Assembly: GCA_000955795.1 (NCBI GenBank) | Contig: JYOB01000016.1 | Coordinates: 459,908-523,907 of the forward strand | Direction of reading: 5' to 3' | From: Burkholderiaceae bacterium 26 | Lineage (GTDB): Bacteria; Pseudomonadota; Gammaproteobacteria; Burkholderiales; Burkholderiaceae | DNA: 64,000 bases | In this document: positions 1 through 64,000 of the stretch, piece by piece | Numbering within the stretch: the stretch's first letter is position 1 | Layout of the letters: the number at the start of each line of letters is the position of its first letter | Position numbers and translations under genes: made by a program | The notes under the pieces: model-generated | Databases searched by the model: none | Told to the model about the DNA's origin: nothing | The model's input: the letters and a program-made list of their open reading frames with translations, nothing else

Positions 1-35
1 CAATGACGGCCGCCCAACATCCGGAAGGAGATGCC

Positions 36-1256
36 ATGCAAACCACCACCACGACATTGACCCGGGAGAACGTTGGCCCTGGTGTCGCCATGACCCTCGG
101 GCTGTGCTTCATCGTTGCGCTGCTTGAGGGGCTCGATCTGCAATCCATCGGTGTGGCCGCGCCGCGCATGGCGCGCGAGTTCGGCCTATCGGTCGGGCAG
201 ATGGGCCTGGCTTTCAGTGCCGGCACGTTCGGCCTGTTGCCGGGTGCCATGCTGGGCGGCCGCCTGGCCGACCGCATCGGCCGCAAGCGCGTGCTGATCC
301 TGGCCACAGCGCTGTTCGGCATCTTTTCGATCGCCACCGCGCACGTGTGGGATTTCAACAGCCTGCTGATGATCCGCGTGGCCACCGGTATCGGCCTGGG
401 TGCCGCCATGCCCAACCTGATCGCGCTGTGTGCTGAGGCAGTACCCACACGCCTGCGCAACACCGCCGTGAGCATCATGTATTGCGGCATCCCGTTTGGC
501 GGCGCTATCGCCGCGGTGGTCGGCATGTTGAGCGCGGGCGATTCCGGCTGGCGCCACATCTTCTACGTGGGCGGCTTCGGCCCGCTGGTGGTGGTGCCGC
601 TGCTGCTGACGCTGCAGGAATCGCGCCGGTTCGACGGCGCACAGCGTGGCGCCATTCAGCCACCGCCCGTGTCATGGGCACTGTTTGGCGAGCGCCGCAC
701 GACCGCCACGCTGTTCCTGTGGGTCAGCTATTTCTTCACGCTGATCGTGCTGTATTTCCTGCTCAACTGGCTGCCTTCGCTGATGGCCGCTCAGGGGCTG
801 AGCCGGCCGCAGGTGGGCATGGTGCAGATCCTGTTCAACATCGGTGGCGGTGCGGGTGCGTTGGGTATCGGCATGCTGATGGACGCGGCGCGCCCGCGCT
901 GGGTGGTGTCCGGCATGTATGTCGGCATCATCGCGGCGCTGTCGTTGCTGGCCGCTGCGGGCGGCATGGCGTCGATGTCGGCGGGGGCCTTCATGGCCGG
1001 GCTGTTTGTGATCGGCGCGCAGTCGGTGCTGTATGCGCTGGCGGCAGCCTACTACCCGACCGTCGTGCGCGGTACCGGCGTGGGCGCGGCGGTGGCGGTG
1101 GGCCGGCTGGGCTCGATCGCCGGGCCGCTGCTGGCGGGCCAACTGCTTGCGATGGGGCAGCACGCCACCACCATCATCGGCGCGAGCATCCCCGTCACCG
1201 TTGTTGCGGCGCTGGCGGCGTTGCTGCTGCTCAAGCGGCCGCGCGTGCAGGACTGA
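36..1256 (+). CDS. MFS transporter, aromatic acid:H+ symporter type
   Basis: Predicted inner-membrane carrier of about 406 residues with twelve hydrophobic segments. The loop between helices 2 and 3 carries the MFS signature GGRLADRIGRKR. The first helix motif LLEGLDLQSIGVAAPRM resembles the AAHS family (PcaK, BenK, MhpT), so an aromatic acid is the likely substrate; which one cannot be read. I start at the ATG at 36 because GGAAGGAG lies five bases upstream; an in-frame ATG at 3 has no visible ribosome site. A porin follows about 110 bases downstream on the same strand, which fits an uptake pair. Confidence 0.85.
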   Translation: MQTTTTTLTRENVGPGVAMTLGLCFIVALLEGLDLQSIGVAAPRMAREFGLSVGQMGLAFSAGTFGLLPGAMLGGRLADRIGRKRVLILATALFGIFSIATAHVWDFNSLLMIRVATGIGLGAAMPNLIALCAEAVPTRLRNTAVSIMYCGIPFGGAIAAVVGMLSAGDSGWRHIFYVGGFGPLVVVPLLLTLQESRRFDGAQRGAIQPPPVSWALFGERRTTATLFLWVSYFFTLIVLYFLLNWLPSLMAAQGLSRPQVGMVQILFNIGGGAGALGIGMLMDAARPRWVVSGMYVGIIAALSLLAAAGGMASMSAGAFMAGLFVIGAQSVLYALAAAYYPTVVRGTGVGAAVAVGRLGSIAGPLLAGQLLAMGQHATTIIGASIPVTVVAALAALLLLKRPRVQD

Positions 1257-1367
1257 CACAGCGCTTCTTCAGCGCCGTCCGCCCGGATGGCGCCTTCCAC
1301 GCATTCCAAACTACCGGCTCGCCAGACATGGGGGGCGGGACCGGCTCGACCCTAGGAGGGGCCGCAC

Positions 1368-2504
1368 ATGCAAACCACCACCTTGCCCACGCACTGTCTC
1401 GCACTGGCAGCGGCTACGTGCGCACTCGCCAGCGGCACCGCGAACGCCCAGAGCGTCACGCTTTACGGCCTGATCGACACCGGCATTGAATACGTGAGCC
1501 ATGCCAATGCCAACGGCAATGGCCTCACGCGCATCCCCTCCGTGACGGGAACGCTGCCCTCGCGCTGGGGCCTGCGCGGCGCTGAAGACCTGGGCAACGG
1601 CATGAAGGCCGTGTTCACGCTGGAAAGCGGTTTCAACACCGACACCGGCACCTCCGGCCAGGGCGGTCGTCTCTTCGGCCGGCAGGCGTGGGTCGGGCTC
1701 GCAAGCGATTACGGCACCGTCACGCTGGGCAGGCAGTACAGCATGGTGTTTCTGTCGCTGGCCGATGCTGACATTCTCGGCCCCAGCCAATACGCCATCG
1801 GGTCACTGGATGCCTACATTCCCAACGCACGTACCGACAACACGATCGCCTACAAGGGCACCTTCAGCGGCCTGACGGTGGGCGCCACGTATTCGTTCGG
1901 CCACGATGCGGCGGGCGGTGTGCCGGCGTCCGGCACCTGTGCGGGAGAGGTAGCGGGTAATGCATCGGCGTGCCGCACCATGTCGGCAATGGTGAAGTAC
2001 GACGCGGCCACCTTTGGCGTGGCCGGCGCCTACGAAGAGCAGCGCGGCGGCACAGGCGCCACTGCATCGTTCTTCAACGGCAGCGCGCCCATCGCGTTCA
2101 CCGATGCGGGCGACAAGGACCGCCGCATCGTCGCCAACGGCTACGTGAAGCTCGGCAACGCCAAGCTTGGCGTCGGCTGGATCGGCCGCCACCTGCAAGC
2201 CGTTGCCGGCGACGTGCGCTCCAACCTGTACTTCGTCAACGGCAGCTATCCGCTCACGGGTGCGCTCACGCTCGATGCCGGCCTGCTCCGTATCGTCAAT
2301 GCCGACCAGAGCCGCAGCGCAACGATGGCCGTGGTGCGCGGCGTCTATGCGTTGTCAAAGCGCACTGCGCTGTACGCGCAGACGGGCTATCTCTGGAACA
2401 GCGCCAACGCGCAGTATTCCGTCAGTGGCGGAGGGGGCGGCACCACGCCCGCCAAGGGCGTGAACCAGCTCGGCGCGATGGTTGGGATGCGAACGGCGTT
2501 TTGA
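1368..2504 (+). CDS. Outer-membrane porin, Burkholderia/Neisseria type (Porin_4)
   Basis: Predicted general porin of 378 residues. A signal peptide ends near ANAQ (about residue 28), and the mature protein opens with SVTLYGLIDTGIEY, the usual first strand of betaproteobacterial trimeric porins. SRWGLRGAEDLG and GRQAWVGL follow, and the protein ends in aromatic MRTAF as expected for BAM recognition. An AGGAGG site precedes the ATG. It lies behind the aromatic-acid carrier and ends 33 bases before the convergent SDR gene. A close paralogue is at 7328-8431. Confidence 0.9.
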   Translation: MQTTTLPTHCLALAAATCALASGTANAQSVTLYGLIDTGIEYVSHANANGNGLTRIPSVTGTLPSRWGLRGAEDLGNGMKAVFTLESGFNTDTGTSGQGGRLFGRQAWVGLASDYGTVTLGRQYSMVFLSLADADILGPSQYAIGSLDAYIPNARTDNTIAYKGTFSGLTVGATYSFGHDAAGGVPASGTCAGEVAGNASACRTMSAMVKYDAATFGVAGAYEEQRGGTGATASFFNGSAPIAFTDAGDKDRRIVANGYVKLGNAKLGVGWIGRHLQAVAGDVRSNLYFVNGSYPLTGALTLDAGLLRIVNADQSRSATMAVVRGVYALSKRTALYAQTGYLWNSANAQYSVSGGGGGTTPAKGVNQLGAMVGMRTAF

Positions 2505-2537
2505 TGATGTGGAAGGGAGGAGAGCACCGTCACCCCG

Positions 2538-3398
2538 TCACCCATTGACGATCTCCCCCCCATTCGGATGCAGCGTCTGCCCCGTCATATAGCTCGCATC
2601 GGCAGACGCGAGAAAGATGTAGCAGGGGGCCACTTCATCCGGCTGCCCGGCCCGGCCCAATGGCTCCTTGCTGCCAAACTTGGCGACCTGCTCGGCATCG
2701 AAGGTGGATGGGATCAACGGTGTCCAGATCGGCCCCGGTGCCACGGCGTTTACTAGGATGCCCTTGTCCGCCAGCTGCTGCGCCAGCGAGCGCGTGAACG
2801 CCACGATCGCGCCCTTGGTGGCGGCGTAGTCCACGAGGTGCCCGCTGCCGCGAAACGCCGTGACCGACGTCGTCGTGATGATGCGCGCGCCTTCATGCAA
2901 GTGCGGTAGCGCCGCTCGTATCAAATAGAACATCGCAAAGACATTGGTGCGGAACGTGCGCTCCAGCTGCGCCGCATCAATGTCGGCCAGGCTTTGCTGC
3001 GGATGTTGTTCTGCGGCATTGCTGACGACGAGATCGATCTTGCCGAACATGGCCACCGCCTGAGTGACCACCGCGCGGGCATGCGCTTCGTCGCCCAGGT
3101 CGCCGGCAATGGCTTCGCAGCGGCGGCCCGTGGCGCGTACGAGGCGGCAGGTCTGGTTGGCGTCGTCGTGTTCATCCAGGTAGGCGATCAGCACGTCGGC
3201 GCCTTCCTTGGCGAAGCCGATGGCGACGGCGCGTCCGATGCCGCTATCGCCGCCGGTGATGATGGCCACCTTGTCTGCCAGCTTGCCGCTACCGACGTAA
3301 TTCTCCATCTCCGCGCGGGGGCGCGGCGTCATGTTGCCCTCGGTGCCGGGCTGGCGGTCCTGATGCTGTGGCGGTTGCTGCTGTGGCTGGTCTGGCAT
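2538..3398 (-). CDS. SDR family NAD(P)-dependent oxidoreductase (YghA/general stress 39 type)
   Basis: Classical short-chain dehydrogenase, about 286 residues. An N-terminal extension rich in Gln and Pro (MPDQPQQQPPQHQDRQPG) precedes the Rossmann motif TGGDSGIGRA. NAAEQ, a catalytic YAATK (Tyr-x-x-x-Lys) and the PGPIWTPLIPS segment follow. This layout matches the glucose/ribitol-dehydrogenase-like YghA and Gsp39 group, whose physiological substrate is poorly known. A longer reading from 3536 is open, but the ATG at 3398 begins the usual tail of this group. The gene is single and convergent with the upstream porin. Confidence 0.85.
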   Translation of the reverse strand: MPDQPQQQPPQHQDRQPGTEGNMTPRPRAEMENYVGSGKLADKVAIITGGDSGIGRAVAIGFAKEGADVLIAYLDEHDDANQTCRLVRATGRRCEAIAGDLGDEAHARAVVTQAVAMFGKIDLVVSNAAEQHPQQSLADIDAAQLERTFRTNVFAMFYLIRAALPHLHEGARIITTTSVTAFRGSGHLVDYAATKGAIVAFTRSLAQQLADKGILVNAVAPGPIWTPLIPSTFDAEQVAKFGSKEPLGRAGQPDEVAPCYIFLASADASYMTGQTLHPNGGEIVNG

Positions 3399-3553
3399 GG
3401 CGGGCTCGCTATGAAAGGGTGGATACACCGTTTCAGCACGCCGCATGCCATTGCGCCTGAACGCGGCGTGAGGAGCACTCTCGGGCGCATGCCCTGCGGC
3501 ACGCCGTTTGCTCTGCTGGTGGAACAGACTCCACATCGACCACGGGAGGCGCC

Positions 3554-4045
3554 ATGGACACGCTGCTGTTCCTGTTTGGCGAAGGCAAGGATCTCAACCC
3601 GCTGCAAACCGCGATGCGCGCGGTGGTCGTGTTCGCCATCGGCTTGGCGCTGGTGCGCCTGTCGGGCCGGCGCTCGTTCGGGCAGCGCGCGCCGTTCGAC
3701 TTCGTCGTCGCCGTGTTGCTAGGGGCGACGTTGAGTCGCGCGATTGTCGGCGCGTCCCCGTTTGTGGCCACGCTGTCGGCGTCGCTCGCGCTGGTGGCCG
3801 TGCATCGCCTGCTGGGGTGGGCGTGCGTGCGGCTGCCGAAGCTGGACCGGCTCATCGCCGGCCGCGAGCGCGAGGTCTATCGCGAAGGGCGTTTCGACCA
3901 AGGCCAGATGGATGCAGCGCTCATCACCGTGGGCGACTTGCAAGAGAGCGTGCGCCAGACCTTGGGCTCGCGCACGCTGGACGATGTGGAGGCCGCCATT
4001 CTGGAGCGCAACGGACAGGTCAGCCTGATCCGCAAGCGCCGCTGA
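3554..4045 (+). CDS. DUF421 domain membrane protein (YetF-like)
   Basis: Small protein of 163 residues with two to three N-terminal hydrophobic segments and a soluble C-terminal part. RLSGRRSFGQRAPFDFVVAV is typical of the DUF421/YetF family. The C-terminal half (EREVYREGRFDQ, LQESVRQ) is the usual cytoplasmic domain. Biochemical function is unknown; members of the family in spores are germinant-complex-related, but that does not transfer here. GGGAGG lies just upstream of the ATG. The next gene starts 35 bases downstream. Confidence 0.8.
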   Translation: MDTLLFLFGEGKDLNPLQTAMRAVVVFAIGLALVRLSGRRSFGQRAPFDFVVAVLLGATLSRAIVGASPFVATLSASLALVAVHRLLGWACVRLPKLDRLIAGREREVYREGRFDQGQMDAALITVGDLQESVRQTLGSRTLDDVEAAILERNGQVSLIRKRR

Positions 4046-4080
4046 TTTTGCACACCCGCACCCGCACACCGGAGCCGACC

Positions 4081-4347
4081 ATGCGAGACAAGCAACAGAA
4101 GGAAAACCGAGACGCCAAACAACGCAAGGCCGATTTGGAACAAGCCGAATCGCATCGCAAACCAGGCGACCGGCCGGCCAGTGCGGAAGTGGGCCGCACC
4201 GGCAGCACGGCACCCAAGCCGCAAAGCCGGCACGACACGCTGCGCCGCATGCGCCAGGGCGAGGTGGCGCCCGGCATCAAGCCCGACAAGCTGCACGACC
4301 CCGGAGACCAGACCCCCGACGCTTCACCCACAGATAACCGCAGCTGA
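4081..4347 (+). CDS. Small hydrophilic protein, function unknown
   Basis: An 88-residue, strongly charged protein (MRDKQQKENRDAKQRKADLE...) rich in Lys, Arg, Glu, Gln and Pro and without hydrophobic segments; it is probably disordered. It ends seven bases before the GTG proposed for the NRAMP-type carrier, so the two may be cotranscribed. I recognise no family. It could be a stress-type hydrophilic protein, but that is a guess from composition only. Confidence 0.5.
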   Translation: MRDKQQKENRDAKQRKADLEQAESHRKPGDRPASAEVGRTGSTAPKPQSRHDTLRRMRQGEVAPGIKPDKLHDPGDQTPDASPTDNRS

Positions 4348-4354
4348 GCGCAAC

Positions 4355-5626
4355 GTGCCTGCCGCAGACGACGCCCCGTGGTACCGCCGGTTGGGGCCCG
4401 GCCTGATCACCGGCGCCGCCGATGACGATCCGAGCGGGATCGCCACCTATGCGCAGGCCGGCGCGCAGATGGGTACCGGCATGCTATGGACGCTATTGCT
4501 GACGCTGCCCCTGATGATTTCCATCCAGCTCGTCAGCGCCCGCTTGGGGCGTGTGTCTGGCCGGGGCGTGGTCGCCAACATCCGGCGGCATCAGTCGCCG
4601 TGGCTCGCCTATGCGTTTGTGGCGCTGGTGACGCTTGCCAACATCATCAACGTGGGTGCCGATATCGCGGCCATGGGCGACAGCGTGCGCCTGCTTCTGG
4701 GGGGGGCGACAGCGTGGTATGCATGCCTGTTTGCCGTCTTCACGCTCGTGCTGCAAGTCTGGATGCCGTACCGCCGCTATGCGCGCTATCTGCAATGGAC
4801 TGCGCTGTCACTGCTGGCCTATGTGGCCACGGCGTTTGTCGTGAAAGTGGACTGGGCGCACGCGCTGCACGACACCGTGGTGCCCCGGCTGCATTGGTCG
4901 AAAGACTATGCAATGACGCTGGTGGCGGTGTTTGGCACCACCATCAGCCCCTATCTGTTTGTGTGGCAGGCCGCAGGCGAAGTCGAAGAGACGCGGCTGG
5001 CCGAAGACGAAGCGCCGCTCAAGAAAGCGCCGTGGCAGGCGAAGGATCAGCTCGCACGCATCCGCATCGACACCACGGTCGGGATGGTGGTGTCGGCGCT
5101 GATCGCCTTCTGCATCATGCTGACGGCCGCTTACGCACTGCACACGCACGGCATCACGCAAATCGAGACCTGCGCACAGGCCGCTGAAGCGCTCAAGCCC
5201 GTGGCCGGGCGATTTGCGCAAACGTTGTTTGCCGTGGGCGTGATCGGCACGGGGCTGCTGGCGGTGCCGGTGCTGGCGGGCTCCGCCGCCTATGCCGCTG
5301 CCGAGGCCTTCCAGTGGCACAGCAGCCTGGAGGCGAAGGTGCACCGCGCGCCCAAGTTCTACCTGTTCCTGGCGCTCGTGATGGCGGTGGCCACGGTGAT
5401 GGTGTTCTTGCCCATCGAGCCTTTCAAGCTGCTGTATTGGGCTGCGGTGCTCAATGGCGTGGCGGCTACGCCCGTCATGGTGATGCTGCAGTTGATGTCG
5501 CGCCGCAAGGCCGTGATGGGGCCGTTCCGCAGCTCCCGGCTGCTGCATGGCACGGCGTGGCTGGCGACGCTGAGCATGTGCGCCAGTACGCTGCTGTTCT
5601 TCGTGCTGGCCGCGCGCGGTTCGTAA
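4355..5626 (+). CDS. NRAMP-family metal ion transporter, non-canonical motif variant
   Basis: Inner-membrane carrier of about 423 residues with roughly eleven helices. The first helix has DDDPSG (residues 23-28) where Mn/Fe NRAMPs have DPGN. The equivalent of the helix-6 MPH motif reads GTTISPYLFVWQ, so the metal-coordinating Met and the His are absent. The family is clear from the GPGLITGAADDDPSG start and the overall helix pattern. The substrate may therefore not be Mn2+ and could be another divalent ion. I start at the GTG at 4355, since the reading frame further upstream overlaps the preceding gene and lacks family similarity. Confidence 0.8.
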   Translation: MPAADDAPWYRRLGPGLITGAADDDPSGIATYAQAGAQMGTGMLWTLLLTLPLMISIQLVSARLGRVSGRGVVANIRRHQSPWLAYAFVALVTLANIINVGADIAAMGDSVRLLLGGATAWYACLFAVFTLVLQVWMPYRRYARYLQWTALSLLAYVATAFVVKVDWAHALHDTVVPRLHWSKDYAMTLVAVFGTTISPYLFVWQAAGEVEETRLAEDEAPLKKAPWQAKDQLARIRIDTTVGMVVSALIAFCIMLTAAYALHTHGITQIETCAQAAEALKPVAGRFAQTLFAVGVIGTGLLAVPVLAGSAAYAAAEAFQWHSSLEAKVHRAPKFYLFLALVMAVATVMVFLPIEPFKLLYWAAVLNGVAATPVMVMLQLMSRRKAVMGPFRSSRLLHGTAWLATLSMCASTLLFFVLAARGS

Positions 5627-5707
5627 AACGGCAAGCACCGGGGTTGCGTGCCTTGGGCGAAGCCGTGCAGCAGGCGCGGTGTCGTGTTGCCCAACAAGGG
5701 GTCAATC

Positions 5708-5815
5708 ATGAAAGCTGTCGTATTCCACGGCGTCGGCGACGTCCGCCTGGAAGACGTGCCCGTGGTGCCGCGCTCCACATCGCAGATCAGCCCGCCCGTC
5801 TGCCGGCTTGCATGA
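5708..5815 (+). pseudogene. 5' remnant of a zinc-dependent alcohol dehydrogenase
   Basis: The ATG at 5708 opens MKAVVFHGVGDVRLEDVP, the typical first strand of zinc-dependent alcohol dehydrogenases. Similarity stops after about 19 codons and the frame ends at 5815 after 35 codons. No zinc-binding or nucleotide-binding part follows before the next gene at 6018. This looks like the scar of a deletion that removed the rest of the gene. The surrounding 390-base gap holds nothing else I can identify. Confidence 0.6.
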
Positions 5816-6017
5816 AGGCGCGGCCCCAACTGGGACGGTGCAGGAGATGGGCTCGTCACCAAGCGTGGAATCCGGCCAGTTTTGCAACGCGAGGCGCGAC
5901 GCAAGCCATGTTCCACGCCAGCCCGGGCTCTGGCGCCCAGGTGGCCCCGGAATCGCGCGATAATGCAGGACTTTCCTGCTGTTTTCCTGCCGTCCCCCGC
6001 CTTTCTGCTGCCCTGCC

Positions 6018-7253
6018 ATGACCGGACTGACCACCGCCCTCCTGCACGCCGACCGTGAAGCCGGCGTCGAGCACTACGCCATCCACAAGCCGCTTCACAC
6101 GTCCACCACGTACGGCTATACCGATACGCGCGAGCTGATCGACGTGTTCCAGGGCAAGCCCGGCTATACCTACGCGCGCCAGGGCAACCCGACCACGGCC
6201 GCACTGGAAGCCAAGATCACGATGATGGAAGCAGGCGTGGCCACCGCGTGCTTCGCCACCGGCATGGCGGCCATCATGGCGGTGTTTTCGACCATGCTGC
6301 GCGCGGGCGACCACGTGGTCTCCAGCGCCTTCCTGTTCGGCAACACCAACAGCGTGTTCGAAACGCTGCGCAACCTCGGCGTGGAAGTGACGTTCGTCGA
6401 TGCCACGTCTGCCCAGGCCGTGGCCGACGCTGTGCAGCCAAATACACGCCTCGTCTTCGTGGAAACCATTGCCAACCCGCGCACCCAGGTGGCGGATCTG
6501 AAGGGCATTGGCGATGTCTGCAAGGCACGCGGCCTGATCTACGTGGTCGATGGCACGATGACCTCGCCGTGGCTGTTCCGCGCGCGCGATGCGCAGGCGA
6601 GCCTGGTGGTGCATTCGCTGTCCAAGTACATCGGCGGGCACGGCAACGCGCTGGGCGGCGCGGTGGTGGATACCGGGCTGTTCGACTGGGCGGCGTATCC
6701 GAACATCTATCCGGCATACCGCAAGGCCAAGCCGGAAATGCAGGGCATCCAGCAGATTCGCAAGAAGGGCCTGCGCGACCAGGGCGCGACGTTGATTGCC
6801 GATGCCGCGCACCGCATTGCCGTGGGGGCCGAAACAATGGCGCTGCGCATTGACCGGACCTGCAGCAACGCCCTGGCGCTGGCCCGCACGCTGGCTGCGC
6901 ACCCGAAGGTGGCACGCGTGTATTACCCCGGCCTGCCGGAGCACCCTGAGCATGCCCGCGCCACAGAGCTCTTCCGTCACTACGGCGGCCTGCTGAGCTT
7001 CGAACTGGTGGACGGGGCAGACTACGTCGACATGCTCGACCACCTGCGCTACGCCGTGCGCGCTACGCATCTGGGCGATACACGCACCCTGGTGATTCCG
7101 GTCGCCCCGACCATCTACTGGGAAATGGGCGCGGAGCGCCGCGCGTCGATGGGCATTGCGGATTCGTTGGTCCGCGTGTCGGTTGGCATTGAAGATGAGG
7201 CCGATTTGGTGGCGGATTTCACGCAGGCGCTGGACGCTACGGCCATCGGCTGA
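6018..7253 (+). CDS. Cystathionine gamma-synthase/methionine gamma-lyase family PLP enzyme
   Basis: A 411-residue fold-type I PLP enzyme of the Cys/Met metabolism family. TYARQGNPT (about residues 51-59) holds the phosphate-binding Tyr and Arg, VVDGT has the pyridine-nitrogen Asp178, and HSLSKYIGGHG places the Schiff-base lysine at K203. The family makes or breaks C-S bonds at the gamma carbon of Met or Cys derivatives. The exact reaction (gamma-synthase, gamma-lyase or sulfhydrylase) cannot be told by eye. No methionine genes are near. A strong terminator follows at 7283-7318. Confidence 0.85.
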   Translation: MTGLTTALLHADREAGVEHYAIHKPLHTSTTYGYTDTRELIDVFQGKPGYTYARQGNPTTAALEAKITMMEAGVATACFATGMAAIMAVFSTMLRAGDHVVSSAFLFGNTNSVFETLRNLGVEVTFVDATSAQAVADAVQPNTRLVFVETIANPRTQVADLKGIGDVCKARGLIYVVDGTMTSPWLFRARDAQASLVVHSLSKYIGGHGNALGGAVVDTGLFDWAAYPNIYPAYRKAKPEMQGIQQIRKKGLRDQGATLIADAAHRIAVGAETMALRIDRTCSNALALARTLAAHPKVARVYYPGLPEHPEHARATELFRHYGGLLSFELVDGADYVDMLDHLRYAVRATHLGDTRTLVIPVAPTIYWEMGAERRASMGIADSLVRVSVGIEDEADLVADFTQALDATAIG

Positions 7254-7282
7254 GCCGACACCGTTCTGGCTTTGCAGTTTGA

Positions 7283-7318
7283 AGGCCCGCCCACTCGCAC
7301 AGAGTGGCGGGCCTTTTT
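7283..7318 (+). terminator. Rho-independent terminator of the PLP-enzyme gene
   Basis: AGGCCCGCC and GGCGGGCCT form the base of a long GC stem extended by ACTC/GAGT around a short GCACA loop, with one bulged C. It is followed by TTTTT on the plus strand. It lies 30 bases after the stop at 7253 and before the convergent porin stop at 7328. The minus side lacks a comparable T run. Confidence 0.85.
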
Positions 7319-7327
7319 CATGGCGTG

Positions 7328-8431
7328 TCAGAACACATGCCGGATGCCGACCATCGTGCCGAGCTGGTTTCCCCCGGCAGCCGGTGCTGCGCCCGTGGCA
7401 GCACTGTCCACCGACAGTGCCAGGCTGCCGCGGTTGTCGATATAGCCGACCGTGGCATACACCGACGAGCGCTTGCTGAACGCGTAGCTGGCGCGCACCG
7501 CCCCCAGCCATGCCTTGTTGGCGCTGTTGTGGAACCGCAGGTGGAACACCTCGCCCGAGAGCGTGAGTGCCGGTGTCAGGTCGTACGCGGCGCCCGCATA
7601 GAAGAGGTCGCTGCGCGGCGTGGTGGATGCGCCATTGCGGCGGCCGATCCAGCCCAGGCCGACCTTCGCGCGGTCGAACAGCGCATAGCCGCCCAACGCC
7701 ATGCGCTCATCCTTGAGCGAGCTTGACGTCAACCCGGCAAACGCGCCGGGCCCGCCGCGCTGGGAATCATATGCGGCGGAAACGCCCCACTTGCCGGTCT
7801 CGTACATCAGCAACGCAGACCACTCGCGACAGGCGCGCGTGTCGGCAGGGTTTTCGCCTGCGCAGTTGGTGCCGGACGGGCTGGGGCCCGCGTTGACGGC
7901 ATCGCGGCCAAAGCTGTAGGTGGCACCGACCGTGAACCCGCCGAACTTGCCCTTGTAGGCAATGGCGTTGTCGGCGCGGGCGTTGGGCAGGTAGGTGTCG
8001 AGCGAGCTGGAACCGTACGCATTGGGGCCGAGCAGGTCGGTATCGAGCGAAGCCCAGAACAGCATCGTGTACTGACGGCCGAAGCTGATTTGCCCCCAGT
8101 TGTTGGACAGGCCCACCCACGCCTGCCGACCAAACAGGCGGCCGCCCTGGTTGCTCGTGCCGCTGTCGGGTGCGAAGCCCGATTCCAGTGTGAACAGCGC
8201 CTTGGCGCCGCCGCCCAGGTCTTCGGTGCCGCGCAGGCCCCAGCGCGAGGGCACCGTGCCGCTCAGGTTGGGCATGCGCACGACGCTATTGCCTGCCGAG
8301 CCGATGCGGTTGACGTATTCGACGCCCGTATCGATGACGCCGTACAGCGTCACGGACTGGGCTGCTGATTGTGCGGCGGCAAGCGCGGGCGCTGCCAGCA
8401 GCAAGGGAAACGCCAGGTGGCGCAGGTTCAT
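7328..8431 (-). CDS. Outer-membrane porin (Porin_4), upstream paralogue of 1368-2504
   Basis: Predicted 367-residue trimeric porin. The signal peptide MNLRHLAFPLLLAAPALAAA is followed by a mature start QSVTLYGVIDTGVEYVN, and the C-terminus is MVGIRHVF. It shares blocks such as SRWGLRGTEDLG, GRLFGRQAWVGLS and AYKGKFGGFTVGATYSFG with the porin at 1368-2504, so the two are recent paralogues. The ATG at 8431 is chosen because GGAGGAG lies just upstream and a signal peptide begins there; the open frame runs further upstream without either. It is next to, and on the same strand as, the salicylate genes. Confidence 0.9.
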   Translation of the reverse strand: MNLRHLAFPLLLAAPALAAAQSAAQSVTLYGVIDTGVEYVNRIGSAGNSVVRMPNLSGTVPSRWGLRGTEDLGGGAKALFTLESGFAPDSGTSNQGGRLFGRQAWVGLSNNWGQISFGRQYTMLFWASLDTDLLGPNAYGSSSLDTYLPNARADNAIAYKGKFGGFTVGATYSFGRDAVNAGPSPSGTNCAGENPADTRACREWSALLMYETGKWGVSAAYDSQRGGPGAFAGLTSSSLKDERMALGGYALFDRAKVGLGWIGRRNGASTTPRSDLFYAGAAYDLTPALTLSGEVFHLRFHNSANKAWLGAVRASYAFSKRSSVYATVGYIDNRGSLALSVDSAATGAAPAAGGNQLGTMVGIRHVF

Positions 8432-8477
8432 GAGGTCTCCTCCGTTGTGATTGTTTTTCAGCGATGCGTGACGTGCA

Positions 8478-9119
8478 TCAGGCGGCGAAATCTGGTTGTT
8501 GTGCCGGCGCGGCAGCCTTGAAGGCCGGATGCGCACTGGCGTGTTGGTAGATCGCCATCGCGCGCTCGTACTGCCCCAGCGAACACCCCATGCGCAGCGC
8601 GTTGGCAACCTGCGGCACCAGCGCCACGTCGGCCAGCGTTGGCGCATCTCCAAAGCACCATGGGCCGGTGCCGTAGCGCGCAAGCAAGCGCTCGACGGTC
8701 GCCATGCCTTCGTCGATCCAATGGCGATACCACGCGTCCTTCTGCTCGGGCGTGACCTTCAGCACGTCTTGCAGATAGCGCAGCACGCGCAGGTTGTTGA
8801 CGGGGTGGATGTCGCACGCGATGGCGTTGGCCAGTTCCAGCACGCGTGCGCGCTGCAATGGTTCGAGCGGAATCAGTCGTGGCTCGGGGTGGCGCGCATC
8901 GAGGTAATCGATGATCGCGAGCGACTGGCTCAATTGCATCTCGCCGTCGATGAGCGCCGGTACGCCCGCCGACGGGTTGATGTGCTCCACATAGCCTGCC
9001 GCGCGATGCTCGCCGGTGCGGATGTTCACCGGCAGCGTCTCGTACGGCAGCCCTTTGAGCGCCAGCGCAATGCGCACCCGATACGACGTCGAGCTGTTGA
9101 AGAAGCTGTAGAGCTGCAT
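8478..9119 (-). CDS. nagL: Maleylpyruvate isomerase, zeta-class GST
   Basis: A 213-residue zeta-class glutathione transferase. The N-terminal SSTSYRVRIALALKG is the glutathione-binding active-site motif of maleylacetoacetate/maleylpyruvate isomerases, and NPSAGVPALIDG and QSLAIIDYLD complete the thioredoxin half. In this operon it should isomerise maleylpyruvate to fumarylpyruvate with glutathione as cofactor. It is the last gene of the nag order and follows nagK by 11 bases. The same fold serves tyrosine breakdown (maiA), but the neighbours argue for the gentisate route. Confidence 0.88.
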   Translation of the reverse strand: MQLYSFFNSSTSYRVRIALALKGLPYETLPVNIRTGEHRAAGYVEHINPSAGVPALIDGEMQLSQSLAIIDYLDARHPEPRLIPLEPLQRARVLELANAIACDIHPVNNLRVLRYLQDVLKVTPEQKDAWYRHWIDEGMATVERLLARYGTGPWCFGDAPTLADVALVPQVANALRMGCSLGQYERAMAIYQHASAHPAFKAAAPAQQPDFAA

Positions 9120-9130
9120 GGCGCGGCCGC

Positions 9131-9829
9131 TCAGACGATGCAGGACTTCAGCTCGCCCAAGCCATCGACGCCCATGACGATGCTGTCGCCGCGCTTCACG
9201 GCCCCCACACCCTCCGGCGTGCCGGTAAAGATCACGTCGCCCGGCTCCAGGCGGAAGAATTGCGAGAGGTACGCCACCGTTTCCGCCACCGACCAGATCA
9301 GGTGCGATACATCGCTGCGCTGTTTGGTCTCGCCATTGACGGTCAGCCAGATGCCGGCTTGCTGCGGGTGCCCGATCTTGCTGACAGGATGGATTGGGCC
9401 CATCGGGGCGGAGACATCGAATGCCTTGCCGATTTCCCACGGGCGGCCCATCTCACGCATCTTCATCTGCAGGTCGCGGCGCGTCATATCCAGCCCGACG
9501 GCGTAGCCCCACACATGGTCGAGCGCGTTGTCTACGGGGATGTCGGCGCCGGATTTTCCGATCACGGCCACCAGTTCAGCTTCGTAGTGGTAGTTCTGCG
9601 TTTGCGACGGATAGGGCAGTTCAAGCGTTTGACCATCCGCCACCGGCACGATGGCGTCGGTGGGCTTGCAGAAAAAGAACGGCGGTTCGCGGTCGGGGTC
9701 GTAGCCCATCTCGCGGGCGTGGGCGGCGTAGTTGCGGCCGACGCAATAGACGCGGCGCACGGCAAATTGGTCGCTGCTGCCTGCGACGGGCACGGTGGTG
9801 AGGGCAGGGGGCGTGAAGACGTAAGTCAT
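9131..9829 (-). CDS. nagK: Fumarylpyruvate hydrolase, FAH family
   Basis: A 232-residue fumarylacetoacetate-hydrolase-fold enzyme. [16 protein letters not shown], a metal-binding [12 protein letters not shown] (E-x-E type) and [14 protein letters not shown] near the end are all classical for the family. In context it cleaves fumarylpyruvate to fumarate and pyruvate, closing the gentisate pathway. It sits between the dioxygenase gene (about 90 bases upstream) and nagL. No strong ribosome site is visible before the ATG, so expression may lean on the operon. Confidence 0.9.
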
Positions 9830-9920
9830 GGTGGGTTCTGTCGGGTGGCTAAATCGTTCGGGTGTGCGAGGCCAGCGGCGGTGCCTCCGGCACGCCGCAA
9901 GAGCAATGGAGTGGGTTCTT

Positions 9921-10967
9921 TCAGATACGCGCTTCGCGCAGCAGATTCAGTGCAGACAGCACGGGCCGGTCGGAATAGCTGAACAGCACCGCATCCTCCG
10001 ATGCGTTGAGCTGCACCGGCGCCCACGACGGCGCGACAAACACGTCGCGCGGCTCGAACTCGAATTGCGCATCGCCAATGCGTGCCGTGCCGCGGCCTTC
10101 CACCACGCTGTAGACGGTGGCGTCAGTGCTGCGGTAGGTCTTGCCTGCAAAGCCTTTTGGCAGGAACTGCATGAAGGTGGCGATGGTGGGCATCGGCCAC
10201 CCGCCCGTGGCGGGATTTACGTAGCGCAGCTTCACGCCGTCCCACGGGTCCAGTTCGCCGTGTCGGTAGAGCGTGTCGAGCGCTTCGAGCGTGCGGGCAT
10301 ACGGGTAGCTGAAGATCGGTGACGTGGGGTCGGTCATGCGATGGCGCACCGGCACCATGTTGTGGCCGAAGCGCGCGTAGCTGTCGCCTTCCGGGCGCAT
10401 CACGGGTTGCTGGGCTTCGGGGTAGTTCTCGGCAAAGCCGCAGTCGAACTGTTGCACCAGCGGAATGTCGAGGCCGTCCAGCCAAACCACGGGTTCGCCA
10501 CCATCCTCAAGCGTCGGGCAGCCGTGGTCGTGCCACGTCCATGACGGCGTGATGATGAAATCGCCGGGGTGCATCGTGGTGCGTTCGCCATTGACGGCCG
10601 TCCACGCGCCACGGCCTTCGACAATGAAGCGCAGCGCCGATTGCGTATGCCGGTGGCTCGGCGCGACCTCACCCGGCAGGATCAACTGCAGCCCCGCGTA
10701 CAGCGTGGACGTAATGCTGGACTTGCCCGGCAGCCCCGGGTTCTCCAGGATCAGAACGCGGCGCACGGCCTCTTCCGCGCTGATGACGGCGCCGGCCTGC
10801 ATCACCAGCGGGCGCACGTCGTTGTACTTCCAGATGGCGGGCACGATGCGCGGTTTGGGCTCGCGCGGCACCAGCGAATGCAGTGACTCCCACAGCGGCG
10901 CCAGTTGCTTGCCTTCGAGTTGCGCGTAGTACGCGCCGCGCTCGGTCTGCAGCGTGGTTGATGTCAT
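9921..10967 (-). CDS. nagI: Gentisate 1,2-dioxygenase
   Basis: A 348-residue bicupin ring-cleavage dioxygenase that opens gentisate to maleylpyruvate with Fe(II). The N-terminal cupin holds [12 protein letters not shown] (H105, H107) and SWTWHDHG (H146, H148), the expected iron ligands and neighbours. The second cupin ([13 protein letters not shown]) lacks a full His set, as usual in the family. Two in-frame ATGs are six bases apart. The one at 10967 is chosen because AAGGGA sits six bases upstream, whereas the site would abut the ATG at 10973. It follows the ferredoxin gene by about 10 bases. Confidence 0.92.
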
Positions 10968-10977
10968 GGCCATTCCC

Positions 10978-11301
10978 TTACAGCTCGACAAAGACGTGGC
11001 CGTCTTCGATCTTGATCGGGAACGTGCGCACGTCGGTCGTGAGCGGCTCGCACATCGCCTTGCCCGAGCGCACGTCGAACTTGCCCTGGTGCAGCGGGCA
11101 TTCGATCTCGTAGCCGTCGAGAAAACCGTCGCACAGGCGCGCGTGGCCGTGCGTGCAGACGTTGTCGGTGGCGAAGATTTCACCGGAAACGCGGTACACC
11201 GCGATCTCCGCGTCGCCCGCACTGACGGCGATCACGTCGTCGTCCGGCAGGTCGTCAATGCTGATGAGCTTGAGCCAGGCGGTGGTTGATGTATTGCTCA
11301 T
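10978..11301 (-). CDS. nagAb: Rieske ferredoxin of salicylate 5-hydroxylase
   Basis: A 107-residue Rieske [2Fe-2S] ferredoxin. The cluster motifs are C49-T-H51-G-H and C68-P-L-H71-Q-G, the correct two-Cys two-His pattern for naphthalene-type oxygenases. It carries electrons from the NagAa reductase to the NagGH hydroxylase. A GAGGT-like site precedes the ATG, and the small-subunit gene ends 10 bases upstream, so it is cotranscribed. Confidence 0.92.
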
Positions 11302-11310
11302 GGGCAGACC

Positions 11311-11802
11311 TCAGATCGGATAGATGATCGAGTTCGGGATCATTTCGCTGTCGAACACGCAGGTGCGCGACTTCAGCTTCAATCCCGTTTCAGTGCGGAC
11401 GATGGTGTCGATGTAGCGGCCGACGTTGAACACCGTCGACAACTCATCGGGCTTGGTGCGGAACACGGCGTAGTTGGCCTGCGCTTGAATGCAGTCGCCT
11501 TCCACGTGCGTGACTTCGGGCAGGCCCACCACATGGCGCTGGTAATACGGGTCGTGGAAGATCGTCTCGGTGATGCCGTAGATGCGGTCCTTCAACATGC
11601 CCTTGCTTTCAAACGACAGCGTGGCGAGCGGAAAACCGCGTTCGTAGTTTTCGCGCGGCTGGACCTTGTAGGTGCAGTCGTCGACGAAGAGGTCGGTCCA
11701 TTGGTCCCACGCTGCGTTGTCCACGGCGCTGGCGTAACGGGTGTAGAGGGCCAGCAGTTGCTGGTAGGTCGAGAAATCGAGCGTGTCAGTCGCGTCAGCC
11801 AT
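11311..11802 (-). CDS. nagH: Salicylate 5-hydroxylase, small (beta) subunit
   Basis: A 163-residue ring-hydroxylating oxygenase beta subunit of the NTF2-like fold ([38 protein letters not shown]). Beta subunits hold no redox centre and shape the alpha-beta hexamer. GGAG lies ahead of the ATG, and the stop of the large-subunit gene is one base away, so the two are translationally coupled. The family is clear; the salicylate 5-hydroxylase assignment rests on gene order with gentisate dioxygenase downstream. Confidence 0.9.
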
Positions 11803-11803
11803 G

Positions 11804-13060
11804 TCAGATCTCCATCACCTTGCGCCAGTATTCGTACATGCCGCGGATGAGCGTTTCCGTGACCATGTGGTCGGTGTCGCCCACTTCGCGGCCGCCGAGT
11901 TCGACCACGGTGCGGTGGGCAGGCTTTTGTTCGAAGCCTTCCTGAGAAAACTCGATGACCTCGCCGTCGTCTGCCGAGACAAAGCCGGCGGGCCCGAACA
12001 GGTTGGCCTGGCGAAGGCGGCGCTGCGTCATCTCTTCGGTGTCGTCTTCAAAGCCGAAGTGGGTCCAGACGAAATCGAACGAGCCGTGGCCGTTGGGCTG
12101 GATGTGTCGCGTCGACACAGAATTGACCTGCTGCTGGATGATCACGCTCGGGAAGACGGTCATCATCACGGCCGTCGGGCCGCCCCACCAGGGTTCCTGT
12201 ATGACATCGAGAAAGCGGTCGTCGTGCAGCGTCATCTTCTCTTTGAAGCTGGTGACGCCGCTGGTCACAGCGCTTTTTCCTCCGGTGCCGCGTGTGGAGA
12301 TCATCGCGGCGTGACGATGCAGCGCATCCATCTTCAGCTCTGATTTGTTGTCCGCCCGCCAGAGCCCGAACGTGACGAACCATGTGTGCAAAAGCCCCGG
12401 GTGATACGGGTCTTTGATGTTCTCCTGCATCAGCTTCCAGTTGCCGGGAATGCGCTGCTTGTTGTAGCCAAGGATCTTCAGCTTGCGACCGTCGAACACG
12501 CGGTCGAAGTAACCGAGGATGGTGGGCCCAAGAAAGTCTTCCAAAGACGGCAGGTCATGGTCGAACGAGGCAAAGATGACCCCGTTGCGCATGGCAACGT
12601 TGAGCTGCGTCAGGCCGTGTTCCTTCGGATCGAAATCGGCAGGCATGCCGCCCTGCACCTTGCCTTCGGACTTCACGCCCCGCCGGAACGGCACGCCGAT
12701 CAGGTTGCCTTTGAGGTCATAGTTCCACTGGTGATAGGGGCAGGTGAAGTCTTTGCGGTTGCCGGATTTCTCGCGGCAGAAGCGCACGCCGCGGTGCGCG
12801 CAGACGTTCTCCACCACGGCTATCGCGCCGTCCGGCGTGCGTGTGACGATCACCGACCGTTCGCCCACCACCGTGCGCTTGAAATCGCCCGCGTTGGGTA
12901 TCTCCGCTTCCAGGCCGACGTAGCACCAGTGCCCGTTGTAGAACAGGCGTTCCAGCTCGCGCTGGTGGATCTCGTCGTCGGTGTAGGCGCGGAATGGAAT
13001 CCGGCTGGAGCCATCGTCTTTCCAGACGGGTCTGGAAAACGTGAGGGTCGACTCTTTCAT
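11804..13060 (-). CDS. nagG: Salicylate 5-hydroxylase, large (alpha) subunit
   Basis: A 418-residue Rieske non-haem iron oxygenase. The Rieske cluster is C87-A-H89-R-G and C107-P-Y-H110-Q-W; the mononuclear iron site is D217-P-Y-H220-P-G-L-L-H225. With NagH it should hydroxylate salicylate at C5 to give gentisate. I use the ATG at 13060 because GGAGACACCC directly precedes it and [18 protein letters not shown] is the usual start of this subunit; the frame stays open further upstream into the reductase gene on another register. Confidence 0.93.
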
Positions 13061-13094
13061 GGGTGTCTCCGAGGCTTGTAATGGGCGTGCTGCT

Positions 13095-14081
13095 TCAGAC
13101 GCCAACGGCGTAGAAGGCATCCGCGTAGATGTGTTCGGGCAGCACGCCGCGCTGGCGTAGCAGCAGGCTCGCGGCGTCCACCATGACGGGCGCGCCGGCC
13201 AGATAGGCGCGCCAGCCCGCAAGGCTCGACCAGTCGCTCGCCACGGCGTCGGTCACCACGCCCGAGCGGTAGCGGTGGTCTGTATTGGATGTCGTGACGA
13301 CGACGTGCGTGTGCAGGTTCGGCAGGCGCTCGCGCAGCGCGTCCAGCCAATGCGTGCCGTACACGTCGATGGGCGAGCGCACGCCGAAGTACACGTGTAC
13401 CGGGTTGGTCATGCGCGCATCGGCCATACCGCGCAGGATGGAGAGGATGGGCGCGAGGCCGGTGCCGCCCGCGACGCAAAGAATCGGGTCTGCATTGCGG
13501 CGGCGCAGATACGCCGTGCCCAGCGGCCCGCTCACGCGCACGTCATCGCCCACCTTGAGTTCGCGGGCAATGTACGAGGTGACACGGCCATCCGGCACCA
13601 CACGCACGTGGAACTCAAGCGTGTGCCCTTCGTTGGCAACGGCCATCGAATACGGCCGCACATGCTTGGGCGTGAACTGCAGCGTGGCGTACTGGCCGGG
13701 CGAGTAGTCGAGCGGCTTGGCGAGGTCCAGCCGGATGCGCTTGATGTCGTGGGTCATGTCCTCGATGGACGCGACCTTCGACTTGACGATCCGGGCGGCG
13801 TGCACGACAACCTCGTCCACTTCCGGCAATTCGATTGCGCAGTCTTCCACCAGCGTGGTCTGGCAGGCCAGCACGATCTGGCCCGAGGCGGAGGGGCTGT
13901 TCATGTCGGCACCACCCGTGACGGCCACATTGCCGGATACGACACGGCAGCGGCACGTGCCGCAGCGGCCGGCCATGCAGCTATACGAGATAGGGACTTC
14001 GTTGGTGCGAAGGACTTCGAGCAGGTTATCGCCAGAGCGCGCGCTGACGATGCGCTGCAGTGGGGTGACGGTGACGTCCAT
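13095..14081 (-). CDS. nagAa: Ferredoxin reductase of salicylate 5-hydroxylase
   Basis: A 328-residue NAD(P)H:ferredoxin oxidoreductase. A plant-type [2Fe-2S] domain comes first (C35-x4-C40-x2-C43 and C73). The FAD motif RPYSMAVAN and the nucleotide-binding CVAGGTGLAPILS follow. It feeds electrons to the Rieske ferredoxin NagAb and thence to NagGH. It is the first gene of the minus-strand operon, 130 bases from the divergent LysR gene, so the operon promoter lies in that gap. Confidence 0.92.
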   Translation of the reverse strand: MDVTVTPLQRIVSARSGDNLLEVLRTNEVPISYSCMAGRCGTCRCRVVSGNVAVTGGADMNSPSASGQIVLACQTTLVEDCAIELPEVDEVVVHAARIVKSKVASIEDMTHDIKRIRLDLAKPLDYSPGQYATLQFTPKHVRPYSMAVANEGHTLEFHVRVVPDGRVTSYIARELKVGDDVRVSGPLGTAYLRRRNADPILCVAGGTGLAPILSILRGMADARMTNPVHVYFGVRSPIDVYGTHWLDALRERLPNLHTHVVVTTSNTDHRYRSGVVTDAVASDWSSLAGWRAYLAGAPVMVDAASLLLRQRGVLPEHIYADAFYAVGV

Positions 14082-14169
14082 GCCGTGTCTCCGGGCTAGT
14101 CGTTTTTCTGTGTGGAAGCATCATGGCCCGCTTGACGACATACATAAATAGAAGCAACCTGATGTCTCA

Positions 14170-14186
14170 TATCACTCGCAGTGATA
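14170..14186. promoter_or_regulatory. Candidate LysR-type (NagR) operator between nagAa and nagR
   Basis: TATCACTCGCAGTGATA is a perfect 17-bp inverted repeat (ATCACT, CGC, AGTGAT, flanked by T/A). It contains the T-N11-A pattern bound by LysR-type regulators. It lies 26 bases before the GTG of the LysR gene and about 90 bases ahead of nagAa, in the divergent intergenic region. Placement and symmetry are seen; binding is inferred. Confidence 0.6.
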
Positions 14187-14211
14187 ATGCGAGAACACGA
14201 GGAGACACGCG

Positions 14212-15114
14212 GTGGAACTGCAGGACATCGACCTCAACCTGTTGGTCGTCTTCAATGAATTGCTTCGGCAACGTCGTGTCTCGGCCGTGGCGGAAACACT
14301 GGGCATCTCGCAACCGGCCATCAGCAATGCGCTGAACCGCATGCGCAAGTTGTTTGGAGACGAGCTGTTCATCCGCACATCGAAAGGCATGGTGCCGACG
14401 CCTTTTGCCGAGACACTTGCCGAGCCCATCGCCTACGCGCTCGGGGCGATCTACAACTCGCTCAACGCCACGACCAAGTTCGACCCCAAGACGAGCACGC
14501 GTGCCTTCACCATTGCGATGACGGACATCGGCGAGATCTACTTTCTGCCCAGTCTGATGCGCCGCCTGGAGAAGGACGCCCCCGGGGTGACCATCAGCAC
14601 GGTGCGCAACCATGCCGACACGCTGCGCGACGAGATGGAGGCCGGCCGTGTGGATCTCGCCATTGGCTTTCTGCCGGACCTGAAGGCGGGGTTCTTCCAG
14701 CGCAGGCTGTTCAAGCAGCGCTATGTGTGCCTCTTTCGCAAGGGCCATCCGCTCGCCAAGAACGGCATGACGATGAAGAGCTTCCTGGAAGCCGAGCACG
14801 TGTCGATCGTTGCCGAGGGAACGGGCCACGGCATGGTGGATTCAACCATCCTGCGGGCAGGGATGTCGCGGCGCGTGAGCCTGCGTGTGCCGCACTTTGT
14901 GGCGCTGGGGCACATCCTGCAGTCGACCGACATGATTGCGGTGGTGCCCGAGGCCTATGCCACGCGCACGCTCAAACCGTTTGACCTGGCTACGGCACCG
15001 TGCCCGGCCAAGATTCCGGATATCACCATCAATGTGCTGTGGCACGGACGCAATCACCGCGAGCCGGCCAATCAATGGCTGCGGCAGTTGTTGTTCGAGA
15101 TGTTTGCCATCTAG
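14212..15114 (+). CDS. nagR: LysR family regulator of the salicylate operon (NagR/NahR type)
   Basis: A 300-residue LysR-type activator. The N-terminal winged helix reads LNLLVVFNELLRQRRVSAVAE followed by LGISQPAISNALNRMRKLFG. The C-terminal half is the PBP2-like effector domain. Overall it resembles NahR/NagR, which respond to salicylate. It starts with GTG at 14212, with AGGAG about seven bases upstream. It is divergent from the nagAa-led operon and next to a palindrome fit for it, so it probably activates the operon when salicylate is present. Confidence 0.85.
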   Translation: MELQDIDLNLLVVFNELLRQRRVSAVAETLGISQPAISNALNRMRKLFGDELFIRTSKGMVPTPFAETLAEPIAYALGAIYNSLNATTKFDPKTSTRAFTIAMTDIGEIYFLPSLMRRLEKDAPGVTISTVRNHADTLRDEMEAGRVDLAIGFLPDLKAGFFQRRLFKQRYVCLFRKGHPLAKNGMTMKSFLEAEHVSIVAEGTGHGMVDSTILRAGMSRRVSLRVPHFVALGHILQSTDMIAVVPEAYATRTLKPFDLATAPCPAKIPDITINVLWHGRNHREPANQWLRQLLFEMFAI

Positions 15115-15210
15115 GTGGGCAGCAGGGGTGTCCTGCCTTGTTGCTTGCGAGTGCTGGAGCAGCGCTCCACCGTCGAACACTCGAATTCCAACTTGGGATC
15201 GTCAGGACTG

Positions 15211-15600
15211 AGGCTCGAACACTGGCGCTGCAACGTCCGAGGGTCGAGCATCGGGCTCAGTCGCTCGACCTTGGCCCTCTGATGGACACACTCCACGGTC
15301 AGAGGAGCGTGCGTCATTCTCAAACATTCGATTGCCGTGCTTGGAGGCTGACGTTTCAGTCTCGAAGGCCCGAACGCGACTGTTGGAGGCTCGCGCTCCG
15401 CCCTGAAACATTCGACCCTTCCGTGCTCCGAGGCTCGCAATCCGCCCTCGGACCGTCGAGCTCGGCGGGTTGGGGCTGGCGTTCCGCTCTCAGATGGTCG
15501 AACGCCGCGCTCGGAGGTCGAAATTTTCGACCTCAGACAGTGACACTCCACTGTTTGAGGTCCGTAATCCACCCTCAAAGGGCCGAACGCTTACGTGCCT
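15211..15600. repeat. Degenerate 42-44-bp tandem repeat array
   Basis: At least nine diverged units begin with AGGCTC, AGGTC or a near variant at about 15211, 15259, 15301, 15345, 15387, 15431, 15473, 15515 and 15558. Most steps are 42 to 44 bases. Each unit tends to hold TCCGCCCTC in its first third and GTCGA near the middle, and ends in GTGCTCGG-like sequence. The period is not always a multiple of three, so it is not a coding repeat, although short frames on the minus strand look repetitive. The array fills the whole gap between nagR and the AAHS carrier; its earliest, weakest units may begin near 15140. Confidence 0.7.
15514..15534. repeat. 21-base perfect inverted repeat inside the tandem array
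   Basis: The arm GAGGTCGAAA at 15514-15523 is matched by its exact complement at 15525-15534 around a central T. It marks the junction of two array units. No T run follows, so it is not a standard terminator. It could form a cruciform or hairpin, or be a protein-binding site. Confidence 0.6.
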
Positions 15601-16946
15601 TCCGGGGCAACGGGCAATGCCTGCCCGCCGCCGGTACGTTTGGCTTGGCTGCCGCATAGGAAGATGGCCACCGCCGCAATTGCTGCCGGCACCGCCACGA
15701 TCAGGAACAGCAGCTGGAACCCGATGTTTGCCGTCAGCAATACGCCGCCAACCAGTGCACCGCACACCGAACCGAGACGGCCTACGCCCAGTGCCCAACT
15801 GATCCCTGTCACACGGTTGGCGGTGGGGTAGAACTGGGCTGCGAATGCGTTCGCGCCGATTTGTGAGCCGCTGATGCAGAAGCCCACACCCGTGACGGCA
15901 AAGGCGAGCATCGTGCCTTGCGTCACGCCTGTCAGGGCGAGGAATATGGCGCCCAGGCCGTAGGTGCCGCACAGCACGATTGTCGCGGGGTACCGATCCA
16001 TCAGCCGCCCGATGATGAGCGCACCAATGGTGCCGCCCACCTGGTACATCACCGCAATGCGCGAGGCCAGCGCGAGCGACACGCCACCCGCGTGAATGAG
16101 CGTCGGCAGCCAGTTCGTCAGCAGATAAACGATCAACAGGCTCATGAAGAACACGGTCCATAGCAGCAGCGTGCCCGTGCGGAAAGCCGGCAGGAAGAGC
16201 TGCCGCACCGGCGACCCCGGCGCCTTGGCCTCATGCAGCGCGAAGCGCGTGTCGGGCGTGACGGCCAATGGCGCAATGCGGTTGAGCAGCTTGCCGACCG
16301 TGGTGTTGTCTGCACCACTGGACACCAAGTAGCGCACCGACTCCGGTAGCGCAAAGGCCATCATCGGCACCAGCACCAGTGGCACGACCCCGCCAAACAG
16401 CAGCACGCTGCGCCAGCCAAAATCCGGCACCAGTTGCGCCGCGACGATGCCACCAAAGCCCGAGCCCAACGTAAAGCCGCAGAACATGACCGTGGTGAGG
16501 AAGGAGCGCCGGCGCTCCGGGCAGTATTCAGACGTGAGGGCGATGGCGTTGGGCATGGCCCCGCCCAGGCCGAGGCCTGTCAGGAACCGCAACGCGATCA
16601 GCGCGCTCACGTTGGGTGCAAACGCCGATGCCACCGTGGCCACGCCAAACGCCGCCACCGTAATCAGCAGCGTGCGTTTGCGCCCGATGCGGTCTGCCAA
16701 TGGGCCAAAGGCGAGCGCGCCAACCATCAGCCCCGCGAGGCCGGCACTGAACACGGTGCCCAACACGCCGGGGGTGACGTGCCAGTCCTGCACCAGCGCC
16801 GGCGCGATGAAGCCGACGCAGGCGGTGTCAAAGCCGTCAATGGCGACGATGAAAAAGCACAGTGCAACGACGCGCCACTGGAAGGCGGAAAAGCGTTGGC
16901 CGTCGAGCCACGCTCGCACGTCGATGGTTGAAGGGTGGGGCAGCAT
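15591..16946 (-). CDS. MFS transporter, AAHS type, probable gentisate/hydroxybenzoate carrier
   Basis: A 451-residue twelve-helix carrier. FGPLADRIGRKRTLL is the MFS loop 2-3 motif, and IDGFDTACVGFIAPAL in helix 1 carries the DGFD element typical of the AAHS family (PcaK, GenK). The second half has RLMDRYP in the mirrored position. GAGGAGA precedes the ATG at 16946. It is separated from the salicylate genes only by nagR and the repeat array, so salicylate, gentisate or a related acid is a fair substrate guess. Confidence 0.82.
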   Translation of the reverse strand: MLPHPSTIDVRAWLDGQRFSAFQWRVVALCFFIVAIDGFDTACVGFIAPALVQDWHVTPGVLGTVFSAGLAGLMVGALAFGPLADRIGRKRTLLITVAAFGVATVASAFAPNVSALIALRFLTGLGLGGAMPNAIALTSEYCPERRRSFLTTVMFCGFTLGSGFGGIVAAQLVPDFGWRSVLLFGGVVPLVLVPMMAFALPESVRYLVSSGADNTTVGKLLNRIAPLAVTPDTRFALHEAKAPGSPVRQLFLPAFRTGTLLLWTVFFMSLLIVYLLTNWLPTLIHAGGVSLALASRIAVMYQVGGTIGALIIGRLMDRYPATIVLCGTYGLGAIFLALTGVTQGTMLAFAVTGVGFCISGSQIGANAFAAQFYPTANRVTGISWALGVGRLGSVCGALVGGVLLTANIGFQLLFLIVAVPAAIAAVAIFLCGSQAKRTGGGQALPVAPEGT

Positions 16947-17109
16947 GGCGTCTCCTCAGTTTTTTGTAGGTGTGCGCTGAAGGTAGCGGGCACTGAGGAG
17001 GCACGCCAGTCGGCTGGTGAATGCGCGACATTCACCAGATTGATACTGGACGGAAAAGTTAGGCGTGGCCGGCCTGGGGCGGCCGGTCAAACGACAGCCG
17101 AGAGGCGGC

Positions 17110-17457
17110 TCAGTGGAAGAACAGCATGCGCGTGCCAAAGGTGTGATGCGCCTCCGCCGCCATCAGCACCATCAGCACCAGCAACGCGAGCGGCGGCATG
17201 AGAATGGCGTACACCAGCGCCAGCCGCTCCCACATCATGTGCATGAACACAGAGACGATCAGCCCGGCCTTGGCGATCATCAGCACGACGATCAGCACCC
17301 AGCGCGTGAGGCCCTCCACGCGAAAGTAGTCCACCAAGTACGACAGCGTGCTGAGCACGAACAGCAGGCCCCAGATTTTCAGGTAGACGCTGATGCTGTG
17401 CTGCTGGCCATGGGTGTCGGGCACCGCTGGCGTGGAGGATGGGTCGGTGTGGTTCAT
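17110..17457 (-). CDS. Cytochrome c oxidase subunit IV family protein
   Basis: A 115-residue protein with three hydrophobic helices, beginning after a polar His/Ser/Pro stretch (MNHTDPSSTPAVPDTHGQQ). It matches the bacterial subunit IV/CyoD-like group (WGLLFVLSTLSYLVDY, AKAGLIVSVFMHMMWE). It is the last gene of the caa3-type oxidase operon, seven bases after the subunit III gene. It should help assembly rather than catalysis. Confidence 0.8.
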   Translation of the reverse strand: MNHTDPSSTPAVPDTHGQQHSISVYLKIWGLLFVLSTLSYLVDYFRVEGLTRWVLIVVLMIAKAGLIVSVFMHMMWERLALVYAILMPPLALLVLMVLMAAEAHHTFGTRMLFFH

Positions 17458-17464
17458 GGCTGCC

Positions 17465-18157
17465 TCACCACAGGTAGAACAACGCAAAGATGAACACCCA
17501 GACGAGATCGACGAAGTGCCAATAGAGGCCCGCGATCTCCACGATCTGGAAGTTGCCGTGCTCGGCAAAGCCAGGCTGCCGGATCTTGCGTGCAACCAGC
17601 AGCAGGTAGATCACGCCGCAGGTCACATGAAAGCCGTGGAAGCCGGTGATCATGAAAAAGCACGCGCCAAACTGCGCTGCACCCAGCGGGTTGCCCCAGG
17701 GGCGCACGCCTTCGAGCACGATCAGCTTGGTCCACTCGAACGCCTGCAGGCTGACGAAGCAGACGCCCAGCAATGCCGTGGCCAGCATGAGCGCGGCGGC
17801 ACGCTTCGCATTGCGCCGGTAACCGAAGTTGACGGCCATGGCCATGGTGCCGCTGCTGCTGATGAGCACGAAGGTCATGATGGCAATCAGCAGCAACGGC
17901 ACCTCCACGCCGCCGATCTTCATGCCGAACACTTCGGCCGTGTTGGGCCACGGCACCGTGGTCGACATGCGCACCGTCATGTAGCCGATCAGGAAACTGC
18001 TGAAGACGAAGGTGTCCGACAGCAGGAAGATCCACATCATGGCCTTGCCCCACGGCACCTTGAAGGCTTCGCGGTCGCCCGACCAGTCGTTGACGACGCC
18101 GGGCCAGCCTTCGGGCAAGGCGTTGGCCGAGTCGGTGGGAAGCGTGGGGTGGCTCAT
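17465..18157 (-). CDS. coxC: Cytochrome c oxidase subunit III
   Basis: A 230-residue membrane protein of the haem-copper oxidase subunit III family, with about five to six helices. Family markers are FSSFLIGYMTVRM, LQAFEWTKLI, ITGFHGFHVTCGVIYL and the C-terminal GLYWHFVDLVWVFIF. It starts at 18157 with GGAG upstream and overlaps the preceding gene by four bases (ATGA), showing translational coupling. Confidence 0.88.
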   Translation of the reverse strand: MSHPTLPTDSANALPEGWPGVVNDWSGDREAFKVPWGKAMMWIFLLSDTFVFSSFLIGYMTVRMSTTVPWPNTAEVFGMKIGGVEVPLLLIAIMTFVLISSSGTMAMAVNFGYRRNAKRAAALMLATALLGVCFVSLQAFEWTKLIVLEGVRPWGNPLGAAQFGACFFMITGFHGFHVTCGVIYLLLVARKIRQPGFAEHGNFQIVEIAGLYWHFVDLVWVFIFALFYLW

Positions 18158-18762
18158 GGCGTGGCTCCGTACAACGGCCCGCAGATGGCGCTGACGAATG
18201 CGGGCGTGATCCACCACATTGCTGCCAGCAGCACGAGCCACACGGCCAGCAGGAAGTGCCAGTACGTCGCGCAGAGGGCAACGGCACGCTGGGTGTGCTC
18301 GGTGTTCTTTCGCAGGCGTGCAACTGTCACCGCCCAGACGACGAGCCCACCGATGACATGCGCCGCATGCAAGCCGGTGAACACATATAGAAAGCTGTTG
18401 GATGGGTTGACTGCCACGCCTTGCCCGGTGGCGGACAGTTGCTGCCACGCTGTCCATTGGCCGAAGACGAACAGCGCGGCAAGCACGCCACCCGCTAGCA
18501 GCCAGATCGTGCGGCGTGCTCTCGCGCGCCGTGCCAGTTCCATGGCCACGCTGGCCAGCGCCAGCACGCCGGTGTTCCACCACAGCAGCACGGGGTGCGG
18601 AACCGGCATCCAATCGGGCTCGCGCATGCGCATGGCATAGGCCAGGATCAGCAGCGAGAACAGCGCCGTCACCACGGCCATGAACACACGCAGGCCAATG
18701 CGCCCGGCGTGTGGCAATACAGGCGCGGTATCGGGAACAAAGTGGCGGGGCAGGGTCGTCAT
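18154..18762 (-). CDS. Second subunit III-like protein of the oxidase operon
   Basis: A 202-residue membrane protein with about five helices. SNSFLYVFTGLHAAHVIGGLVVWAV and YWHFLLAVWLVLLA are the C-terminal blocks of subunit III, but the N-terminal half is divergent. The gene overlaps coxA upstream and the canonical subunit III gene downstream by four bases each. Paired subunit III genes are common in caa3-type operons. It may form one half of a split or duplicated subunit. Confidence 0.78.
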   Translation of the reverse strand: MTTLPRHFVPDTAPVLPHAGRIGLRVFMAVVTALFSLLILAYAMRMREPDWMPVPHPVLLWWNTGVLALASVAMELARRARARRTIWLLAGGVLAALFVFGQWTAWQQLSATGQGVAVNPSNSFLYVFTGLHAAHVIGGLVVWAVTVARLRKNTEHTQRAVALCATYWHFLLAVWLVLLAAMWWITPAFVSAICGPLYGATP

Positions 18763-20549
18763 GTGCGCACCCCGCTGGCGTGGAGGATGGTGGTTCCCGG
18801 CGCGGCTTCGGTACCCATGTCGGGTGCGCCGGTGGGCGGTTCGTTCTGGGGCACGAAATCATCCACGCGGTCGGGCGGGCTGTACTCGTATGCCCAGCGG
18901 TAGACCACCGGCAGCGTCGGCCCCCAATTGCCGTGCACGGGCGGCGTCTGCGGCGTCTGCCATTCGAGCGTGGTTGCCCGCCACGGGTTGGCTTCGGCCT
19001 TTTTGCCGCGCACGAGGCTCCACGCCAGGTTGAAGAGGAACAGCAACTGCGCCACGCCCACGATGATGGCGATGACGGTGATGAACGTATTCAGCGTCTG
19101 CGCGGAGTGCGGGATGAAGCTGTAGCCCTCATACGCGTAGTACCGCCGCGGCATGCCCAGCAAGCCCAGGTAGTGCATCGGAAAGTAGATCAGGTACGTG
19201 CCGATGAAGGTGATCCAGAAGTGCGCGCGGCCCAGCGTATCGTTCAGCATGCGGCCCGTCACCTTCGGATACCAGTGATAGAGCCCGCCGAACACCACCA
19301 GGATCGGCGACACGCCCATCACCATGTGGAAGTGCGCCACCACGAAGTACGTGTTGGACAGCGGAATGTCCACGCTCACGTTGCCCAGGAACAGCCCCGT
19401 CAAACCGCCAATGAGGAACGTGCTGATGAAGCCGATGGCAAACAGCATCGGCACGGTCAGGTGGATGTCGCCATGCCACAGCGTGAGCACCCAGTTGTAG
19501 ACCTTGAGCGCCGTCGGGATGGCGATGATGAGCGTGGTGGTGGCAAAGAAGAACCCGAAGTACGGGTTCATGCCCGAGACAAACATGTGGTGCGCCCAGA
19601 CAACGAACGACAGCACACCGATGATAAGAATGGCCCACACCATCATCCGGTAGCCGAAGATGTTCTTGCGCGCGTGCGTGCTGATGAGGTCCGACACGAT
19701 GCCGAAGGCGGGCAGCGCAACGATGTATACCTCAGGGTGCCCGAAGAACCAGAACAGGTGCTGGAACAGCAGCGGGCTGCCGCCGGCATGCGGCAGATGC
19801 TGCCCCATCGACACCACCGCCGGCACAAAGAAGCTGGTGCCCAGCGTCTTGTCGAGCAGCATCATGATGGCCGACACGAACAGCGCCGGAAACGCCAGCA
19901 GCGCCAGCACCGTCGCCGTAAAGATGCCCCACACCGTGAGCGGCATGCGCATGAGCGTCATGCCGCGCGTGCGCGCCTGCAGCGTGGTGGTCACGTAGTT
20001 GAGCCCGCCCATGGTGGCCGCCACGATGAAGATCGCCAGCGACACCAGCATCAGCACAATGCCCCATTCGGTGCCGGGCGTGCCGGGCAGGATCGCCTGC
20101 GGCGGATACAACGTCCAGCCCGCGCCGGTCGGTCCGCCCGGCACGAAGAAGCTCGCTACCAGCACCAGCACGGCCAGCAGGTAGACCCAGTAGCTGAGCA
20201 TGTTCAGGAACGGGAACACCATGTCGCGCGCGCCCAGCATGAGCGGGATCAGGTAGTTGCCGAAGCCGCCGAGGAACAGCGCCGTGAGCAGGTAGATCAC
20301 CATGATCATTCCGTGCATGGTGACGAACTGGTAGTAGTGGTTGGCGTCGATAAAGGCGAACTTGCCCGGAAAGCCCAGCTGCAGCCGCATCAGGTTCGAT
20401 AGCACGAGCCCCACCAGCCCGATGGCGATGGCCGTGAGCGCGTACTGCACCGCGATGACCTTGTGGTCCTGGCTCCAGACGTAGCGTGTCCAGAAGCTTT
20501 GCGGTGCGTGGCCCTGGCCGTGGTCGGCGTCGGCGGGTGCGTAGGACAT
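18759..20549 (-). CDS. coxA: Cytochrome c oxidase subunit I (A1-type haem-copper oxidase)
   Basis: A 596-residue catalytic subunit with twelve core helices. Haem ligands are H79 (MHGMIMV), H406 and H408 (VAHFHMVMG); copper-B ligands are H271, H320 and H321. GHPEVY contains E273 of the D-channel and the His-linked Tyr275, which places it in the A1 group. It reduces O2 to water and pumps protons using electrons from the CuA/cytochrome c subunit. GAGGAGA precedes the ATG. The C-terminal 90 residues are a hydrophilic extension of unknown role. Confidence 0.95.
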   Translation of the reverse strand: MSYAPADADHGQGHAPQSFWTRYVWSQDHKVIAVQYALTAIAIGLVGLVLSNLMRLQLGFPGKFAFIDANHYYQFVTMHGMIMVIYLLTALFLGGFGNYLIPLMLGARDMVFPFLNMLSYWVYLLAVLVLVASFFVPGGPTGAGWTLYPPQAILPGTPGTEWGIVLMLVSLAIFIVAATMGGLNYVTTTLQARTRGMTLMRMPLTVWGIFTATVLALLAFPALFVSAIMMLLDKTLGTSFFVPAVVSMGQHLPHAGGSPLLFQHLFWFFGHPEVYIVALPAFGIVSDLISTHARKNIFGYRMMVWAILIIGVLSFVVWAHHMFVSGMNPYFGFFFATTTLIIAIPTALKVYNWVLTLWHGDIHLTVPMLFAIGFISTFLIGGLTGLFLGNVSVDIPLSNTYFVVAHFHMVMGVSPILVVFGGLYHWYPKVTGRMLNDTLGRAHFWITFIGTYLIYFPMHYLGLLGMPRRYYAYEGYSFIPHSAQTLNTFITVIAIIVGVAQLLFLFNLAWSLVRGKKAEANPWRATTLEWQTPQTPPVHGNWGPTLPVVYRWAYEYSPPDRVDDFVPQNEPPTGAPDMGTEAAPGTTILHASGVRT

Positions 20550-20561
20550 GGTTTCTCCTCG

Positions 20562-21719
20562 CTACGGTTTTGCAGCGGTCGCCGCAGCGTCGCCACCTTG
20601 CGCCTTGATGTACGCCACCAGCGCTGCGAGCTCCTGCTCGCTCAGGTCGAAGTTCGGCATGATGGGCGCGAAGCCTTTGACCACACGCGCTTTCGGATCG
20701 CGGATGAAGGCACGCAGATAGGCTTCATCGGCCACAGCGGTTGAGCCGTCGGCCATGGTCTGTGTGGAGCCGTACAAGCCCTTCCATGTCGGGCCGACGC
20801 CAGGGGTGCCATTCACCGTGTGGCAGGCGACGCAGCCTTTGGCCTGCGCGAGCGTGTGGCCTTGCTCCGCCAGAGCCTGTGCGCTGCCGCCCGCAGCGGC
20901 GGGGGCGGCCTGCACTTTCGCCTTCTGGCTCTGCTCGAAGGTGGTCTGCCGCGCGAGCCAGCGGGCAAACGATGCCTCGTCTTCCACGACCACCACACCG
21001 CGCATGTTGGAGTGCCCGATACCGCAGAGCTGCGCGCACAGGATGTCGTAGCGGCCTGCCTTGGTGGGCGTGAACCAGAACGTGGTGATCATGCCCGGCA
21101 CCATGTTCATGCGCGCGCGGAACGGCGGCACATAAAAGTCGTGCAGCACATCGCGCGAGCGCGCCAGCACCTGGATCGGGCGGTTGATTGGCAGGTGCAG
21201 TTCGGGGGTTTCGATCAGGTAGTTGTCGCGTCCGTTCGGGTCAGCCGGGTTCATGCCGAACGGGTTGTCGTTGCTCATGTAGCGCACGTCGGTCGTGCCG
21301 AGCTTGCCGCCGGGGCCGGCAAAGCGGAAGCGCCATTGCCATTGCTGGCCGAGCACTTCCATCTGCAGGGCGTTTGTTGGCGGGCGTACGTAATCGGCAT
21401 AGACGAACAGGCCGGGCGCGAGCAGCGCTGCCACACCCACACTGGTGACGCCGATCAGCCACCATTCCAGTCGCGTGTTGTGCGGCTCGTAGGCGGCGCG
21501 CTGGTTGGGTTGGCCATCGCGATGGCGATAGCGCAGGAGCGCTGCGACGACGAAGAGGTTGATGGCGACAAACAGCACGCCGGTGATGACGATGGTGATC
21601 GTCAGCGTGTCGTCCATGCGCACCCAGTTGGAGGCGATCGGGGTGATCCACCACGGGCTGGCAAAGTGAAACCCCACCGCCAGCACGACGATCAGCACGA
21701 GCGCAATCGCAAGGGCCAT
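20562..21719 (-). CDS. coxB: Cytochrome c oxidase subunit II fused to cytochrome c (caa3 type)
   Basis: A 385-residue subunit with two N-terminal membrane helices and a periplasmic cupredoxin domain. The CuA ligands H193, C228, C232, H236 and M239 are present (LCAQLCGIGHSNM). A C-terminal cytochrome c domain has the haem motif C296-VA-C299-H300. The fusion defines a caa3-type oxidase. The ATG at 21719 is preferred over an upstream GTG at 21725 because GGGAGG lies five bases before it. It is the first gene of the oxidase operon. Confidence 0.93.
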   Translation of the reverse strand: MALAIALVLIVVLAVGFHFASPWWITPIASNWVRMDDTLTITIVITGVLFVAINLFVVAALLRYRHRDGQPNQRAAYEPHNTRLEWWLIGVTSVGVAALLAPGLFVYADYVRPPTNALQMEVLGQQWQWRFRFAGPGGKLGTTDVRYMSNDNPFGMNPADPNGRDNYLIETPELHLPINRPIQVLARSRDVLHDFYVPPFRARMNMVPGMITTFWFTPTKAGRYDILCAQLCGIGHSNMRGVVVVEDEASFARWLARQTTFEQSQKAKVQAAPAAAGGSAQALAEQGHTLAQAKGCVACHTVNGTPGVGPTWKGLYGSTQTMADGSTAVADEAYLRAFIRDPKARVVKGFAPIMPNFDLSEQELAALVAYIKAQGGDAAATAAKP

Positions 21720-21862
21720 GGGCACCTCCCGGCGAGGGATTCCCTCAACACGCTAAAGACAGGCTAGGTCGCGCACTCGGATCGTGCAAGGCAACGTAAG
21801 GACGAGGCGCACCCAGCGTACAGATAGCGCCGATGTGGCATCTGCGTGCTGCGCCGCAATGC

Positions 21863-21901
21863 AAAACGGCCGCCTCCGGCATGTGTTGCCAGAGGCGGCC
21901 G
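21863..21901 (-). terminator. Rho-independent terminator for the 21952-22464 gene
   Basis: CGGCCGCCTC and GAGGCGGCCG form a perfect 10-bp stem, with a smaller inner stem in the 15-base spacer. On the minus strand the stem is followed by TTTTG. It lies 50 bases beyond the stop at 21952 and separates that gene from the oxidase operon. Confidence 0.7.
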
Positions 21902-21951
21902 CCTCCTGATGGCGCCGCTCAGCTTGCGGCGCCGCAGGAAAAAGGGGTGTG

Positions 21952-22464
21952 TCAGTGCATCGGTTCGCGTACGCGCCGCTCCAGCATGCCGTAGGTGATG
22001 GCCGCCGCCACCCCAAACAGCAGGTTCGCCAGTAGCGGCCCCGAGCCGCGCTCCGACACAAACCACGGAAACACGGCCGTCATGCCGTAGAAGTTCACCG
22101 CGTACGCCACGATCCCGAAGACCACGCCAACGGCCGCGAGCATGCCCGGGCTCGAATCGAAGTGGAACGGCGCGATGATGGCGCCAAGGATCATCCCCAT
22201 GATGGCGCCGAGCACGAAGTGCAGCACGAGCGCCGTCACGACGATGCTGTAGCTGAACAGGGACATTTCTTCCAGTGCGCCCCGGCCCATGACCATGGCG
22301 GCGATCTTGTGGGTCGGGCGCCATGGGCTTTCATTGAGCACCATGGTCGACCAGAAGAATTCGAGCACGATGACCAGTGCGCCGCCCACGAGGCCGGCCA
22401 CGCTGGCGGCGAGCCAGTCAGGCATGCGGCGCTCCCAATGATGCGATTGCATGTGCAGTTCCAT
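21952..22464 (-). CDS. Four-helix membrane protein, function unknown
   Basis: A 170-residue protein with about four hydrophobic segments (AASVAGLVGGALVIVLEFFW, YSIVVTALVLHFVLGAIMGM, AVGVVFGIVAYAVNFYGM and the C-terminal LLANLLFGVAAAITYGM). The polar N-terminus is His-rich. AGGAGG precedes the ATG. It lies upstream of the oxidase operon in the same orientation but has its own terminator. I do not recognise a characterised family; similar proteins are often near cytochrome oxidases. Confidence 0.7.
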   Translation of the reverse strand: MELHMQSHHWERRMPDWLAASVAGLVGGALVIVLEFFWSTMVLNESPWRPTHKIAAMVMGRGALEEMSLFSYSIVVTALVLHFVLGAIMGMILGAIIAPFHFDSSPGMLAAVGVVFGIVAYAVNFYGMTAVFPWFVSERGSGPLLANLLFGVAAAITYGMLERRVREPMH

Positions 22465-22561
22465 ACGAACCTCCTGCTGATGTATCTACGCAAGCACTTA
22501 GGAATCGGAAGCGCCACTTACGGTGCTGCAAAGCGCTGTGCGACAAGTGCCTTGTGCAAAA

Positions 22562-23020
22562 TCAGTCTGGCAGATACGGGTGCCAACGCAAGGTACAAAA
22601 TCCATGCGCATCGCACAGCACTACGGCGTTCTGCTCGAACGTGAGCATCAGGGTGTCGGCGATGGCCGGGTCTTCGATGAACAGAAGCAGGCTCGGCTCG
22701 GGCGACCACGTGTTCGCCGGGGCATCTTCCGGCGGGCCGCCTTCGCCAGAGAGCCACGGCATGCCGCGCGCGATGGCCCAGGCCAGCAGTTCGGCCTGCC
22801 GCGCAGCGTTTTCATCGGCAGACACCGCGTGGGAGAAAGGCTGGTGCGCCGTCACGAAGACGGCCCACGGTGCATTGGCTTGCGCAAGCAGAGCCGCCAC
22901 ACATGGGTTGACGGCATCGACGCGCAGCAGCACGTCGCCCTGCGGTGCGCTGACGCGATACCGCGCGCTGCGGTAAGCGGCAATCAACTCAGGTGCGGGA
23001 GCGGGCGGATGACGGTGCAT
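22562..23020 (-). CDS. DUF3293 domain protein
   Basis: A 152-residue soluble protein. LIAAYRSARYRV, FVTAHQPFSHAVS, GEGGPPEDAP and EPSLLLFIEDP follow the DUF3293 pattern. The family has no known activity. I start at the ATG at 23020; a longer frame to 23059 lacks family similarity. No close operon partner on the same strand: the next minus gene starts 98 bases downstream. Confidence 0.75.
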   Translation of the reverse strand: MHRHPPAPAPELIAAYRSARYRVSAPQGDVLLRVDAVNPCVAALLAQANAPWAVFVTAHQPFSHAVSADENAARQAELLAWAIARGMPWLSGEGGPPEDAPANTWSPEPSLLLFIEDPAIADTLMLTFEQNAVVLCDAHGFCTLRWHPYLPD

Positions 23021-23175
23021 TGTTGCGTCGCATGGTCGCGGCCATCTGATTTGGCGCAACGCAAAAGGGCGTTCGATGTCACAGAATAGCGTGTGGGTGG
23101 CCCGAACGCTGCCCCAGCACAGTCAGCACAGTCAACACAGTATTCCGACAACCACTCCCCTGCGAGGCTTGAACC

Positions 23176-23631
23176 ATGTACAAGAAGATCCTGGTCGCCA
23201 TTGATGGCAGCGAAACCAGCAAGTTGGCCCTGGCCGAGGCCGTGCGCCTGGCCAAGGCATTCCAGAGCACTGTCCGCGCGGTCTATATCGTCGACAGCCC
23301 GGCCATGCTGTTCGACGTCGGCTATTACGACCCGACCGAGCTGCGCAAGTCGTTTATCCAGGCCGGCACCGCGCTGCTGGCCGACACCGCCGCAACGCTC
23401 ACCTCTGCCGGTTTGCAGCAGGAAACGGTGCTGGTGGAAACGCAGAACGTGGGTGAGGATGTGGCCGCCGCTCTGCAAGGCGAAGTGGTGCGCAGTGGCG
23501 CCGATGTGGTCGTGATCGGCACGCACGGCCGCCGTGGGCTGGCGCATGCGATGTTGGGCAGCGTGGCCGAGAAGTTCATCCGCCAGGCGACCACGCCGGT
23601 GTTGCTGGTGCGCGGCCCGGCCAAAGGCTGA
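23176..23631 (+). CDS. Universal stress protein, UspA family
   Basis: A 151-residue single Usp domain. The N-terminal KKILVAIDGSETSKLA and the C-terminal GTHGRRGLAHAMLGSVAE (G-x2-G-x9-G-S) form the ATP-binding motif, so this is probably an ATP-binding member. Family members act in stress and hypoxia survival. It is alone on its strand, with a hairpin 15 bases after the stop. Confidence 0.9.
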   Translation: MYKKILVAIDGSETSKLALAEAVRLAKAFQSTVRAVYIVDSPAMLFDVGYYDPTELRKSFIQAGTALLADTAATLTSAGLQQETVLVETQNVGEDVAAALQGEVVRSGADVVVIGTHGRRGLAHAMLGSVAEKFIRQATTPVLLVRGPAKG

Positions 23632-23646
23632 GTTTCGCTGTCGTTG

Positions 23647-23670
23647 CGCAGGCAGGGCTTCCTGCCTGCG
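23647..23670. repeat. Perfect 10-bp hairpin between usp and yceH
   Basis: CGCAGGCAGG and CCTGCCTGCG pair perfectly around a GCTT tetraloop. No T run follows on either strand, so it is an imperfect terminator at best. It may stabilise the usp mRNA 3' end or sit in the yceH leader. Confidence 0.5.
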
Positions 23671-23733
23671 GGTGCCGGATATGATGTTGGGATTCGATTT
23701 GCCCCAACCCAGCGTATCCGTCGCCGCCCCATC

Positions 23734-24432
23734 ATGAATATCAATCCCGACGCTGTGCAGCGTCGCGCCATCCGCACCCTCACCGCACTTGAAGGACGCG
23801 TGCTCGGCGTTCTGGTCGAAAAGCAGCACACGGTGCCCGACACTTATCCGCTGACGCTCAATGCGCTGGCGGCCGGCTGCAATCAGAAAACCGCACGTGC
23901 GCCGGTCATGTCCGTCACCGAAGCCGAGATCCTTACGGCCATCGACGGGCTGAAATCGATGAGCCTGGTCATGGAAGGCAGCAGCAGCCGCGTGCCGCGC
24001 TTCGAGCACAACATGAACCGCGTGCTCGGTGTGCCGAGCCAATCGGTCGCGTTGCTTACCGTGCTGTTGCTGCGCGGTCCGCAGACCGCAGCCGAGCTGC
24101 GACTGAACGCGGCGCGGTTCCACGCCTTTGCCGACATTTCATCCGTTGAAGCGTTTCTGGATGAGCTGGCTGAGAACGATCCACCCTATGTCGTCAAGCT
24201 GCAGCGTATGCCGGGGGAGCGTGAAAGCCGTTGGATGCACCTGCTGTGCGGTGAAGTTGCGCAAGCCGATATGCGGCAAGGCGACGGCGTTGACGAGTCC
24301 ATCGCACCGTCTGAGTTTGAAGCGCTGAAGGCGGAGCAGAAGCAGTTGGCCGACAAGGTGGCCAGGCTTCAGGCGCTAGTCGAGCAGATGGCCGGTGAAC
24401 TGGGTATCTCGATCGACAAGTCGGTGCTGTAG
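23734..24432 (+). CDS. YceH family protein (UPF0502/DUF480)
   Basis: A 232-residue protein made of two winged-helix domains. LEGRVLGVLVEKQHTVPDTYPLTLNALA and the repeat-like LLTVLLLRGPQTAAELR segments are diagnostic. A short coiled coil (EALKAEQKQLADKVARLQALVEQ) ends the protein. The molecular role is unknown, though the fold suggests nucleic-acid contact. The ATG at 23734 fits the family start; the frame is open 30 codons further up. Confidence 0.85.
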   Translation: MNINPDAVQRRAIRTLTALEGRVLGVLVEKQHTVPDTYPLTLNALAAGCNQKTARAPVMSVTEAEILTAIDGLKSMSLVMEGSSSRVPRFEHNMNRVLGVPSQSVALLTVLLLRGPQTAAELRLNAARFHAFADISSVEAFLDELAENDPPYVVKLQRMPGERESRWMHLLCGEVAQADMRQGDGVDESIAPSEFEALKAEQKQLADKVARLQALVEQMAGELGISIDKSVL

Positions 24433-24437
24433 ATGCA

Positions 24438-24466
24438 ACCGGCCGCCCGTATCGGGCGGGGCCGGT
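24438..24466. terminator. GC hairpin between convergent yceH and edd
   Basis: ACCGGC and GCCGGT bound an inner stem CGCCCG/CGGGCG around TAT. It lies in the 49-base gap between the two convergent stop codons. Only short T stretches follow, so it is probably a weak bidirectional terminator. Confidence 0.5.
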
Positions 24467-24481
24467 CGGTTTGCCTTCAGC

Positions 24482-26311
<1,830 letters not shown>

Positions 26312-26352
26312 GCGGGTTCTCCTGGGGGGTAGGTCCGGGCAGGACGGAATAC

Positions 26353-26367
26353 TGTAATTTTCCTACA
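26353..26367. promoter_or_regulatory. Candidate HexR operator, edd side
   Basis: TGTAATTTTCCTACA is a 15-base imperfect palindrome (TGTA at one end, TACA at the other). It resembles the HexR half-site pattern of proteobacteria. It lies between the divergent edd and zwf starts, nearer edd. A better copy is at 26541. Confidence 0.5.
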
Positions 26368-26540
26368 AATGCGCCGAATGTGGTGCAGGGTTTTCCACAG
26401 GTATCGCATCCGATGCAGTGCCGATAACACGGACGAGCACGCGAATTGCGTGCCAAGAGACGCGCCGAAGCCTACGCTCTGCGGCAAAAGCCTCGCCGGA
26501 AACGCTTGCCCGAGCAGTTTCACGAACGCCTTGCTCGCGA

Positions 26541-26555
26541 TGTAGTAATACTACA
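26541..26555. promoter_or_regulatory. Candidate HexR operator, zwf side
   Basis: TGTAGTAATACTACA is a perfect 15-base palindrome centred on one A. It lies 78 to 92 bases ahead of the zwf ATG in an AT-rich stretch suited to a promoter. It matches the TGTA...TACA form of HexR sites; the RpiR/HexR gene is in the same cluster. Confidence 0.65.
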
Positions 26556-26632
26556 AAATAAGCTAAAAACACGTGGTGTCTTGCTAGTCAGCTAGGCTAG
26601 CCTAATCGATGGCTCACACACAGGAGATGACG

Positions 26633-28102
26633 ATGTCGGTGCCCGCATTCGACATGGTGTTGTTCGGCGGTACGGGCGATCTTGCCCGCCGCAAGCTGAT
26701 TCCGGCCTTGTTCGATGCGCATCAGGGCGGCGAACTGCACCCGCGTGGGCGGATCTTCGCCATCGGCACGCAGCCGCTGGAGACAGCCGGCTACCTTGCC
26801 CTGCTGGAGCGCGAAACGCGCCCGACCATGCGCCTGTACTCTGGCGCGCCCGTTTCCGACGACGCCTGGGCCTCGTTTGCCGAGCGCATCGTTTATCAGC
26901 AGGTCGACGCCCGCAAGCCCGAGCAGTTCGACGGATTGGCCGCCGCGCTGGGTGAAGACCGCGCCCCAGTAACCGTGTGCTACTTGGCCACCGCCCCGGG
27001 CTTCTTCATCGACATCTGCGCGCAACTCGCCCGCGTCGGGCTGAATACGCCCAATGTGCGGCTGGTGCTGGAAAAGCCGCTGGGCACCGATCTCGCGTCG
27101 AACGAGCGTATCAATTCCGCCGTGGCGCAATTCTTTGCCGAAGACCAGATCTACCGGATCGACCACTACCTCGGGAAAGAGTCTGTCCAGAACCTGATGG
27201 CGATCCGCTTTGGCAACGCGCTGTTCGAGCCGCTGTGGCGCCGCGAGTGGATCAAGGACGTGCAGATCACCATTGCCGAGCAGCTTGGCGTGGAAAAGCG
27301 CGGCGATTTCTACGACGGTGTCGGCGCGCTGCGCGACATGGTGCAGAACCACCTGCTGCAACTGCTGTGTATCGTCGCCATGGAGCCGCCGTCGAGCCTG
27401 TCGCAAGACGCCATCCGCGATGAGAAGCTGAAGATCCTCAAGGCGCTCAAGCCGATCCCGCTGCAGGAAGTGCCCGAGAAGACCGTACGCGGCCAGTATC
27501 TCGAAGGCGCCATTGCGGGGCAGCCGGTGCAGGGCTATCTGCATGAGCAGGGCATTCCGCCGGACAGCCGTACCGAAACGTTCGTCTCGATCAAAGCCGA
27601 GATTGCCAACTGGCGCTGGGCCGGCGTGCCGTTCTACCTGCGCACTGGCAAGCGCATGCCGCAGCGCTTGGCGGAGATCGTGGTGCGTTTTCACGACGTG
27701 CCGCACGCGCTGTTTCCCAAGCCGCTGATCCAGTTTCCGGAAAACCGTCTCGTCATCCGCCTGCAGCCTGAAGAAAGCATCCGCCTGCAGTTCCTGACCA
27801 AGACGCCGGGCGCGGCGCTCGGCCTGCAGCCGTCCACGCTGGACCTGGACTTTACCGACCACGGCGGCGTGCGCCATGCCGGCGCGTATGAGCGTCTGCT
27901 GATGGACGCTGTCAATGGCAAGCTCGGTCTGTTCGTGCGCCGCGATGAGCAGGCCGAAGCCTGGCGCTGGGTCGAACCGATCATTGAAGCGTGGAACGAA
28001 GCACGCATTCCGCCCAAGGGTTACACCGCAGGCAGTTGGGGCCCGGCGGCATCGAGCGCGCTGCTCTCACGCGACAACGCTGCCTGGCACGAGGAGATGT
28101 AA
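26633..28102 (+). CDS. zwf: Glucose-6-phosphate 1-dehydrogenase
   Basis: A 489-residue G6PDH. FGGTGDLARRKL is the nucleotide-binding G-x-x-G-D-L motif (residues 11-22) and RIDHYLGKESVQN is the active-site signature with the substrate-binding Lys and catalytic His. The ATG at 26633 is chosen over 26609 and 26627 because AGGAG lies six bases upstream and the length then equals typical Zwf. It feeds the Entner-Doudoroff and pentose phosphate routes. The stop codon overlaps the pgl start (TAATG). Confidence 0.95.
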   Translation: MSVPAFDMVLFGGTGDLARRKLIPALFDAHQGGELHPRGRIFAIGTQPLETAGYLALLERETRPTMRLYSGAPVSDDAWASFAERIVYQQVDARKPEQFDGLAAALGEDRAPVTVCYLATAPGFFIDICAQLARVGLNTPNVRLVLEKPLGTDLASNERINSAVAQFFAEDQIYRIDHYLGKESVQNLMAIRFGNALFEPLWRREWIKDVQITIAEQLGVEKRGDFYDGVGALRDMVQNHLLQLLCIVAMEPPSSLSQDAIRDEKLKILKALKPIPLQEVPEKTVRGQYLEGAIAGQPVQGYLHEQGIPPDSRTETFVSIKAEIANWRWAGVPFYLRTGKRMPQRLAEIVVRFHDVPHALFPKPLIQFPENRLVIRLQPEESIRLQFLTKTPGAALGLQPSTLDLDFTDHGGVRHAGAYERLLMDAVNGKLGLFVRRDEQAEAWRWVEPIIEAWNEARIPPKGYTAGSWGPAASSALLSRDNAAWHEEM

Positions 28103-28806
28103 TGGCAATGCGCTGGCACGCAGTTCCAGACGCCGCGGCGCAGGTGCAAGCGTTGGCAGCGTCCATTGCCAACACGCTCACGTATGTGATCGAAGAACAG
28201 GGCAGCGTGTGCCTGGCCGTGTCGGGCGGGCGCTCGCCTATTGCGCTGTTTGCCGCGTTGCGCGTGTTGCCGCTGCGCTGGGCCGATGTGTCGATCACCT
28301 TGGTCGACGAGCGTGCCGTGCCGCCCGAGCATGCCGACAGCAACGCGCGCCTCGTCCGCGAGCACCTGTTGCAGGATGCGGCAGCAGCGGCGCGCTTTTT
28401 TCCGCTGGTGTTGTCACCGCACGTGCATGGCGAATCGGTTGACGTGGATGCATGCGTGGCGACTGCCAATGATCCGTTTCAGCAACCCGACGTAGTGATT
28501 CTCGGCATGGGGGACGATGGGCATACCGCATCGTTGTTTCCCGACGCGCCTGAATTGAACGAGGGCATCGATCGCACGCGGGCGCCGGCTTATCTGCCGG
28601 TGCGCCCGGGCACAGCGCCGCATCGGCGTATCAGCCTGAATCTGTCTGCGCTGTGTGCGGCGCGGCGGTTGTTCCTTTCGATCTCAGGGCCGGTCAAGCG
28701 CGGTGTGTTTGAGGATGCCGCGCGAGGCGTGGCACAGCGCGCGCTGCCGGTGAGCTACGTCATTCATCAGCGGGAGGTACCGCTCGATGTCTATTGGACT
28801 ACATGA
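28102..28806 (+). CDS. pgl: 6-phosphogluconolactonase
   Basis: A 234-residue SugarP-isomerase-fold lactonase (NagB/DevB type). SGGRSPIALFAAL, LVDERAVPPEHADSN and GMGDDGHTASLFP are the family motifs. It hydrolyses 6-phosphogluconolactone made by Zwf. GAGGAG lies five bases before the ATG, which shares an A with the zwf stop. Its own 3' end overlaps glk by 20 bases, so zwf-pgl-glk is one coupled unit. Confidence 0.93.
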   Translation: MAMRWHAVPDAAAQVQALAASIANTLTYVIEEQGSVCLAVSGGRSPIALFAALRVLPLRWADVSITLVDERAVPPEHADSNARLVREHLLQDAAAAARFFPLVLSPHVHGESVDVDACVATANDPFQQPDVVILGMGDDGHTASLFPDAPELNEGIDRTRAPAYLPVRPGTAPHRRISLNLSALCAARRLFLSISGPVKRGVFEDAARGVAQRALPVSYVIHQREVPLDVYWTT

Positions 28807-29854
28807 GGTGAACGCGGGCACGGGGGCCGACCAATTGGCCGACATGCTGGCCTACCCGCGGCTGGTGGCCGACGTGGGCGGCACCAACGTGCGCTTTGCG
28901 GTGGAGATGGCGCCCATGCGCCTGGCCCACATCGGTGTGCTGGCCGGCGATGACTACCCTTCGCTGGAAGCGGCCATGCGCGCGTACCTGGCATCGTTGC
29001 CGCCGGAAATCGCAACCGCCGGCGTGCGCCATGCGGCCATCGGCATCGCCAATCCGGTGTTGGGCGACCAGATTCGCATGACCAACCGCGATTGGGCGTT
29101 CTCGATTGAGGCGATGCGCCAGTCGCTGGGCTTCGACACCTTCGTCGTGCTCAACGACTTTGCCGCGCTGGCGCACGCGTTGCCGTATCTGCCCGCAGAC
29201 GAGCTGGAACAGGTGGGCGGCGGGGCGAGCCTGGCCGATGCACCGCGGGCGCTGCTCGGCGCTGGCACGGGCCTGGGCGTTGCATCGCTGGTGCCGACGG
29301 CCGAGGGCCGCTACATCGCTGTGGCAGGCGAGGGCGGCCATGTCGCTTTTCCGCCGATGAACGACGAGGAAGCCGTCATCTGGCGCTTCGCACGCGAGCG
29401 CTTCGGCCATGTGTCGGCCGAGCGGCTGATCTCCGGCATGGGCCTGGAGCTGATCTACGAGGCGTTGGGTGCGTGCTTCGACCTCTGGCAGCAAGGCCCT
29501 ACCTTGCGCCGCGCGGCCGACATTACCGCCATCGCACTTGGCGAGATGGAAGACGCCGCCGGCGACCACGCGCGCTGCCGTTATGCCGTCGATACGTTCT
29601 GCGCGTTTCTCGGCACCATTGCGGCCAACCTGGCGGTCACGCTGGGTGCGCGCGGCGGCGTGTACATCGGCGGCGGCATTGTCCCGCGTCTGGGGCCGGC
29701 GTTTGCCAACTCTCCGTTCCGGCGCCGCTTTGAAGACAAGGGCCGCTTCTCGGCCTATGTGGCGTCGATGCCGGTGTACGTGATTCATTCACCGTACCCG
29801 GGGCTGATTGGCCTGTGTGCAGCCATGGACCACGCAGTGGCCCAGGGACACTGA
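28787..29854 (+). CDS. glk: Glucokinase
   Basis: A 355-residue bacterial ROK-unlike glucokinase (Glk family). LVADVGGTNVRFAVE is the phosphate-binding motif, LNDFAALAHALP holds the catalytic Asp region, and GAGTGLGVASLVP and VAGEGGHVAF follow. GGGAGG precedes the ATG, which lies inside the end of pgl. In Burkholderia glk is often fused to a HexR domain. Here the protein stops after the kinase and hexR is separate and convergent, 13 bases away. Confidence 0.93.
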   Translation: MSIGLHEVNAGTGADQLADMLAYPRLVADVGGTNVRFAVEMAPMRLAHIGVLAGDDYPSLEAAMRAYLASLPPEIATAGVRHAAIGIANPVLGDQIRMTNRDWAFSIEAMRQSLGFDTFVVLNDFAALAHALPYLPADELEQVGGGASLADAPRALLGAGTGLGVASLVPTAEGRYIAVAGEGGHVAFPPMNDEEAVIWRFARERFGHVSAERLISGMGLELIYEALGACFDLWQQGPTLRRAADITAIALGEMEDAAGDHARCRYAVDTFCAFLGTIAANLAVTLGARGGVYIGGGIVPRLGPAFANSPFRRRFEDKGRFSAYVASMPVYVIHSPYPGLIGLCAAMDHAVAQGH

Positions 29855-29867
29855 CGCGGCTTTCGCG

Positions 29868-30701
29868 TTACTCAGGTTGATCGGCGTGATGGAGTGCGCT
29901 GCCCTTGCGCAGCGCCACTTCCAGCACCAGCGCATCGAGCAGCGCCAGGTGCAACAGGCGCGCGACCATCGAACGGTCGGCCACGGCATCGTCCACGCCG
30001 GCGGGCAGCACGACATCGGCCAGTGCCGCGAGCGGGCTGTCGGGCGCTGTGACGGCAATCACGCGCACGCCCAGTTCGCGCACACGCTCCACCGCTGTCT
30101 GCAGTTCGGGTAGCGCGCCCGATTTGGAAATGGCGATCACCACGTCGCCTGCCTGCAGCACGTTCAACGACATCGACACGAGATACGGATCGCTATACGC
30201 ATTCGCGGGAATGCCGTAGCGGAAGAATTTCGTCTGTGCATCGAGCGCCACCACGCCCGAGCTGCCGAAGCCGTACAGGTCGATGCGGCGTGCGCTGTCG
30301 ACCAGCGCTACCGCTGCATCGAGCGTGCGCGGATCGAAGCGGTCCTGCAGCGTGGTGAGCGAATCGATGGCGTTCTGCAGGACGCGCGTGCCGGAGGGCG
30401 ACGCGATGCGCGCCGGCGCGGCGTCGCGGGCCACGTTGCCTTGCGCCAGCCGCAGCTTGAAATCCGACAGGCCATGGCAGCCCATCGAGCGGCAGAAGCG
30501 GATCACGGTCGGCTGGCTGACACCGGCCTCACGCGCGATGGCCGCCACCGGCAGGCTGAGCACCGTACCGGGCTGGCGCAGCACCCAGTCAGCCACCTGG
30601 CGTTCGGCCGGAGAGAGCGACGGGCGTGCCGTGCGAATGCGTTCGCGCAGGTCGGTCGGTGAATCAGGGGTGGCGGGGGAAGTGGTTTGCTGGGCGCTCA
30701 T
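29868..30701 (-). CDS. hexR: RpiR family regulator, HexR type
   Basis: A 278-residue regulator with an N-terminal HTH_6 domain (LSPAERQVADWVLRQPG, then EAGVSQPTVIRFCRSMGC) and a C-terminal SIS sugar-phosphate isomerase domain (DLYGFGSSGVVALDAQTKFF, VVIAISKSGALPEL). HexR represses zwf and edd genes and is released by KDPG; the SIS domain is where KDPG binds. The start is uncertain: in-frame ATGs at 30731 and 30701 and a TTG at 30761 all lack a good ribosome site. I use 30701 as the one closest to family length. Confidence 0.85.
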   Translation of the reverse strand: MSAQQTTSPATPDSPTDLRERIRTARPSLSPAERQVADWVLRQPGTVLSLPVAAIAREAGVSQPTVIRFCRSMGCHGLSDFKLRLAQGNVARDAAPARIASPSGTRVLQNAIDSLTTLQDRFDPRTLDAAVALVDSARRIDLYGFGSSGVVALDAQTKFFRYGIPANAYSDPYLVSMSLNVLQAGDVVIAISKSGALPELQTAVERVRELGVRVIAVTAPDSPLAALADVVLPAGVDDAVADRSMVARLLHLALLDALVLEVALRKGSALHHADQPE

Positions 30702-30916
30702 CTGGGCGCGGGTTCGAATGGCGGATCGCATCACGATAAAGGCAAGCGCTGCCTCGCGCAACCGCCCGGCGAGGGGTTGCTAGATGCAGCGCGCTCCGGA
30801 TGCAACTGACTGTTTTCGCACTGTTGCGAGGGCAATGCGTTGGATACGGTGAACGACGCCCACGTCGTCACAAGCGGCGTGGTCCTGCAACGTCGTACAC
30901 CTCAAAAGGACATCCG

Positions 30917-32641
30917 ATGCTCCGTACTGATCTCCCCATGCAGCACCTTTCTACTTTGTGCCGTCAACTGGCTTGTGTATGGCCGCTGGTGCTCGCGGCC
31001 GGGCCGCTGCATGCCGCCACCGATTGGGTCGACACCCACACCAAAGCTTTCGTGACCGGCCCGCAACTCATGGCGCGCGGCGCCGCCAACGAGGTCGCGC
31101 CCGGCCAGACCACCGATGTGCTGATCAGCCTCAAGCTGCGCAATGAGGCCAGCCTTAAGGCGCTCGCCCGCGACGTCAACGACCCGCGCAGCCCGCACTA
31201 CCGCAAGTACCTGACCAGCGAGCAGTTCCTGGCCGACCACGCGCCAACGCAGGCACAGGTGGATGCCGTGGTGCGCTATCTGCGGCAGAACGGTTTTATC
31301 GATATTGACGTTGCGCCCAACCGGCTATTGGTGTCGGCGCGCGGTACGGCGGGCACGGTCAAGGCGGCGTTCAACACGCCGCTGGTGCATTACCAGCTAG
31401 CAGGCCGCAGTGGGTTTGCGAACAGCGGTAAGGCTCAGGTGCCACGCGCACTGGGCGGTATCGTTGGCTCGGTGCTGGGCCTGCAGAACGTGGCGCGTGC
31501 GCGTCCGTTGCTGCGTGTGGGGGATGTGGCGGAAGCGCACACGTTGGCTGCGGGCACCGCGACGGGCCATTACCCGAAAGAATTCCCGGCGCTGTACGGC
31601 GCGACCGGCGTTCCGACGGCGGCAGGCACGACCGTTGGCGTCATCACCATCGGCGGCGTATCGCAAACGCTGCGTGACCTGCGTACGTTCACGAGCAACA
31701 ACGGCTACGCCGCGGTGTCCACCACCACGATCAAGACCAACGGCACCAGCGGCAACTACACCGATGATCAGGAAGGCCAGGGCGAGTGGAACCTCGACAG
31801 CCAGTCCATTGTGGGTGCGGCCGGCGGCGCGGTCGGCAAGCTGGCCTTCTACATGGCCGACTTGAATGCGCCGGGCAACACGGGCCTGACCAAGGCCTTC
31901 AACAAGGCGGTGACCGACAACACCGCCAAGATCATCAACGTGTCGCTCGGCTGGTGCGAGAACGATGCCAGCGCAGACGGCACGCTCGACGCTGAAGAGG
32001 CCATCTTTACAACCGCCGCGGCGCAGGGGCAGACGTTCTCCGTGTCTTCGGGCGACGAGGGCGTCTACGAGTGCAACAACCGCGGCTATCCGGACGGCGC
32101 CAACTACAGCGTGTCGTGGCCGGCGTCGTCGCCGCACGTGCTCGCCATTGGCGGCACCACGCTCTACACGAGCGGTTCCAGCTTCGCCAGCGAGACCGTG
32201 TGGAACGAAGGCCTGGACGGCAACGGCAAGCTGTGGGCCACCGGCGGCGGCATCAGCCAGATCCTGCCGGCCCCAAGTTGGCAGGGCGGCAATGCGCGGC
32301 TGCTGCCCGATGTGTCGTTCGACGCAGCACAGAGCACCGGTGCCTACATCTACAACTACGGGCAACTGCAGCAGATTGGCGGCACGAGCCTGGCATCGCC
32401 CATCTTTGTCGGCTTCTGGGCACGGTTGCTGGCGGCCAACGGCAACCTGGGCTTTCCGGCGGCGCGCCTGTACAGCGCCATTCCGGCCAACGCATCGCTG
32501 CTGCGGTATGACGTGGTCTCGGGCAACAACGGCTACCAGGGCTACGGTTACAGCGCCGCGCAAGGCTGGGATTACCCGACGGGTTGGGGCAGCCTGAACA
32601 TCGGCGCGTTGAATCAACTGATCAAGTCGGGCGGGTTCTGA
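30917..32641 (+). CDS. Secreted S53 family (sedolisin/kumamolisin) protease
   Basis: A 574-residue secreted serine-carboxyl protease. A signal peptide ends near LHAA (about residue 34). The pro-kumamolisin activation domain follows (LNDPRSPHYRKYLT-like block near residue 90). The catalytic set is complete: E290 and D294 in GEWNLD, oxyanion D380 in SSGDEG, and S491 in GGTSLASP. The C-terminal Ca2+ site (DVVSGNNGYQG ... GWDYPTGWGS) is present. AAAGGA lies six bases before the ATG at 30917. Such enzymes work at acid pH, as in the plant apoplast. Confidence 0.92.
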   Translation: MLRTDLPMQHLSTLCRQLACVWPLVLAAGPLHAATDWVDTHTKAFVTGPQLMARGAANEVAPGQTTDVLISLKLRNEASLKALARDVNDPRSPHYRKYLTSEQFLADHAPTQAQVDAVVRYLRQNGFIDIDVAPNRLLVSARGTAGTVKAAFNTPLVHYQLAGRSGFANSGKAQVPRALGGIVGSVLGLQNVARARPLLRVGDVAEAHTLAAGTATGHYPKEFPALYGATGVPTAAGTTVGVITIGGVSQTLRDLRTFTSNNGYAAVSTTTIKTNGTSGNYTDDQEGQGEWNLDSQSIVGAAGGAVGKLAFYMADLNAPGNTGLTKAFNKAVTDNTAKIINVSLGWCENDASADGTLDAEEAIFTTAAAQGQTFSVSSGDEGVYECNNRGYPDGANYSVSWPASSPHVLAIGGTTLYTSGSSFASETVWNEGLDGNGKLWATGGGISQILPAPSWQGGNARLLPDVSFDAAQSTGAYIYNYGQLQQIGGTSLASPIFVGFWARLLAANGNLGFPAARLYSAIPANASLLRYDVVSGNNGYQGYGYSAAQGWDYPTGWGSLNIGALNQLIKSGGF

Positions 32642-32702
32642 TTCGGGGGTGAAACTGCGGGCGGTTCTGCACAAAGTGCGGGCCGTCCGCGCGGCAGTGC
32701 TG

Positions 32703-33215
32703 CTAAAGATGCTTGCGGACGTCAGACTGGCTCATATTGGCGAACTGCTGAAACGCATCGGTGGGCACTCTCGTGACTTCGCGGATCAGGTTCAGTACGT
32801 CAGTGCTGACGTTCCATGACGTTTTGCCCATCGTGTACGGGGTTTTCTTCGTATCGGCGGTGCGCGGCAAAACCCCCATCCACCCGAGCACTGTCGAGCA
32901 TTTCACGCAACACGGCTTGTCGGTGCAGTCGAGCTTGAGGTTGCGCGAATAGGTCAGGAAGGTATTCAGATCCTTGTTGCAGACGTCGGCCCACAGCTGG
33001 TGAAGGGCGTCCATTTCTGCGTGTCCGTGGCCGTTGCCGGTCTTGCCCTCGATAGAGCCGCCGGTGTAACGCAAGGTGACCGTGCACTCTTCTGAGCCGT
33101 CACCCGCGTCGTTGGTGCTGACAGCTTCGAAGTTGGCGAAGCCTTCTTGCAGGAAGGTAATTGCGATTTCCCCATTGCCCTTCTTCAAAGCCTGGTCCGA
33201 GAGTCGGCGTGGCAT
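32703..33215 (-). CDS. Stand-alone zinc deaminase-fold protein (cytidine-deaminase-like)
   Basis: A 170-residue soluble protein without signal peptide. GHGHAEMDALHQLW supplies the zinc ligand H65 and catalytic E67 (H-A-E). KPCCVKCSTVLGWMGV supplies C103 and C106 (C-x2-C). The spacing fits the cytidine-deaminase-like superfamily, including bacterial toxin deaminases, but I cannot assign a subfamily or a substrate. GGAGA precedes the ATG. It is convergent with the S53 protease gene. No neighbouring immunity-like gene is obvious. Its base composition looks less GC-rich than its neighbours. Confidence 0.7.
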   Translation of the reverse strand: MPRRLSDQALKKGNGEIAITFLQEGFANFEAVSTNDAGDGSEECTVTLRYTGGSIEGKTGNGHGHAEMDALHQLWADVCNKDLNTFLTYSRNLKLDCTDKPCCVKCSTVLGWMGVLPRTADTKKTPYTMGKTSWNVSTDVLNLIREVTRVPTDAFQQFANMSQSDVRKHL

Positions 33216-33453
33216 CTTCGTTCTCCATTGACGTTAAGGCGCATGCATTTGAAGCACGCCTACGACGTCATCGTGGCACTCGCCTCCGGAGGCAAACAGG
33301 TGACAAGCGTCACGACATTGGCACGGGTCGGCTTCCATGGGGCGGGCGCACCGACAGCGCTATGATGCGTTCGGCGGTGAGGGCGGGTGGCATGGATGCA
33401 TGCCAGCGCGTAGGCTTCAGCGTAGGTTTCTCGAATACCCCAGGTAGACAGTG

Positions 33454-34188
33454 ATGCGTGTGCTCCTCGTAGAAGACGACGACATGATCGGCGACAGCGT
33501 GCGCAAGGGTTTGCGCCACGACGGTTTCACCATCGATTGGGTGCGCGACGGCGAGGCAGCCGTGCACGCCATCACGGCGCCTGGCGCCGCCGGCGCAGAG
33601 TCCGGCGCCACCATGTTCGACCTCATGCTGCTCGACCTCGGCCTGCCCAAGCGCGACGGGCTGGACGTGGTGCGCGAACTGCGCCAGCGCGGCATCGCCA
33701 TCCCCATCCTGATCCTGACCGCACGCGATGCGGTGGCCGACCGTGTGGCCGGCCTCAATGCCGGCGCAGACGATTACCTCGTCAAGCCCTTCGACCTGCA
33801 GGAACTGGCGGCACGCATGCACGCGCTGCTGCGCAGACAAGGCGGCCGCGCCGATCCGCTCATGCGCCACGGCGAGGTGCTGCTCAACCCCGTCACCCGC
33901 GAGGTGCTGCGTGCGGGGGTGCCAGTCAAACTGTCGGGCCGCGAGTTTGCGGTGCTGCATGCGCTGCTCGCGCGGCCGGGCAAGGTGTGGTCGATCGCCC
34001 AGTTGCAGGACAACCTTTACGGCTGGGATGAAGAGGTCGGCAGCAACACGGTCGAGGTCTACATCCACGCGCTGCGCAAGAAGCTCGGTAGCCATTTCAT
34101 CCAGAACATCCGCGGCGTGGGGTATGTGATTCCACGTGAGGCGTCAACGTCGCCTGCGGAACCTGCCGACGGCGACTCGCACCAATAA
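33454..34188 (+). CDS. OmpR/PhoB-type response regulator (QseB-like)
   Basis: A 244-residue regulator with a receiver domain and a winged-helix output domain. The acidic pocket is EDD at 7-9, the phospho-acceptor is D61 in MLLDLGLPKRDG, and K109-region VKPF follows. A roughly ten-residue Ala/Gly insert (TAPGAAGAESGATM) lies before D61, which normally falls near residue 51. The output domain ends in VEVYIHALRKKLG and the usual IRGVGYVIP. The ATG at 33454 is favoured over the GTG three bases before. The kinase gene follows after three bases. Confidence 0.88.
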   Translation: MRVLLVEDDDMIGDSVRKGLRHDGFTIDWVRDGEAAVHAITAPGAAGAESGATMFDLMLLDLGLPKRDGLDVVRELRQRGIAIPILILTARDAVADRVAGLNAGADDYLVKPFDLQELAARMHALLRRQGGRADPLMRHGEVLLNPVTREVLRAGVPVKLSGREFAVLHALLARPGKVWSIAQLQDNLYGWDEEVGSNTVEVYIHALRKKLGSHFIQNIRGVGYVIPREASTSPAEPADGDSHQ

Positions 34189-34191
34189 GCC

Positions 34192-35508
34192 ATGCAATCG
34201 ATCCGTAAAACCCTGCTGTGGTGGCTGGCCGGCGGCCTGCTGGCGGGCATTGTCATTGCCACCGGCCTGATTTACGCGCAGGCGCGCCAGGAAGCCAACG
34301 CGCTGTTCGACTACCAGATGCAGCAGGTGGCCGCCGCGCTGCCGAGCCAGTGGATCGACCCGCCGCCGCCGGCGCTCGCCGGCATTGCCCGTGACGACGA
34401 CGTCGTGATCCGCATCTGGGACGGCACCGGCCGCAGCCTGTATCTCTCGCACGCGCGGCCCGATCTGCCAGACCAGGCGGAGCTGGGCTTTTCCGACGCG
34501 AATACGCCGGAGGGCCCGTGGCGCATCTACAGCGTCGCGTTCGGGCCCGCCGTGGTGCAGATCGCGCAGCCATATAGCGCGCGGCACGAGGTGGCGGCGC
34601 GCATGGCGTTGCGTACGGTGGCACCGTTGTTGATCCTGCTGCCGCTATTGGGATGGATCGTGTGGCTGGCGGTCGGGCGCGGGCTGGCGCCGCTGGGTTC
34701 GGTGGCCAAGCAGGTGCAGGCGCGCGATGCGGCAGCGCTGTCGCCGTTGCCCACGCAGGGTTTGCCTGACGAGATCCGCCCGCTGACGAATGCTCTGAAT
34801 GACCTGCTTGCGCGACTCGGCACCGCGCTCGCGCACCAGCGCGCGTTCGTTGCCGATGCCGCACACGCGCTGCGTACGCCGCTGGCCGCCCTCAAGCTGC
34901 AGTTGCAGGTGGCCGACCGCGCTGAGAACGAAGACGAACGCCGCGCCGCGCATGCCGATCTGCATCGCGGCGTAGAACGCATGATTCGCCTCGTTGGCCA
35001 GTTGCTGACGCTCGCCCGGCAGGAGCCGGGCGCTGCCGATACGCAGCGCGCAACGGTTGCGCTAGAGGCGGTGGCGGCCGACGTGGTTGCCGAATTGTCA
35101 CCGGCCGCAATGCACAAGGGCATTGACTTGGGGATTGCGGTGGAGTCGCAGCCGGCATCGGTCATCGGCAATGCTGATGCGCTGCGCGTGCTGCTGGTCA
35201 ACCTTGTCGACAACGCGCTGAACTACTGCCCGCGCGGTGCGCGCGTCGATGTGTCAACCGAACACACGCCCGACGGTGGCGCGCAGCTCGTGGTGGAAGA
35301 CAACGGCCCTGGCATCCCTGCGGAGGAACGCGAACGCGTGCTCGATCGCTTTTATCGGCCAGCGCAGGCCCCCACGGGCGGCAGCGGCCTCGGCCTCGCC
35401 ATCGTCCGGGAGATCGCGCAAGCGCATGACGCAACCCTGGCGCTGGAAGCGCGCGAGGGCGGCGGCTTGCGCGTGGTGCTGCGCTTTCCATTCAAGGCCA
35501 ACGCGTAG
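34192..35508 (+). CDS. Sensor histidine kinase (QseC-like)
   Basis: A 438-residue membrane kinase. Helix 1 is WWLAGGLLAGIVIATGLIYA, a periplasmic sensor region covers about residues 30-135, and helix 2 is LLILLPLLGWIVWLAVG. After a HAMP-like linker the HisKA box carries H225 (ADAAHALRTPLAALK). The ATP domain has N (NLVDNALNYCP), G1 (EDNGPGIP) and G2 (GGSGLGLAIV). It should phosphorylate the regulator encoded just upstream. The signal is not known. Confidence 0.9.
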   Translation: MQSIRKTLLWWLAGGLLAGIVIATGLIYAQARQEANALFDYQMQQVAAALPSQWIDPPPPALAGIARDDDVVIRIWDGTGRSLYLSHARPDLPDQAELGFSDANTPEGPWRIYSVAFGPAVVQIAQPYSARHEVAARMALRTVAPLLILLPLLGWIVWLAVGRGLAPLGSVAKQVQARDAAALSPLPTQGLPDEIRPLTNALNDLLARLGTALAHQRAFVADAAHALRTPLAALKLQLQVADRAENEDERRAAHADLHRGVERMIRLVGQLLTLARQEPGAADTQRATVALEAVAADVVAELSPAAMHKGIDLGIAVESQPASVIGNADALRVLLVNLVDNALNYCPRGARVDVSTEHTPDGGAQLVVEDNGPGIPAEERERVLDRFYRPAQAPTGGSGLGLAIVREIAQAHDATLALEAREGGGLRVVLRFPFKANA

Positions 35509-35655
35509 AAACATTTTGTTTCGTGTGATGTGCGCGTGCGCCTTGCACCTTTAAGTCTCGTTTAAGTCTGCCCGCCTACGATGCCTTCAACCGATGGGCA
35601 CGACAGGCGACTCCGCAGGCCGTGACCCTCGTGCTAAGCAAGAGAGGACACGACA

Positions 35656-37137
35656 ATGACGCGTCAAACCCTGGCACGCAGTGCGGCTGGCCTGGCCGCA
35701 GTGGTCGCCGTTGCAGGCGGCTATGCCTATCTGCAGAAAGACATGATTTCGCGTGCGGTGGCGGCGCCCGTGGCTACCGCGACGGCAACAACGGCGCCGG
35801 CTCCCGGTGCTGCACCGGTGGCTGTGGCGGCGCCAATGGACTTCTCCGGCATCGTCGATCGCTACGGCCCGGCGGTGGTCAACATCAGCACCACCGCGCA
35901 CGCGCAGCGCACGAGCATGCAGGGCTTGCCGCCCGGCATGGGCCCGGATGATCCGTTCTCCGAATTCTTCAAACACTTCATGCCGCAGATGCCGCAACAA
36001 CGCGGCGACCAGATCGTGCGCGGACTGGGCTCTGGCTTCATCGTCTCGGCCGATGGGCTGATCCTGACCAACGCCCACGTGGTGGACGGCGCGCAGGAGG
36101 TCAACGTCAAGCTGACCGATCGTCGCGAGTTCAAGGCCAAGGTGCTGGGCGTCGACAAGCAATCCGACGTGGCAGTGCTGCGCATCTCCGCCAAAAACCT
36201 GCCGGTGGTGCAGATTGGCAGCCCAGCCAATACCAAGGTGGGTGAGCCCGTGCTGGCCATCGGTTCGCCGTACGGTTTCGAGAACACCGTCACGGCAGGC
36301 ATCGTGAGCGCCAAGTCGCGCTCGCTGCCGGACGATACCTATGTGCCGTTCATCCAGACCGATGTGGCCGTGAACCCGGGCAACTCGGGCGGCCCGCTGT
36401 TCAACCAGCGCGGCGAGGTGATTGGCATCAATTCACAGATCTACAGCCAGACCGGCGGCTACCAGGGCCTGTCGTTTGCCGTGCCGATCGATGTGGCGAT
36501 GAAGGTGGAGCAGCAGCTTGTGTCCACCGGCAAGGTCACGCGTGGCCGCCTGGGCGTTGCGGTGCAAGAGGTCGACCAATCGCTTGCCGACTCCTTCAAG
36601 CTGCCCAAGCCAGAAGGCGCATTGGTGAACTCGGTGGAAGACGGCGGCCCCGCAGCCAAGGCCGGCCTGCAACCTGGCGACGTGATCCTGCAGATTGGCG
36701 ACGCGCGCATCGACCGGTCGGGTGATCTGCCCGAGCAGGTGGCCGACATCAAGCCGGGCTCCACCGTGCCGCTGCAGATCATCCGCCAGGGCAAGCAGAC
36801 CACGCTGACTGTGACCGTCGGTGCGGCCAAGGACGCCAAGGTGGCGTCCAGTGAAAAGGCTGCACCGGACCAAGGCCGCCTGGGCTTGGCGGTGCGACCG
36901 CTGCAACCGGAAGAGAAGCGCCAGAACGGCCTGCCTGGCGGCCTCGTGGTGATGGACGTAACCGGCCCGGCGGCCAAGGTCGGCATCCAGCCCGGAGACG
37001 TGATCCTGTCGCTCAATGGCACGCCGGTGTCATCGGTGCAGGAGTTGCGCACGCTGGTGGATCGTGCCGGCAAGCATGTCGCGCTGTTGGTGCAGCGTGA
37101 CGATACGAAGATCTTCGTGCCTGTGGATCTGGGTTGA
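35656..37137 (+). CDS. Do-like periplasmic serine protease (DegP/MucD type)
   Basis: A 493-residue HtrA protease. An N-terminal signal anchor (LARSAAGLAAVVAVAGGYAYL) exports it; the trypsin-like triad is H141 (LTNAHVVDG), D171 (SDVAVLRI) and S244 (GNSGGPLFN). Two PDZ domains follow, each with its own GDVIL core (QPGDVILQIG and QPGDVILSLN). It degrades or refolds damaged envelope proteins. GAGAGGA lies ahead of the ATG. Its position behind a two-component system suggests envelope-stress control. A terminator follows. Confidence 0.92.
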   Translation: MTRQTLARSAAGLAAVVAVAGGYAYLQKDMISRAVAAPVATATATTAPAPGAAPVAVAAPMDFSGIVDRYGPAVVNISTTAHAQRTSMQGLPPGMGPDDPFSEFFKHFMPQMPQQRGDQIVRGLGSGFIVSADGLILTNAHVVDGAQEVNVKLTDRREFKAKVLGVDKQSDVAVLRISAKNLPVVQIGSPANTKVGEPVLAIGSPYGFENTVTAGIVSAKSRSLPDDTYVPFIQTDVAVNPGNSGGPLFNQRGEVIGINSQIYSQTGGYQGLSFAVPIDVAMKVEQQLVSTGKVTRGRLGVAVQEVDQSLADSFKLPKPEGALVNSVEDGGPAAKAGLQPGDVILQIGDARIDRSGDLPEQVADIKPGSTVPLQIIRQGKQTTLTVTVGAAKDAKVASSEKAAPDQGRLGLAVRPLQPEEKRQNGLPGGLVVMDVTGPAAKVGIQPGDVILSLNGTPVSSVQELRTLVDRAGKHVALLVQRDDTKIFVPVDLG

Positions 37138-37172
37138 CGTAGATCTAGGCTAGGCGCTATCTCTCCTCGAAT

Positions 37173-37199
37173 AGCCGGTCCTCTGGGGCCGGCTTTTTT
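37173..37199 (+). terminator. Rho-independent terminator of the Do-like protease gene
   Basis: AGCCGG and CCGGCT form a stem extended by short pairs around CTCTGG, followed by TTTTTT. It lies 36 bases after the stop codon at 37137. Confidence 0.85.
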
Positions 37200-37252
37200 G
37201 TTTCCGTCTTGCCGGCCCTCCGGCTCTGTCGGGAAAACCCTGCCTTGACTTC

Positions 37253-37284
37253 TAATATATCAATTAATAGATTTTGATATATCA
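37253..37284. promoter_or_regulatory. AT-rich inverted repeat ahead of the pectinase genes
   Basis: TAATATATCAA (37253-37263) and TTGATATATCA (37274-37284) are 11-base arms with one mismatch, separated by 10 bases. The block is strikingly AT-rich in a GC-rich genome. It lies about 310 bases before the polygalacturonase start and could be an operator or a promoter-linked site. The binding protein is unknown. Confidence 0.55.
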
Positions 37285-37367
37285 GGAATTGGCTCACCGG
37301 GGACATGCCTGCTCGCAAGGATGCAGTCCTCCGGTAGACGCCAACACAGAAAGCAGAGAGGAGACGC

Positions 37368-37466
37368 ATGCAATACCCCCGCCACCGGCGGTGGGCGCCA
37401 ACTCGCGCCCATACGCTTTTCGCGCCTTCACGACGCACGTTGCAGCGCAATACCGGCGCGTGCTGA
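37368..37466 (+). CDS. Possible 32-codon leader ORF before the polygalacturonase gene
   Basis: AGAGGAGACGC directly precedes an ATG that opens a 32-codon frame (MQYPRHRRWAPTRAHTLF..., ending in GAC and stop). The ribosome site is as good as those of neighbouring real genes. The peptide is Arg-rich and matches nothing I know. It could be a regulatory leader or chance. Confidence 0.25.
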   Translation: MQYPRHRRWAPTRAHTLFAPSRRTLQRNTGAC

Positions 37467-37593
37467 TCCGCCCATTCGGCGCTCGTATTCCCACGCGCGC
37501 CCGCCCCCGCCAAATGCGCGCTGCTCCGCCTGCGAGCGACTCGCACGCGCGCTGAATTCACACCCATACGAAGAAAACGAGGAGAACAACACG

Positions 37594-39375
37594 ATGACCC
37601 ATTCAAGAGCGGTGCGGCCAGCGCGTGCCTGCATCGGCCTGATCTGCCTATCTGTCAGCCTTGCGTTGGCCAGCTGCGGGGGTGGTGATGGCAGCAGTAG
37701 CGACATCGCCAGCAGCGGTGGTGGTGTCGCCACGAGCCCTGGAACCGGCCCTGGAGTCGGCACCGGTACATCTACGACAACGTCCACTGCGCTCTGGCCG
37801 GCCACGGCGCTTTCTGATCCGGCCGTGCAGGGCAAGGAGCCGTCGCTGCCCACCACGGTGTGCGCGACCTTGAGCGCCACCTTGACCAAGAACAGCAAGG
37901 GGCTGCTTGACGCGTCGGTGGATGCGCCGCCGGCCGACTCTCAGCCCGACACCGCCAACATTCAGGCGGCCATCAACGGTTGTCCTGCCGGACAAGCGGT
38001 GAAGCTGGTCAAGGGAAGCCAAGGCCAAAACGCTTTCCTCAGTGGTCCGATCGTCTTGCCGGGGTCCGTCACGCTGTGGGTCGATGCGGGGGTGACGCTG
38101 TTCGCCTCGCGTAAGCCGTCTGACTACCAGATCAGCGGCAAGAACAATTGCGGTGAAACCGCCAGCAGCGACAACGGCTGCAACGCGCTCATCACAACGA
38201 CGCCCAATGGCAACGGCGTGGTCGGCGACGGCGTGATCGACGGCCGCGGCGGCGAAGTGCTCACCTCCGGCCTGTATGCCAACAAGCTCACGTGGTGGGA
38301 TGTCGGCGCGCTGACCAAAACCATGAGCAACGCCAGTCAGAACAACCCGCGCCTGATCCAGGTGAATGGCGGCAGCAACTTCAGCCTCTATCGAATTACG
38401 TTGCAGAACGCGCCGAAGTTCCACGTTGTCACCAGCGGCGTCAGTGGCGTGACCGCCTGGGGCACCAAGATCCTGACGCCCTCGCTCGAATACTCCGTGG
38501 CAGGCTACCAATGCGCAGCCAACACGATGCCGGTCGTCTCAGGTTCGCCCAATACCACCACGCCCAGCACCTGCTTTACGCCTGCCACCGTCAAAAACAC
38601 AGACGGCATCGACCCCGGCCAATCGCAGAACGTGCTCATCGCGTTCAACCACATCAGCAACGGCGACGACGGCATCGCAATCAAGTCGCACGCCAGCACC
38701 ACGGGCCCCGTTTCCAACGTGCAGATCCTGCACAACCGCTTCTATTTCACGCACGGCATGTCGCTCGGCAGCGAAACGGACAGCGGCATGAACGGCATCA
38801 CGATCCGCGACCTGACCATCGACGGCTTTGACATGGGCGCCACCAGCGGCTTTCGCATCAAGACTGACGATAGCCGTGGCGGTGAAGTCAAGAATGTGAC
38901 GGTTGACGGTGTGTGCGCACGGCGTCTGCAACAGCCGATCGTAATGGACCCGTACTACGGCGACGCTTCCGGCTCGGCCAAGGCGCTCTATCCGAACCTT
39001 CACGACATCACGGTGCGCAATTTCCGCTACCTGGATGTGGCCGGCTCCGTCTATGACGGCGCCAACGCGGCCTTGCTGCTGCGCGGCTACCAGTCGCAGA
39101 GCCAGTTCAACTATCTCTACAACGTCGTCTTCGACAACGTGGTTTTTGATTCTCTGCCGGGTTGGGCAGCGACCAAGCTGACGAATCCCGTGCCGTCCTA
39201 TGCGGAGTTGACGATGGGTTCGGGGCCGGTGTCGTTTGCCAGCCTGCTGCTCGCGGGCCAGGACATCAACCACGTGCATATCTTCGACAACCGGACGGCA
39301 ACGCCGGCGCCCTATGACTGCTCGAGCGCGTTTGTGGACTTCCCCGCAGTGAATGCGCCGATGTCGATTCACTGA
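37594..39375 (+). CDS. Polygalacturonase, GH28, lipoprotein
   Basis: A 593-residue pectinase. The signal peptide ends in LASC, a lipobox with C28, followed by Gly/Ser/Thr linker, so the enzyme is probably lipid-anchored. The parallel beta-helix catalytic region has NTDGID (about residue 335), GDDGIAIKSH (about 357), THGMSLGSET and GFRIKTDD, i.e. the catalytic Asps and His of GH28. The long N-terminal extension suggests an exo-acting or large variant; the endo/exo mode cannot be told. GAGGAG lies eight bases before the ATG. The pectinesterase follows after 46 bases. Confidence 0.9.
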   Translation: MTHSRAVRPARACIGLICLSVSLALASCGGGDGSSSDIASSGGGVATSPGTGPGVGTGTSTTTSTALWPATALSDPAVQGKEPSLPTTVCATLSATLTKNSKGLLDASVDAPPADSQPDTANIQAAINGCPAGQAVKLVKGSQGQNAFLSGPIVLPGSVTLWVDAGVTLFASRKPSDYQISGKNNCGETASSDNGCNALITTTPNGNGVVGDGVIDGRGGEVLTSGLYANKLTWWDVGALTKTMSNASQNNPRLIQVNGGSNFSLYRITLQNAPKFHVVTSGVSGVTAWGTKILTPSLEYSVAGYQCAANTMPVVSGSPNTTTPSTCFTPATVKNTDGIDPGQSQNVLIAFNHISNGDDGIAIKSHASTTGPVSNVQILHNRFYFTHGMSLGSETDSGMNGITIRDLTIDGFDMGATSGFRIKTDDSRGGEVKNVTVDGVCARRLQQPIVMDPYYGDASGSAKALYPNLHDITVRNFRYLDVAGSVYDGANAALLLRGYQSQSQFNYLYNVVFDNVVFDSLPGWAATKLTNPVPSYAELTMGSGPVSFASLLLAGQDINHVHIFDNRTATPAPYDCSSAFVDFPAVNAPMSIH

Positions 39376-39421
39376 GCGCAACTGCGTCCCGCTCATACCA
39401 AAAGAAGAAGAGGAGACAACA

Positions 39422-41581
39422 ATGACAAGAACGTTCAAGCGCGCAGTTGTGGTTGCAGCCCTGCCAGCCCTGCTGTTGGCGGGCTGCGGCGGAGATGGTG
39501 GCACCGGCACTGCCAGCGCTACCACCGGCGGAAGCGGCGGCTCGGCTACAACGGCCAGCCTCGCTTCTGTGAATGTGTCCGAGACCGCCAGCCAGACGAG
39601 CGCCGCCGTTGGCGACCGGGTGATCTGGACGATCACCGCCGTGAACAATGGAAGCGGCGCCACCGGGGATACCGTTTCGCTGGTGGCCACCGTGCCCGGC
39701 AACGTCGGCGGTATCGCGGTGAACGCGCAGGGTGCAACATGCGGCCCGGCAGTCAGCACGCTCACGTGCACGATTCCTGCGGGGCTCGCAGCCGGAGCCG
39801 CCGCGACCGTCACCCTGACGGCCACGGCCACAGCCGCCGGTAGCCTCACCAGTTCTGTTTCGACGTCCGGCGAAGGGGTGTCGGGCTGCGCGGCCCAGGG
39901 CAGTTGCAGTACGTCAGTGACGGTCGCGGCGGCTTCCGGAGGAACGGGGTCTTCCGGTGGTTCGTCGTCAGGCTCGACGAACGCGGTCGGGTTGGTTCCC
40001 GCCAATGGAGAAACCGCCGCCTATGTCGACACGCGGCTGCAACTCAGCTTTGACGCCACACCTACCTTGGGCACGACCGGCTTGATCAAGGTCTTCAATG
40101 CCACCACGGGCGCGCAGGTCGACCAGATCGATATCAGTGGCGCACCGGTCACCGCCGGCGGCGAAACGCAGACGTACATGCCGGCCGCCAACACCGAGAT
40201 CGACACGCTGGGCAACAACACCGGGCTGACCCAGTGGCGGTACGTGTACTACACGCCGGTCACGATTTCCGGCAACACAGCCACCATCCGCTTGCACGAC
40301 AACATGCTCAGCAACGGCACCAAGTACTACGTCACCATCGACAACGGTGTATTGGCCGGCAAGATGAACGGTACCCCCTTTGCGGGCATCACCTCGCCTA
40401 CGGCGTGGACCTTCACGACCAAGGCCGCCCCGGCATCCCAGACGGCCGTGACCGTCGCCAGCACCGGCACGGCTGACTTCCGCACCGTACAGGGTGCGCT
40501 CGACTGGATCATGCGCAACAGCAGCGCGAACGCGTCGGCCAGCAAGACGATCACGATCCAGGATGGCAGCTACAACGAGCAGCTGTTCCTGCGTAACGTG
40601 AATAACCTGACGATCTCGGGCCAGAGCCAGGCGAGCACCATCGTCTACCAGGACAATTCGGAGTCTTACAACCCGGGCACCGGCGGCAGCAAAACAGCAC
40701 CGGCGACAACGCTGACGACGGAAGGCAGCGGCACCCGGCGCGCCCTGGGGGGCGGAAGATCCGTCCTTCTGGTGGAGGGCTCCGACCTGCTCAAGCTCAC
40801 CAACTTCACGTTGCAGAACTCGCACGTCAGACAGTCGAACTTCAACAACCAGGCCGAGGCGCTTTACTACAACACCTCGACCCTGACCGCCAGTCGCATG
40901 GTGGCAAGTTTCATGAACTTCCTGAGCGCGCAGGATACGATCCAGACCAAGGGCTGGGTCTGGTATTACAAGTCCTACATTGCGGGAAACGTCGATTTCA
41001 TTTGGGGCTCGCCCTATGCAGCGCTGTTCGAGCAGAGCGAGCTGCATACGACGTTTGACCCGATCGCCGGTTCGGGCGGCAGCTACAGCGTCAACGCCAT
41101 CATCCAGGCACGTGCGGCCACGGGTTACCCGGGCTTCGTGGTGCTCAACAGCGCGTTGACCGCGGATGCCACGGTGCCTGCGGGGACCACTTATCTCGCA
41201 CGATCCCTGACCGGTGCCACCCAGGCCGCGAACAGCTACTGCACCCAGCAGTACACGGGCACCGGCAGTTTCGGCAATGCTCAACTGTATTGCGACACAG
41301 CCGCATACATCAGCACGAAGATGGGCGCACACATCGCAAGCGGCGGCTGGCAAGATCCGAACACCAACGGCGCCATGGCACCGTACCCCGGAACACCAAC
41401 CGCAACCGCAGGGTGGCGTGAATGGCTGAGCATGGACGCGGCCGGCAATGCGCTGAGCATGTCGGGTCGGGATACCCAATACGCCACCAGCGCCATTGAT
41501 TTGAGTGGGCTCAACACCACCGCCAAGGTGTTCGCCAGCTTCAAGGATGGCAACGGCGCGAGCTGGACGCCCACGCCCTGA
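39422..41581 (+). CDS. Pectinesterase, CE8, multidomain lipoprotein
   Basis: A 719-residue protein. The lipobox LLAGC puts the lipid anchor at C22, followed by a Gly/Thr/Ser linker. About residues 50-165 form a DUF11-like Ig domain (VGDRVIWTITAVNNGSGATG). About 195-340 form a Big_5/SbsA-like domain (VPANGETAAYVDTRLQLSFD). The CE8 catalytic domain begins near 345 (TVASTGTADFRTVQGALDWI), with AQDTIQ (about 503) and VDFIWG (about 524) carrying the two catalytic Asps. It removes methyl esters from pectin, preparing it for the upstream polygalacturonase. AGGAGA precedes the ATG. Confidence 0.9.
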   Translation: MTRTFKRAVVVAALPALLLAGCGGDGGTGTASATTGGSGGSATTASLASVNVSETASQTSAAVGDRVIWTITAVNNGSGATGDTVSLVATVPGNVGGIAVNAQGATCGPAVSTLTCTIPAGLAAGAAATVTLTATATAAGSLTSSVSTSGEGVSGCAAQGSCSTSVTVAAASGGTGSSGGSSSGSTNAVGLVPANGETAAYVDTRLQLSFDATPTLGTTGLIKVFNATTGAQVDQIDISGAPVTAGGETQTYMPAANTEIDTLGNNTGLTQWRYVYYTPVTISGNTATIRLHDNMLSNGTKYYVTIDNGVLAGKMNGTPFAGITSPTAWTFTTKAAPASQTAVTVASTGTADFRTVQGALDWIMRNSSANASASKTITIQDGSYNEQLFLRNVNNLTISGQSQASTIVYQDNSESYNPGTGGSKTAPATTLTTEGSGTRRALGGGRSVLLVEGSDLLKLTNFTLQNSHVRQSNFNNQAEALYYNTSTLTASRMVASFMNFLSAQDTIQTKGWVWYYKSYIAGNVDFIWGSPYAALFEQSELHTTFDPIAGSGGSYSVNAIIQARAATGYPGFVVLNSALTADATVPAGTTYLARSLTGATQAANSYCTQQYTGTGSFGNAQLYCDTAAYISTKMGAHIASGGWQDPNTNGAMAPYPGTPTATAGWREWLSMDAAGNALSMSGRDTQYATSAIDLSGLNTTAKVFASFKDGNGASWTPTP

Positions 41582-41608
41582 TTTCACGGACAAGCGTGAC
41601 GGATGCAG

Positions 41609-41642
41609 CGGCGCGTGCCCTTTCAGGACCGCGCCGTTTTTT
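41609..41642 (+). terminator. Rho-independent terminator of the pectinase unit
   Basis: CGGCGCG and CGCGCCG pair around a smaller CCT/AGG stem and are followed by TTTTTT. It lies 27 bases beyond the pectinesterase stop and just before the stop of the convergent chorismate mutase gene. Confidence 0.85.
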
Positions 41643-41649
41643 CATGGGA

Positions 41650-42228
41650 TCAGCGGGTGGTGCAGAGCCTTGCCGTTGCACGGTCCAGAGCAATCTGATG
41701 CAGGGTGTCGAGCGATTTCTCATGCACGACACGGCCGATGTCGTTCGCCACCTGCACCGGGCAATCCGCCTGGCCGCGTGCGGGGGCAACATCGCGCAAG
41801 GCTTGCAGGATGGATTTCTGCAGCCCGTCCAGCTTGGGGCGGATCACATCCGGCAGGCTCTGCCGCTGCGCGGTGGGCGCAGCACCGGCCCGTCGCCAGT
41901 CGTTCAGCAGGGCGTATTGCACCTCCTTGTTCGCCTCGATCTGGTCTGTGAAGACATTACTCACGTCTGCCGCCGCCAAGCCGTAGGCGGGCGCCTGCGC
42001 CGAGGCATTGGCGATGACCTTGTCCTCGCGCGCCGGGTCGTAGACCGACTGGCCGCTGTCCCATTTGCTCAGCGCAACCTGGTCAGCGGTGACCAGGCGA
42101 TCGGCCAGATGGCGGAGTAGCGGCGCGAAGGCGCCCTCCTGGGCGTGGGCCTGAGTGGCGAAGCTTGCAGCCAACAACAGAGTGCAGGCGATTCGGGGTG
42201 TCATCAACGTGTTAAGGGCGTTCTTCAT
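41650..42228 (-). CDS. Secreted (periplasmic) chorismate mutase, AroQ-gamma type
   Basis: A 192-residue protein with a clear signal peptide ending in THA-like ATQAHA (about residue 29). The mature part is all-helical, opening LLRHLADRLVTADQVALSKW and continuing DPAREDKVIANASAQA and FTDQIEANKEVQYALLNDW, the AroQ-gamma pattern with its catalytic Arg, Lys and Gln residues. It should turn chorismate into prephenate outside the cytoplasm. The C-terminal segment has two cysteines that could form a disulphide. No strong ribosome site is visible before the ATG at 42228. It is convergent with the pectinase unit. Confidence 0.85.
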   Translation of the reverse strand: MKNALNTLMTPRIACTLLLAASFATQAHAQEGAFAPLLRHLADRLVTADQVALSKWDSGQSVYDPAREDKVIANASAQAPAYGLAAADVSNVFTDQIEANKEVQYALLNDWRRAGAAPTAQRQSLPDVIRPKLDGLQKSILQALRDVAPARGQADCPVQVANDIGRVVHEKSLDTLHQIALDRATARLCTTR

Positions 42229-42436
42229 GCTAGGTACCGGTCGATTGCCGCGTGTCATGAAACTGGGAGCGGCCATCATACCGAAGCGCTGATCGGGCGA
42301 CGTGGGCAACGTTGTTCCGATGCCCGCCGTTAGGGCGTTTGCACGTGCTGTCTGCCATAAACCCAGGTATCATGCGGGCTGCGCGCCGTGTTTGTCTGCA
42401 AAGCCTGCGGCGGCGCGGCTAGCTGAGCATACGACG

Positions 42437-42787
42437 ATGGATTTTTACCCCGATCTGGAAGGTTTGCCGCTGTTTGCCAAACCCGCTTTCGGCTGGGAGG
42501 AACCAGCGTCGGCGTCGACAGCCGAAACGTCCCCCACCAAACCCCGCCGCTTGCGCCGATGGCGCGGCCCAATCACGCATTGGGAACGCGGCTACCGCTC
42601 CCACTACTACCGGGACAAGCGCGGCAAGAAGCTCGGTGAAATCCACCTGAGCCCGCGCGGTCAGGCGCCGCTGCTTTACCGCTGGCTGGCCGGCACGCTC
42701 TCGGGCATCGAGGGGTCGCTCACGCACGCGCGCATGCGGGTGGAAGAGGCGATCGGGTTTGGGATGCGGCAGATGGCGCTGTTCTGA
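42437..42787 (+). CDS. Conserved-looking hypothetical protein
   Basis: A 116-residue basic protein without membrane segments. It opens MDFYPDLEGLPLFAKPAFGW and has a central Arg/Lys/Tyr-rich stretch (WERGYRSHYYRDKRGKKLGE). Codon bias matches its neighbours, which supports a real gene. No family is recognised. The ribosome site before the ATG at 42437 is poor. Confidence 0.55.
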   Translation: MDFYPDLEGLPLFAKPAFGWEEPASASTAETSPTKPRRLRRWRGPITHWERGYRSHYYRDKRGKKLGEIHLSPRGQAPLLYRWLAGTLSGIEGSLTHARMRVEEAIGFGMRQMALF

Positions 42788-42858
42788 GCCACCCGCCCGG
42801 CGTGCTGCTGGGCACGGCCGATGCGTCCACTTTGGGTTCACCACGACGAGGAGAACCC

Positions 42859-43185
42859 ATGCCAACCATCGTCCGCATCTTCACAGACCACGCCGCTGCT
42901 GAGGCAGCCCGCCAAGCCGTGTTGAACACCGGCCTCACGCTGGAGCGCGTCGCGCTGTCGCACCAGGGTGACGAGGCAGGTGCGTTGTGCGGCAACTTCC
43001 TCTGCGGCGACTACGAGCCCGGCGGCGAAAACGCCGAGACCTACGAGCGCAAATTCCAGAACGTCGTGATCGGCGGGCGCTTTCTGCTGACCATCGACGC
43101 CGAGCCCACGCAGGTGGACGCCGCCGAAGCCGCGTTGCAGCCCGCTGGCGGACATGCCGTAGACGATCTCGGACCGAAGCCATGA
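42859..43185 (+). CDS. Small cytoplasmic protein, function unknown
   Basis: A 108-residue soluble protein (MPTIVRIFTDHAAAEAARQA...). The start resembles ferredoxin-like alpha-beta folds of general-stress small proteins, with a Cys pair in GALCGNFLCGDYEPGGE. GAGGAGA directly precedes the ATG. It follows the previous hypothetical gene by about 70 bases. Function cannot be given. Confidence 0.65.
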   Translation: MPTIVRIFTDHAAAEAARQAVLNTGLTLERVALSHQGDEAGALCGNFLCGDYEPGGENAETYERKFQNVVIGGRFLLTIDAEPTQVDAAEAALQPAGGHAVDDLGPKP

Positions 43186-43365
43186 CATTGCGCGGCGGTT
43201 CCCGCACGCAAGGGCTGTCATCACACCATCGACGCCACCGGCTGCGTTGATTTGCGGCTTTCGAGTTTGGCTGCGGCAGGGCATGTCGTGCCCCACGAGC
43301 CGGTGATGTCCCCAATGCGCCACTTTTCGTAGAATCCCCGCCACAGAAGACTTGCGGGAGTGCTC

Positions 43366-44538
43366 ATGCTGGATCCTGGCGTCGCCATTGCCACGTCGGC
43401 ACTGATGAGCTTTGTGCTTCTGGGGCTGCTCGGTTCGTTGCTGCGCGCAGGCAAGTCCGGCATTGCCGAATGGTTTGGTGCCAATCTGGCCGTGGTGCTG
43501 GCCCTACCCTTGATTCTGCTGCGCGGGAAGATTCCCGACAGCCTCTCGGTTGTTGTGGCGAACGTCCTGTTGGCGCTCGGTGGCGCTGCGTACTACGCGG
43601 GCTGCGCGCGCTTTCTCGGCCGTCGGCCGCAGTGGCCGATCTTGCTGGCAGGCGTGACGGCGGTAGGGGTGGCGGTCATCTACTGGCGCTACGCCGTCGA
43701 CAGCATCCCCATGCGGGTGTTTTCGACCACGCTGTTTTCCGCCGCATTCTGCACGGCACTGACGTGGATGCTGGTACGCCATTCGCCCGCTGGTCGACCG
43801 GCCTATCCGTATCGGGTAACGGCCATCATTGCTTTTGTGTTCGGCGTTTGTCAGCTCGTACGCGGCATCTATTTCCTGACGCTGGATGCGGCTTCCAGCC
43901 CGAGCATGTTTGCCAGCGCCGGCAGCGTGCTGCTGCTCGTGGTGGCGGCGGCGATCATGCCCATCCTGTCGATGTCGGCCATGCTGATGGTGCATGACGC
44001 GCTGCTGGCCGACGCGCGCGATGCGGCCAACCGCGATTTTCTGACCGGTGCGCTGTCGCGCCAGGGCTTTGAGGCGCTGGCACGCCGCCATGTCGGCCGT
44101 GTGCAGCGGCACGCCAGGCCGCTGGCATTGCTGATTCTCGATCTGGATCATTTCAAACGCATCAACGACAGCCTCGGCCATGCCGCCGGCGATGCGGTGC
44201 TGCGCGCGTTCGTGCAGATGGCGCAAGCGCAACTGCGGCCGACCGACGTGCTTGGGCGCATCGGTGGCGAAGAGTTCGCGCTGCTGCTGCCCGACAAAGA
44301 CAGCGGCAACGCCATGTACCTCGCAGATCGCTTGCGCAAAGCTGCTGCCGCGCAAGTTGTCATGGCCGGTGCGCGGCCCTGCCGCTACAGCATCAGCGGT
44401 GGCGTGGCGGCGTGGCAACCCGGTGAATCGTTCGACCGGTTGAGCGCACGCGCAGACCGCGCGCTGTACGACGCCAAGCATCAGGGGCGCAACCGGATCT
44501 GCGCTGCCGATGCTGGCAACGCCGGTGCGGTGGCGTAG
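43366..44538 (+). CDS. Membrane diguanylate cyclase (GGDEF)
   Basis: A 390-residue protein. Roughly six to seven N-terminal helices (about residues 1-200) form a membrane sensor, followed by a GGDEF domain (DFLTGALSRQGFEAL). The active site is GGEEF at about residue 300, preceded by RPTD five residues earlier, an intact inhibitory I-site. It should make cyclic di-GMP. GGGAG lies five bases before the ATG at 43366; a GTG at 43360 overlaps that site. Confidence 0.9.
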   Translation: MLDPGVAIATSALMSFVLLGLLGSLLRAGKSGIAEWFGANLAVVLALPLILLRGKIPDSLSVVVANVLLALGGAAYYAGCARFLGRRPQWPILLAGVTAVGVAVIYWRYAVDSIPMRVFSTTLFSAAFCTALTWMLVRHSPAGRPAYPYRVTAIIAFVFGVCQLVRGIYFLTLDAASSPSMFASAGSVLLLVVAAAIMPILSMSAMLMVHDALLADARDAANRDFLTGALSRQGFEALARRHVGRVQRHARPLALLILDLDHFKRINDSLGHAAGDAVLRAFVQMAQAQLRPTDVLGRIGGEEFALLLPDKDSGNAMYLADRLRKAAAAQVVMAGARPCRYSISGGVAAWQPGESFDRLSARADRALYDAKHQGRNRICAADAGNAGAVA

Positions 44539-44608
44539 CGCCGCCCGCAAGGCAACGGCAATCCGTGCGGCGTAGCATTTCGCTCCTAAATTTCAACGGG
44601 AGCCCGCC

Positions 44609-45169
44609 ATGTCGAAGACACAGTATTACGCCGCTACCACCCTGGACGGCTTCATCGCCACGACGGATCACTCGCTCGATTGGCTGATGCAGTTTGGCTC
44701 ACTGGAAGGCACGAGCTACGACGGCTTCATTCGCGACGTCGGCGCGCTGGCCATGGGTGCGTCCACCTACGAATGGCTGCTGCGCGAACTGGCCAAGCCC
44801 AGCCCTGAGGGGCAAACGCAGCCATGGCCTTACGTGCAGCCTGCGTGGGTCTTCACATCGCGCACGCTGCCGGTGGTGCAAGGCGCAGACATCCGATTCG
44901 TGCGTGGTGATGTGGCGCCCGTCCACCGCGACATGCTCGCCGCAGCCGGCGGACGCAATCTCTGGATCGTTGGTGGTGGGGAACTCGCCGGCAAGTTTCT
45001 CGATGCAGGGCTGCTTGACGAACTGATCGTGCAGGTGATGCCTGTCACGCTGGGCACCGGGCTGCCCCTGTTGCCGCGCCGCATCGTACAGCCTGCGCTC
45101 AAGCTCACTTCCGCCGTGCCCTACAAGAACACCTTCGTGGAGATGCGCTACGAGGTTGCTCGCGGGTAG
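44609..45169 (+). CDS. Dihydrofolate reductase/RibD C-terminal domain protein
   Basis: A 186-residue reductase-fold protein. YYAATTLDGFIATTD is the family start, GALAMGASTYEWL and WIVGGGELAGKFLDAGLLDELIVQVMPVTLG are the RibD_C nucleotide-binding blocks. Stand-alone members are of unknown substrate and are not folate enzymes proper. GGGAG precedes the ATG. The gene lies alone between the diguanylate cyclase and trehalase genes. Confidence 0.85.
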   Translation: MSKTQYYAATTLDGFIATTDHSLDWLMQFGSLEGTSYDGFIRDVGALAMGASTYEWLLRELAKPSPEGQTQPWPYVQPAWVFTSRTLPVVQGADIRFVRGDVAPVHRDMLAAAGGRNLWIVGGGELAGKFLDAGLLDELIVQVMPVTLGTGLPLLPRRIVQPALKLTSAVPYKNTFVEMRYEVARG

Positions 45170-45356
45170 CGCCGGGGCCGGATGACCGAGCCAAGCATCG
45201 CGGCGCATCAGCAAGTTGCCTGCCCGCAGCGCCCAATACGGCGCCATTTCTTGCGCTTCGGTACGCCGCCGTTTTGCGCAAAACCTGTCGATTTGACAAC
45301 GCTGTCGGCGTCTCCTTTTCTGGACTGGCTTTCCGTCCACCAGGCAGGAGATGACG

Positions 45357-46970
45357 ATGCATCGACAGGCTCACTTTTTGATCCGGCGCCGTGCGGCGAA
45401 CGTTGCCGCATGGCTGGCGTTCGGTTTGGCGGCGTCGTCCGCATTGGCCGATGTGGGCGTGGGTGCCGCGCTGCCGCCGTCGCCCGACAAGCTCTACGGC
45501 GATTTGTTCGTGGCGGTGCAGACCGCGCAGGTTTATCCGGACCAGAAGACGTTTGTCGATGCAGTGCCCAAGGCCGCGCCCGCGGTCATCCTGCAGGCGT
45601 ATCAGGCGCAGAAGAACGTGCCGGGTTTCTCGCTCAAGGCGTTTGTCGATCAGTACTTCACGCCGCCGGTGGAGTCGCCCGTGACACCGCCCGCGGGGCA
45701 GTCCTTGCGCGCGCATATCGACTGGCTCTGGCCGGCGCTCACGCGCACGACGACCACCGCCCCTGACAACAGCTCGCTCATTCCCCTGCCAAAGCCATAC
45801 GTCGTGCCGGGCGGGCGTTTTCGCGAAGGCTATTACTGGGATACCTACTTCACGATGCTCGGGCTGCAGGAAGCCGGCCGTGAAGATCTGGTCGACAACA
45901 TGCTCGACAACTTCGCCTATGCCATTGATCAGTTCGGCCACATCCCGAACGGCAATCGCACGTATTACCTCAGCCGCTCGCAGCCGCCGTTCTTTGCGCT
46001 GATGGTCGAGCTGGCCGCGCAGCAGGAGGGTGATGCGGCGCTCAAGCGCTACCTGCCGCAACTGCGCAAGGAATATGCGTACTGGATGCGCGGCGCCTCG
46101 ACTACGCCCGCTGGGCAGGCGAGCAGCAACGTCGTCGTCATGCGCGACGGCGCTGTTCTCAACCGCTACTGGGACGACCAGGACACCCCGCGCCCCGAGT
46201 CCTATCTGCAAGACGTGACCACCGCGCAGCAAACACCCGCGCGCCCTGCCAACGAAGTCTGGCGCGACCTGCGCGCAGCGGCTGAAAGCGGGTGGGATTT
46301 CAGCTCGCGCTGGTTTGGCGACAACGCCACGCTGGGCACCATTCGCACCACGTCGATCGTGCCTGTGGATTTGAACAGCCTGATGTTCCAGCTGGAGAAG
46401 ACCATTGCGCGGGGCTGCACAGCGGCGCGCGATTTTGCGTGCACGGTCGAGTATTCCGTGCGCGCCGGAAAACGTGCAGTCGCCATCGAGCGCTACCTGT
46501 GGCACCCCGCCGGCTACTACGCAGACTACGATTGGCAGCTCGGCCGCATTCGCGACAACAAGTCTGCCGCGATGACGTATCCGCTGTTTGTGGGCGCAGC
46601 ACGGCCAGACCGCGCGTGGAAGACGTTGCAATGGACGCAGCAGGCGCTGCTGCAGGTGGGCGGGCTGTCCACCACCACCTTCAAGACTGGCCAGCAGTGG
46701 GATGCGCCCAACGGCTGGGCGCCGCTGCAATGGATCGCGCTGCGTGGTGCGCAGCGGTACGGCTGGCAGCCACTCGCGCAGGCGATCGGCGAGCGCTTTC
46801 TCGGCAGCGTGGAGCAGCTCTACGCCAGCCAGCAGAAGCTCGTCGAGAAATACATCGTCGATGGAACGGGCACGGGCGGTGGTGGAGGGGAATACCCGTT
46901 GCAGGACGGGTTTGGCTGGACCAACGGTGTCACGCTCAAGCTGCTGGATGCGTATGGCCGCGGGCAGTAA
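45357..46970 (+). CDS. treA: Periplasmic trehalase, GH37
   Basis: A 537-residue secreted alpha,alpha-trehalase. A signal peptide with twin-Arg-like start ([23 protein letters not shown]) ends near residue 32. Signatures are [15 protein letters not shown] and [13 protein letters not shown], and [17 protein letters not shown] closes the active site. It splits trehalose to glucose. AGGAG lies six bases before the ATG at 45357; the ATG at 45351 directly abuts it. The length agrees with periplasmic TreA. Confidence 0.93.
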
Positions 46971-47005
46971 GCTGGCGGTTTCATCCGCCACCACGAGCGC
47001 CTCGC

Positions 47006-47269
47006 ATGCCCATCGAACTTGACCGCGACGTCCGCGAAGAGGCTGTTCAATCCATCCAGCGCTACTTCACCGAGCACATGGAAGAGCGCATCGGCAACAT
47101 CCAGGCCGGTGCGCTCCTGAGTTTCTTTCTGGAAGAGATTGGCCCGGTGGTCTACAACCTTGCCGTGCAGGAGGCGCAGGAACGCTTGCACACGCGCGTG
47201 GCCGAGCTGGACTACGAGTGCCACCAGGAGCCGTTCGGATACTGGAAGAAATTCGACAAGCGCCGATAG
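47006..47269 (+). CDS. DUF2164 domain protein
   Basis: An 87-residue acidic protein, IELDRDVREEAVQSIQRYF at the start and FGYWKKFDKRR at the end. The pattern matches DUF2164, small cytoplasmic proteins of unknown role. It follows the trehalase gene by 35 bases and precedes the next gene by 44. Confidence 0.8.
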   Translation: MPIELDRDVREEAVQSIQRYFTEHMEERIGNIQAGALLSFFLEEIGPVVYNLAVQEAQERLHTRVAELDYECHQEPFGYWKKFDKRR

Positions 47270-47313
47270 TTCCCCGCTACCATGCTCGGATTCCATCGGG
47301 CTGCTTCGCTTCC

Positions 47314-47685
47314 ATGTCTTCCTTGCGCGCATTCTTCAGCACGGCCTTCCGCTGGCAGCGCGGCCGCCAGGGCACCGGCTACGACAAGATGCTGCTGGCC
47401 ACCGCGCTGTGGCCCATTCCGTTCGACAGTTACCTGATCCGCTATCCGGACGGTTCGGAAATTCCGCCGCATACCGACCCCGTCACCAACGGTCGCCACT
47501 ATCGGCTGAACATCGTGCTGAAGTCGCCGCGGGCGGGCGGCGAGTTCGTCTGCGCCCGACTGATCTTCCAGACAAAGCGCATCAAGCTCTTCCGCCCCGA
47601 TGCGTGCGAGCACAGCGTGACGCGCGTGGTAGGTGGCAGCCGATATGTGCTGTCGGTGGGGTGGGTGTTAGGGCCGCGCGCCTGA
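47314..47685 (+). CDS. Small 2OG-Fe(II) oxygenase-like protein
   Basis: A 123-residue protein that looks like a minimal double-stranded beta-helix oxygenase. IPPHTDPVTNGRHYRLNIVL carries the H-x-D pair; RPDACEHSVTRVVGGSRYVLSVGW carries the distal His and the Arg that would bind 2-oxoglutarate. It is far shorter than most family members, so it may be a compact hydroxylase of unknown substrate. It ends 20 bases before the Crp-like gene. Confidence 0.65.
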   Translation: MSSLRAFFSTAFRWQRGRQGTGYDKMLLATALWPIPFDSYLIRYPDGSEIPPHTDPVTNGRHYRLNIVLKSPRAGGEFVCARLIFQTKRIKLFRPDACEHSVTRVVGGSRYVLSVGWVLGPRA

Positions 47686-47705
47686 GGGCCGGGAACAGAA
47701 CCGTG

Positions 47706-48395
47706 ATGCACGCATTTACCGCCAACCCCTGGTTCCAGAGCCTGCCGCCGCGCGCGGCTGATGCGCTGCTCGAAGCCGCGGTGCCCCTGCACATCGCGGC
47801 TGGCGCATTTCTCTTTCGCCAGGGCGATCCGATGGACGTTAGTTCGCACGCGTTCTTTGGCGTGGCCAGCGGCGCGCTCAAACTTTCCATCTTCAACGCT
47901 GACGGAGATGAGGCGATCCTCACGTTGGTGGAGCCAGGCAACTGGTTTGGCGGGGTATCGACGCTCGATCAACAACCGCGTGGCCATTGCGCAATCGCGC
48001 TGGAAGATTCGGACGTGCTGGGGGTGAGCGTGGCGCGCTTTGAAGCATTGATGCGCGATGCCGCATTTGCCGGAGCGATTGCGCGGCTGGTGGCTGCGCG
48101 CTTGCGCCTGGCGTATGGCTCGCTGGCGAGTGCGGCGCTGCACTGCACGCGGGCGCGTGTGGCGCGGCGTATCGCTTCACTGGCGCACGGCGATGTGTCG
48201 CAATCGGCAGAAGGGCGCGCGAGCATCTCCACCTCGCAAGACGCGCTGGCGATGATGCTGGGCATCAGCCGGCAGACGCTCAGCAAGGAGCTGCAGGCGC
48301 TGGTCAAACTCGGCGCGATTCGCCTGCGCTATGGCCACATCGAGATTCAGGACATGGCGTTGTTGTTGGACGCGAGCGAAGCCGGCGCCGACTGA
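47706..48395 (+). CDS. Crp/Fnr family transcription regulator
   Basis: A 229-residue regulator. The N-terminal cyclic-nucleotide-fold domain (LHIAAGAFLFRQGDPMD, LVEPGNWFGGVSTLD) leads to a C-terminal HTH_Crp (STSQDALAMMLGISRQTLSKELQALVKLGAI split across the helix-turn-helix). There is no N-terminal Cys cluster, so it is not an Fnr oxygen sensor. The ligand is unknown. Its last 49 bases overlap the convergent PanE-like gene. Confidence 0.88.
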   Translation: MHAFTANPWFQSLPPRAADALLEAAVPLHIAAGAFLFRQGDPMDVSSHAFFGVASGALKLSIFNADGDEAILTLVEPGNWFGGVSTLDQQPRGHCAIALEDSDVLGVSVARFEALMRDAAFAGAIARLVAARLRLAYGSLASAALHCTRARVARRIASLAHGDVSQSAEGRASISTSQDALAMMLGISRQTLSKELQALVKLGAIRLRYGHIEIQDMALLLDASEAGAD

Positions 48396-49405
48396 CCCGC
48401 AGCCCGCAAAGCCGCCAGCAGATCGTTGCCCGACCAGCTCGGGCGTGTGGCGGCAGATTCGGCGGCATGCACCATCGCACACAGTTTCGCGTTCACGGGG
48501 GCGCGTTGCCCCAGGCGCTCGGCCAGGCGCACAACTTCGCCGTTGATCCAGTCGACTTCGGTCGCGCGCCCGGCGGCCAGGTCGTCGGACATGGACGAAC
48601 GCGCGAGCGGATCGATGGCGAGCATCCTGCCGCCCAGCCGCGCAAACACCGCATCGGGCGTGGCGAGCAGGCGTGGAATCCAGGCGGGCGGTATGGGCGT
48701 CAGCTTGGCGGGCTGGATGCCCGCACGCGACAGCAGCCGCAGCGCCTCCATTTGCGCCAGCGCCAGGCAGCGCCGGTACGCACGCTGCGACAGCTCTTCC
48801 TTCAGCGGCCGGTTGGCCAGTGCGTTGATGGCGTTGTTGAGGTTGAGCAGCAGCTTGGCCCATTGCACGGCTGCCATGTCGGTCCGTTCCGTGAGCGGCA
48901 GACCCGCGCGGAGGAAGTCACCGAGGAACGGCTGCAGCATGGGTGACGCTGCCACTTCCAGCTCACCGCCCGTGCCTTGATGGAAAGCGCCGGGGCCAGG
49001 CTGCATCACATTGAAGGGCACCATGCCGGCCAGCACGGTGTGCTGCGGCAGGGTGGCCCGCAGCACGTCGGCATTGCCAAGACCGTTCTGGAAGCTGATG
49101 ACAACGGTACCCGCGCGCAGCACGGGCTTCAATGCATCGGCCACGGATTGCGTGGCAGCAGATTTGACCGTGACGAGCACGAGATCGGCATCGGCGGCAG
49201 CGCCGGGGTCGGTCACGTAGCGCACCTCAGCCGGCGGTACCTGCCAGCTGCCGTTGCGATAGTCCGTCAAGGTGAGGCCGTGCTCGCGCAGTTCGTTGCC
49301 GATGCGCGCGCGGCCGACCAGCGTGACATTGGCGCCGGCCGCCAGCAGACGGCCACCCAGATAGCAGCCGATCGAGCCGGCCCCCACGATGCAGATCTTC
49401 GCCAT
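48347..49405 (-). CDS. 2-dehydropantoate 2-reductase family protein (ApbA/PanE)
   Basis: A 352-residue NADPH-dependent reductase. The N-terminal Rossmann motif GAGSIGCYLGGRLLAAG and VKSAATQ, then the C-terminal helical domain with KLLLNLNNAINALANRPL, fit ApbA/PanE. It may serve pantothenate synthesis, but family members include other 2-ketoacid reductases. AAGGAG precedes the ATG. The 3' end overlaps the convergent Crp/Fnr gene. The PhoD gene ends 27 bases upstream. Confidence 0.85.
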   Translation of the reverse strand: MAKICIVGAGSIGCYLGGRLLAAGANVTLVGRARIGNELREHGLTLTDYRNGSWQVPPAEVRYVTDPGAAADADLVLVTVKSAATQSVADALKPVLRAGTVVISFQNGLGNADVLRATLPQHTVLAGMVPFNVMQPGPGAFHQGTGGELEVAASPMLQPFLGDFLRAGLPLTERTDMAAVQWAKLLLNLNNAINALANRPLKEELSQRAYRRCLALAQMEALRLLSRAGIQPAKLTPIPPAWIPRLLATPDAVFARLGGRMLAIDPLARSSMSDDLAAGRATEVDWINGEVVRLAERLGQRAPVNAKLCAMVHAAESAATRPSWSGNDLLAALRAAGQSAPASLASNNNAMS

Positions 49406-49432
49406 GCGTCTCCTTGTTGTTGCGCTGGCACC

Positions 49433-51085
49433 TCAAGCCAGGCGCGGCACCTCGTACACCAGGGCCGGCTGCAGTGTATCGATGGCTTCCACCGGCTCGG
49501 GCGGGCGCCACATGAACAGCGAGAAGGTCATCTTCTCGGGCGTCACGTCGATGATGGTAAAGCCGTTTTTCTCGGTTGGGCGCAACGCCTCCTGCATGGC
49601 GACGGACAGCGCGGGCGTGGTCTCGATGCTGCGGAATGCCGACGGGAAGGCGAGGTCTCCGGTGCCGAGCGTGCCGGTCATGACCGTATGCACGGGGTGT
49701 GCGAATGCCAGATCGCCCGAGCGCGACATGGACCCAGCTGCTGATGCATGGAAGTCGCCCTGCACGATTACGGCCGCGCGCTGCTTCTGCTCGGCAAGCG
49801 CCGCCACCAGGCGCTGGTGCTGCGTGTGCCAGCCGGCCTGCCAACCGGGCTTAGGCTGGTTGGCGACGAGGCGGCCGGTCTTCCTGTCGAGCAGATCCGG
49901 ATACCAGTCGCCCAGCTTGCCCGACGAATACGCAAAGGGCAGCGATGGCACGTGGAATAAATGCGCGGTGTCTTCAGCGCGCGTGCGTGCCACGAGCCAG
50001 TCTTCCACCCATTGCGGCACCACGCGTGCGTGGATGCCCTTGTTGTCGAGAAAGCGCCGGCAGTCGTACAGCACGGCTTCGAGCAGCGCGCCGTAACGCA
50101 GCGTGCCGAAGGCGCTGTTGGTGTCGGCAGGCATGCCGGCCTTGTCACCGCCGGGCAGCCACACGGGGCGGTTCGCGTCGGGCAGGAACTCGGGGTAGTA
50201 GCGATGTTGCGTCAGCTCTGCACCCACCAAGCCGTACGGCTCTGGCGGCAGGGTGGCCACCTTGTCGTCAAACTCGTCGTTCTCGAACGTGTCGTGGTCG
50301 TCGGTCAGGAAATACGCGGGGGTGGAGCGCAGCGTGGTGCCGTACAGCCCGCTGATCTGGTAGTCGCAGACGCGTGTGAAGATGGCTTCGTTCTTCGGGT
50401 GCGACATCGGCACAGACGTGTCGAGCGCGCCGCCAAACTTTGCCCACATCAGTTCGCGCACCTGGCGTGCGAACGGCTTGTTCTGCGAGGTCTGCAGATC
50501 CCAGTAGATGTGGTCGCCGTTGGCGATAACGGTGTCGGGCGCGAATGACATCCCGCGCGCGAGCAGGCGCCGGCGGGCGGTCATGTCCAGCCATGCGGTC
50601 TTGCCGGCCACCGGCGGGCCATCGTAGCCGCCTGCGCAGGTGTAGGCCAGGATGCGCAGGCGCGCGGGCGTGGCGTCGGGTGCGGGGAAAGTCCGCAGCG
50701 GCCATGTGTCGGCCAGCGGTTTGCCACCGGCATCGACAATGCGCAGCGTGTATGGCGTGGCGGGCTGCAGGCCACGCACGTCGAAGCGCCAGAAGCGGCC
50801 GGCGGCATCGGTTTGCTCGCCGGCGACGCGCTTGCCGTTGACCATCAGCCACGGCGCACGCGCAAGCGGCGCCTGAAACGATGCCTTGATGAGAAAGCGG
50901 TCGTGGCTTGCCGCCGGAATCAGATGCGCGAGCTGGCCGGCATGCCAGTTGGCGTCGGTTGCTTGCGCGCCTTCTGGCAGGCTCAGGCCCAGCGCGCCAA
51001 GGCTGGCAGCGGCAGTGCCTAGCGTCAGGAAATCGCGCCGGCTCATGCCGTGCGCGGGGGTATGCGGCGATTTATGGGAGGGCAT
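49433..51085 (-). CDS. PhoD-like alkaline phosphatase/phosphodiesterase, Tat-exported
   Basis: A 550-residue metallophosphatase. SRRDFLTLG at about residues 15-23 is a twin-arginine signal, consistent with export of a metal-loaded enzyme. TCAGGYDG, ANGDHIYWD, LTDDHDTFEND and VQGDFHASA supply the metal and phosphate ligands of the PhoD fold. An N-terminal beta domain (about 60-150) precedes the catalytic part. It should hydrolyse phosphodiesters or monoesters in the periplasm. AGAGGA lies before the ATG at 51085. Confidence 0.88.
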   Translation of the reverse strand: MPSHKSPHTPAHGMSRRDFLTLGTAAASLGALGLSLPEGAQATDANWHAGQLAHLIPAASHDRFLIKASFQAPLARAPWLMVNGKRVAGEQTDAAGRFWRFDVRGLQPATPYTLRIVDAGGKPLADTWPLRTFPAPDATPARLRILAYTCAGGYDGPPVAGKTAWLDMTARRRLLARGMSFAPDTVIANGDHIYWDLQTSQNKPFARQVRELMWAKFGGALDTSVPMSHPKNEAIFTRVCDYQISGLYGTTLRSTPAYFLTDDHDTFENDEFDDKVATLPPEPYGLVGAELTQHRYYPEFLPDANRPVWLPGGDKAGMPADTNSAFGTLRYGALLEAVLYDCRRFLDNKGIHARVVPQWVEDWLVARTRAEDTAHLFHVPSLPFAYSSGKLGDWYPDLLDRKTGRLVANQPKPGWQAGWHTQHQRLVAALAEQKQRAAVIVQGDFHASAAGSMSRSGDLAFAHPVHTVMTGTLGTGDLAFPSAFRSIETTPALSVAMQEALRPTEKNGFTIIDVTPEKMTFSLFMWRPPEPVEAIDTLQPALVYEVPRLA

Positions 51086-51267
51086 CGTCCATCCTCTGGC
51101 GTGGTGCGGAGACGCCATCGTGCCGAGACGTGCGCAGGCTGAATGTTCAGCTTTTGACAATTTAGGGGTAGGCCCCAATGCGGTCGGCTCGTCGCACCAA
51201 TGACAAACGCCCCGATAGCCGAAGCCACCGAGGCGTTTGTCATGTCAGACGATGCCGGAGCCGCCGC

Positions 51268-52686
51268 TTAGTAGCCCCACACCTGCATTTCGTCGAGCGA
51301 GTAACCCCATTGCGTGGCGCGCTGCGTGCCGTACATGCGCACATAGCGGCCGCTGCCCTTGAGGTTGGCCAGCGATGTGTGGCCCCACGAAGCACCGCTC
51401 GAAGTCGAGTAGATGTTCGTCCACGTCACGCCATCATTCGAGGTCTGGATGTAGTAGACCTTGGCGCCTGCGTCCCAGTACAGATCGACGCCGGTGATGG
51501 TGCGGGTCGAGCCCAGATCCACCATCAGCCATTGCGCGCCGGCCACGCCTTCCACCGAATCCCAGCGCGTGCTGGTGGTGTTGCCGTCAAACGCATAGGC
51601 CGGGCCCAGGCTGGCGCTGTAGCTGGTGGACGCGCTGGCGGGCTTGCCTTGCGAGAGCAGCGTGATGGCCTGTGCTGCGGCCGTCGGCGTGCCCGGGTAG
51701 TAGTTCGAGCCGAGCTTCGCCTTGGTCGTGTCCGAGTTCACGCCAAACTGCGACAGGCTCCAGCGCTGACCGTTGCTCGCATCGCCCAGGTAGAGCTGGT
51801 AGCCACCGGCGCTCGTCGACGAGAAGAACACGTAGTTCGTGCCGTTCACGGGCGACGGGTCGGAGTTGTTGCTGTTGCAGTCGTTGAGCGTGAGCTGGTT
51901 GGGCGTGTCGCTCGGGTTGACCTTGGTGTAGATCTGGTCGGCCTGGCTGGTAGCGTCGTGCCAGCGGGCATAGAAGACGGTGCCGTCCGCGCGCACGATC
52001 GGGTAGTACGTCGCCAGGCCCGCCGGCGTGTCAAACGCCACCTTGGTGGTGCTGCCCACGGTCTGCTTGTAAAGGCCCATGCCCGAGCCCGTGCCCGTGG
52101 TGTAGTAGACGGCCGTGCCGTCCGGCGTGGCAAACGGCATCGAGTTTTCCAATGTCGGTGCCGTGCGCGTGAGGTTCACAGTCGAGGTGAAGACGGGGCC
52201 TGAGCTGGTGTACGACAGCGCGGCCTGCATGACATCGCCGTTCTGCTTGAAGAACAGCGATTTGCCGTCCGTGCTGAACTTCGGATCTTCATTGCGCGTC
52301 TGGCCGGTGCTGTTGGTCAGGTTGATCGGCATGTTGGTCGAACCGACTTGCCAGAAGAACACGTTCCATGCGTTGTTGGTGATGCCCATGAAGGCGATCC
52401 ACTTGCCGTCAGGGCTGAACACCGCGTTCATCGGGTCCTGGATGCCCCAGGCTGCCTTCGACACCTGCTGCAGCGTGCGTGCCGAAAAATCGTAGATGAA
52501 GAGTTGGCTGGTGCCATCGCCGTAGCTGACGTAGCTGTGATACGCGAGCTTGCCAGTCAGGCTGGCGGGGAACGTCGTGTTGGATTGCGTGGGCGGATTG
52601 GCAACGCAGTTGGCCTGGGCACCGGCAGAGAACAGACCGAGGGCCGCGGTGGCGACAAGGCCAAGAGAAATCAGAGTGGAGCGCAT
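51268..52686 (-). CDS. Secreted beta-propeller protein with C-terminal F5/8 (discoidin) domain
   Basis: A 472-residue exported protein. The signal peptide is MRSTLISLGLVATAALGLF and ends near AQA. About residues 45-300 hold repeated PD40/TolB-like blades (FSPDGKWIAFMG, FSTDGKSLFFKQ, ATPDGTAVYYTT). The last 130 residues are a CBM32/F5-8 type C domain (AYAFDGNTTSTRWDS, WLMVDLGSTRTITGVDLYW). It probably binds sugars at the surface. The ATG at 52686 is preferred because AGGAAG lies nine bases upstream. Confidence 0.8.
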   Translation of the reverse strand: MRSTLISLGLVATAALGLFSAGAQANCVANPPTQSNTTFPASLTGKLAYHSYVSYGDGTSQLFIYDFSARTLQQVSKAAWGIQDPMNAVFSPDGKWIAFMGITNNAWNVFFWQVGSTNMPINLTNSTGQTRNEDPKFSTDGKSLFFKQNGDVMQAALSYTSSGPVFTSTVNLTRTAPTLENSMPFATPDGTAVYYTTGTGSGMGLYKQTVGSTTKVAFDTPAGLATYYPIVRADGTVFYARWHDATSQADQIYTKVNPSDTPNQLTLNDCNSNNSDPSPVNGTNYVFFSSTSAGGYQLYLGDASNGQRWSLSQFGVNSDTTKAKLGSNYYPGTPTAAAQAITLLSQGKPASASTSYSASLGPAYAFDGNTTSTRWDSVEGVAGAQWLMVDLGSTRTITGVDLYWDAGAKVYYIQTSNDGVTWTNIYSTSSGASWGHTSLANLKGSGRYVRMYGTQRATQWGYSLDEMQVWGY

Positions 52687-53626
52687 GAAACGGGACTTCC
52701 TATGCAAATGGGTCAGTGGGGCGGGGGCAACCGCCGCATTAAGTCCGCGTCACTTTTCTGAATTTGGGCAAAGCTCCGCCAATTCCGGGAAATCCGGATT
52801 TGAAAAAGCGCCACAAACCGGGGGAGTGACGAAGATAAAGACGCGCCAAAAAACCCTGTTGCTTCGTACCGTCGTGTTTCTTGTCGGGGCCTCGACTACA
52901 TCGAGAGGGCGAGTCGCGGACCAGACTGTAAGGGTTTCGCTGACACTGTGAAACCCCAATAAGAACGCCGTTCTTGCCCTAATTCGCTGCCGTGGTAGCG
53001 AATCGCCACACGTGCGTGTAAATCTGACACGTCAAATTTTCCGCACGTCGATCAAACTGCACGTGCGAAGTCGATATTGTTATTTTTACTGCGGCGTTTT
53101 GCCGCGCGGCGACGGTGCAAACCTTGCTGGGTGTCGCGTTTGCGCACCATCCTGAAGTGGCGCCGGCGCCCGCTTTGCGGCGTTTTCGATACGGCAAGCG
53201 GGTCATGCGCAGCGAGGCGCACCTGCACCGCCCGCAACCGCCATTGGCGGAAGCCGACGATACGAATTCGGCCTACCCGACGTTGTAAAAAAACCGCCCC
53301 GCGTAGCCCGCTTGCAATGGCGAGGGCGGGCATGCCGCATAAAAGCAGATTTAAATAGTGGATGTTTTTTTGCGCAAAACTGTTTGGCAATCAATTAATT
53401 TATTTCTGTATTGCGCTATTCCTATATTCGAGAAAATCCACTAATTGCATCGACTACGCATGGCCTGCAATTCGTTTCGGATTATGTATAGTTTCAGCAC
53501 GCCAACGATTGCTCTCAGCAAAACGCAAGGCTGATCACGCTTTTCGACCGTTTGAAATGAGGAAAGCCGATAAGCGGGAATGGGCGCGGGCATGGCGATT
53601 TAGGGTGTGCTCTGGAGGTCGAGGGA
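52687..53626. other. Long intergenic region, AT-richer, no gene seen
   Basis: This gap of about 940 bases holds no frame with credible coding character. GGGTTTC and GAAACCC at 52932-52956 form a 7-bp hairpin without a T run. The last 250 bases are AT-rich (ATTAATTTATTTC and similar). It divides the divergent propeller gene and the luxR-type gene, so it should carry both promoters. Confidence 0.6.
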
Positions 53627-54379
53627 ATGGGCGTTCACAACCAAGTGCCGCATGGCTGCGCAATATCCTGGCGGGCGGCATTGCTGCGCGAGTTGAATGC
53701 CCTGCGCGATCCCGATGCAGTCATCCGCTGCCTGCAAACGGCGGTGGTTCTGCTCGGCTTCGACTATTGCGCCTACGCCTTGCGTGCAGCCATTCCGATC
53801 ACGCGCTTCAACACCATCTGCTGGAGCACCTATCCGGAGCCCTGGTGCGAGCACTACCGGGTGTGCGGCTATCTGGCGATCGATCCCGTGTTGCAGTTCG
53901 GGCAGCGCTGCGTCAAGCCAATGCTGTGGTCCAGCATCGCCACGGCAGACGCGTTGTTCTGGATGGACGCGCGCCGCCACGGGCTCAACCACGGTTGGTC
54001 GCACACCATACGAGATCACACCGGCATCTTCGGTACCTTCAGCCTGGTGCGCCGCGCCACGCCCATCACCGAAGAGGAGCTGGCCGCGAGCGAGCCCGAA
54101 ATGATCTGGCTGAGCCAGCGCGCGCACGCCAGCATCAGCACGCTGATGGCCGAAAAGGTCTTGCCCGATGCCGCCGCGCGCTTGAAAGAGGTTGAACGCC
54201 AGACGCTGCACTGGACGGCCGAAGGCAAGACAGCGGCCGAAGTCGCGGCCATCCTGGAGATGACCGAGCGCAACGTGAACTTCCACATCCGCAACGCCAT
54301 CACCAAGCTCAACGCCGCCAACAAGACGCATGCAGTGGTAAAGGCCGCGTTGCTCGGGCTGATTCCCGCGATGCTGTAG
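53627..54379 (+). CDS. LuxR family regulator with autoinducer-binding domain (LuxR solo)
   Basis: A 250-residue quorum-type regulator. The N-terminal autoinducer domain keeps W73, Y77 (WCEHY), D86-P87 (AIDPV), W101 and a Gly in GIFGTF, the residues that contact acyl-homoserine lactones in TraR/LuxR. The C-terminal GerE helix-turn-helix is EVAAILEMTERNVNFHIRNA. No luxI-type synthase lies in the window. Its 3' end is 16 bases from the convergent EAL gene. Confidence 0.88.
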   Translation: MGVHNQVPHGCAISWRAALLRELNALRDPDAVIRCLQTAVVLLGFDYCAYALRAAIPITRFNTICWSTYPEPWCEHYRVCGYLAIDPVLQFGQRCVKPMLWSSIATADALFWMDARRHGLNHGWSHTIRDHTGIFGTFSLVRRATPITEEELAASEPEMIWLSQRAHASISTLMAEKVLPDAAARLKEVERQTLHWTAEGKTAAEVAAILEMTERNVNFHIRNAITKLNAANKTHAVVKAALLGLIPAML

Positions 54380-54395
54380 CGCAGGCGCAGAGATG

Positions 54396-56210
54396 TCAGG
54401 CCATGGCCCGCACGGCAGGGGCAGGGCGCATGGCCTCCAGATGGAAGCCGTTTTCGCTTTGCTTGGCGCGCCGCTTGGCCAGGGCGGCGGCGGTGCCGAT
54501 GTCATCGCTGTTGTGCGCGGCACCGGGGTACACATGGAGCGCGCCCACCGCAATCGTCACGAAGCGGAAGAATGCGGGCAGGCCCTTGCGGTCTTCTGCA
54601 TGGATGCCGCCCGCCGCGCGATCCGCCGGCGTGTACATGGCGAGCGCGTTGGCGTTGAACGCCGCCATGGCCTGCGTGATGCGCGCCTGCCAGTCGGCGC
54701 TCTGAAACAGGATCAGGAAATCGTCGCCGCCCACGTGGCCGAGAAAGTCGCGCGTGGGCTCGCATGCGTTGGCCAGCACGACGGCGGCCATCTTCAGCAT
54801 CTCGTCGCCTTGCCAGTAGCCGTACTGGTCGTTGAAGGGCTTGAAGTGGTTGAGGTCGACATAGCAGGCGTAGAACTCCGCGCGCGCTTCCAGCAAACGT
54901 TCAATGTGCAGGTTCAACGGAATGTTGCCTGGCAGGAACGTGAGCGGGTTGGCGTAGCGCGCGGCCTCGATGCGAATTTCCGTGACGGTGCGCACCAGCT
55001 CTTCACCGGTGCCCAGGCCCAGGTAGCGGCCATGCTCGGTGATGATGAAACCATCGGTCAGGTAGCGCTGGTCTTCGCTCATCAGCAGCGCCGACATGTC
55101 TTCCAGCGAAGCGGATTTCTCCACCAGCACCGGCTGGCGGTTGGCAAACGCCAGCGCCGGTTTCTTGCCGTACAGCTCGCGGTGATACGGCATCGCATAG
55201 CGGTCGATGAACGCTCGGCGTGCGATGAGCGCGAGCGGACGCTCGTCTTCATCAAGCAGCGCCACGGCGTGCAGATCGGGGTGGCGGTTGAACAGGTGCA
55301 GCACGTCGTCATTGCTGCTGCGCAATGGCAGCGTGGGCGCCACGCGCAGGAGCTTGCTGGCCGTGATGGCGCGCCAGCCTACGCGCACAGCCTGTGGAAA
55401 CACCGCAATCTGCGAAGACTGCAGCACGCGCGCCGCGTGGCTCGACATGTCGCTCGCGGGCTTGTCTTGTGGGCGTGCCAGGAAGAAACCCTGTCCGAAG
55501 CGGATGCCCAGGTCGCGTACCACGCCCAGTTCGTCTTCAGTCTCCAGCCCTTCGGCAATGATGCTGGTGGCGCCGCCTTTGAGCGTCTGTTGCAGCGTGC
55601 GTGCCATGTCCAGCTTGGCCGGGTGCTTGGCAATGTCACGCAGGAAATATTTGTCGAGCTTGATGAAGTCGGGCGTGAGTTCGATCAGCAGGTTCAGGTT
55701 GGCATTGCCGGTGCCGAAATCGTCCAGCGCGCATTGCAGGCCAAAGTCGCGTGCCACCGACAGGGCCTCGGCAAAGCTGGCCAGATCATCGATGGGCGTT
55801 TGCTCGGTCAGTTCGATGACGATGCGCGAGGGGTGCAGGTCGTGGTCGGCAATGGCATGCAGCAGGCGGGCATGGTCTTCCAGCAACTGGCGTACGCCCA
55901 GTGCGCTGAAGTTCAGAAACAGCTTACCCGGCAGCCGCATCGCCGAGAAATTGGCGATGGCCAGGCGCGCAGCGGTGGTCTCCAGCGCAATCGTGCCTGC
56001 TGTGTCCGATGCAGCGCCAAACAGCGCTGCGGGCGACTCCATGGCCGAACCCACCGGCCCGCGCAGCAGGGCTTCGTAGCCGAGCACCTCGGTGGTGGAC
56101 AGGCGGAAGATCGGTTGGAACACCGTGCGCAGCATCTCGGGCGCAATGCCCGCGGGCAAGGGAAGCGGTGAGAAAGTCATGACGTTGGCGGCAGACGCAA
56201 GATCGGACAT
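54396..56210 (-). CDS. EAL-CBS-GGDEF cyclic di-GMP protein with degenerate GGDEF
   Basis: A 604-residue soluble protein. The N-terminal EAL domain has E46AL (GYEALLRGP), ELTEQTP and DDFGTGNANL, so phosphodiesterase residues look intact. A middle pair of CBS-like segments (about 265-400) precedes a C-terminal GGDEF domain whose motif reads GGDDF (about residue 495) instead of GG(D/E)EF. The cyclase half may therefore be a GTP sensor. The ATG at 56210 is chosen over a GTG at 56234. It is convergent with the LuxR-type gene. Confidence 0.85.
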   Translation of the reverse strand: MSDLASAANVMTFSPLPLPAGIAPEMLRTVFQPIFRLSTTEVLGYEALLRGPVGSAMESPAALFGAASDTAGTIALETTAARLAIANFSAMRLPGKLFLNFSALGVRQLLEDHARLLHAIADHDLHPSRIVIELTEQTPIDDLASFAEALSVARDFGLQCALDDFGTGNANLNLLIELTPDFIKLDKYFLRDIAKHPAKLDMARTLQQTLKGGATSIIAEGLETEDELGVVRDLGIRFGQGFFLARPQDKPASDMSSHAARVLQSSQIAVFPQAVRVGWRAITASKLLRVAPTLPLRSSNDDVLHLFNRHPDLHAVALLDEDERPLALIARRAFIDRYAMPYHRELYGKKPALAFANRQPVLVEKSASLEDMSALLMSEDQRYLTDGFIITEHGRYLGLGTGEELVRTVTEIRIEAARYANPLTFLPGNIPLNLHIERLLEARAEFYACYVDLNHFKPFNDQYGYWQGDEMLKMAAVVLANACEPTRDFLGHVGGDDFLILFQSADWQARITQAMAAFNANALAMYTPADRAAGGIHAEDRKGLPAFFRFVTIAVGALHVYPGAAHNSDDIGTAAALAKRRAKQSENGFHLEAMRPAPAVRAMA

Positions 56211-56437
56211 TCCGCTAAACGACCCGCTGAACACAGAGTTGAATGAACTTTTTGTGACGCACGCAGCGGCGCGGGTTCGCGGGAGATGGTCCCCACCACA
56301 GAGGGGCGTGGTTCAGAATGCGCGATGCGCGCGCGCCTTCATCGGGCGCTGTCCATTTCGATCCTATTCACGCCGTGCTTGACCCTCACATTGTGTGAGG
56401 TCCTAGCCTGTGTCCAAGCCAGAAGACAGGAGCCACC

Positions 56438-56983
56438 ATGTTGTTGAAAGTGGGCGATCTCGCCAAACGCTGCGGCCTCTCGGTGCGCATGCTGCATCAC
56501 TACGACGCCATCGGCCTGCTCACGCCTTCGGCCCGTTCCGACAGCGGCTACCGGCTGTATGACAAGGCTGACGTCGCCCGTCTGCACCAGATTCAGGCGT
56601 TGCGGCGCTTCGGCATGTCACTAGCCGATGTCGGGGCTTTCCTGGCCAATCCGGACATCCCCCTGACCACGATCGTGGAACGGCAGATTGCGATGCTCGA
56701 TCAGCAGATCACGCAAGCCAGCGTGCTGCGCGATCGGCTGTCGCGGCTGCACGGCCAGCTCGTGCGCAAGGAAGAGCCCGAATTGACCGAGTGGCTCACA
56801 ACCTTGGAATGGATGACCATGAAGAGCGGTGTTGGGTTGTTTACTTACAGATTCGTCGCCGCACCGTTGACTGACGTTCGGGTGTCCCAACATCAATTGG
56901 CAAACCTTGGGAAAAGAACCTGTAACAGGTGGGGATCTTTTAACGGTCGACGATCCGGGCGATGTGCTCCCCCCTGCTATTGA
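56438..56983 (+). pseudogene. Truncated TipA-like MerR family regulator
   Basis: The first 128 codons are a normal MerR regulator: KVGDLAKRCGLSVRMLHHYD, then the coiled-coil helix and WLTTLEWMTM. In TipA-like MerR proteins this last motif leads into an effector domain of about 120 further residues. Here similarity stops at about 56822, and the frame runs on for some 50 unrelated codons (SGVGLFTYRF...) to a stop. DNA binding may survive without the effector domain. The break marks the left edge of an acquired or rearranged segment. Confidence 0.75.
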
Positions 56984-57226
56984 GCCGCCTGGAGGTGTTT
57001 GACAGCCCAGGGCCGAGGCCTGAGTAGCAGCTTCAGGTCATTCTCGCGAAGGCCTGGCGCTTACGACTAGCAACAGGTCGCATCGAACTGGATACGTGAA
57101 CAATCAACTCCGGCAATCCCTCGCGACCCTGTAATGGGCTGCCCTCGCCAATGGCGTTTGACGCATGGTCGTGCGTCAGGATGTGGGAACCGTCTATCAG
57201 AGGGAAAATGGTGGGGCTACGCTGCC
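56822..57226. other. Junction sequence of unknown origin
   Basis: This stretch separates the broken MerR gene from the qatC fragment. A minus-strand frame at 57033-57296 is open for 87 codons but resembles no family I know and overlaps the qatC remnant. It may be debris of a mobile element or of an inactivated gene. Confidence 0.4.
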
Positions 57227-57631
57227 CGTACCAAAGGGGAGATGATGGCTGAGTGCCTTGACCAAGCCCAATTGGCAGATCTGGCCGGCATGTCAACGAG
57301 CTGTGGCCGTTTCGCTGTGTTTGGACTGCGGCACTGTGGTCGGTGCGTGCCTTGCATGGTCCGCCGTTCAGCTTTTCTTCGGTCCGGCATCACCGATACC
57401 ACTGCCATCTATGTTCACAACGATCTGAAAGCCGCGCAGCCGGATAAGGGACCGAATGACGTGGCCGCAGTCGCGACTGCTGTGGTGAAAGTCGAGGACG
57501 ATGGCATTCGTGCCTTCACTGCGGGGCAGTTTGCCTTTGCGGAGCGGTCTAGCCGCGTTGCGTTTGAGGGCGTGGTCGAGCGAGGACTGCAAGAATTGGG
57601 TGTCCTACTGCGCTCGCACGGTGTCCTGTGA
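57227..57631 (+). pseudogene. qatC: 3' fragment of a QueC-like qatC gene
   Basis: About 130 codons starting near RTKGEMMAEC match the C-terminal end of QatC, the QueC-like protein of the QatABCD defence system. The QueC-type zinc cysteine cluster SCGRF...HCGRCVPCMVRR is kept. The PP-loop ATPase domain that should precede it is missing, as are qatA and qatB. The frame ends in TGA that overlaps the qatD GTG (GTGA), the tight coupling seen in intact operons. Confidence 0.7.
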
Positions 57632-58362
57632 TTGACTTCCACTCACATCTTGACCTCTATCCCGACGGCCTAACACTGGCACACGAGGTCAATCGCCGCA
57701 ACGAGTTTACCCTTGTCGTCACGACCAGCCCACGCGCCTTTCATGCAACCTCGCGAGTATTTTGCGGGTTGCGAAACATCCACGTTGGCCTTGGCCTTCA
57801 TCCCGAAGTTGCGGAGGCAAAGGCCAGTGAGCTGGACGCTCTGGTTGCAGGAGTCAAGGACGCGAAATTTATCGGTGAAGTTGGACTCGATGGCTCGCGA
57901 AGATTTCGAAAGTCCATTGAGCTACAGGAGCACATTTTTCAAGCAGTCCTCGCTGAATGTGGCCGACAAGGCGGCAGAATCGTGAGCATCCACTCCCGCG
58001 GAGCGGTGCAGCGAACTATCGAAACGTTGGCTAGAGCACATGACGTAGGCTATCCAGTTCTGCACTGGTTTTCCGGAGGAGTCACCGAGCTTCGAATGGC
58101 CGCACGCCTCGGCTGCTGGTTCAGCGTCGGGCCTGCCATGCTTGCCGGCGAAAAGGGCCGCAGCTTGTTGAGCCACATGCCATTGGACCGCGTCCTTCCA
58201 GAGACTGATGGACCATTTGCTACGGAGGGAGGCGTTCCCCTGAAGCCCTGGGATGCGTGGAAAGTGTGCGCCACGCTTTCAGAGGTGTGGGCGCTGCCTC
58301 GCACCGCTGTTGAAGAACAACTGAGAACCAATCTTAACCGTCTACTTGGCAGTCAAACCTGA
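57628..58362 (+). CDS. qatD: TatD-like nuclease of a QatABCD anti-phage system
   Basis: A 244-residue TatD-family metal hydrolase. Metal ligands H5, H7 (DFHSHLD), E84 (GEVGLD), H122 (IHSRGA), H146 (LHWFSG) and D194 (ETDGPF) are all present, so it appears intact. It lies directly behind and overlaps a QatC C-terminal fragment, which points to QatD rather than housekeeping TatD. Without QatA-C it is probably non-functional in defence. It starts with GTG at 57628. The region looks less GC-rich than its surroundings, which suggests transfer. Confidence 0.75.
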   Translation: MIDFHSHLDLYPDGLTLAHEVNRRNEFTLVVTTSPRAFHATSRVFCGLRNIHVGLGLHPEVAEAKASELDALVAGVKDAKFIGEVGLDGSRRFRKSIELQEHIFQAVLAECGRQGGRIVSIHSRGAVQRTIETLARAHDVGYPVLHWFSGGVTELRMAARLGCWFSVGPAMLAGEKGRSLLSHMPLDRVLPETDGPFATEGGVPLKPWDAWKVCATLSEVWALPRTAVEEQLRTNLNRLLGSQT

Positions 58363-58446
58363 CGTGAAAGGGGTGGCTGATGGGACCTCCTGGCGTTGAT
58401 CGGATTCGATGCTAGAGTGATTCCGGCGCCGTTTCGGGAGCGCGTT

Positions 58447-59616
58447 ATGCCTTACAACAAAGGTCCGGACAGGCTTGGTGCAGCCTGGGCTGTCGATATG
58501 CAGGCCCATTTGCCAGAGAGGCGCTTGGCGGAAGCAACTCGCTTGATGGCTTGGGCGCGCGACCGTAAAACCGGTGCCCCACGCTACATTCTTGAGCTCG
58601 ACGAAAATCACCGTGGTGCCCACTGCGACTGCGAGTGTGTTAGTTGCGGCGGCGCACTGATCGCGGTAAATGCTGCCCGCGAAACCTACCTGCGGCGGCC
58701 GCACTTCCGCCATGCCGCTGGCACCGAAAAGCATTTGTGCCTCGTACTGGCGGCACGCGCTGCCCTTCTGGCGACACTGGAGAGCACAGGCTACCTAGAC
58801 CTGCCGAGCCATCGGCGCACGGCGCGCATCACCGGCCTCTCCGGCAGCTTTTATGACGCGTGGGTCGACGCGCCGTCCGAGCGAGTGCACATCGCGTCCT
58901 GTTCGTTTTCAGATGAGGCTGCGGCGATCGTCACGCTCGACGATGGCCGGGAACTGCACGTCGTTCTCGTAGGCAGCCACGCGAGCGGTACGGACGGTGC
59001 GCAGCATGCTGCGATCGAGGTGCTGGTCGACGATGTGGCGCTGGCCGGCATGAGTCCGGAGGAGTTGCGCCACCGTACGCGTCTGCTCGTGAGCAGGGCG
59101 CAGTGGTGCGGCCACTGGCAAGACAATGTCCTACTTGATTCTGCGATGAATCAAGCTCGCGCGCGAGCTGCGGATGCGTTCGACCTAGTCGACGGAGAGA
59201 CTGGCCTGCCCGACGCTGCGACACCACAAGAGATTCGTGAAACGCTGCTGCACAGGAAGGCCAAGGAGATCCTCGAGCGCGAAAAGCGTCTCATGGTTCC
59301 GCAGATGAGCGTGACCGAGCGCTCGCAGCAATGGCCGCAGGAAGCCACTACCCGCAAGTGCCGCGACGCGCAGGCGCTGGAGCTTCAGTCAGTCGCACTT
59401 GAACAGCGCATGGGTCGGATCATCCCGGATGTTACCGCCGTCACGGTAGTCAGGCGATGGGGTGTCGGCGCTGCGGCACGCAGTGTAGATCCAAGTCCGC
59501 CGCCTGGCCTGCTGCACGGTAGGGTAGTACACCTCACTGTCGGTTCCACTCCTCGGGCCTTGAGGATGACCGACCGCTTGGGATTGCAGATTCAACCGGT
59601 CGATGCAACACACTAG
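58447..59616 (+). pseudogene. CoiA-like PD-(D/E)xK nuclease gene, C-terminally disrupted
   Basis: A 389-codon frame. The N-terminal zinc domain has CECVSCGGAL (C64, C67) and RRPHFRHAAG, typical of CoiA-like proteins. A later stretch ETLLHRKAKEILEREKRLMVP fits their nuclease helix, and RIIPDVT fits the PD of a PD-(D/E)xK site. The E-x-K strand expected next does not appear; from about 59450 the frame turns to unrelated sequence. The active site thus seems lost. It follows qatD by 84 bases and may belong to the same defence island. Confidence 0.55.
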
Positions 59617-59900
59617 AGACTGCACACCTCGGCCAGTTGCAGTCAGGTTATTCGCGGCACATGGGTGAAGACGGTTGAACGTTGCATCGTTCGAACGCCC
59701 GCCATCCACATTGTCGTGTGCCGTTGCGATGTCACTCGGCTGATGTCTTCTAGTTGCTCTTGTGAGCATCGAAACTCGGGAAATATACCTTTCGCAGTGC
59801 GAGAATCAGAGCATTAACGGCTAGGGTGAGAGGCATTGAGTGTTGTGATTGCGCCTGTCATGTCAACTCCCGTTTCTGCTATTGCTTCGCATTGATCCGA

Positions 59901-60653
59901 TCAGAGCGCCTTTCCAGCACCTTCACGGCAGGCAGAGGAGATTGCGGCCAGCATAGCGCTCAACATGGCATCGCAGCTGTGTACCCCCGACAGGGCAGTT
60001 TTGCGATTGAACAAAAAGAACGGCACCTCGGATACGGCCGCAATGCCGGCCGGCTTTCGTGGGCGCCCTCGCCGACTCTTGGAATGCCGTGGGTGCTCCG
60101 GGTTCATGCCAAGCAACGATTCCGCAATGGCGGCGCTAACCCCAACGTCGGCCGCCAGTCGTCGCAGTACCGTTGTGCATCCGATGTTCTCCGCGTCGAT
60201 GAAATAAGCCTTGAATATCTGATCAATCAGTAGCTCAGCACGTATCAGTGTGCTCTGCCTAGCGACGTGTTCAACCAATCGGTGTGCGGCATCCGTATTG
60301 GGCAGGATGCGGATACGTGAGAAATCGAAGGCGATGCCCAAGGCTTTCCCCGCCTGTTCCACTTGCACGCGGCGGGCCGCTGCAGCCATGCGGCTGCCTG
60401 TACGCGTTAGATAAAGTGAGTGATAGGGCAATCCTTCTGGCGGGGTATCCGGCAGCACGGGCCGACCGTGCCAACGCACATCGACGCTCACATCGGGTCG
60501 GATTTTTTCTAACTGCTGGATCGCCAAACGCAAGCTGCGTTTGCCCACCATGCTCCACGGACAAATGAAATCAAAGCCCACATCGACGACCAGCGTTTGC
60601 CGATCGCGCGGGATTGGATTTCCCTCCAGCGGGAGAAGATCAGAGCGGCTCAT
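59901..60653 (-). CDS. DsbA family thioredoxin-fold oxidoreductase (FrnE-like)
   Basis: A 250-residue cytoplasmic DsbA/FrnE-type protein. The active-site segment reads FDFICPWSMVGKRSL, so the second Cys of CPWC is a Ser (C31-P-W-S34). SEVPFFLFN holds the cis-Pro loop. With one Cys it could be a monothiol reductase or glutathione-type isomerase rather than an oxidase. No ribosome site is visible before the ATG at 60653. It is the last gene of the disrupted region. Confidence 0.75.
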   Translation of the reverse strand: MSRSDLLPLEGNPIPRDRQTLVVDVGFDFICPWSMVGKRSLRLAIQQLEKIRPDVSVDVRWHGRPVLPDTPPEGLPYHSLYLTRTGSRMAAAARRVQVEQAGKALGIAFDFSRIRILPNTDAAHRLVEHVARQSTLIRAELLIDQIFKAYFIDAENIGCTTVLRRLAADVGVSAAIAESLLGMNPEHPRHSKSRRGRPRKPAGIAAVSEVPFFLFNRKTALSGVHSCDAMLSAMLAAISSACREGAGKAL

Positions 60654-60908
60654 AACTCAGACAGGTGCTCTGTATAAGCGGTCGATGGATGCATTGACGC
60701 GTCGCTGTTGTCGCGGACCAATGCATCAATGTGCAGAGAGTGTCTAAGGCGGCGTGCTCTGTATTTCTGAACAAATCCAACGGGCGCTAGTGATGCACGA
60801 CGACGATATCCCCGGGCGTCCGTATCCAGAATCGTTCAGATTTGGTTGATTGATCGGCGCCTATCCTGAAGCTGCTGTAAACGGCATCGCTTGACTACCT
60901 TTCCGTTG

Positions 60909-60941
60909 GCCTGGCACCTGAAGAGGTGGCCAGGCTTTTTT
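60909..60941 (+). terminator. Orphan plus-strand rho-independent terminator
   Basis: GCCTGGCACCT and AGGTGGCCAGGC pair with one bulge around GAAG, followed by TTTTTT. No plus-strand gene lies between qat/CoiA debris and this site. A short frame ending in stop at about 60894 precedes it, possibly the lost 3' end of the broken MerR gene. Confidence 0.75.
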
Positions 60942-61030
60942 CATTGAGCGCGATGGAGGGGCGGCCCGGCGACCGCACTCCAGCCTCTTATTGGCCCGCC
61001 CGCCATATGGGGGCTTGCTGTTTTCAGAAC

Positions 61031-61063
61031 GAAAAATGCCCGACGACGCAAGCGCCGCCGGGC
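61031..61063 (-). terminator. Minus-strand terminator without an assigned gene
   Basis: On the minus strand GCCCGGCGGCG pairs with CGTCGTCGGGC around CTTG, using two G-U pairs, and is followed by TTTTT. Read on the plus strand the stem has A-C mismatches. The polarity is therefore clear. No gene is visible upstream on the minus strand within 400 bases. Confidence 0.65.
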
Positions 61064-61379
61064 TCAAGGAAACGATGAAGCCTGGACACACAAGTCCGAG
61101 GCAGCCGAAGCGTAGCGACGACGGGGCGATCAGAATCTGAACGAATCTGACTCCGTCACAACGACACCACAGCATGACTTCGTGGTGCGCCGCACTTTTT
61201 GCATTTCGCGCTTTCCTATCGCAGAAAGCCGCTTTTTTCCGCCAACGCCCAATCTCACGCCATTTGGGGTTTTCGCCTGGATGGGCGGCAACGTTTGCGT
61301 TGGTAACACTCCCAAGCGCGCTAATCAGGCGCCTCAGGGAAAGCCCCAGCACTTCCTTTTCAATCCGTTTGCTAACCTA

Positions 61380-61393
61380 GTTAAGCGCTTAAC
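61380..61393. promoter_or_regulatory. LacI-family operator before the porin gene
   Basis: GTTAAGCGCTTAAC is a perfect 14-base palindrome with the central CG typical of LacI/GalR-type operators. It lies 85 bases upstream of the porin ATG. A near copy precedes the ABC binding-protein gene at 62702. Confidence 0.7.
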
Positions 61394-61477
61394 AACGACG
61401 CCAAGGCAAACAAGAGCCGAGAACGTGCGTGAAAGCCGTCGGAACACCAATTCTGGTGTATTTGGAGGAAGAGAAAA

Positions 61478-62605
61478 ATGAAACGTAAATATTTGGCCGC
61501 GCTGTTGGCCATGGGGCTGGCGGGCGGCGCGTATGCGCAGTCCAACGTCACTTTGTGGGGGCGTGTGGGCGGTGGCGTCGAGTACCTCAGCAACATCAAG
61601 ACAGCCAACGGCTCGGGCTCGAAGCTGGCGGAAGGCAGCCAGTGGGGTACCAGCATTTGGGGCATGAAGGGCACCGAAGAGCTGGGCGGCGGTAATCAGG
61701 CGTTGTTCTACTTGGAAGGTGCGTTTGCGTCTGACACGGGCAACCAGGGTGGCGGCAAGCTGTTCCAGCGCGGTGCATGGGTGGGGCTGAAGAACAACGA
61801 CTACGGCTTCCTGCGTCTGGGCCAGGGCAACACCATCAACAACTACATCTGGCGCTTCGATCCGTTCCTGTTGGAAGACTACTCGGCGTCTACGTTCACC
61901 AACTACCGCAACGGTTCAAAGCTGGCGAACGGCATCCGCTACGAGTCGCCCAATTTTGGCGGTTTTGAGTTCGGGGCCCAGTTGAACCTGGGTGAAAGCC
62001 CGAACGGCTTCCGCAATGGGCCGCAGGACTCGGTGCTGAGCAATATCGGTATGGCGTATGGCGTCTCGGTCGCTTATGTTCAGCCGACGTGGGAAGTGCG
62101 GGCGCTGTATGACGAGGTGAACAACCAGAACGGCAAGCTGGACAACCTGTTCATCGCGTCGCGTGAGTTTTTCCTCGGTGCGAAGGTGCAGATCACGCCG
62201 CGGTTGCTGTCTCAAAGCGGCTGGGCCCACTACACGGCACCGGATACGGCGCCTGGCCTGTCGCGCGTGGCGAACCATTTCTGGACTGGCTTGACCTACG
62301 ATGTGACGCCGCGCCTCCACGCGCAGGGTGCTGTGTACTACATGAAGGTGGGCCAAGGCCAGTGGACGGCCGATCACGATGGTGCGGGTCATGGCCTCAT
62401 GCTCAATCTGGGCGCCATGTATGACCTGTCCAAGCGCACGTTCCTGTACGCCACTGTGGCGCACATGAAGAACAGCGCGAACGCCAACTTCTCGGTGCGA
62501 CCCACCGCGCCCGGTTATGGCGACCCGGTCAACGGTAACGGCGCTTCGCCCGCTCCGGGCAGGTCGCAGACCGGCGCCTACGCCGGCATCATGCATAACT
62601 TCTAA
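61478..62605 (+). CDS. Outer-membrane porin (Porin_4) of a sugar-uptake locus
   Basis: A 375-residue porin. The signal peptide MKRKYLAALLAMGLAGGAYA ends at AQS, followed by NVTLWGRVGGGVEYLSN and the terminal strand AYAGIMHNF. It is more distant from the two porins at the window start. GGAGGAAGAG lies ahead of the ATG. The shared LacI-type palindrome with the following ABC gene suggests joint control and a role in carbohydrate entry. Confidence 0.9.
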   Translation: MKRKYLAALLAMGLAGGAYAQSNVTLWGRVGGGVEYLSNIKTANGSGSKLAEGSQWGTSIWGMKGTEELGGGNQALFYLEGAFASDTGNQGGGKLFQRGAWVGLKNNDYGFLRLGQGNTINNYIWRFDPFLLEDYSASTFTNYRNGSKLANGIRYESPNFGGFEFGAQLNLGESPNGFRNGPQDSVLSNIGMAYGVSVAYVQPTWEVRALYDEVNNQNGKLDNLFIASREFFLGAKVQITPRLLSQSGWAHYTAPDTAPGLSRVANHFWTGLTYDVTPRLHAQGAVYYMKVGQGQWTADHDGAGHGLMLNLGAMYDLSKRTFLYATVAHMKNSANANFSVRPTAPGYGDPVNGNGASPAPGRSQTGAYAGIMHNF

Positions 62606-62701
62606 GCCCGCGCTTGCCGCTCAAGGCGATCTGCTCGGGGTAAATCCCTAGATTCTCAACATTGATTGACCTTGTCTCAGGCGCCATACTAAGTAAAACA
62701 A

Positions 62702-62715
62702 GTTAAGCGCTTACC
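62702..62715. promoter_or_regulatory. LacI-family operator before the sugar-binding protein gene
   Basis: GTTAAGCGCTTACC differs from the 61380 palindrome by one base of fourteen. It lies 82 bases before the binding-protein ATG. Two near-identical boxes at two neighbouring promoters support one shared LacI-type regulator, not encoded in the window. Confidence 0.7.
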
Positions 62716-62733
62716 AAAATCAAAAGTAGGCCA

Positions 62734-62770
62734 CCTGAATCACCGATCCTTAGATGTCCGGTGATTCAGG
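62734..62770. promoter_or_regulatory. 12-bp inverted repeat in the binding-protein leader
   Basis: CCTGAATCACCG and CGGTGATTCAGG are perfect 12-base arms around 13 bases, ending 26 bases before the ATG. No T run follows, so it is not a plain terminator. It may be an mRNA hairpin near the ribosome site or a second operator. Confidence 0.6.
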
Positions 62771-62796
62771 CCTCGAGTCCCATCGTGGAGGAAGAC

Positions 62797-64000
62797 ATGC
62801 AGTGTCGTTACAAGAAAATTCTCGCCGGCGGTTTGCTGGCAGCGACCGCAGTAGCTGCGCAGGCAGCCGTCGTTGAGCTCAATGTGAGCGCTTGGAAGGG
62901 CGGCGCAGCCGAGCCGGCTGCCATGCCGGAGCTGATCGCCAAGTTCGAGAAGGAAAACCCGGATATCAAGATCAAGTTCGACTACATCGCCCGCAATGAC
63001 ACGACGACGATCATGTCGTCGCGCTTGCAGGGCGGCGCTGCGCCGGACGTGATGATGGTGGACCGCCCGCTCATGCGTCAGTGGGCTGCCGCAGGCCAGC
63101 TCATGGACCTGAGCACCGACCCCACCATCCAGAAGCTGGCGCCCGACGTGAAGCCGCTGGCGCAGATTGGCGGCAAGTACTACATGGTGCCGATGGAAGT
63201 GGTGGGCATTGGCCTGTTTGCCAACGAGACGCTGCTCAAGAAAGCTGGCGTGGAGCGCGTGCCGACCAACATCAGCGAGATGAAGGCGGCTTGCACGAAG
63301 CTGCGCGCGGCCAACATCACGCCACTGCTCTTGCCGGCCAAGGACGGCTGGGCGCCCGCCATGCTGGCCCTGACCATGGGCCTTGCCCCCAGCGTGAAAG
63401 CGAACCCGTCATTCGTCAGCGACGTTGTGGCTGGCAAACAGAAGTTCTCTTCCAACCCGAACTTCAAGCAGGCCATCGGTGCGCTGAAAGAACTCGCGGA
63501 CGCCCACTGCTATGACCCGAAACTGAACGTCGGTATCGACCCGTGGGGTCTGGGCCTGACGGAGTTCACCGCTGGCCGTGTCGCGATGATGCCGCAGGGC
63601 GCCTGGAGCATCCAGAAGTTCACTGTGAACGGCAAGCCCGCAGTCGATTTCGTCTTCGCGCCGTTCCCGGGGCTCGACAGCGGGAAGGCTGCTGGCCTGG
63701 ACTTGCTCGGTACGGCATGGGCGATCAACGCAGCGGCGAAGCAACCGGCCGCGGCCAAGCGTTGGCTGCAGTTCTGGGCCAAGGAAGAGAACCTGGGCAA
63801 GTTCCTGGCAGCGGATGCGGCGTTCAGCCCGTTCGCGAACAGCCAGTACGCGGGTCCGGCATCGGGGCGTCTGTATGCAGAGGCGCGCAAGGCAGGCAAC
63901 ACGGTGCCGCATCCGAAGGGCGATTTCTCCGCAGCGTTCATCCAGGAAATGCAGAAGAGCATGGCCGGCTATCTCCTGAACATCAATCAGGATCAAGGTG
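62797..64000 (+). CDS. ABC sugar transporter periplasmic binding protein (partial, runs past window end)
   Basis: At least 401 codons without a stop before the window ends. The signal peptide is MQCRYKKILAGGLLAATAVAA; the mature part has ELNVSAWKGGAAEPAAM, APDVMMVDRPLM, KYYMVPMEVVGIGLFANETL and EFTAGRVAMMPQGAWS, the SBP_bac_1 pattern of carbohydrate uptake systems. GGAGG lies five bases before the ATG. A shared palindrome with the porin gene points to coregulation. The permease and ATPase genes probably lie beyond 64000. Confidence 0.88.
   Translation, partial: MQCRYKKILAGGLLAATAVAAQAAVVELNVSAWKGGAAEPAAMPELIAKFEKENPDIKIKFDYIARNDTTTIMSSRLQGGAAPDVMMVDRPLMRQWAAAGQLMDLSTDPTIQKLAPDVKPLAQIGGKYYMVPMEVVGIGLFANETLLKKAGVERVPTNISEMKAACTKLRAANITPLLLPAKDGWAPAMLALTMGLAPSVKANPSFVSDVVAGKQKFSSNPNFKQAIGALKELADAHCYDPKLNVGIDPWGLGLTEFTAGRVAMMPQGAWSIQKFTVNGKPAVDFVFAPFPGLDSGKAAGLDLLGTAWAINAAAKQPAAAKRWLQFWAKEENLGKFLAADAAFSPFANSQYAGPASGRLYAEARKAGNTVPHPKGDFSAAFIQEMQKSMAGYLLNINQDQG

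What the first reader, a model, noticed from the sequence alone, without database searches (positions are those of the whole stretch)
57227..58362. Remnant of a QatABCD anti-phage system: qatC tail plus intact-looking qatD
The segment encodes only the zinc-cysteine end of a QueC-like protein, then a full TatD-like nuclease whose GTG overlaps the qatC stop. This pair is characteristic of Qat. QatA and QatB are absent, the composition looks foreign, and the MerR gene to its left is broken. It may be a decayed defence island or a hotspot whose variants differ between strains.
Basis: partly seen in the sequence, partly recalled or inferred. Interest (0 to 1): 0.75.

Follow-up and report, generated by a model that had tools for sequence, protein, structure and literature searches.

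The report
Broken leftover of Qat defence operon
This stretch is the decayed right half of a known bacterial anti-phage operon (Qat), left behind inside a 34-kb inserted island; one of its four genes is still whole, but the parts known to be needed for defence are gone, so it is most likely an ordinary genomic fossil.

Summary
Window 57218-57631 encodes only the last 137 residues of QatC (428 in the closest relative). Window 57628-58362 is a full-length QatD that passes NCBI's QatD cut-off (284.5 bits against 230). A Ralstonia relative (L007) carries complete qatABCD, and window 57218-59444 aligns to its 3' part without gaps at 94.7%. Against it the window lacks about 5.4 kb: qatA, qatB and the first two thirds of qatC. 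The gene after qatD is truncated too. QatB and the ATP-binding part of QatC were essential in another Qat system (PMC13279940), so defence by this copy is very unlikely. QatD looks undamaged: 48 of 48 strongly conserved positions are kept. The remnant lies 0.4 kb inside the left end of a roughly 34-kb island that broke a MerR-type gene at 56821. A second genome of the genus breaks at the same base. This is a decayed member of a known system; the island context is mildly interesting.

The parts
56438..56821 (+). 5' part of a MerR-type regulator gene, interrupted at 56821 (open frame of 346-398 codons in 9 relatives, 355 in six of them)
   Evidence: Pfam MerR hits; open frames; colinear with 6 fetched relatives up to exactly 56821; 9 of 11 genomes with the gene run through the site unbroken
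56817..56821 (.). CCATG, left copy of a 5-bp direct repeat flanking the roughly 34-kb insertion; the other copy would be at window coordinate 90798, outside the window
   Evidence: left match ends at L108 8384, right match starts at L108 8380
56822..57049 (.). left terminal stretch of the insertion, shared with G011 at the same site (78% identity)
57084..57219 (+). relic of the spacer that in L007 follows the small gene behind the recombinase-type genes (76.8% to L007 2044-2177)
57218..57219 (.). deletion junction: about 5.4 kb present in L007 (2178-7590: qatA, qatB, the first 291 codons of qatC and two small ORFs) is missing; about 2 bp shared at the join
57218..57631 (+). qatC 3' fragment: last 137 codons; keeps the conserved cysteines (zinc site by motif), lacks the SGGxDS ATP motif and the T-T pair
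57628..58362 (+). qatD, full length, 244 aa, TatD-family nuclease, start overlaps qatC stop
58396..59444 (+). 5' part of 'gene E' (499 aa in L007, no Pfam or PADLOC family), truncated at 59444; the ORF runs on in other DNA to 59616
59698..59837 (+). relic of the DNA at and before the start of the PIN-domain gene that follows gene E in L007 (82.8% over 59739-59837)
59901..60653 (-). DsbA-like gene, no DNA match to the L007 locus
61478..64000 (+). start of the catabolic-looking cargo (porin, sugar-binding protein), which continues beyond the window to a recombinase-type operon at 85598-90713
   Evidence: ORF table; Pfam for part of the cargo beyond the window and for the recombinases; the names porin and sugar-binding protein are read from the sequence by eye

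Best explanation
A mobile island with a complete qatABCD-gene E-PIN array like that of L007 existed in an ancestor. At least two deletions then removed what lay before qatA, qatA itself, qatB, the first two thirds of qatC, the end of gene E and nearly all of the PIN gene, leaving a 2.2-kb block with one whole gene, qatD, near the left end of a roughly 34-kb island in a MerR-type gene. Shown: the truncations relative to L007, the colinear order, the insertion point. Inferred: the order of events and the loss of defence. In a studied system QatB is proposed to be modified at its N-terminal glycine by QatC using ATP, with QatA and QatD affecting the phage range; without QatB and the QatC active site this copy should give no protection. 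QatD, if made, would be an orphan TatD-type nuclease.
For: Gap-free 2227-bp match of 57218-59444 to L007 7591-9817, with flanking relics in the same order on both sides. L007 proteins match PADLOC QatA, QatB and QatC over most of their length. No QatB, and no QatA beyond a 25%-identical match, found in the window's genome. The QatC fragment keeps 17 of 52 columns conserved at 95% or more among 77 relatives and lacks the other 35, including SGG-DS. PMC13279940 (abstract and whole Results section read): QatB deletion, mutation of the ATP-binding serines, mutation of T278/T280 and removal of QatC extensions each abolish defence; QatB and QatC alone suffice against lambda. MerR break and 5-bp repeat.
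Against: qatC tail and qatD show few amino-acid changes (dN/dS 0.13 and 0.09 against L007; window branch of qatD 9 synonymous to 2 non-synonymous codon changes) and no frameshift, so decay of qatD itself is not visible. That fits either recent deletion or a retained role. The left relic is only 77% identical to L007 and divergence rises from left to right across most of the block, so L007's island is not the direct ancestor and what was deleted is inferred from a relative.
Confidence: 0.9

Rival explanations
1. qatD is retained under selection as a stand-alone TatD-type nuclease with a role of its own (DNA repair or defence), translated by coupling to the short qatC tail.
For: 48 of 48 strongly conserved QatD columns unchanged; low dN/dS; start and overlap with the qatC stop intact.
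Against: The DNA upstream of qatA is gone and no sigma-70-like promoter was found in 56800-59900 (0 found, mean 0.8 in shuffles, a weak test). Conserved sequence is equally expected if the deletion is recent, and the truncated qatC tail and gene E are conserved too. QatA and QatD together were dispensable against lambda (PMC13279940).
Confidence: 0.07
2. The gene pair is housekeeping QueC/TatD, not Qat.
For: QatD is in the TatD superfamily; full QatC of L007 has a weak Pfam QueC match, below cut-off.
Against: QatD passes the QatD equivalog cut-off while the four other TatD-type models are below theirs; the QatC tail hits QatC models and no Pfam family; relatives sit in full qatABCD operons.
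Confidence: 0.01
3. The truncation is an assembly artefact (collapsed repeat or chimeric join).
For: The assembly has 44 contigs and raw reads could not be seen.
Against: The junction lies inside a 703-kb contig, only one strong place each for QatD and the QatC piece, no qatA or qatB found elsewhere, and a second truncation lies 2.2 kb away.
Confidence: 0.02

Closest known systems
QatABCD anti-phage system (L007, Ralstonia sp. UNC404CL21Col; the P. aeruginosa and E. coli systems of PMC13279940 and PMC13329287)
   Same: QatD full length; C-terminal part of QatC with its conserved cysteines; overlap of qatC stop and qatD start; 94.7% nucleotide identity over 2.2 kb with L007
   Different: No QatA, no QatB, no ATP-binding or substrate part of QatC; not a working system by known requirements
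GInt / SE / Tn554-like islands (PMC5385486 and PMC10214605: abstract and passages seen of each)
   Same: Four-gene operon at one end of the island (405, 539, 623, 152 aa; the first and third with Phage_integrase domains, the small one with a sub-threshold DUF6262 hit), insertion at one base used twice in the genus, short flanking repeat, long cargo
   Different: The operon reads outward to the right border, whereas in GInts and SEs it lies at the left end reading inward; the second protein has no family match; sequence kinship to Gin, SE or Tn554 proteins was not tested

Membership tests
QatABCD system | QatD of the Qat-specific TatD subfamily | tested here: met
   NF041926 284.5 bits, cut-off 230; 48 of 48 conserved columns kept
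QatABCD system | Complete QatC with SGGxDS ATP site, T-T substrate pair and N-terminal extension | tested here: not met
   only the last 137 residues present
QatABCD system | QatC zinc site (four cysteines) | tested here: met
   all five cysteine columns conserved at 95% or more are retained; which four bind zinc is my reading by motif from PMC13279940 and PMC13329287
QatABCD system | QatB with N-terminal MGTS | tested here: not met
   no QatB match in the window's genome using L007 QatB; the query is a QatB by PADLOC
QatABCD system | QatA KAP-family NTPase next to qatB | tested here: not met
   only a 25%-identical match on another contig
QatABCD system | Phage protection | not testable with these tools
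GInt-type island (for the roughly 34-kb host element) | Three integrase-type genes plus one small gene in one operon | tested here: inconclusive
   four consecutive genes of the right sizes; genes 1 and 3 match Phage_integrase, gene 2 matches no Pfam or NCBIfam family, gene 4 is small
GInt-type island (for the roughly 34-kb host element) | Operon at the 5' end with cargo following the small gene | tested here: not met
   in the window's island the small gene is next to the right border; the L007 gene order beside its neighbour does fit
GInt-type island (for the roughly 34-kb host element) | Site-specific insertion with flanking direct imperfect repeats (10-11 nt in the Pseudomonas cases of PMC5385486) | tested here: inconclusive
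   same base used in 2 of 11 genomes, but the repeat found is only 5 bp
GInt-type island (for the roughly 34-kb host element) | Sequence kinship to GinA-GinD | not tested
   no Gin reference sequences were compared

The most novel reading that the evidence does not exclude
The orphan QatD, with or without the translated zinc-binding QatC tail, is kept by selection and still acts as a nuclease against foreign DNA, i.e. a stripped-down Qat derivative riding on a catabolic island.
Probability: 0.05. Interest if true: 0.5.

Novelty: already known. Interest (0 to 1): 0.15.

Why it matters
It is a clean example of how defence cargo is gained and lost: a Ralstonia relative holds the full operon behind a recombinase-type operon, and here the same block is cut down to one whole gene. 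It also warns that a QatD or QatC hit alone does not mean a working Qat system. Of the 80 loci kept (best of 168 with a related QatD), 64 had all four genes as single frames; 8 of the other 16 were cut by contig ends and 8 looked broken or lacking inside.

Tried and rejected
Housekeeping QueC/TatD: rejected. A general link between qat and such recombinase operons: not supported. Of 81 loci searched (L006-L086, flanks of 8 kb at most, many shorter), the window island's four recombinase-operon proteins matched 0, the first two of the L007 island matched 0 (they lie outside L007 as fetched), the third and fourth matched only L007, gene E, PIN and the 542-aa gene matched only L007, and GajA matched 3. 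The window's right-end recombinase proteins and those of the L007 island show no blastp match to each other at E 1e-3. Plasmids: 4 of 72,556 records matched 56822-60700, each by a short piece (two over qatD in Bradyrhizobium, two over 59564-59624 in Cupriavidus). Phages: QatD matched 11 of 50,697 records at 24.5-31.6% identity, no close relative. Promoter scan: 0 sigma-70-like sites, 4 terminator-like sites against a mean of 2.3 in shuffles. In print: the held library gave 0 papers for Ralstonia + Qat + anti-phage, 14 for qatABCD, 13 of them listed, and 47 for QatD or QatC, of which 20 were listed and many of those were chance matches of letters; I saw no description of this remnant in the listings or in what I read, but most listed papers were not opened. 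Searches on three-integrase islands are. Not run: structure prediction, since the QatD assignment is clear.

Full report
Observation. The ORF 57134-57631 contains QatC sequence only from 57218 on; it matches PADLOC QatC over profile positions 305-446 of 453 (E 8.9e-22) and NCBIfam QatC over 257-398 of 398 (73.7 bits, below the full-length cut-off of 280). The next ORF, 57628-58362, starts with GTG overlapping the qatC stop and is a full QatD: PADLOC E 5.3e-77, NCBIfam 284.5 bits over a cut-off of 230, with four other TatD-type models below theirs.

What is missing. In the window's own genome (5.68 Mb, 44 contigs) QatD has one strong place and one distant match at 26%. The QatC family finds this fragment and one weak second place, by inference ordinary QueC. 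L007 QatB finds nothing; the tool notes that an empty answer without a positive control shows nothing by itself. L007 QatA finds only a 25%-identical match on another contig.

Closest complete relative. Three of 16 genomes of the genus have a QatD at E 1e-20 or better: the window's own, G004 at 98% and G015 at 47%. L007 holds a full operon: QatA 4014-5894, QatB 5894-6721 beginning MGTS, QatC 6718-8004, QatD 8001-8735; PADLOC recognises the first three and QatD is 98% identical to the window's. It is followed by gene E (no Pfam or PADLOC family), a PIN-domain gene, a gene without a family and a GajA-like gene. It is preceded by three large genes of 469, 525 and 695 aa and a small one of 135 aa; the first two match recombinase models and the other two match none. 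A gene that I read as ssb lies beside them.

Anatomy of the loss. Window 57218-59444 aligns to L007 7591-9817 without gaps (119 differences in 2227). To its left, 57084-57219 matches L007 2044-2177 (76.8%); to its right, 59739-59837 matches L007 10318-10415 (82.8%), extended to 59698 in a local alignment with a 19-base gap. The order is that of L007. The window thus lacks L007 2178-7590 (about 5.4 kb: qatA, qatB, the first 291 codons of qatC, two small ORFs), has 253 bases of other DNA (59445-59697) in place of L007 9818-10295 (the end of gene E), and nothing of L007 after 10415 was matched in the window. The left join shows about 2 shared bases. Divergence is 3-4 differences per 200 bases around the qatC tail, 6-11 in most of qatD, 15-23 over most of gene E and 8 in its last full bin, so the block may be mosaic.

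Where it sits. Six fetched relatives are colinear with the window up to base 56821 and then depart. The continuation of the relative's MerR gene is found at G000:C8:550705, which would be window coordinate 90798. The insertion is therefore about 34 kb, flanked by CCATG. Of 11 genomes with this MerR gene at E 1e-30 or better (of 16 searched), 9 run through the site unbroken and 2, the window's genome and G011, break at the same base. G011 shares the next 228 window bases at 78%, then has an IS21-like pair (named by eye) and other genes. The island's right end carries a four-gene operon in which genes 1 and 3 have Phage_integrase domains, gene 2 has no family match and gene 4 has a sub-threshold DUF6262 hit. 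Its cargo includes two polysaccharide lyase family 8 genes, an aldose epimerase and a peptidase M66 gene, and what read by eye as a sugar transport and catabolism cluster.

Function. PMC13279940 (abstract and Results section read) shows that QatB and QatC together suffice against phage lambda; that QatB, the QatC ATP-binding serines, the T278/T280 pair and the QatC N- and C-terminal extensions are required; and that QatA and QatD affect range. PMC13329287 (abstract and one section read) describes QatC motifs, among them the SGGxDS loop. The window keeps 17 of 52 strongly conserved QatC columns, among them five cysteines, and lacks the other 35, among them SGG-DS. Defence by this copy is therefore very unlikely; this is inference, not shown.

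Is qatD alive? The 48 columns conserved at 95% or more in the other 81 QatD sequences are unchanged in the window. Against L007, dN/dS is 0.09 for qatD (18 synonymous, 5 non-synonymous), 0.13 for the qatC tail (5, 2) and 0.13 for gene E (58, 27). With L008 as outgroup the window branch of qatD has 9 synonymous and 2 non-synonymous codon changes, L007's branch 6 and 2, with 4 unassigned. Since the truncated qatC tail and gene E are conserved too, the simplest reading is that the deletions are recent. A kept role for QatD is not excluded.

How unusual is it? Of 168 loci with a related QatD the best 80 were kept. Of these 80, 64 have all four genes as single frames covering at least 90% of the profiles; 8 are cut by contig ends and 8 (L009, L016, L018, L026, L034, L052, L060, L073) look split, shortened or lacking inside. 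The profiles were built from the same loci, and draft assemblies can hold sequencing errors. Broken-looking qat operons are thus not rare. Defence cargo on three-integrase islands has been looked at before: PMC10121019 (passages seen) classified GInts among the mobile islands that carry defence systems in E. coli.

Verdict. The finding is correct and ordinary: a degraded member of a known system inside a mobile island.

Noticed in passing
window 56817-64000, continuing to about 90798 on the same contig: A roughly 34-kb island sits in a MerR-type gene, with two polysaccharide lyase 8 genes, an M66 peptidase gene, what looks like a sugar transport cluster, and a recombinase-type operon that reads outward at the right border.
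   Followed up: partly
L122 (G011), MerR site: A second genome of the genus is interrupted at the identical base of the MerR gene with related left-end DNA, followed by an IS21-like pair; the 3' half of MerR was not matched in the 18-kb stretch fetched.
   Followed up: partly
L060 6454-8750: Sphingobium nicotianae has complete QatC and QatD frames but no QatA or QatB detected in the locus held; a relaxase-like gene (by eye) lies upstream.
   Followed up: partly
L007 14043-16094: A GajA-like gene (PADLOC E 1.4e-206) lies downstream of qatABCD in the Ralstonia relative; whether a GajB follows is unknown, as the locus ends soon after.
   Followed up: no
window 59564-59624: A short stretch after the truncated gene E matches two Cupriavidus sp. 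EM10 replicons at 84% and 92% (one looked at: an unannotated gap on a plasmid), and 27 of its bases match L010 8873-8899, just after the qatD there; possibly part of a small repeat element.
   Followed up: partly
island ends, window 56840-56846 and about 90772-90778 beyond the window: The word TTTACTT lies 18-19 bases inside both ends in inverted orientation (by eye); not tested against chance.
   Followed up: no
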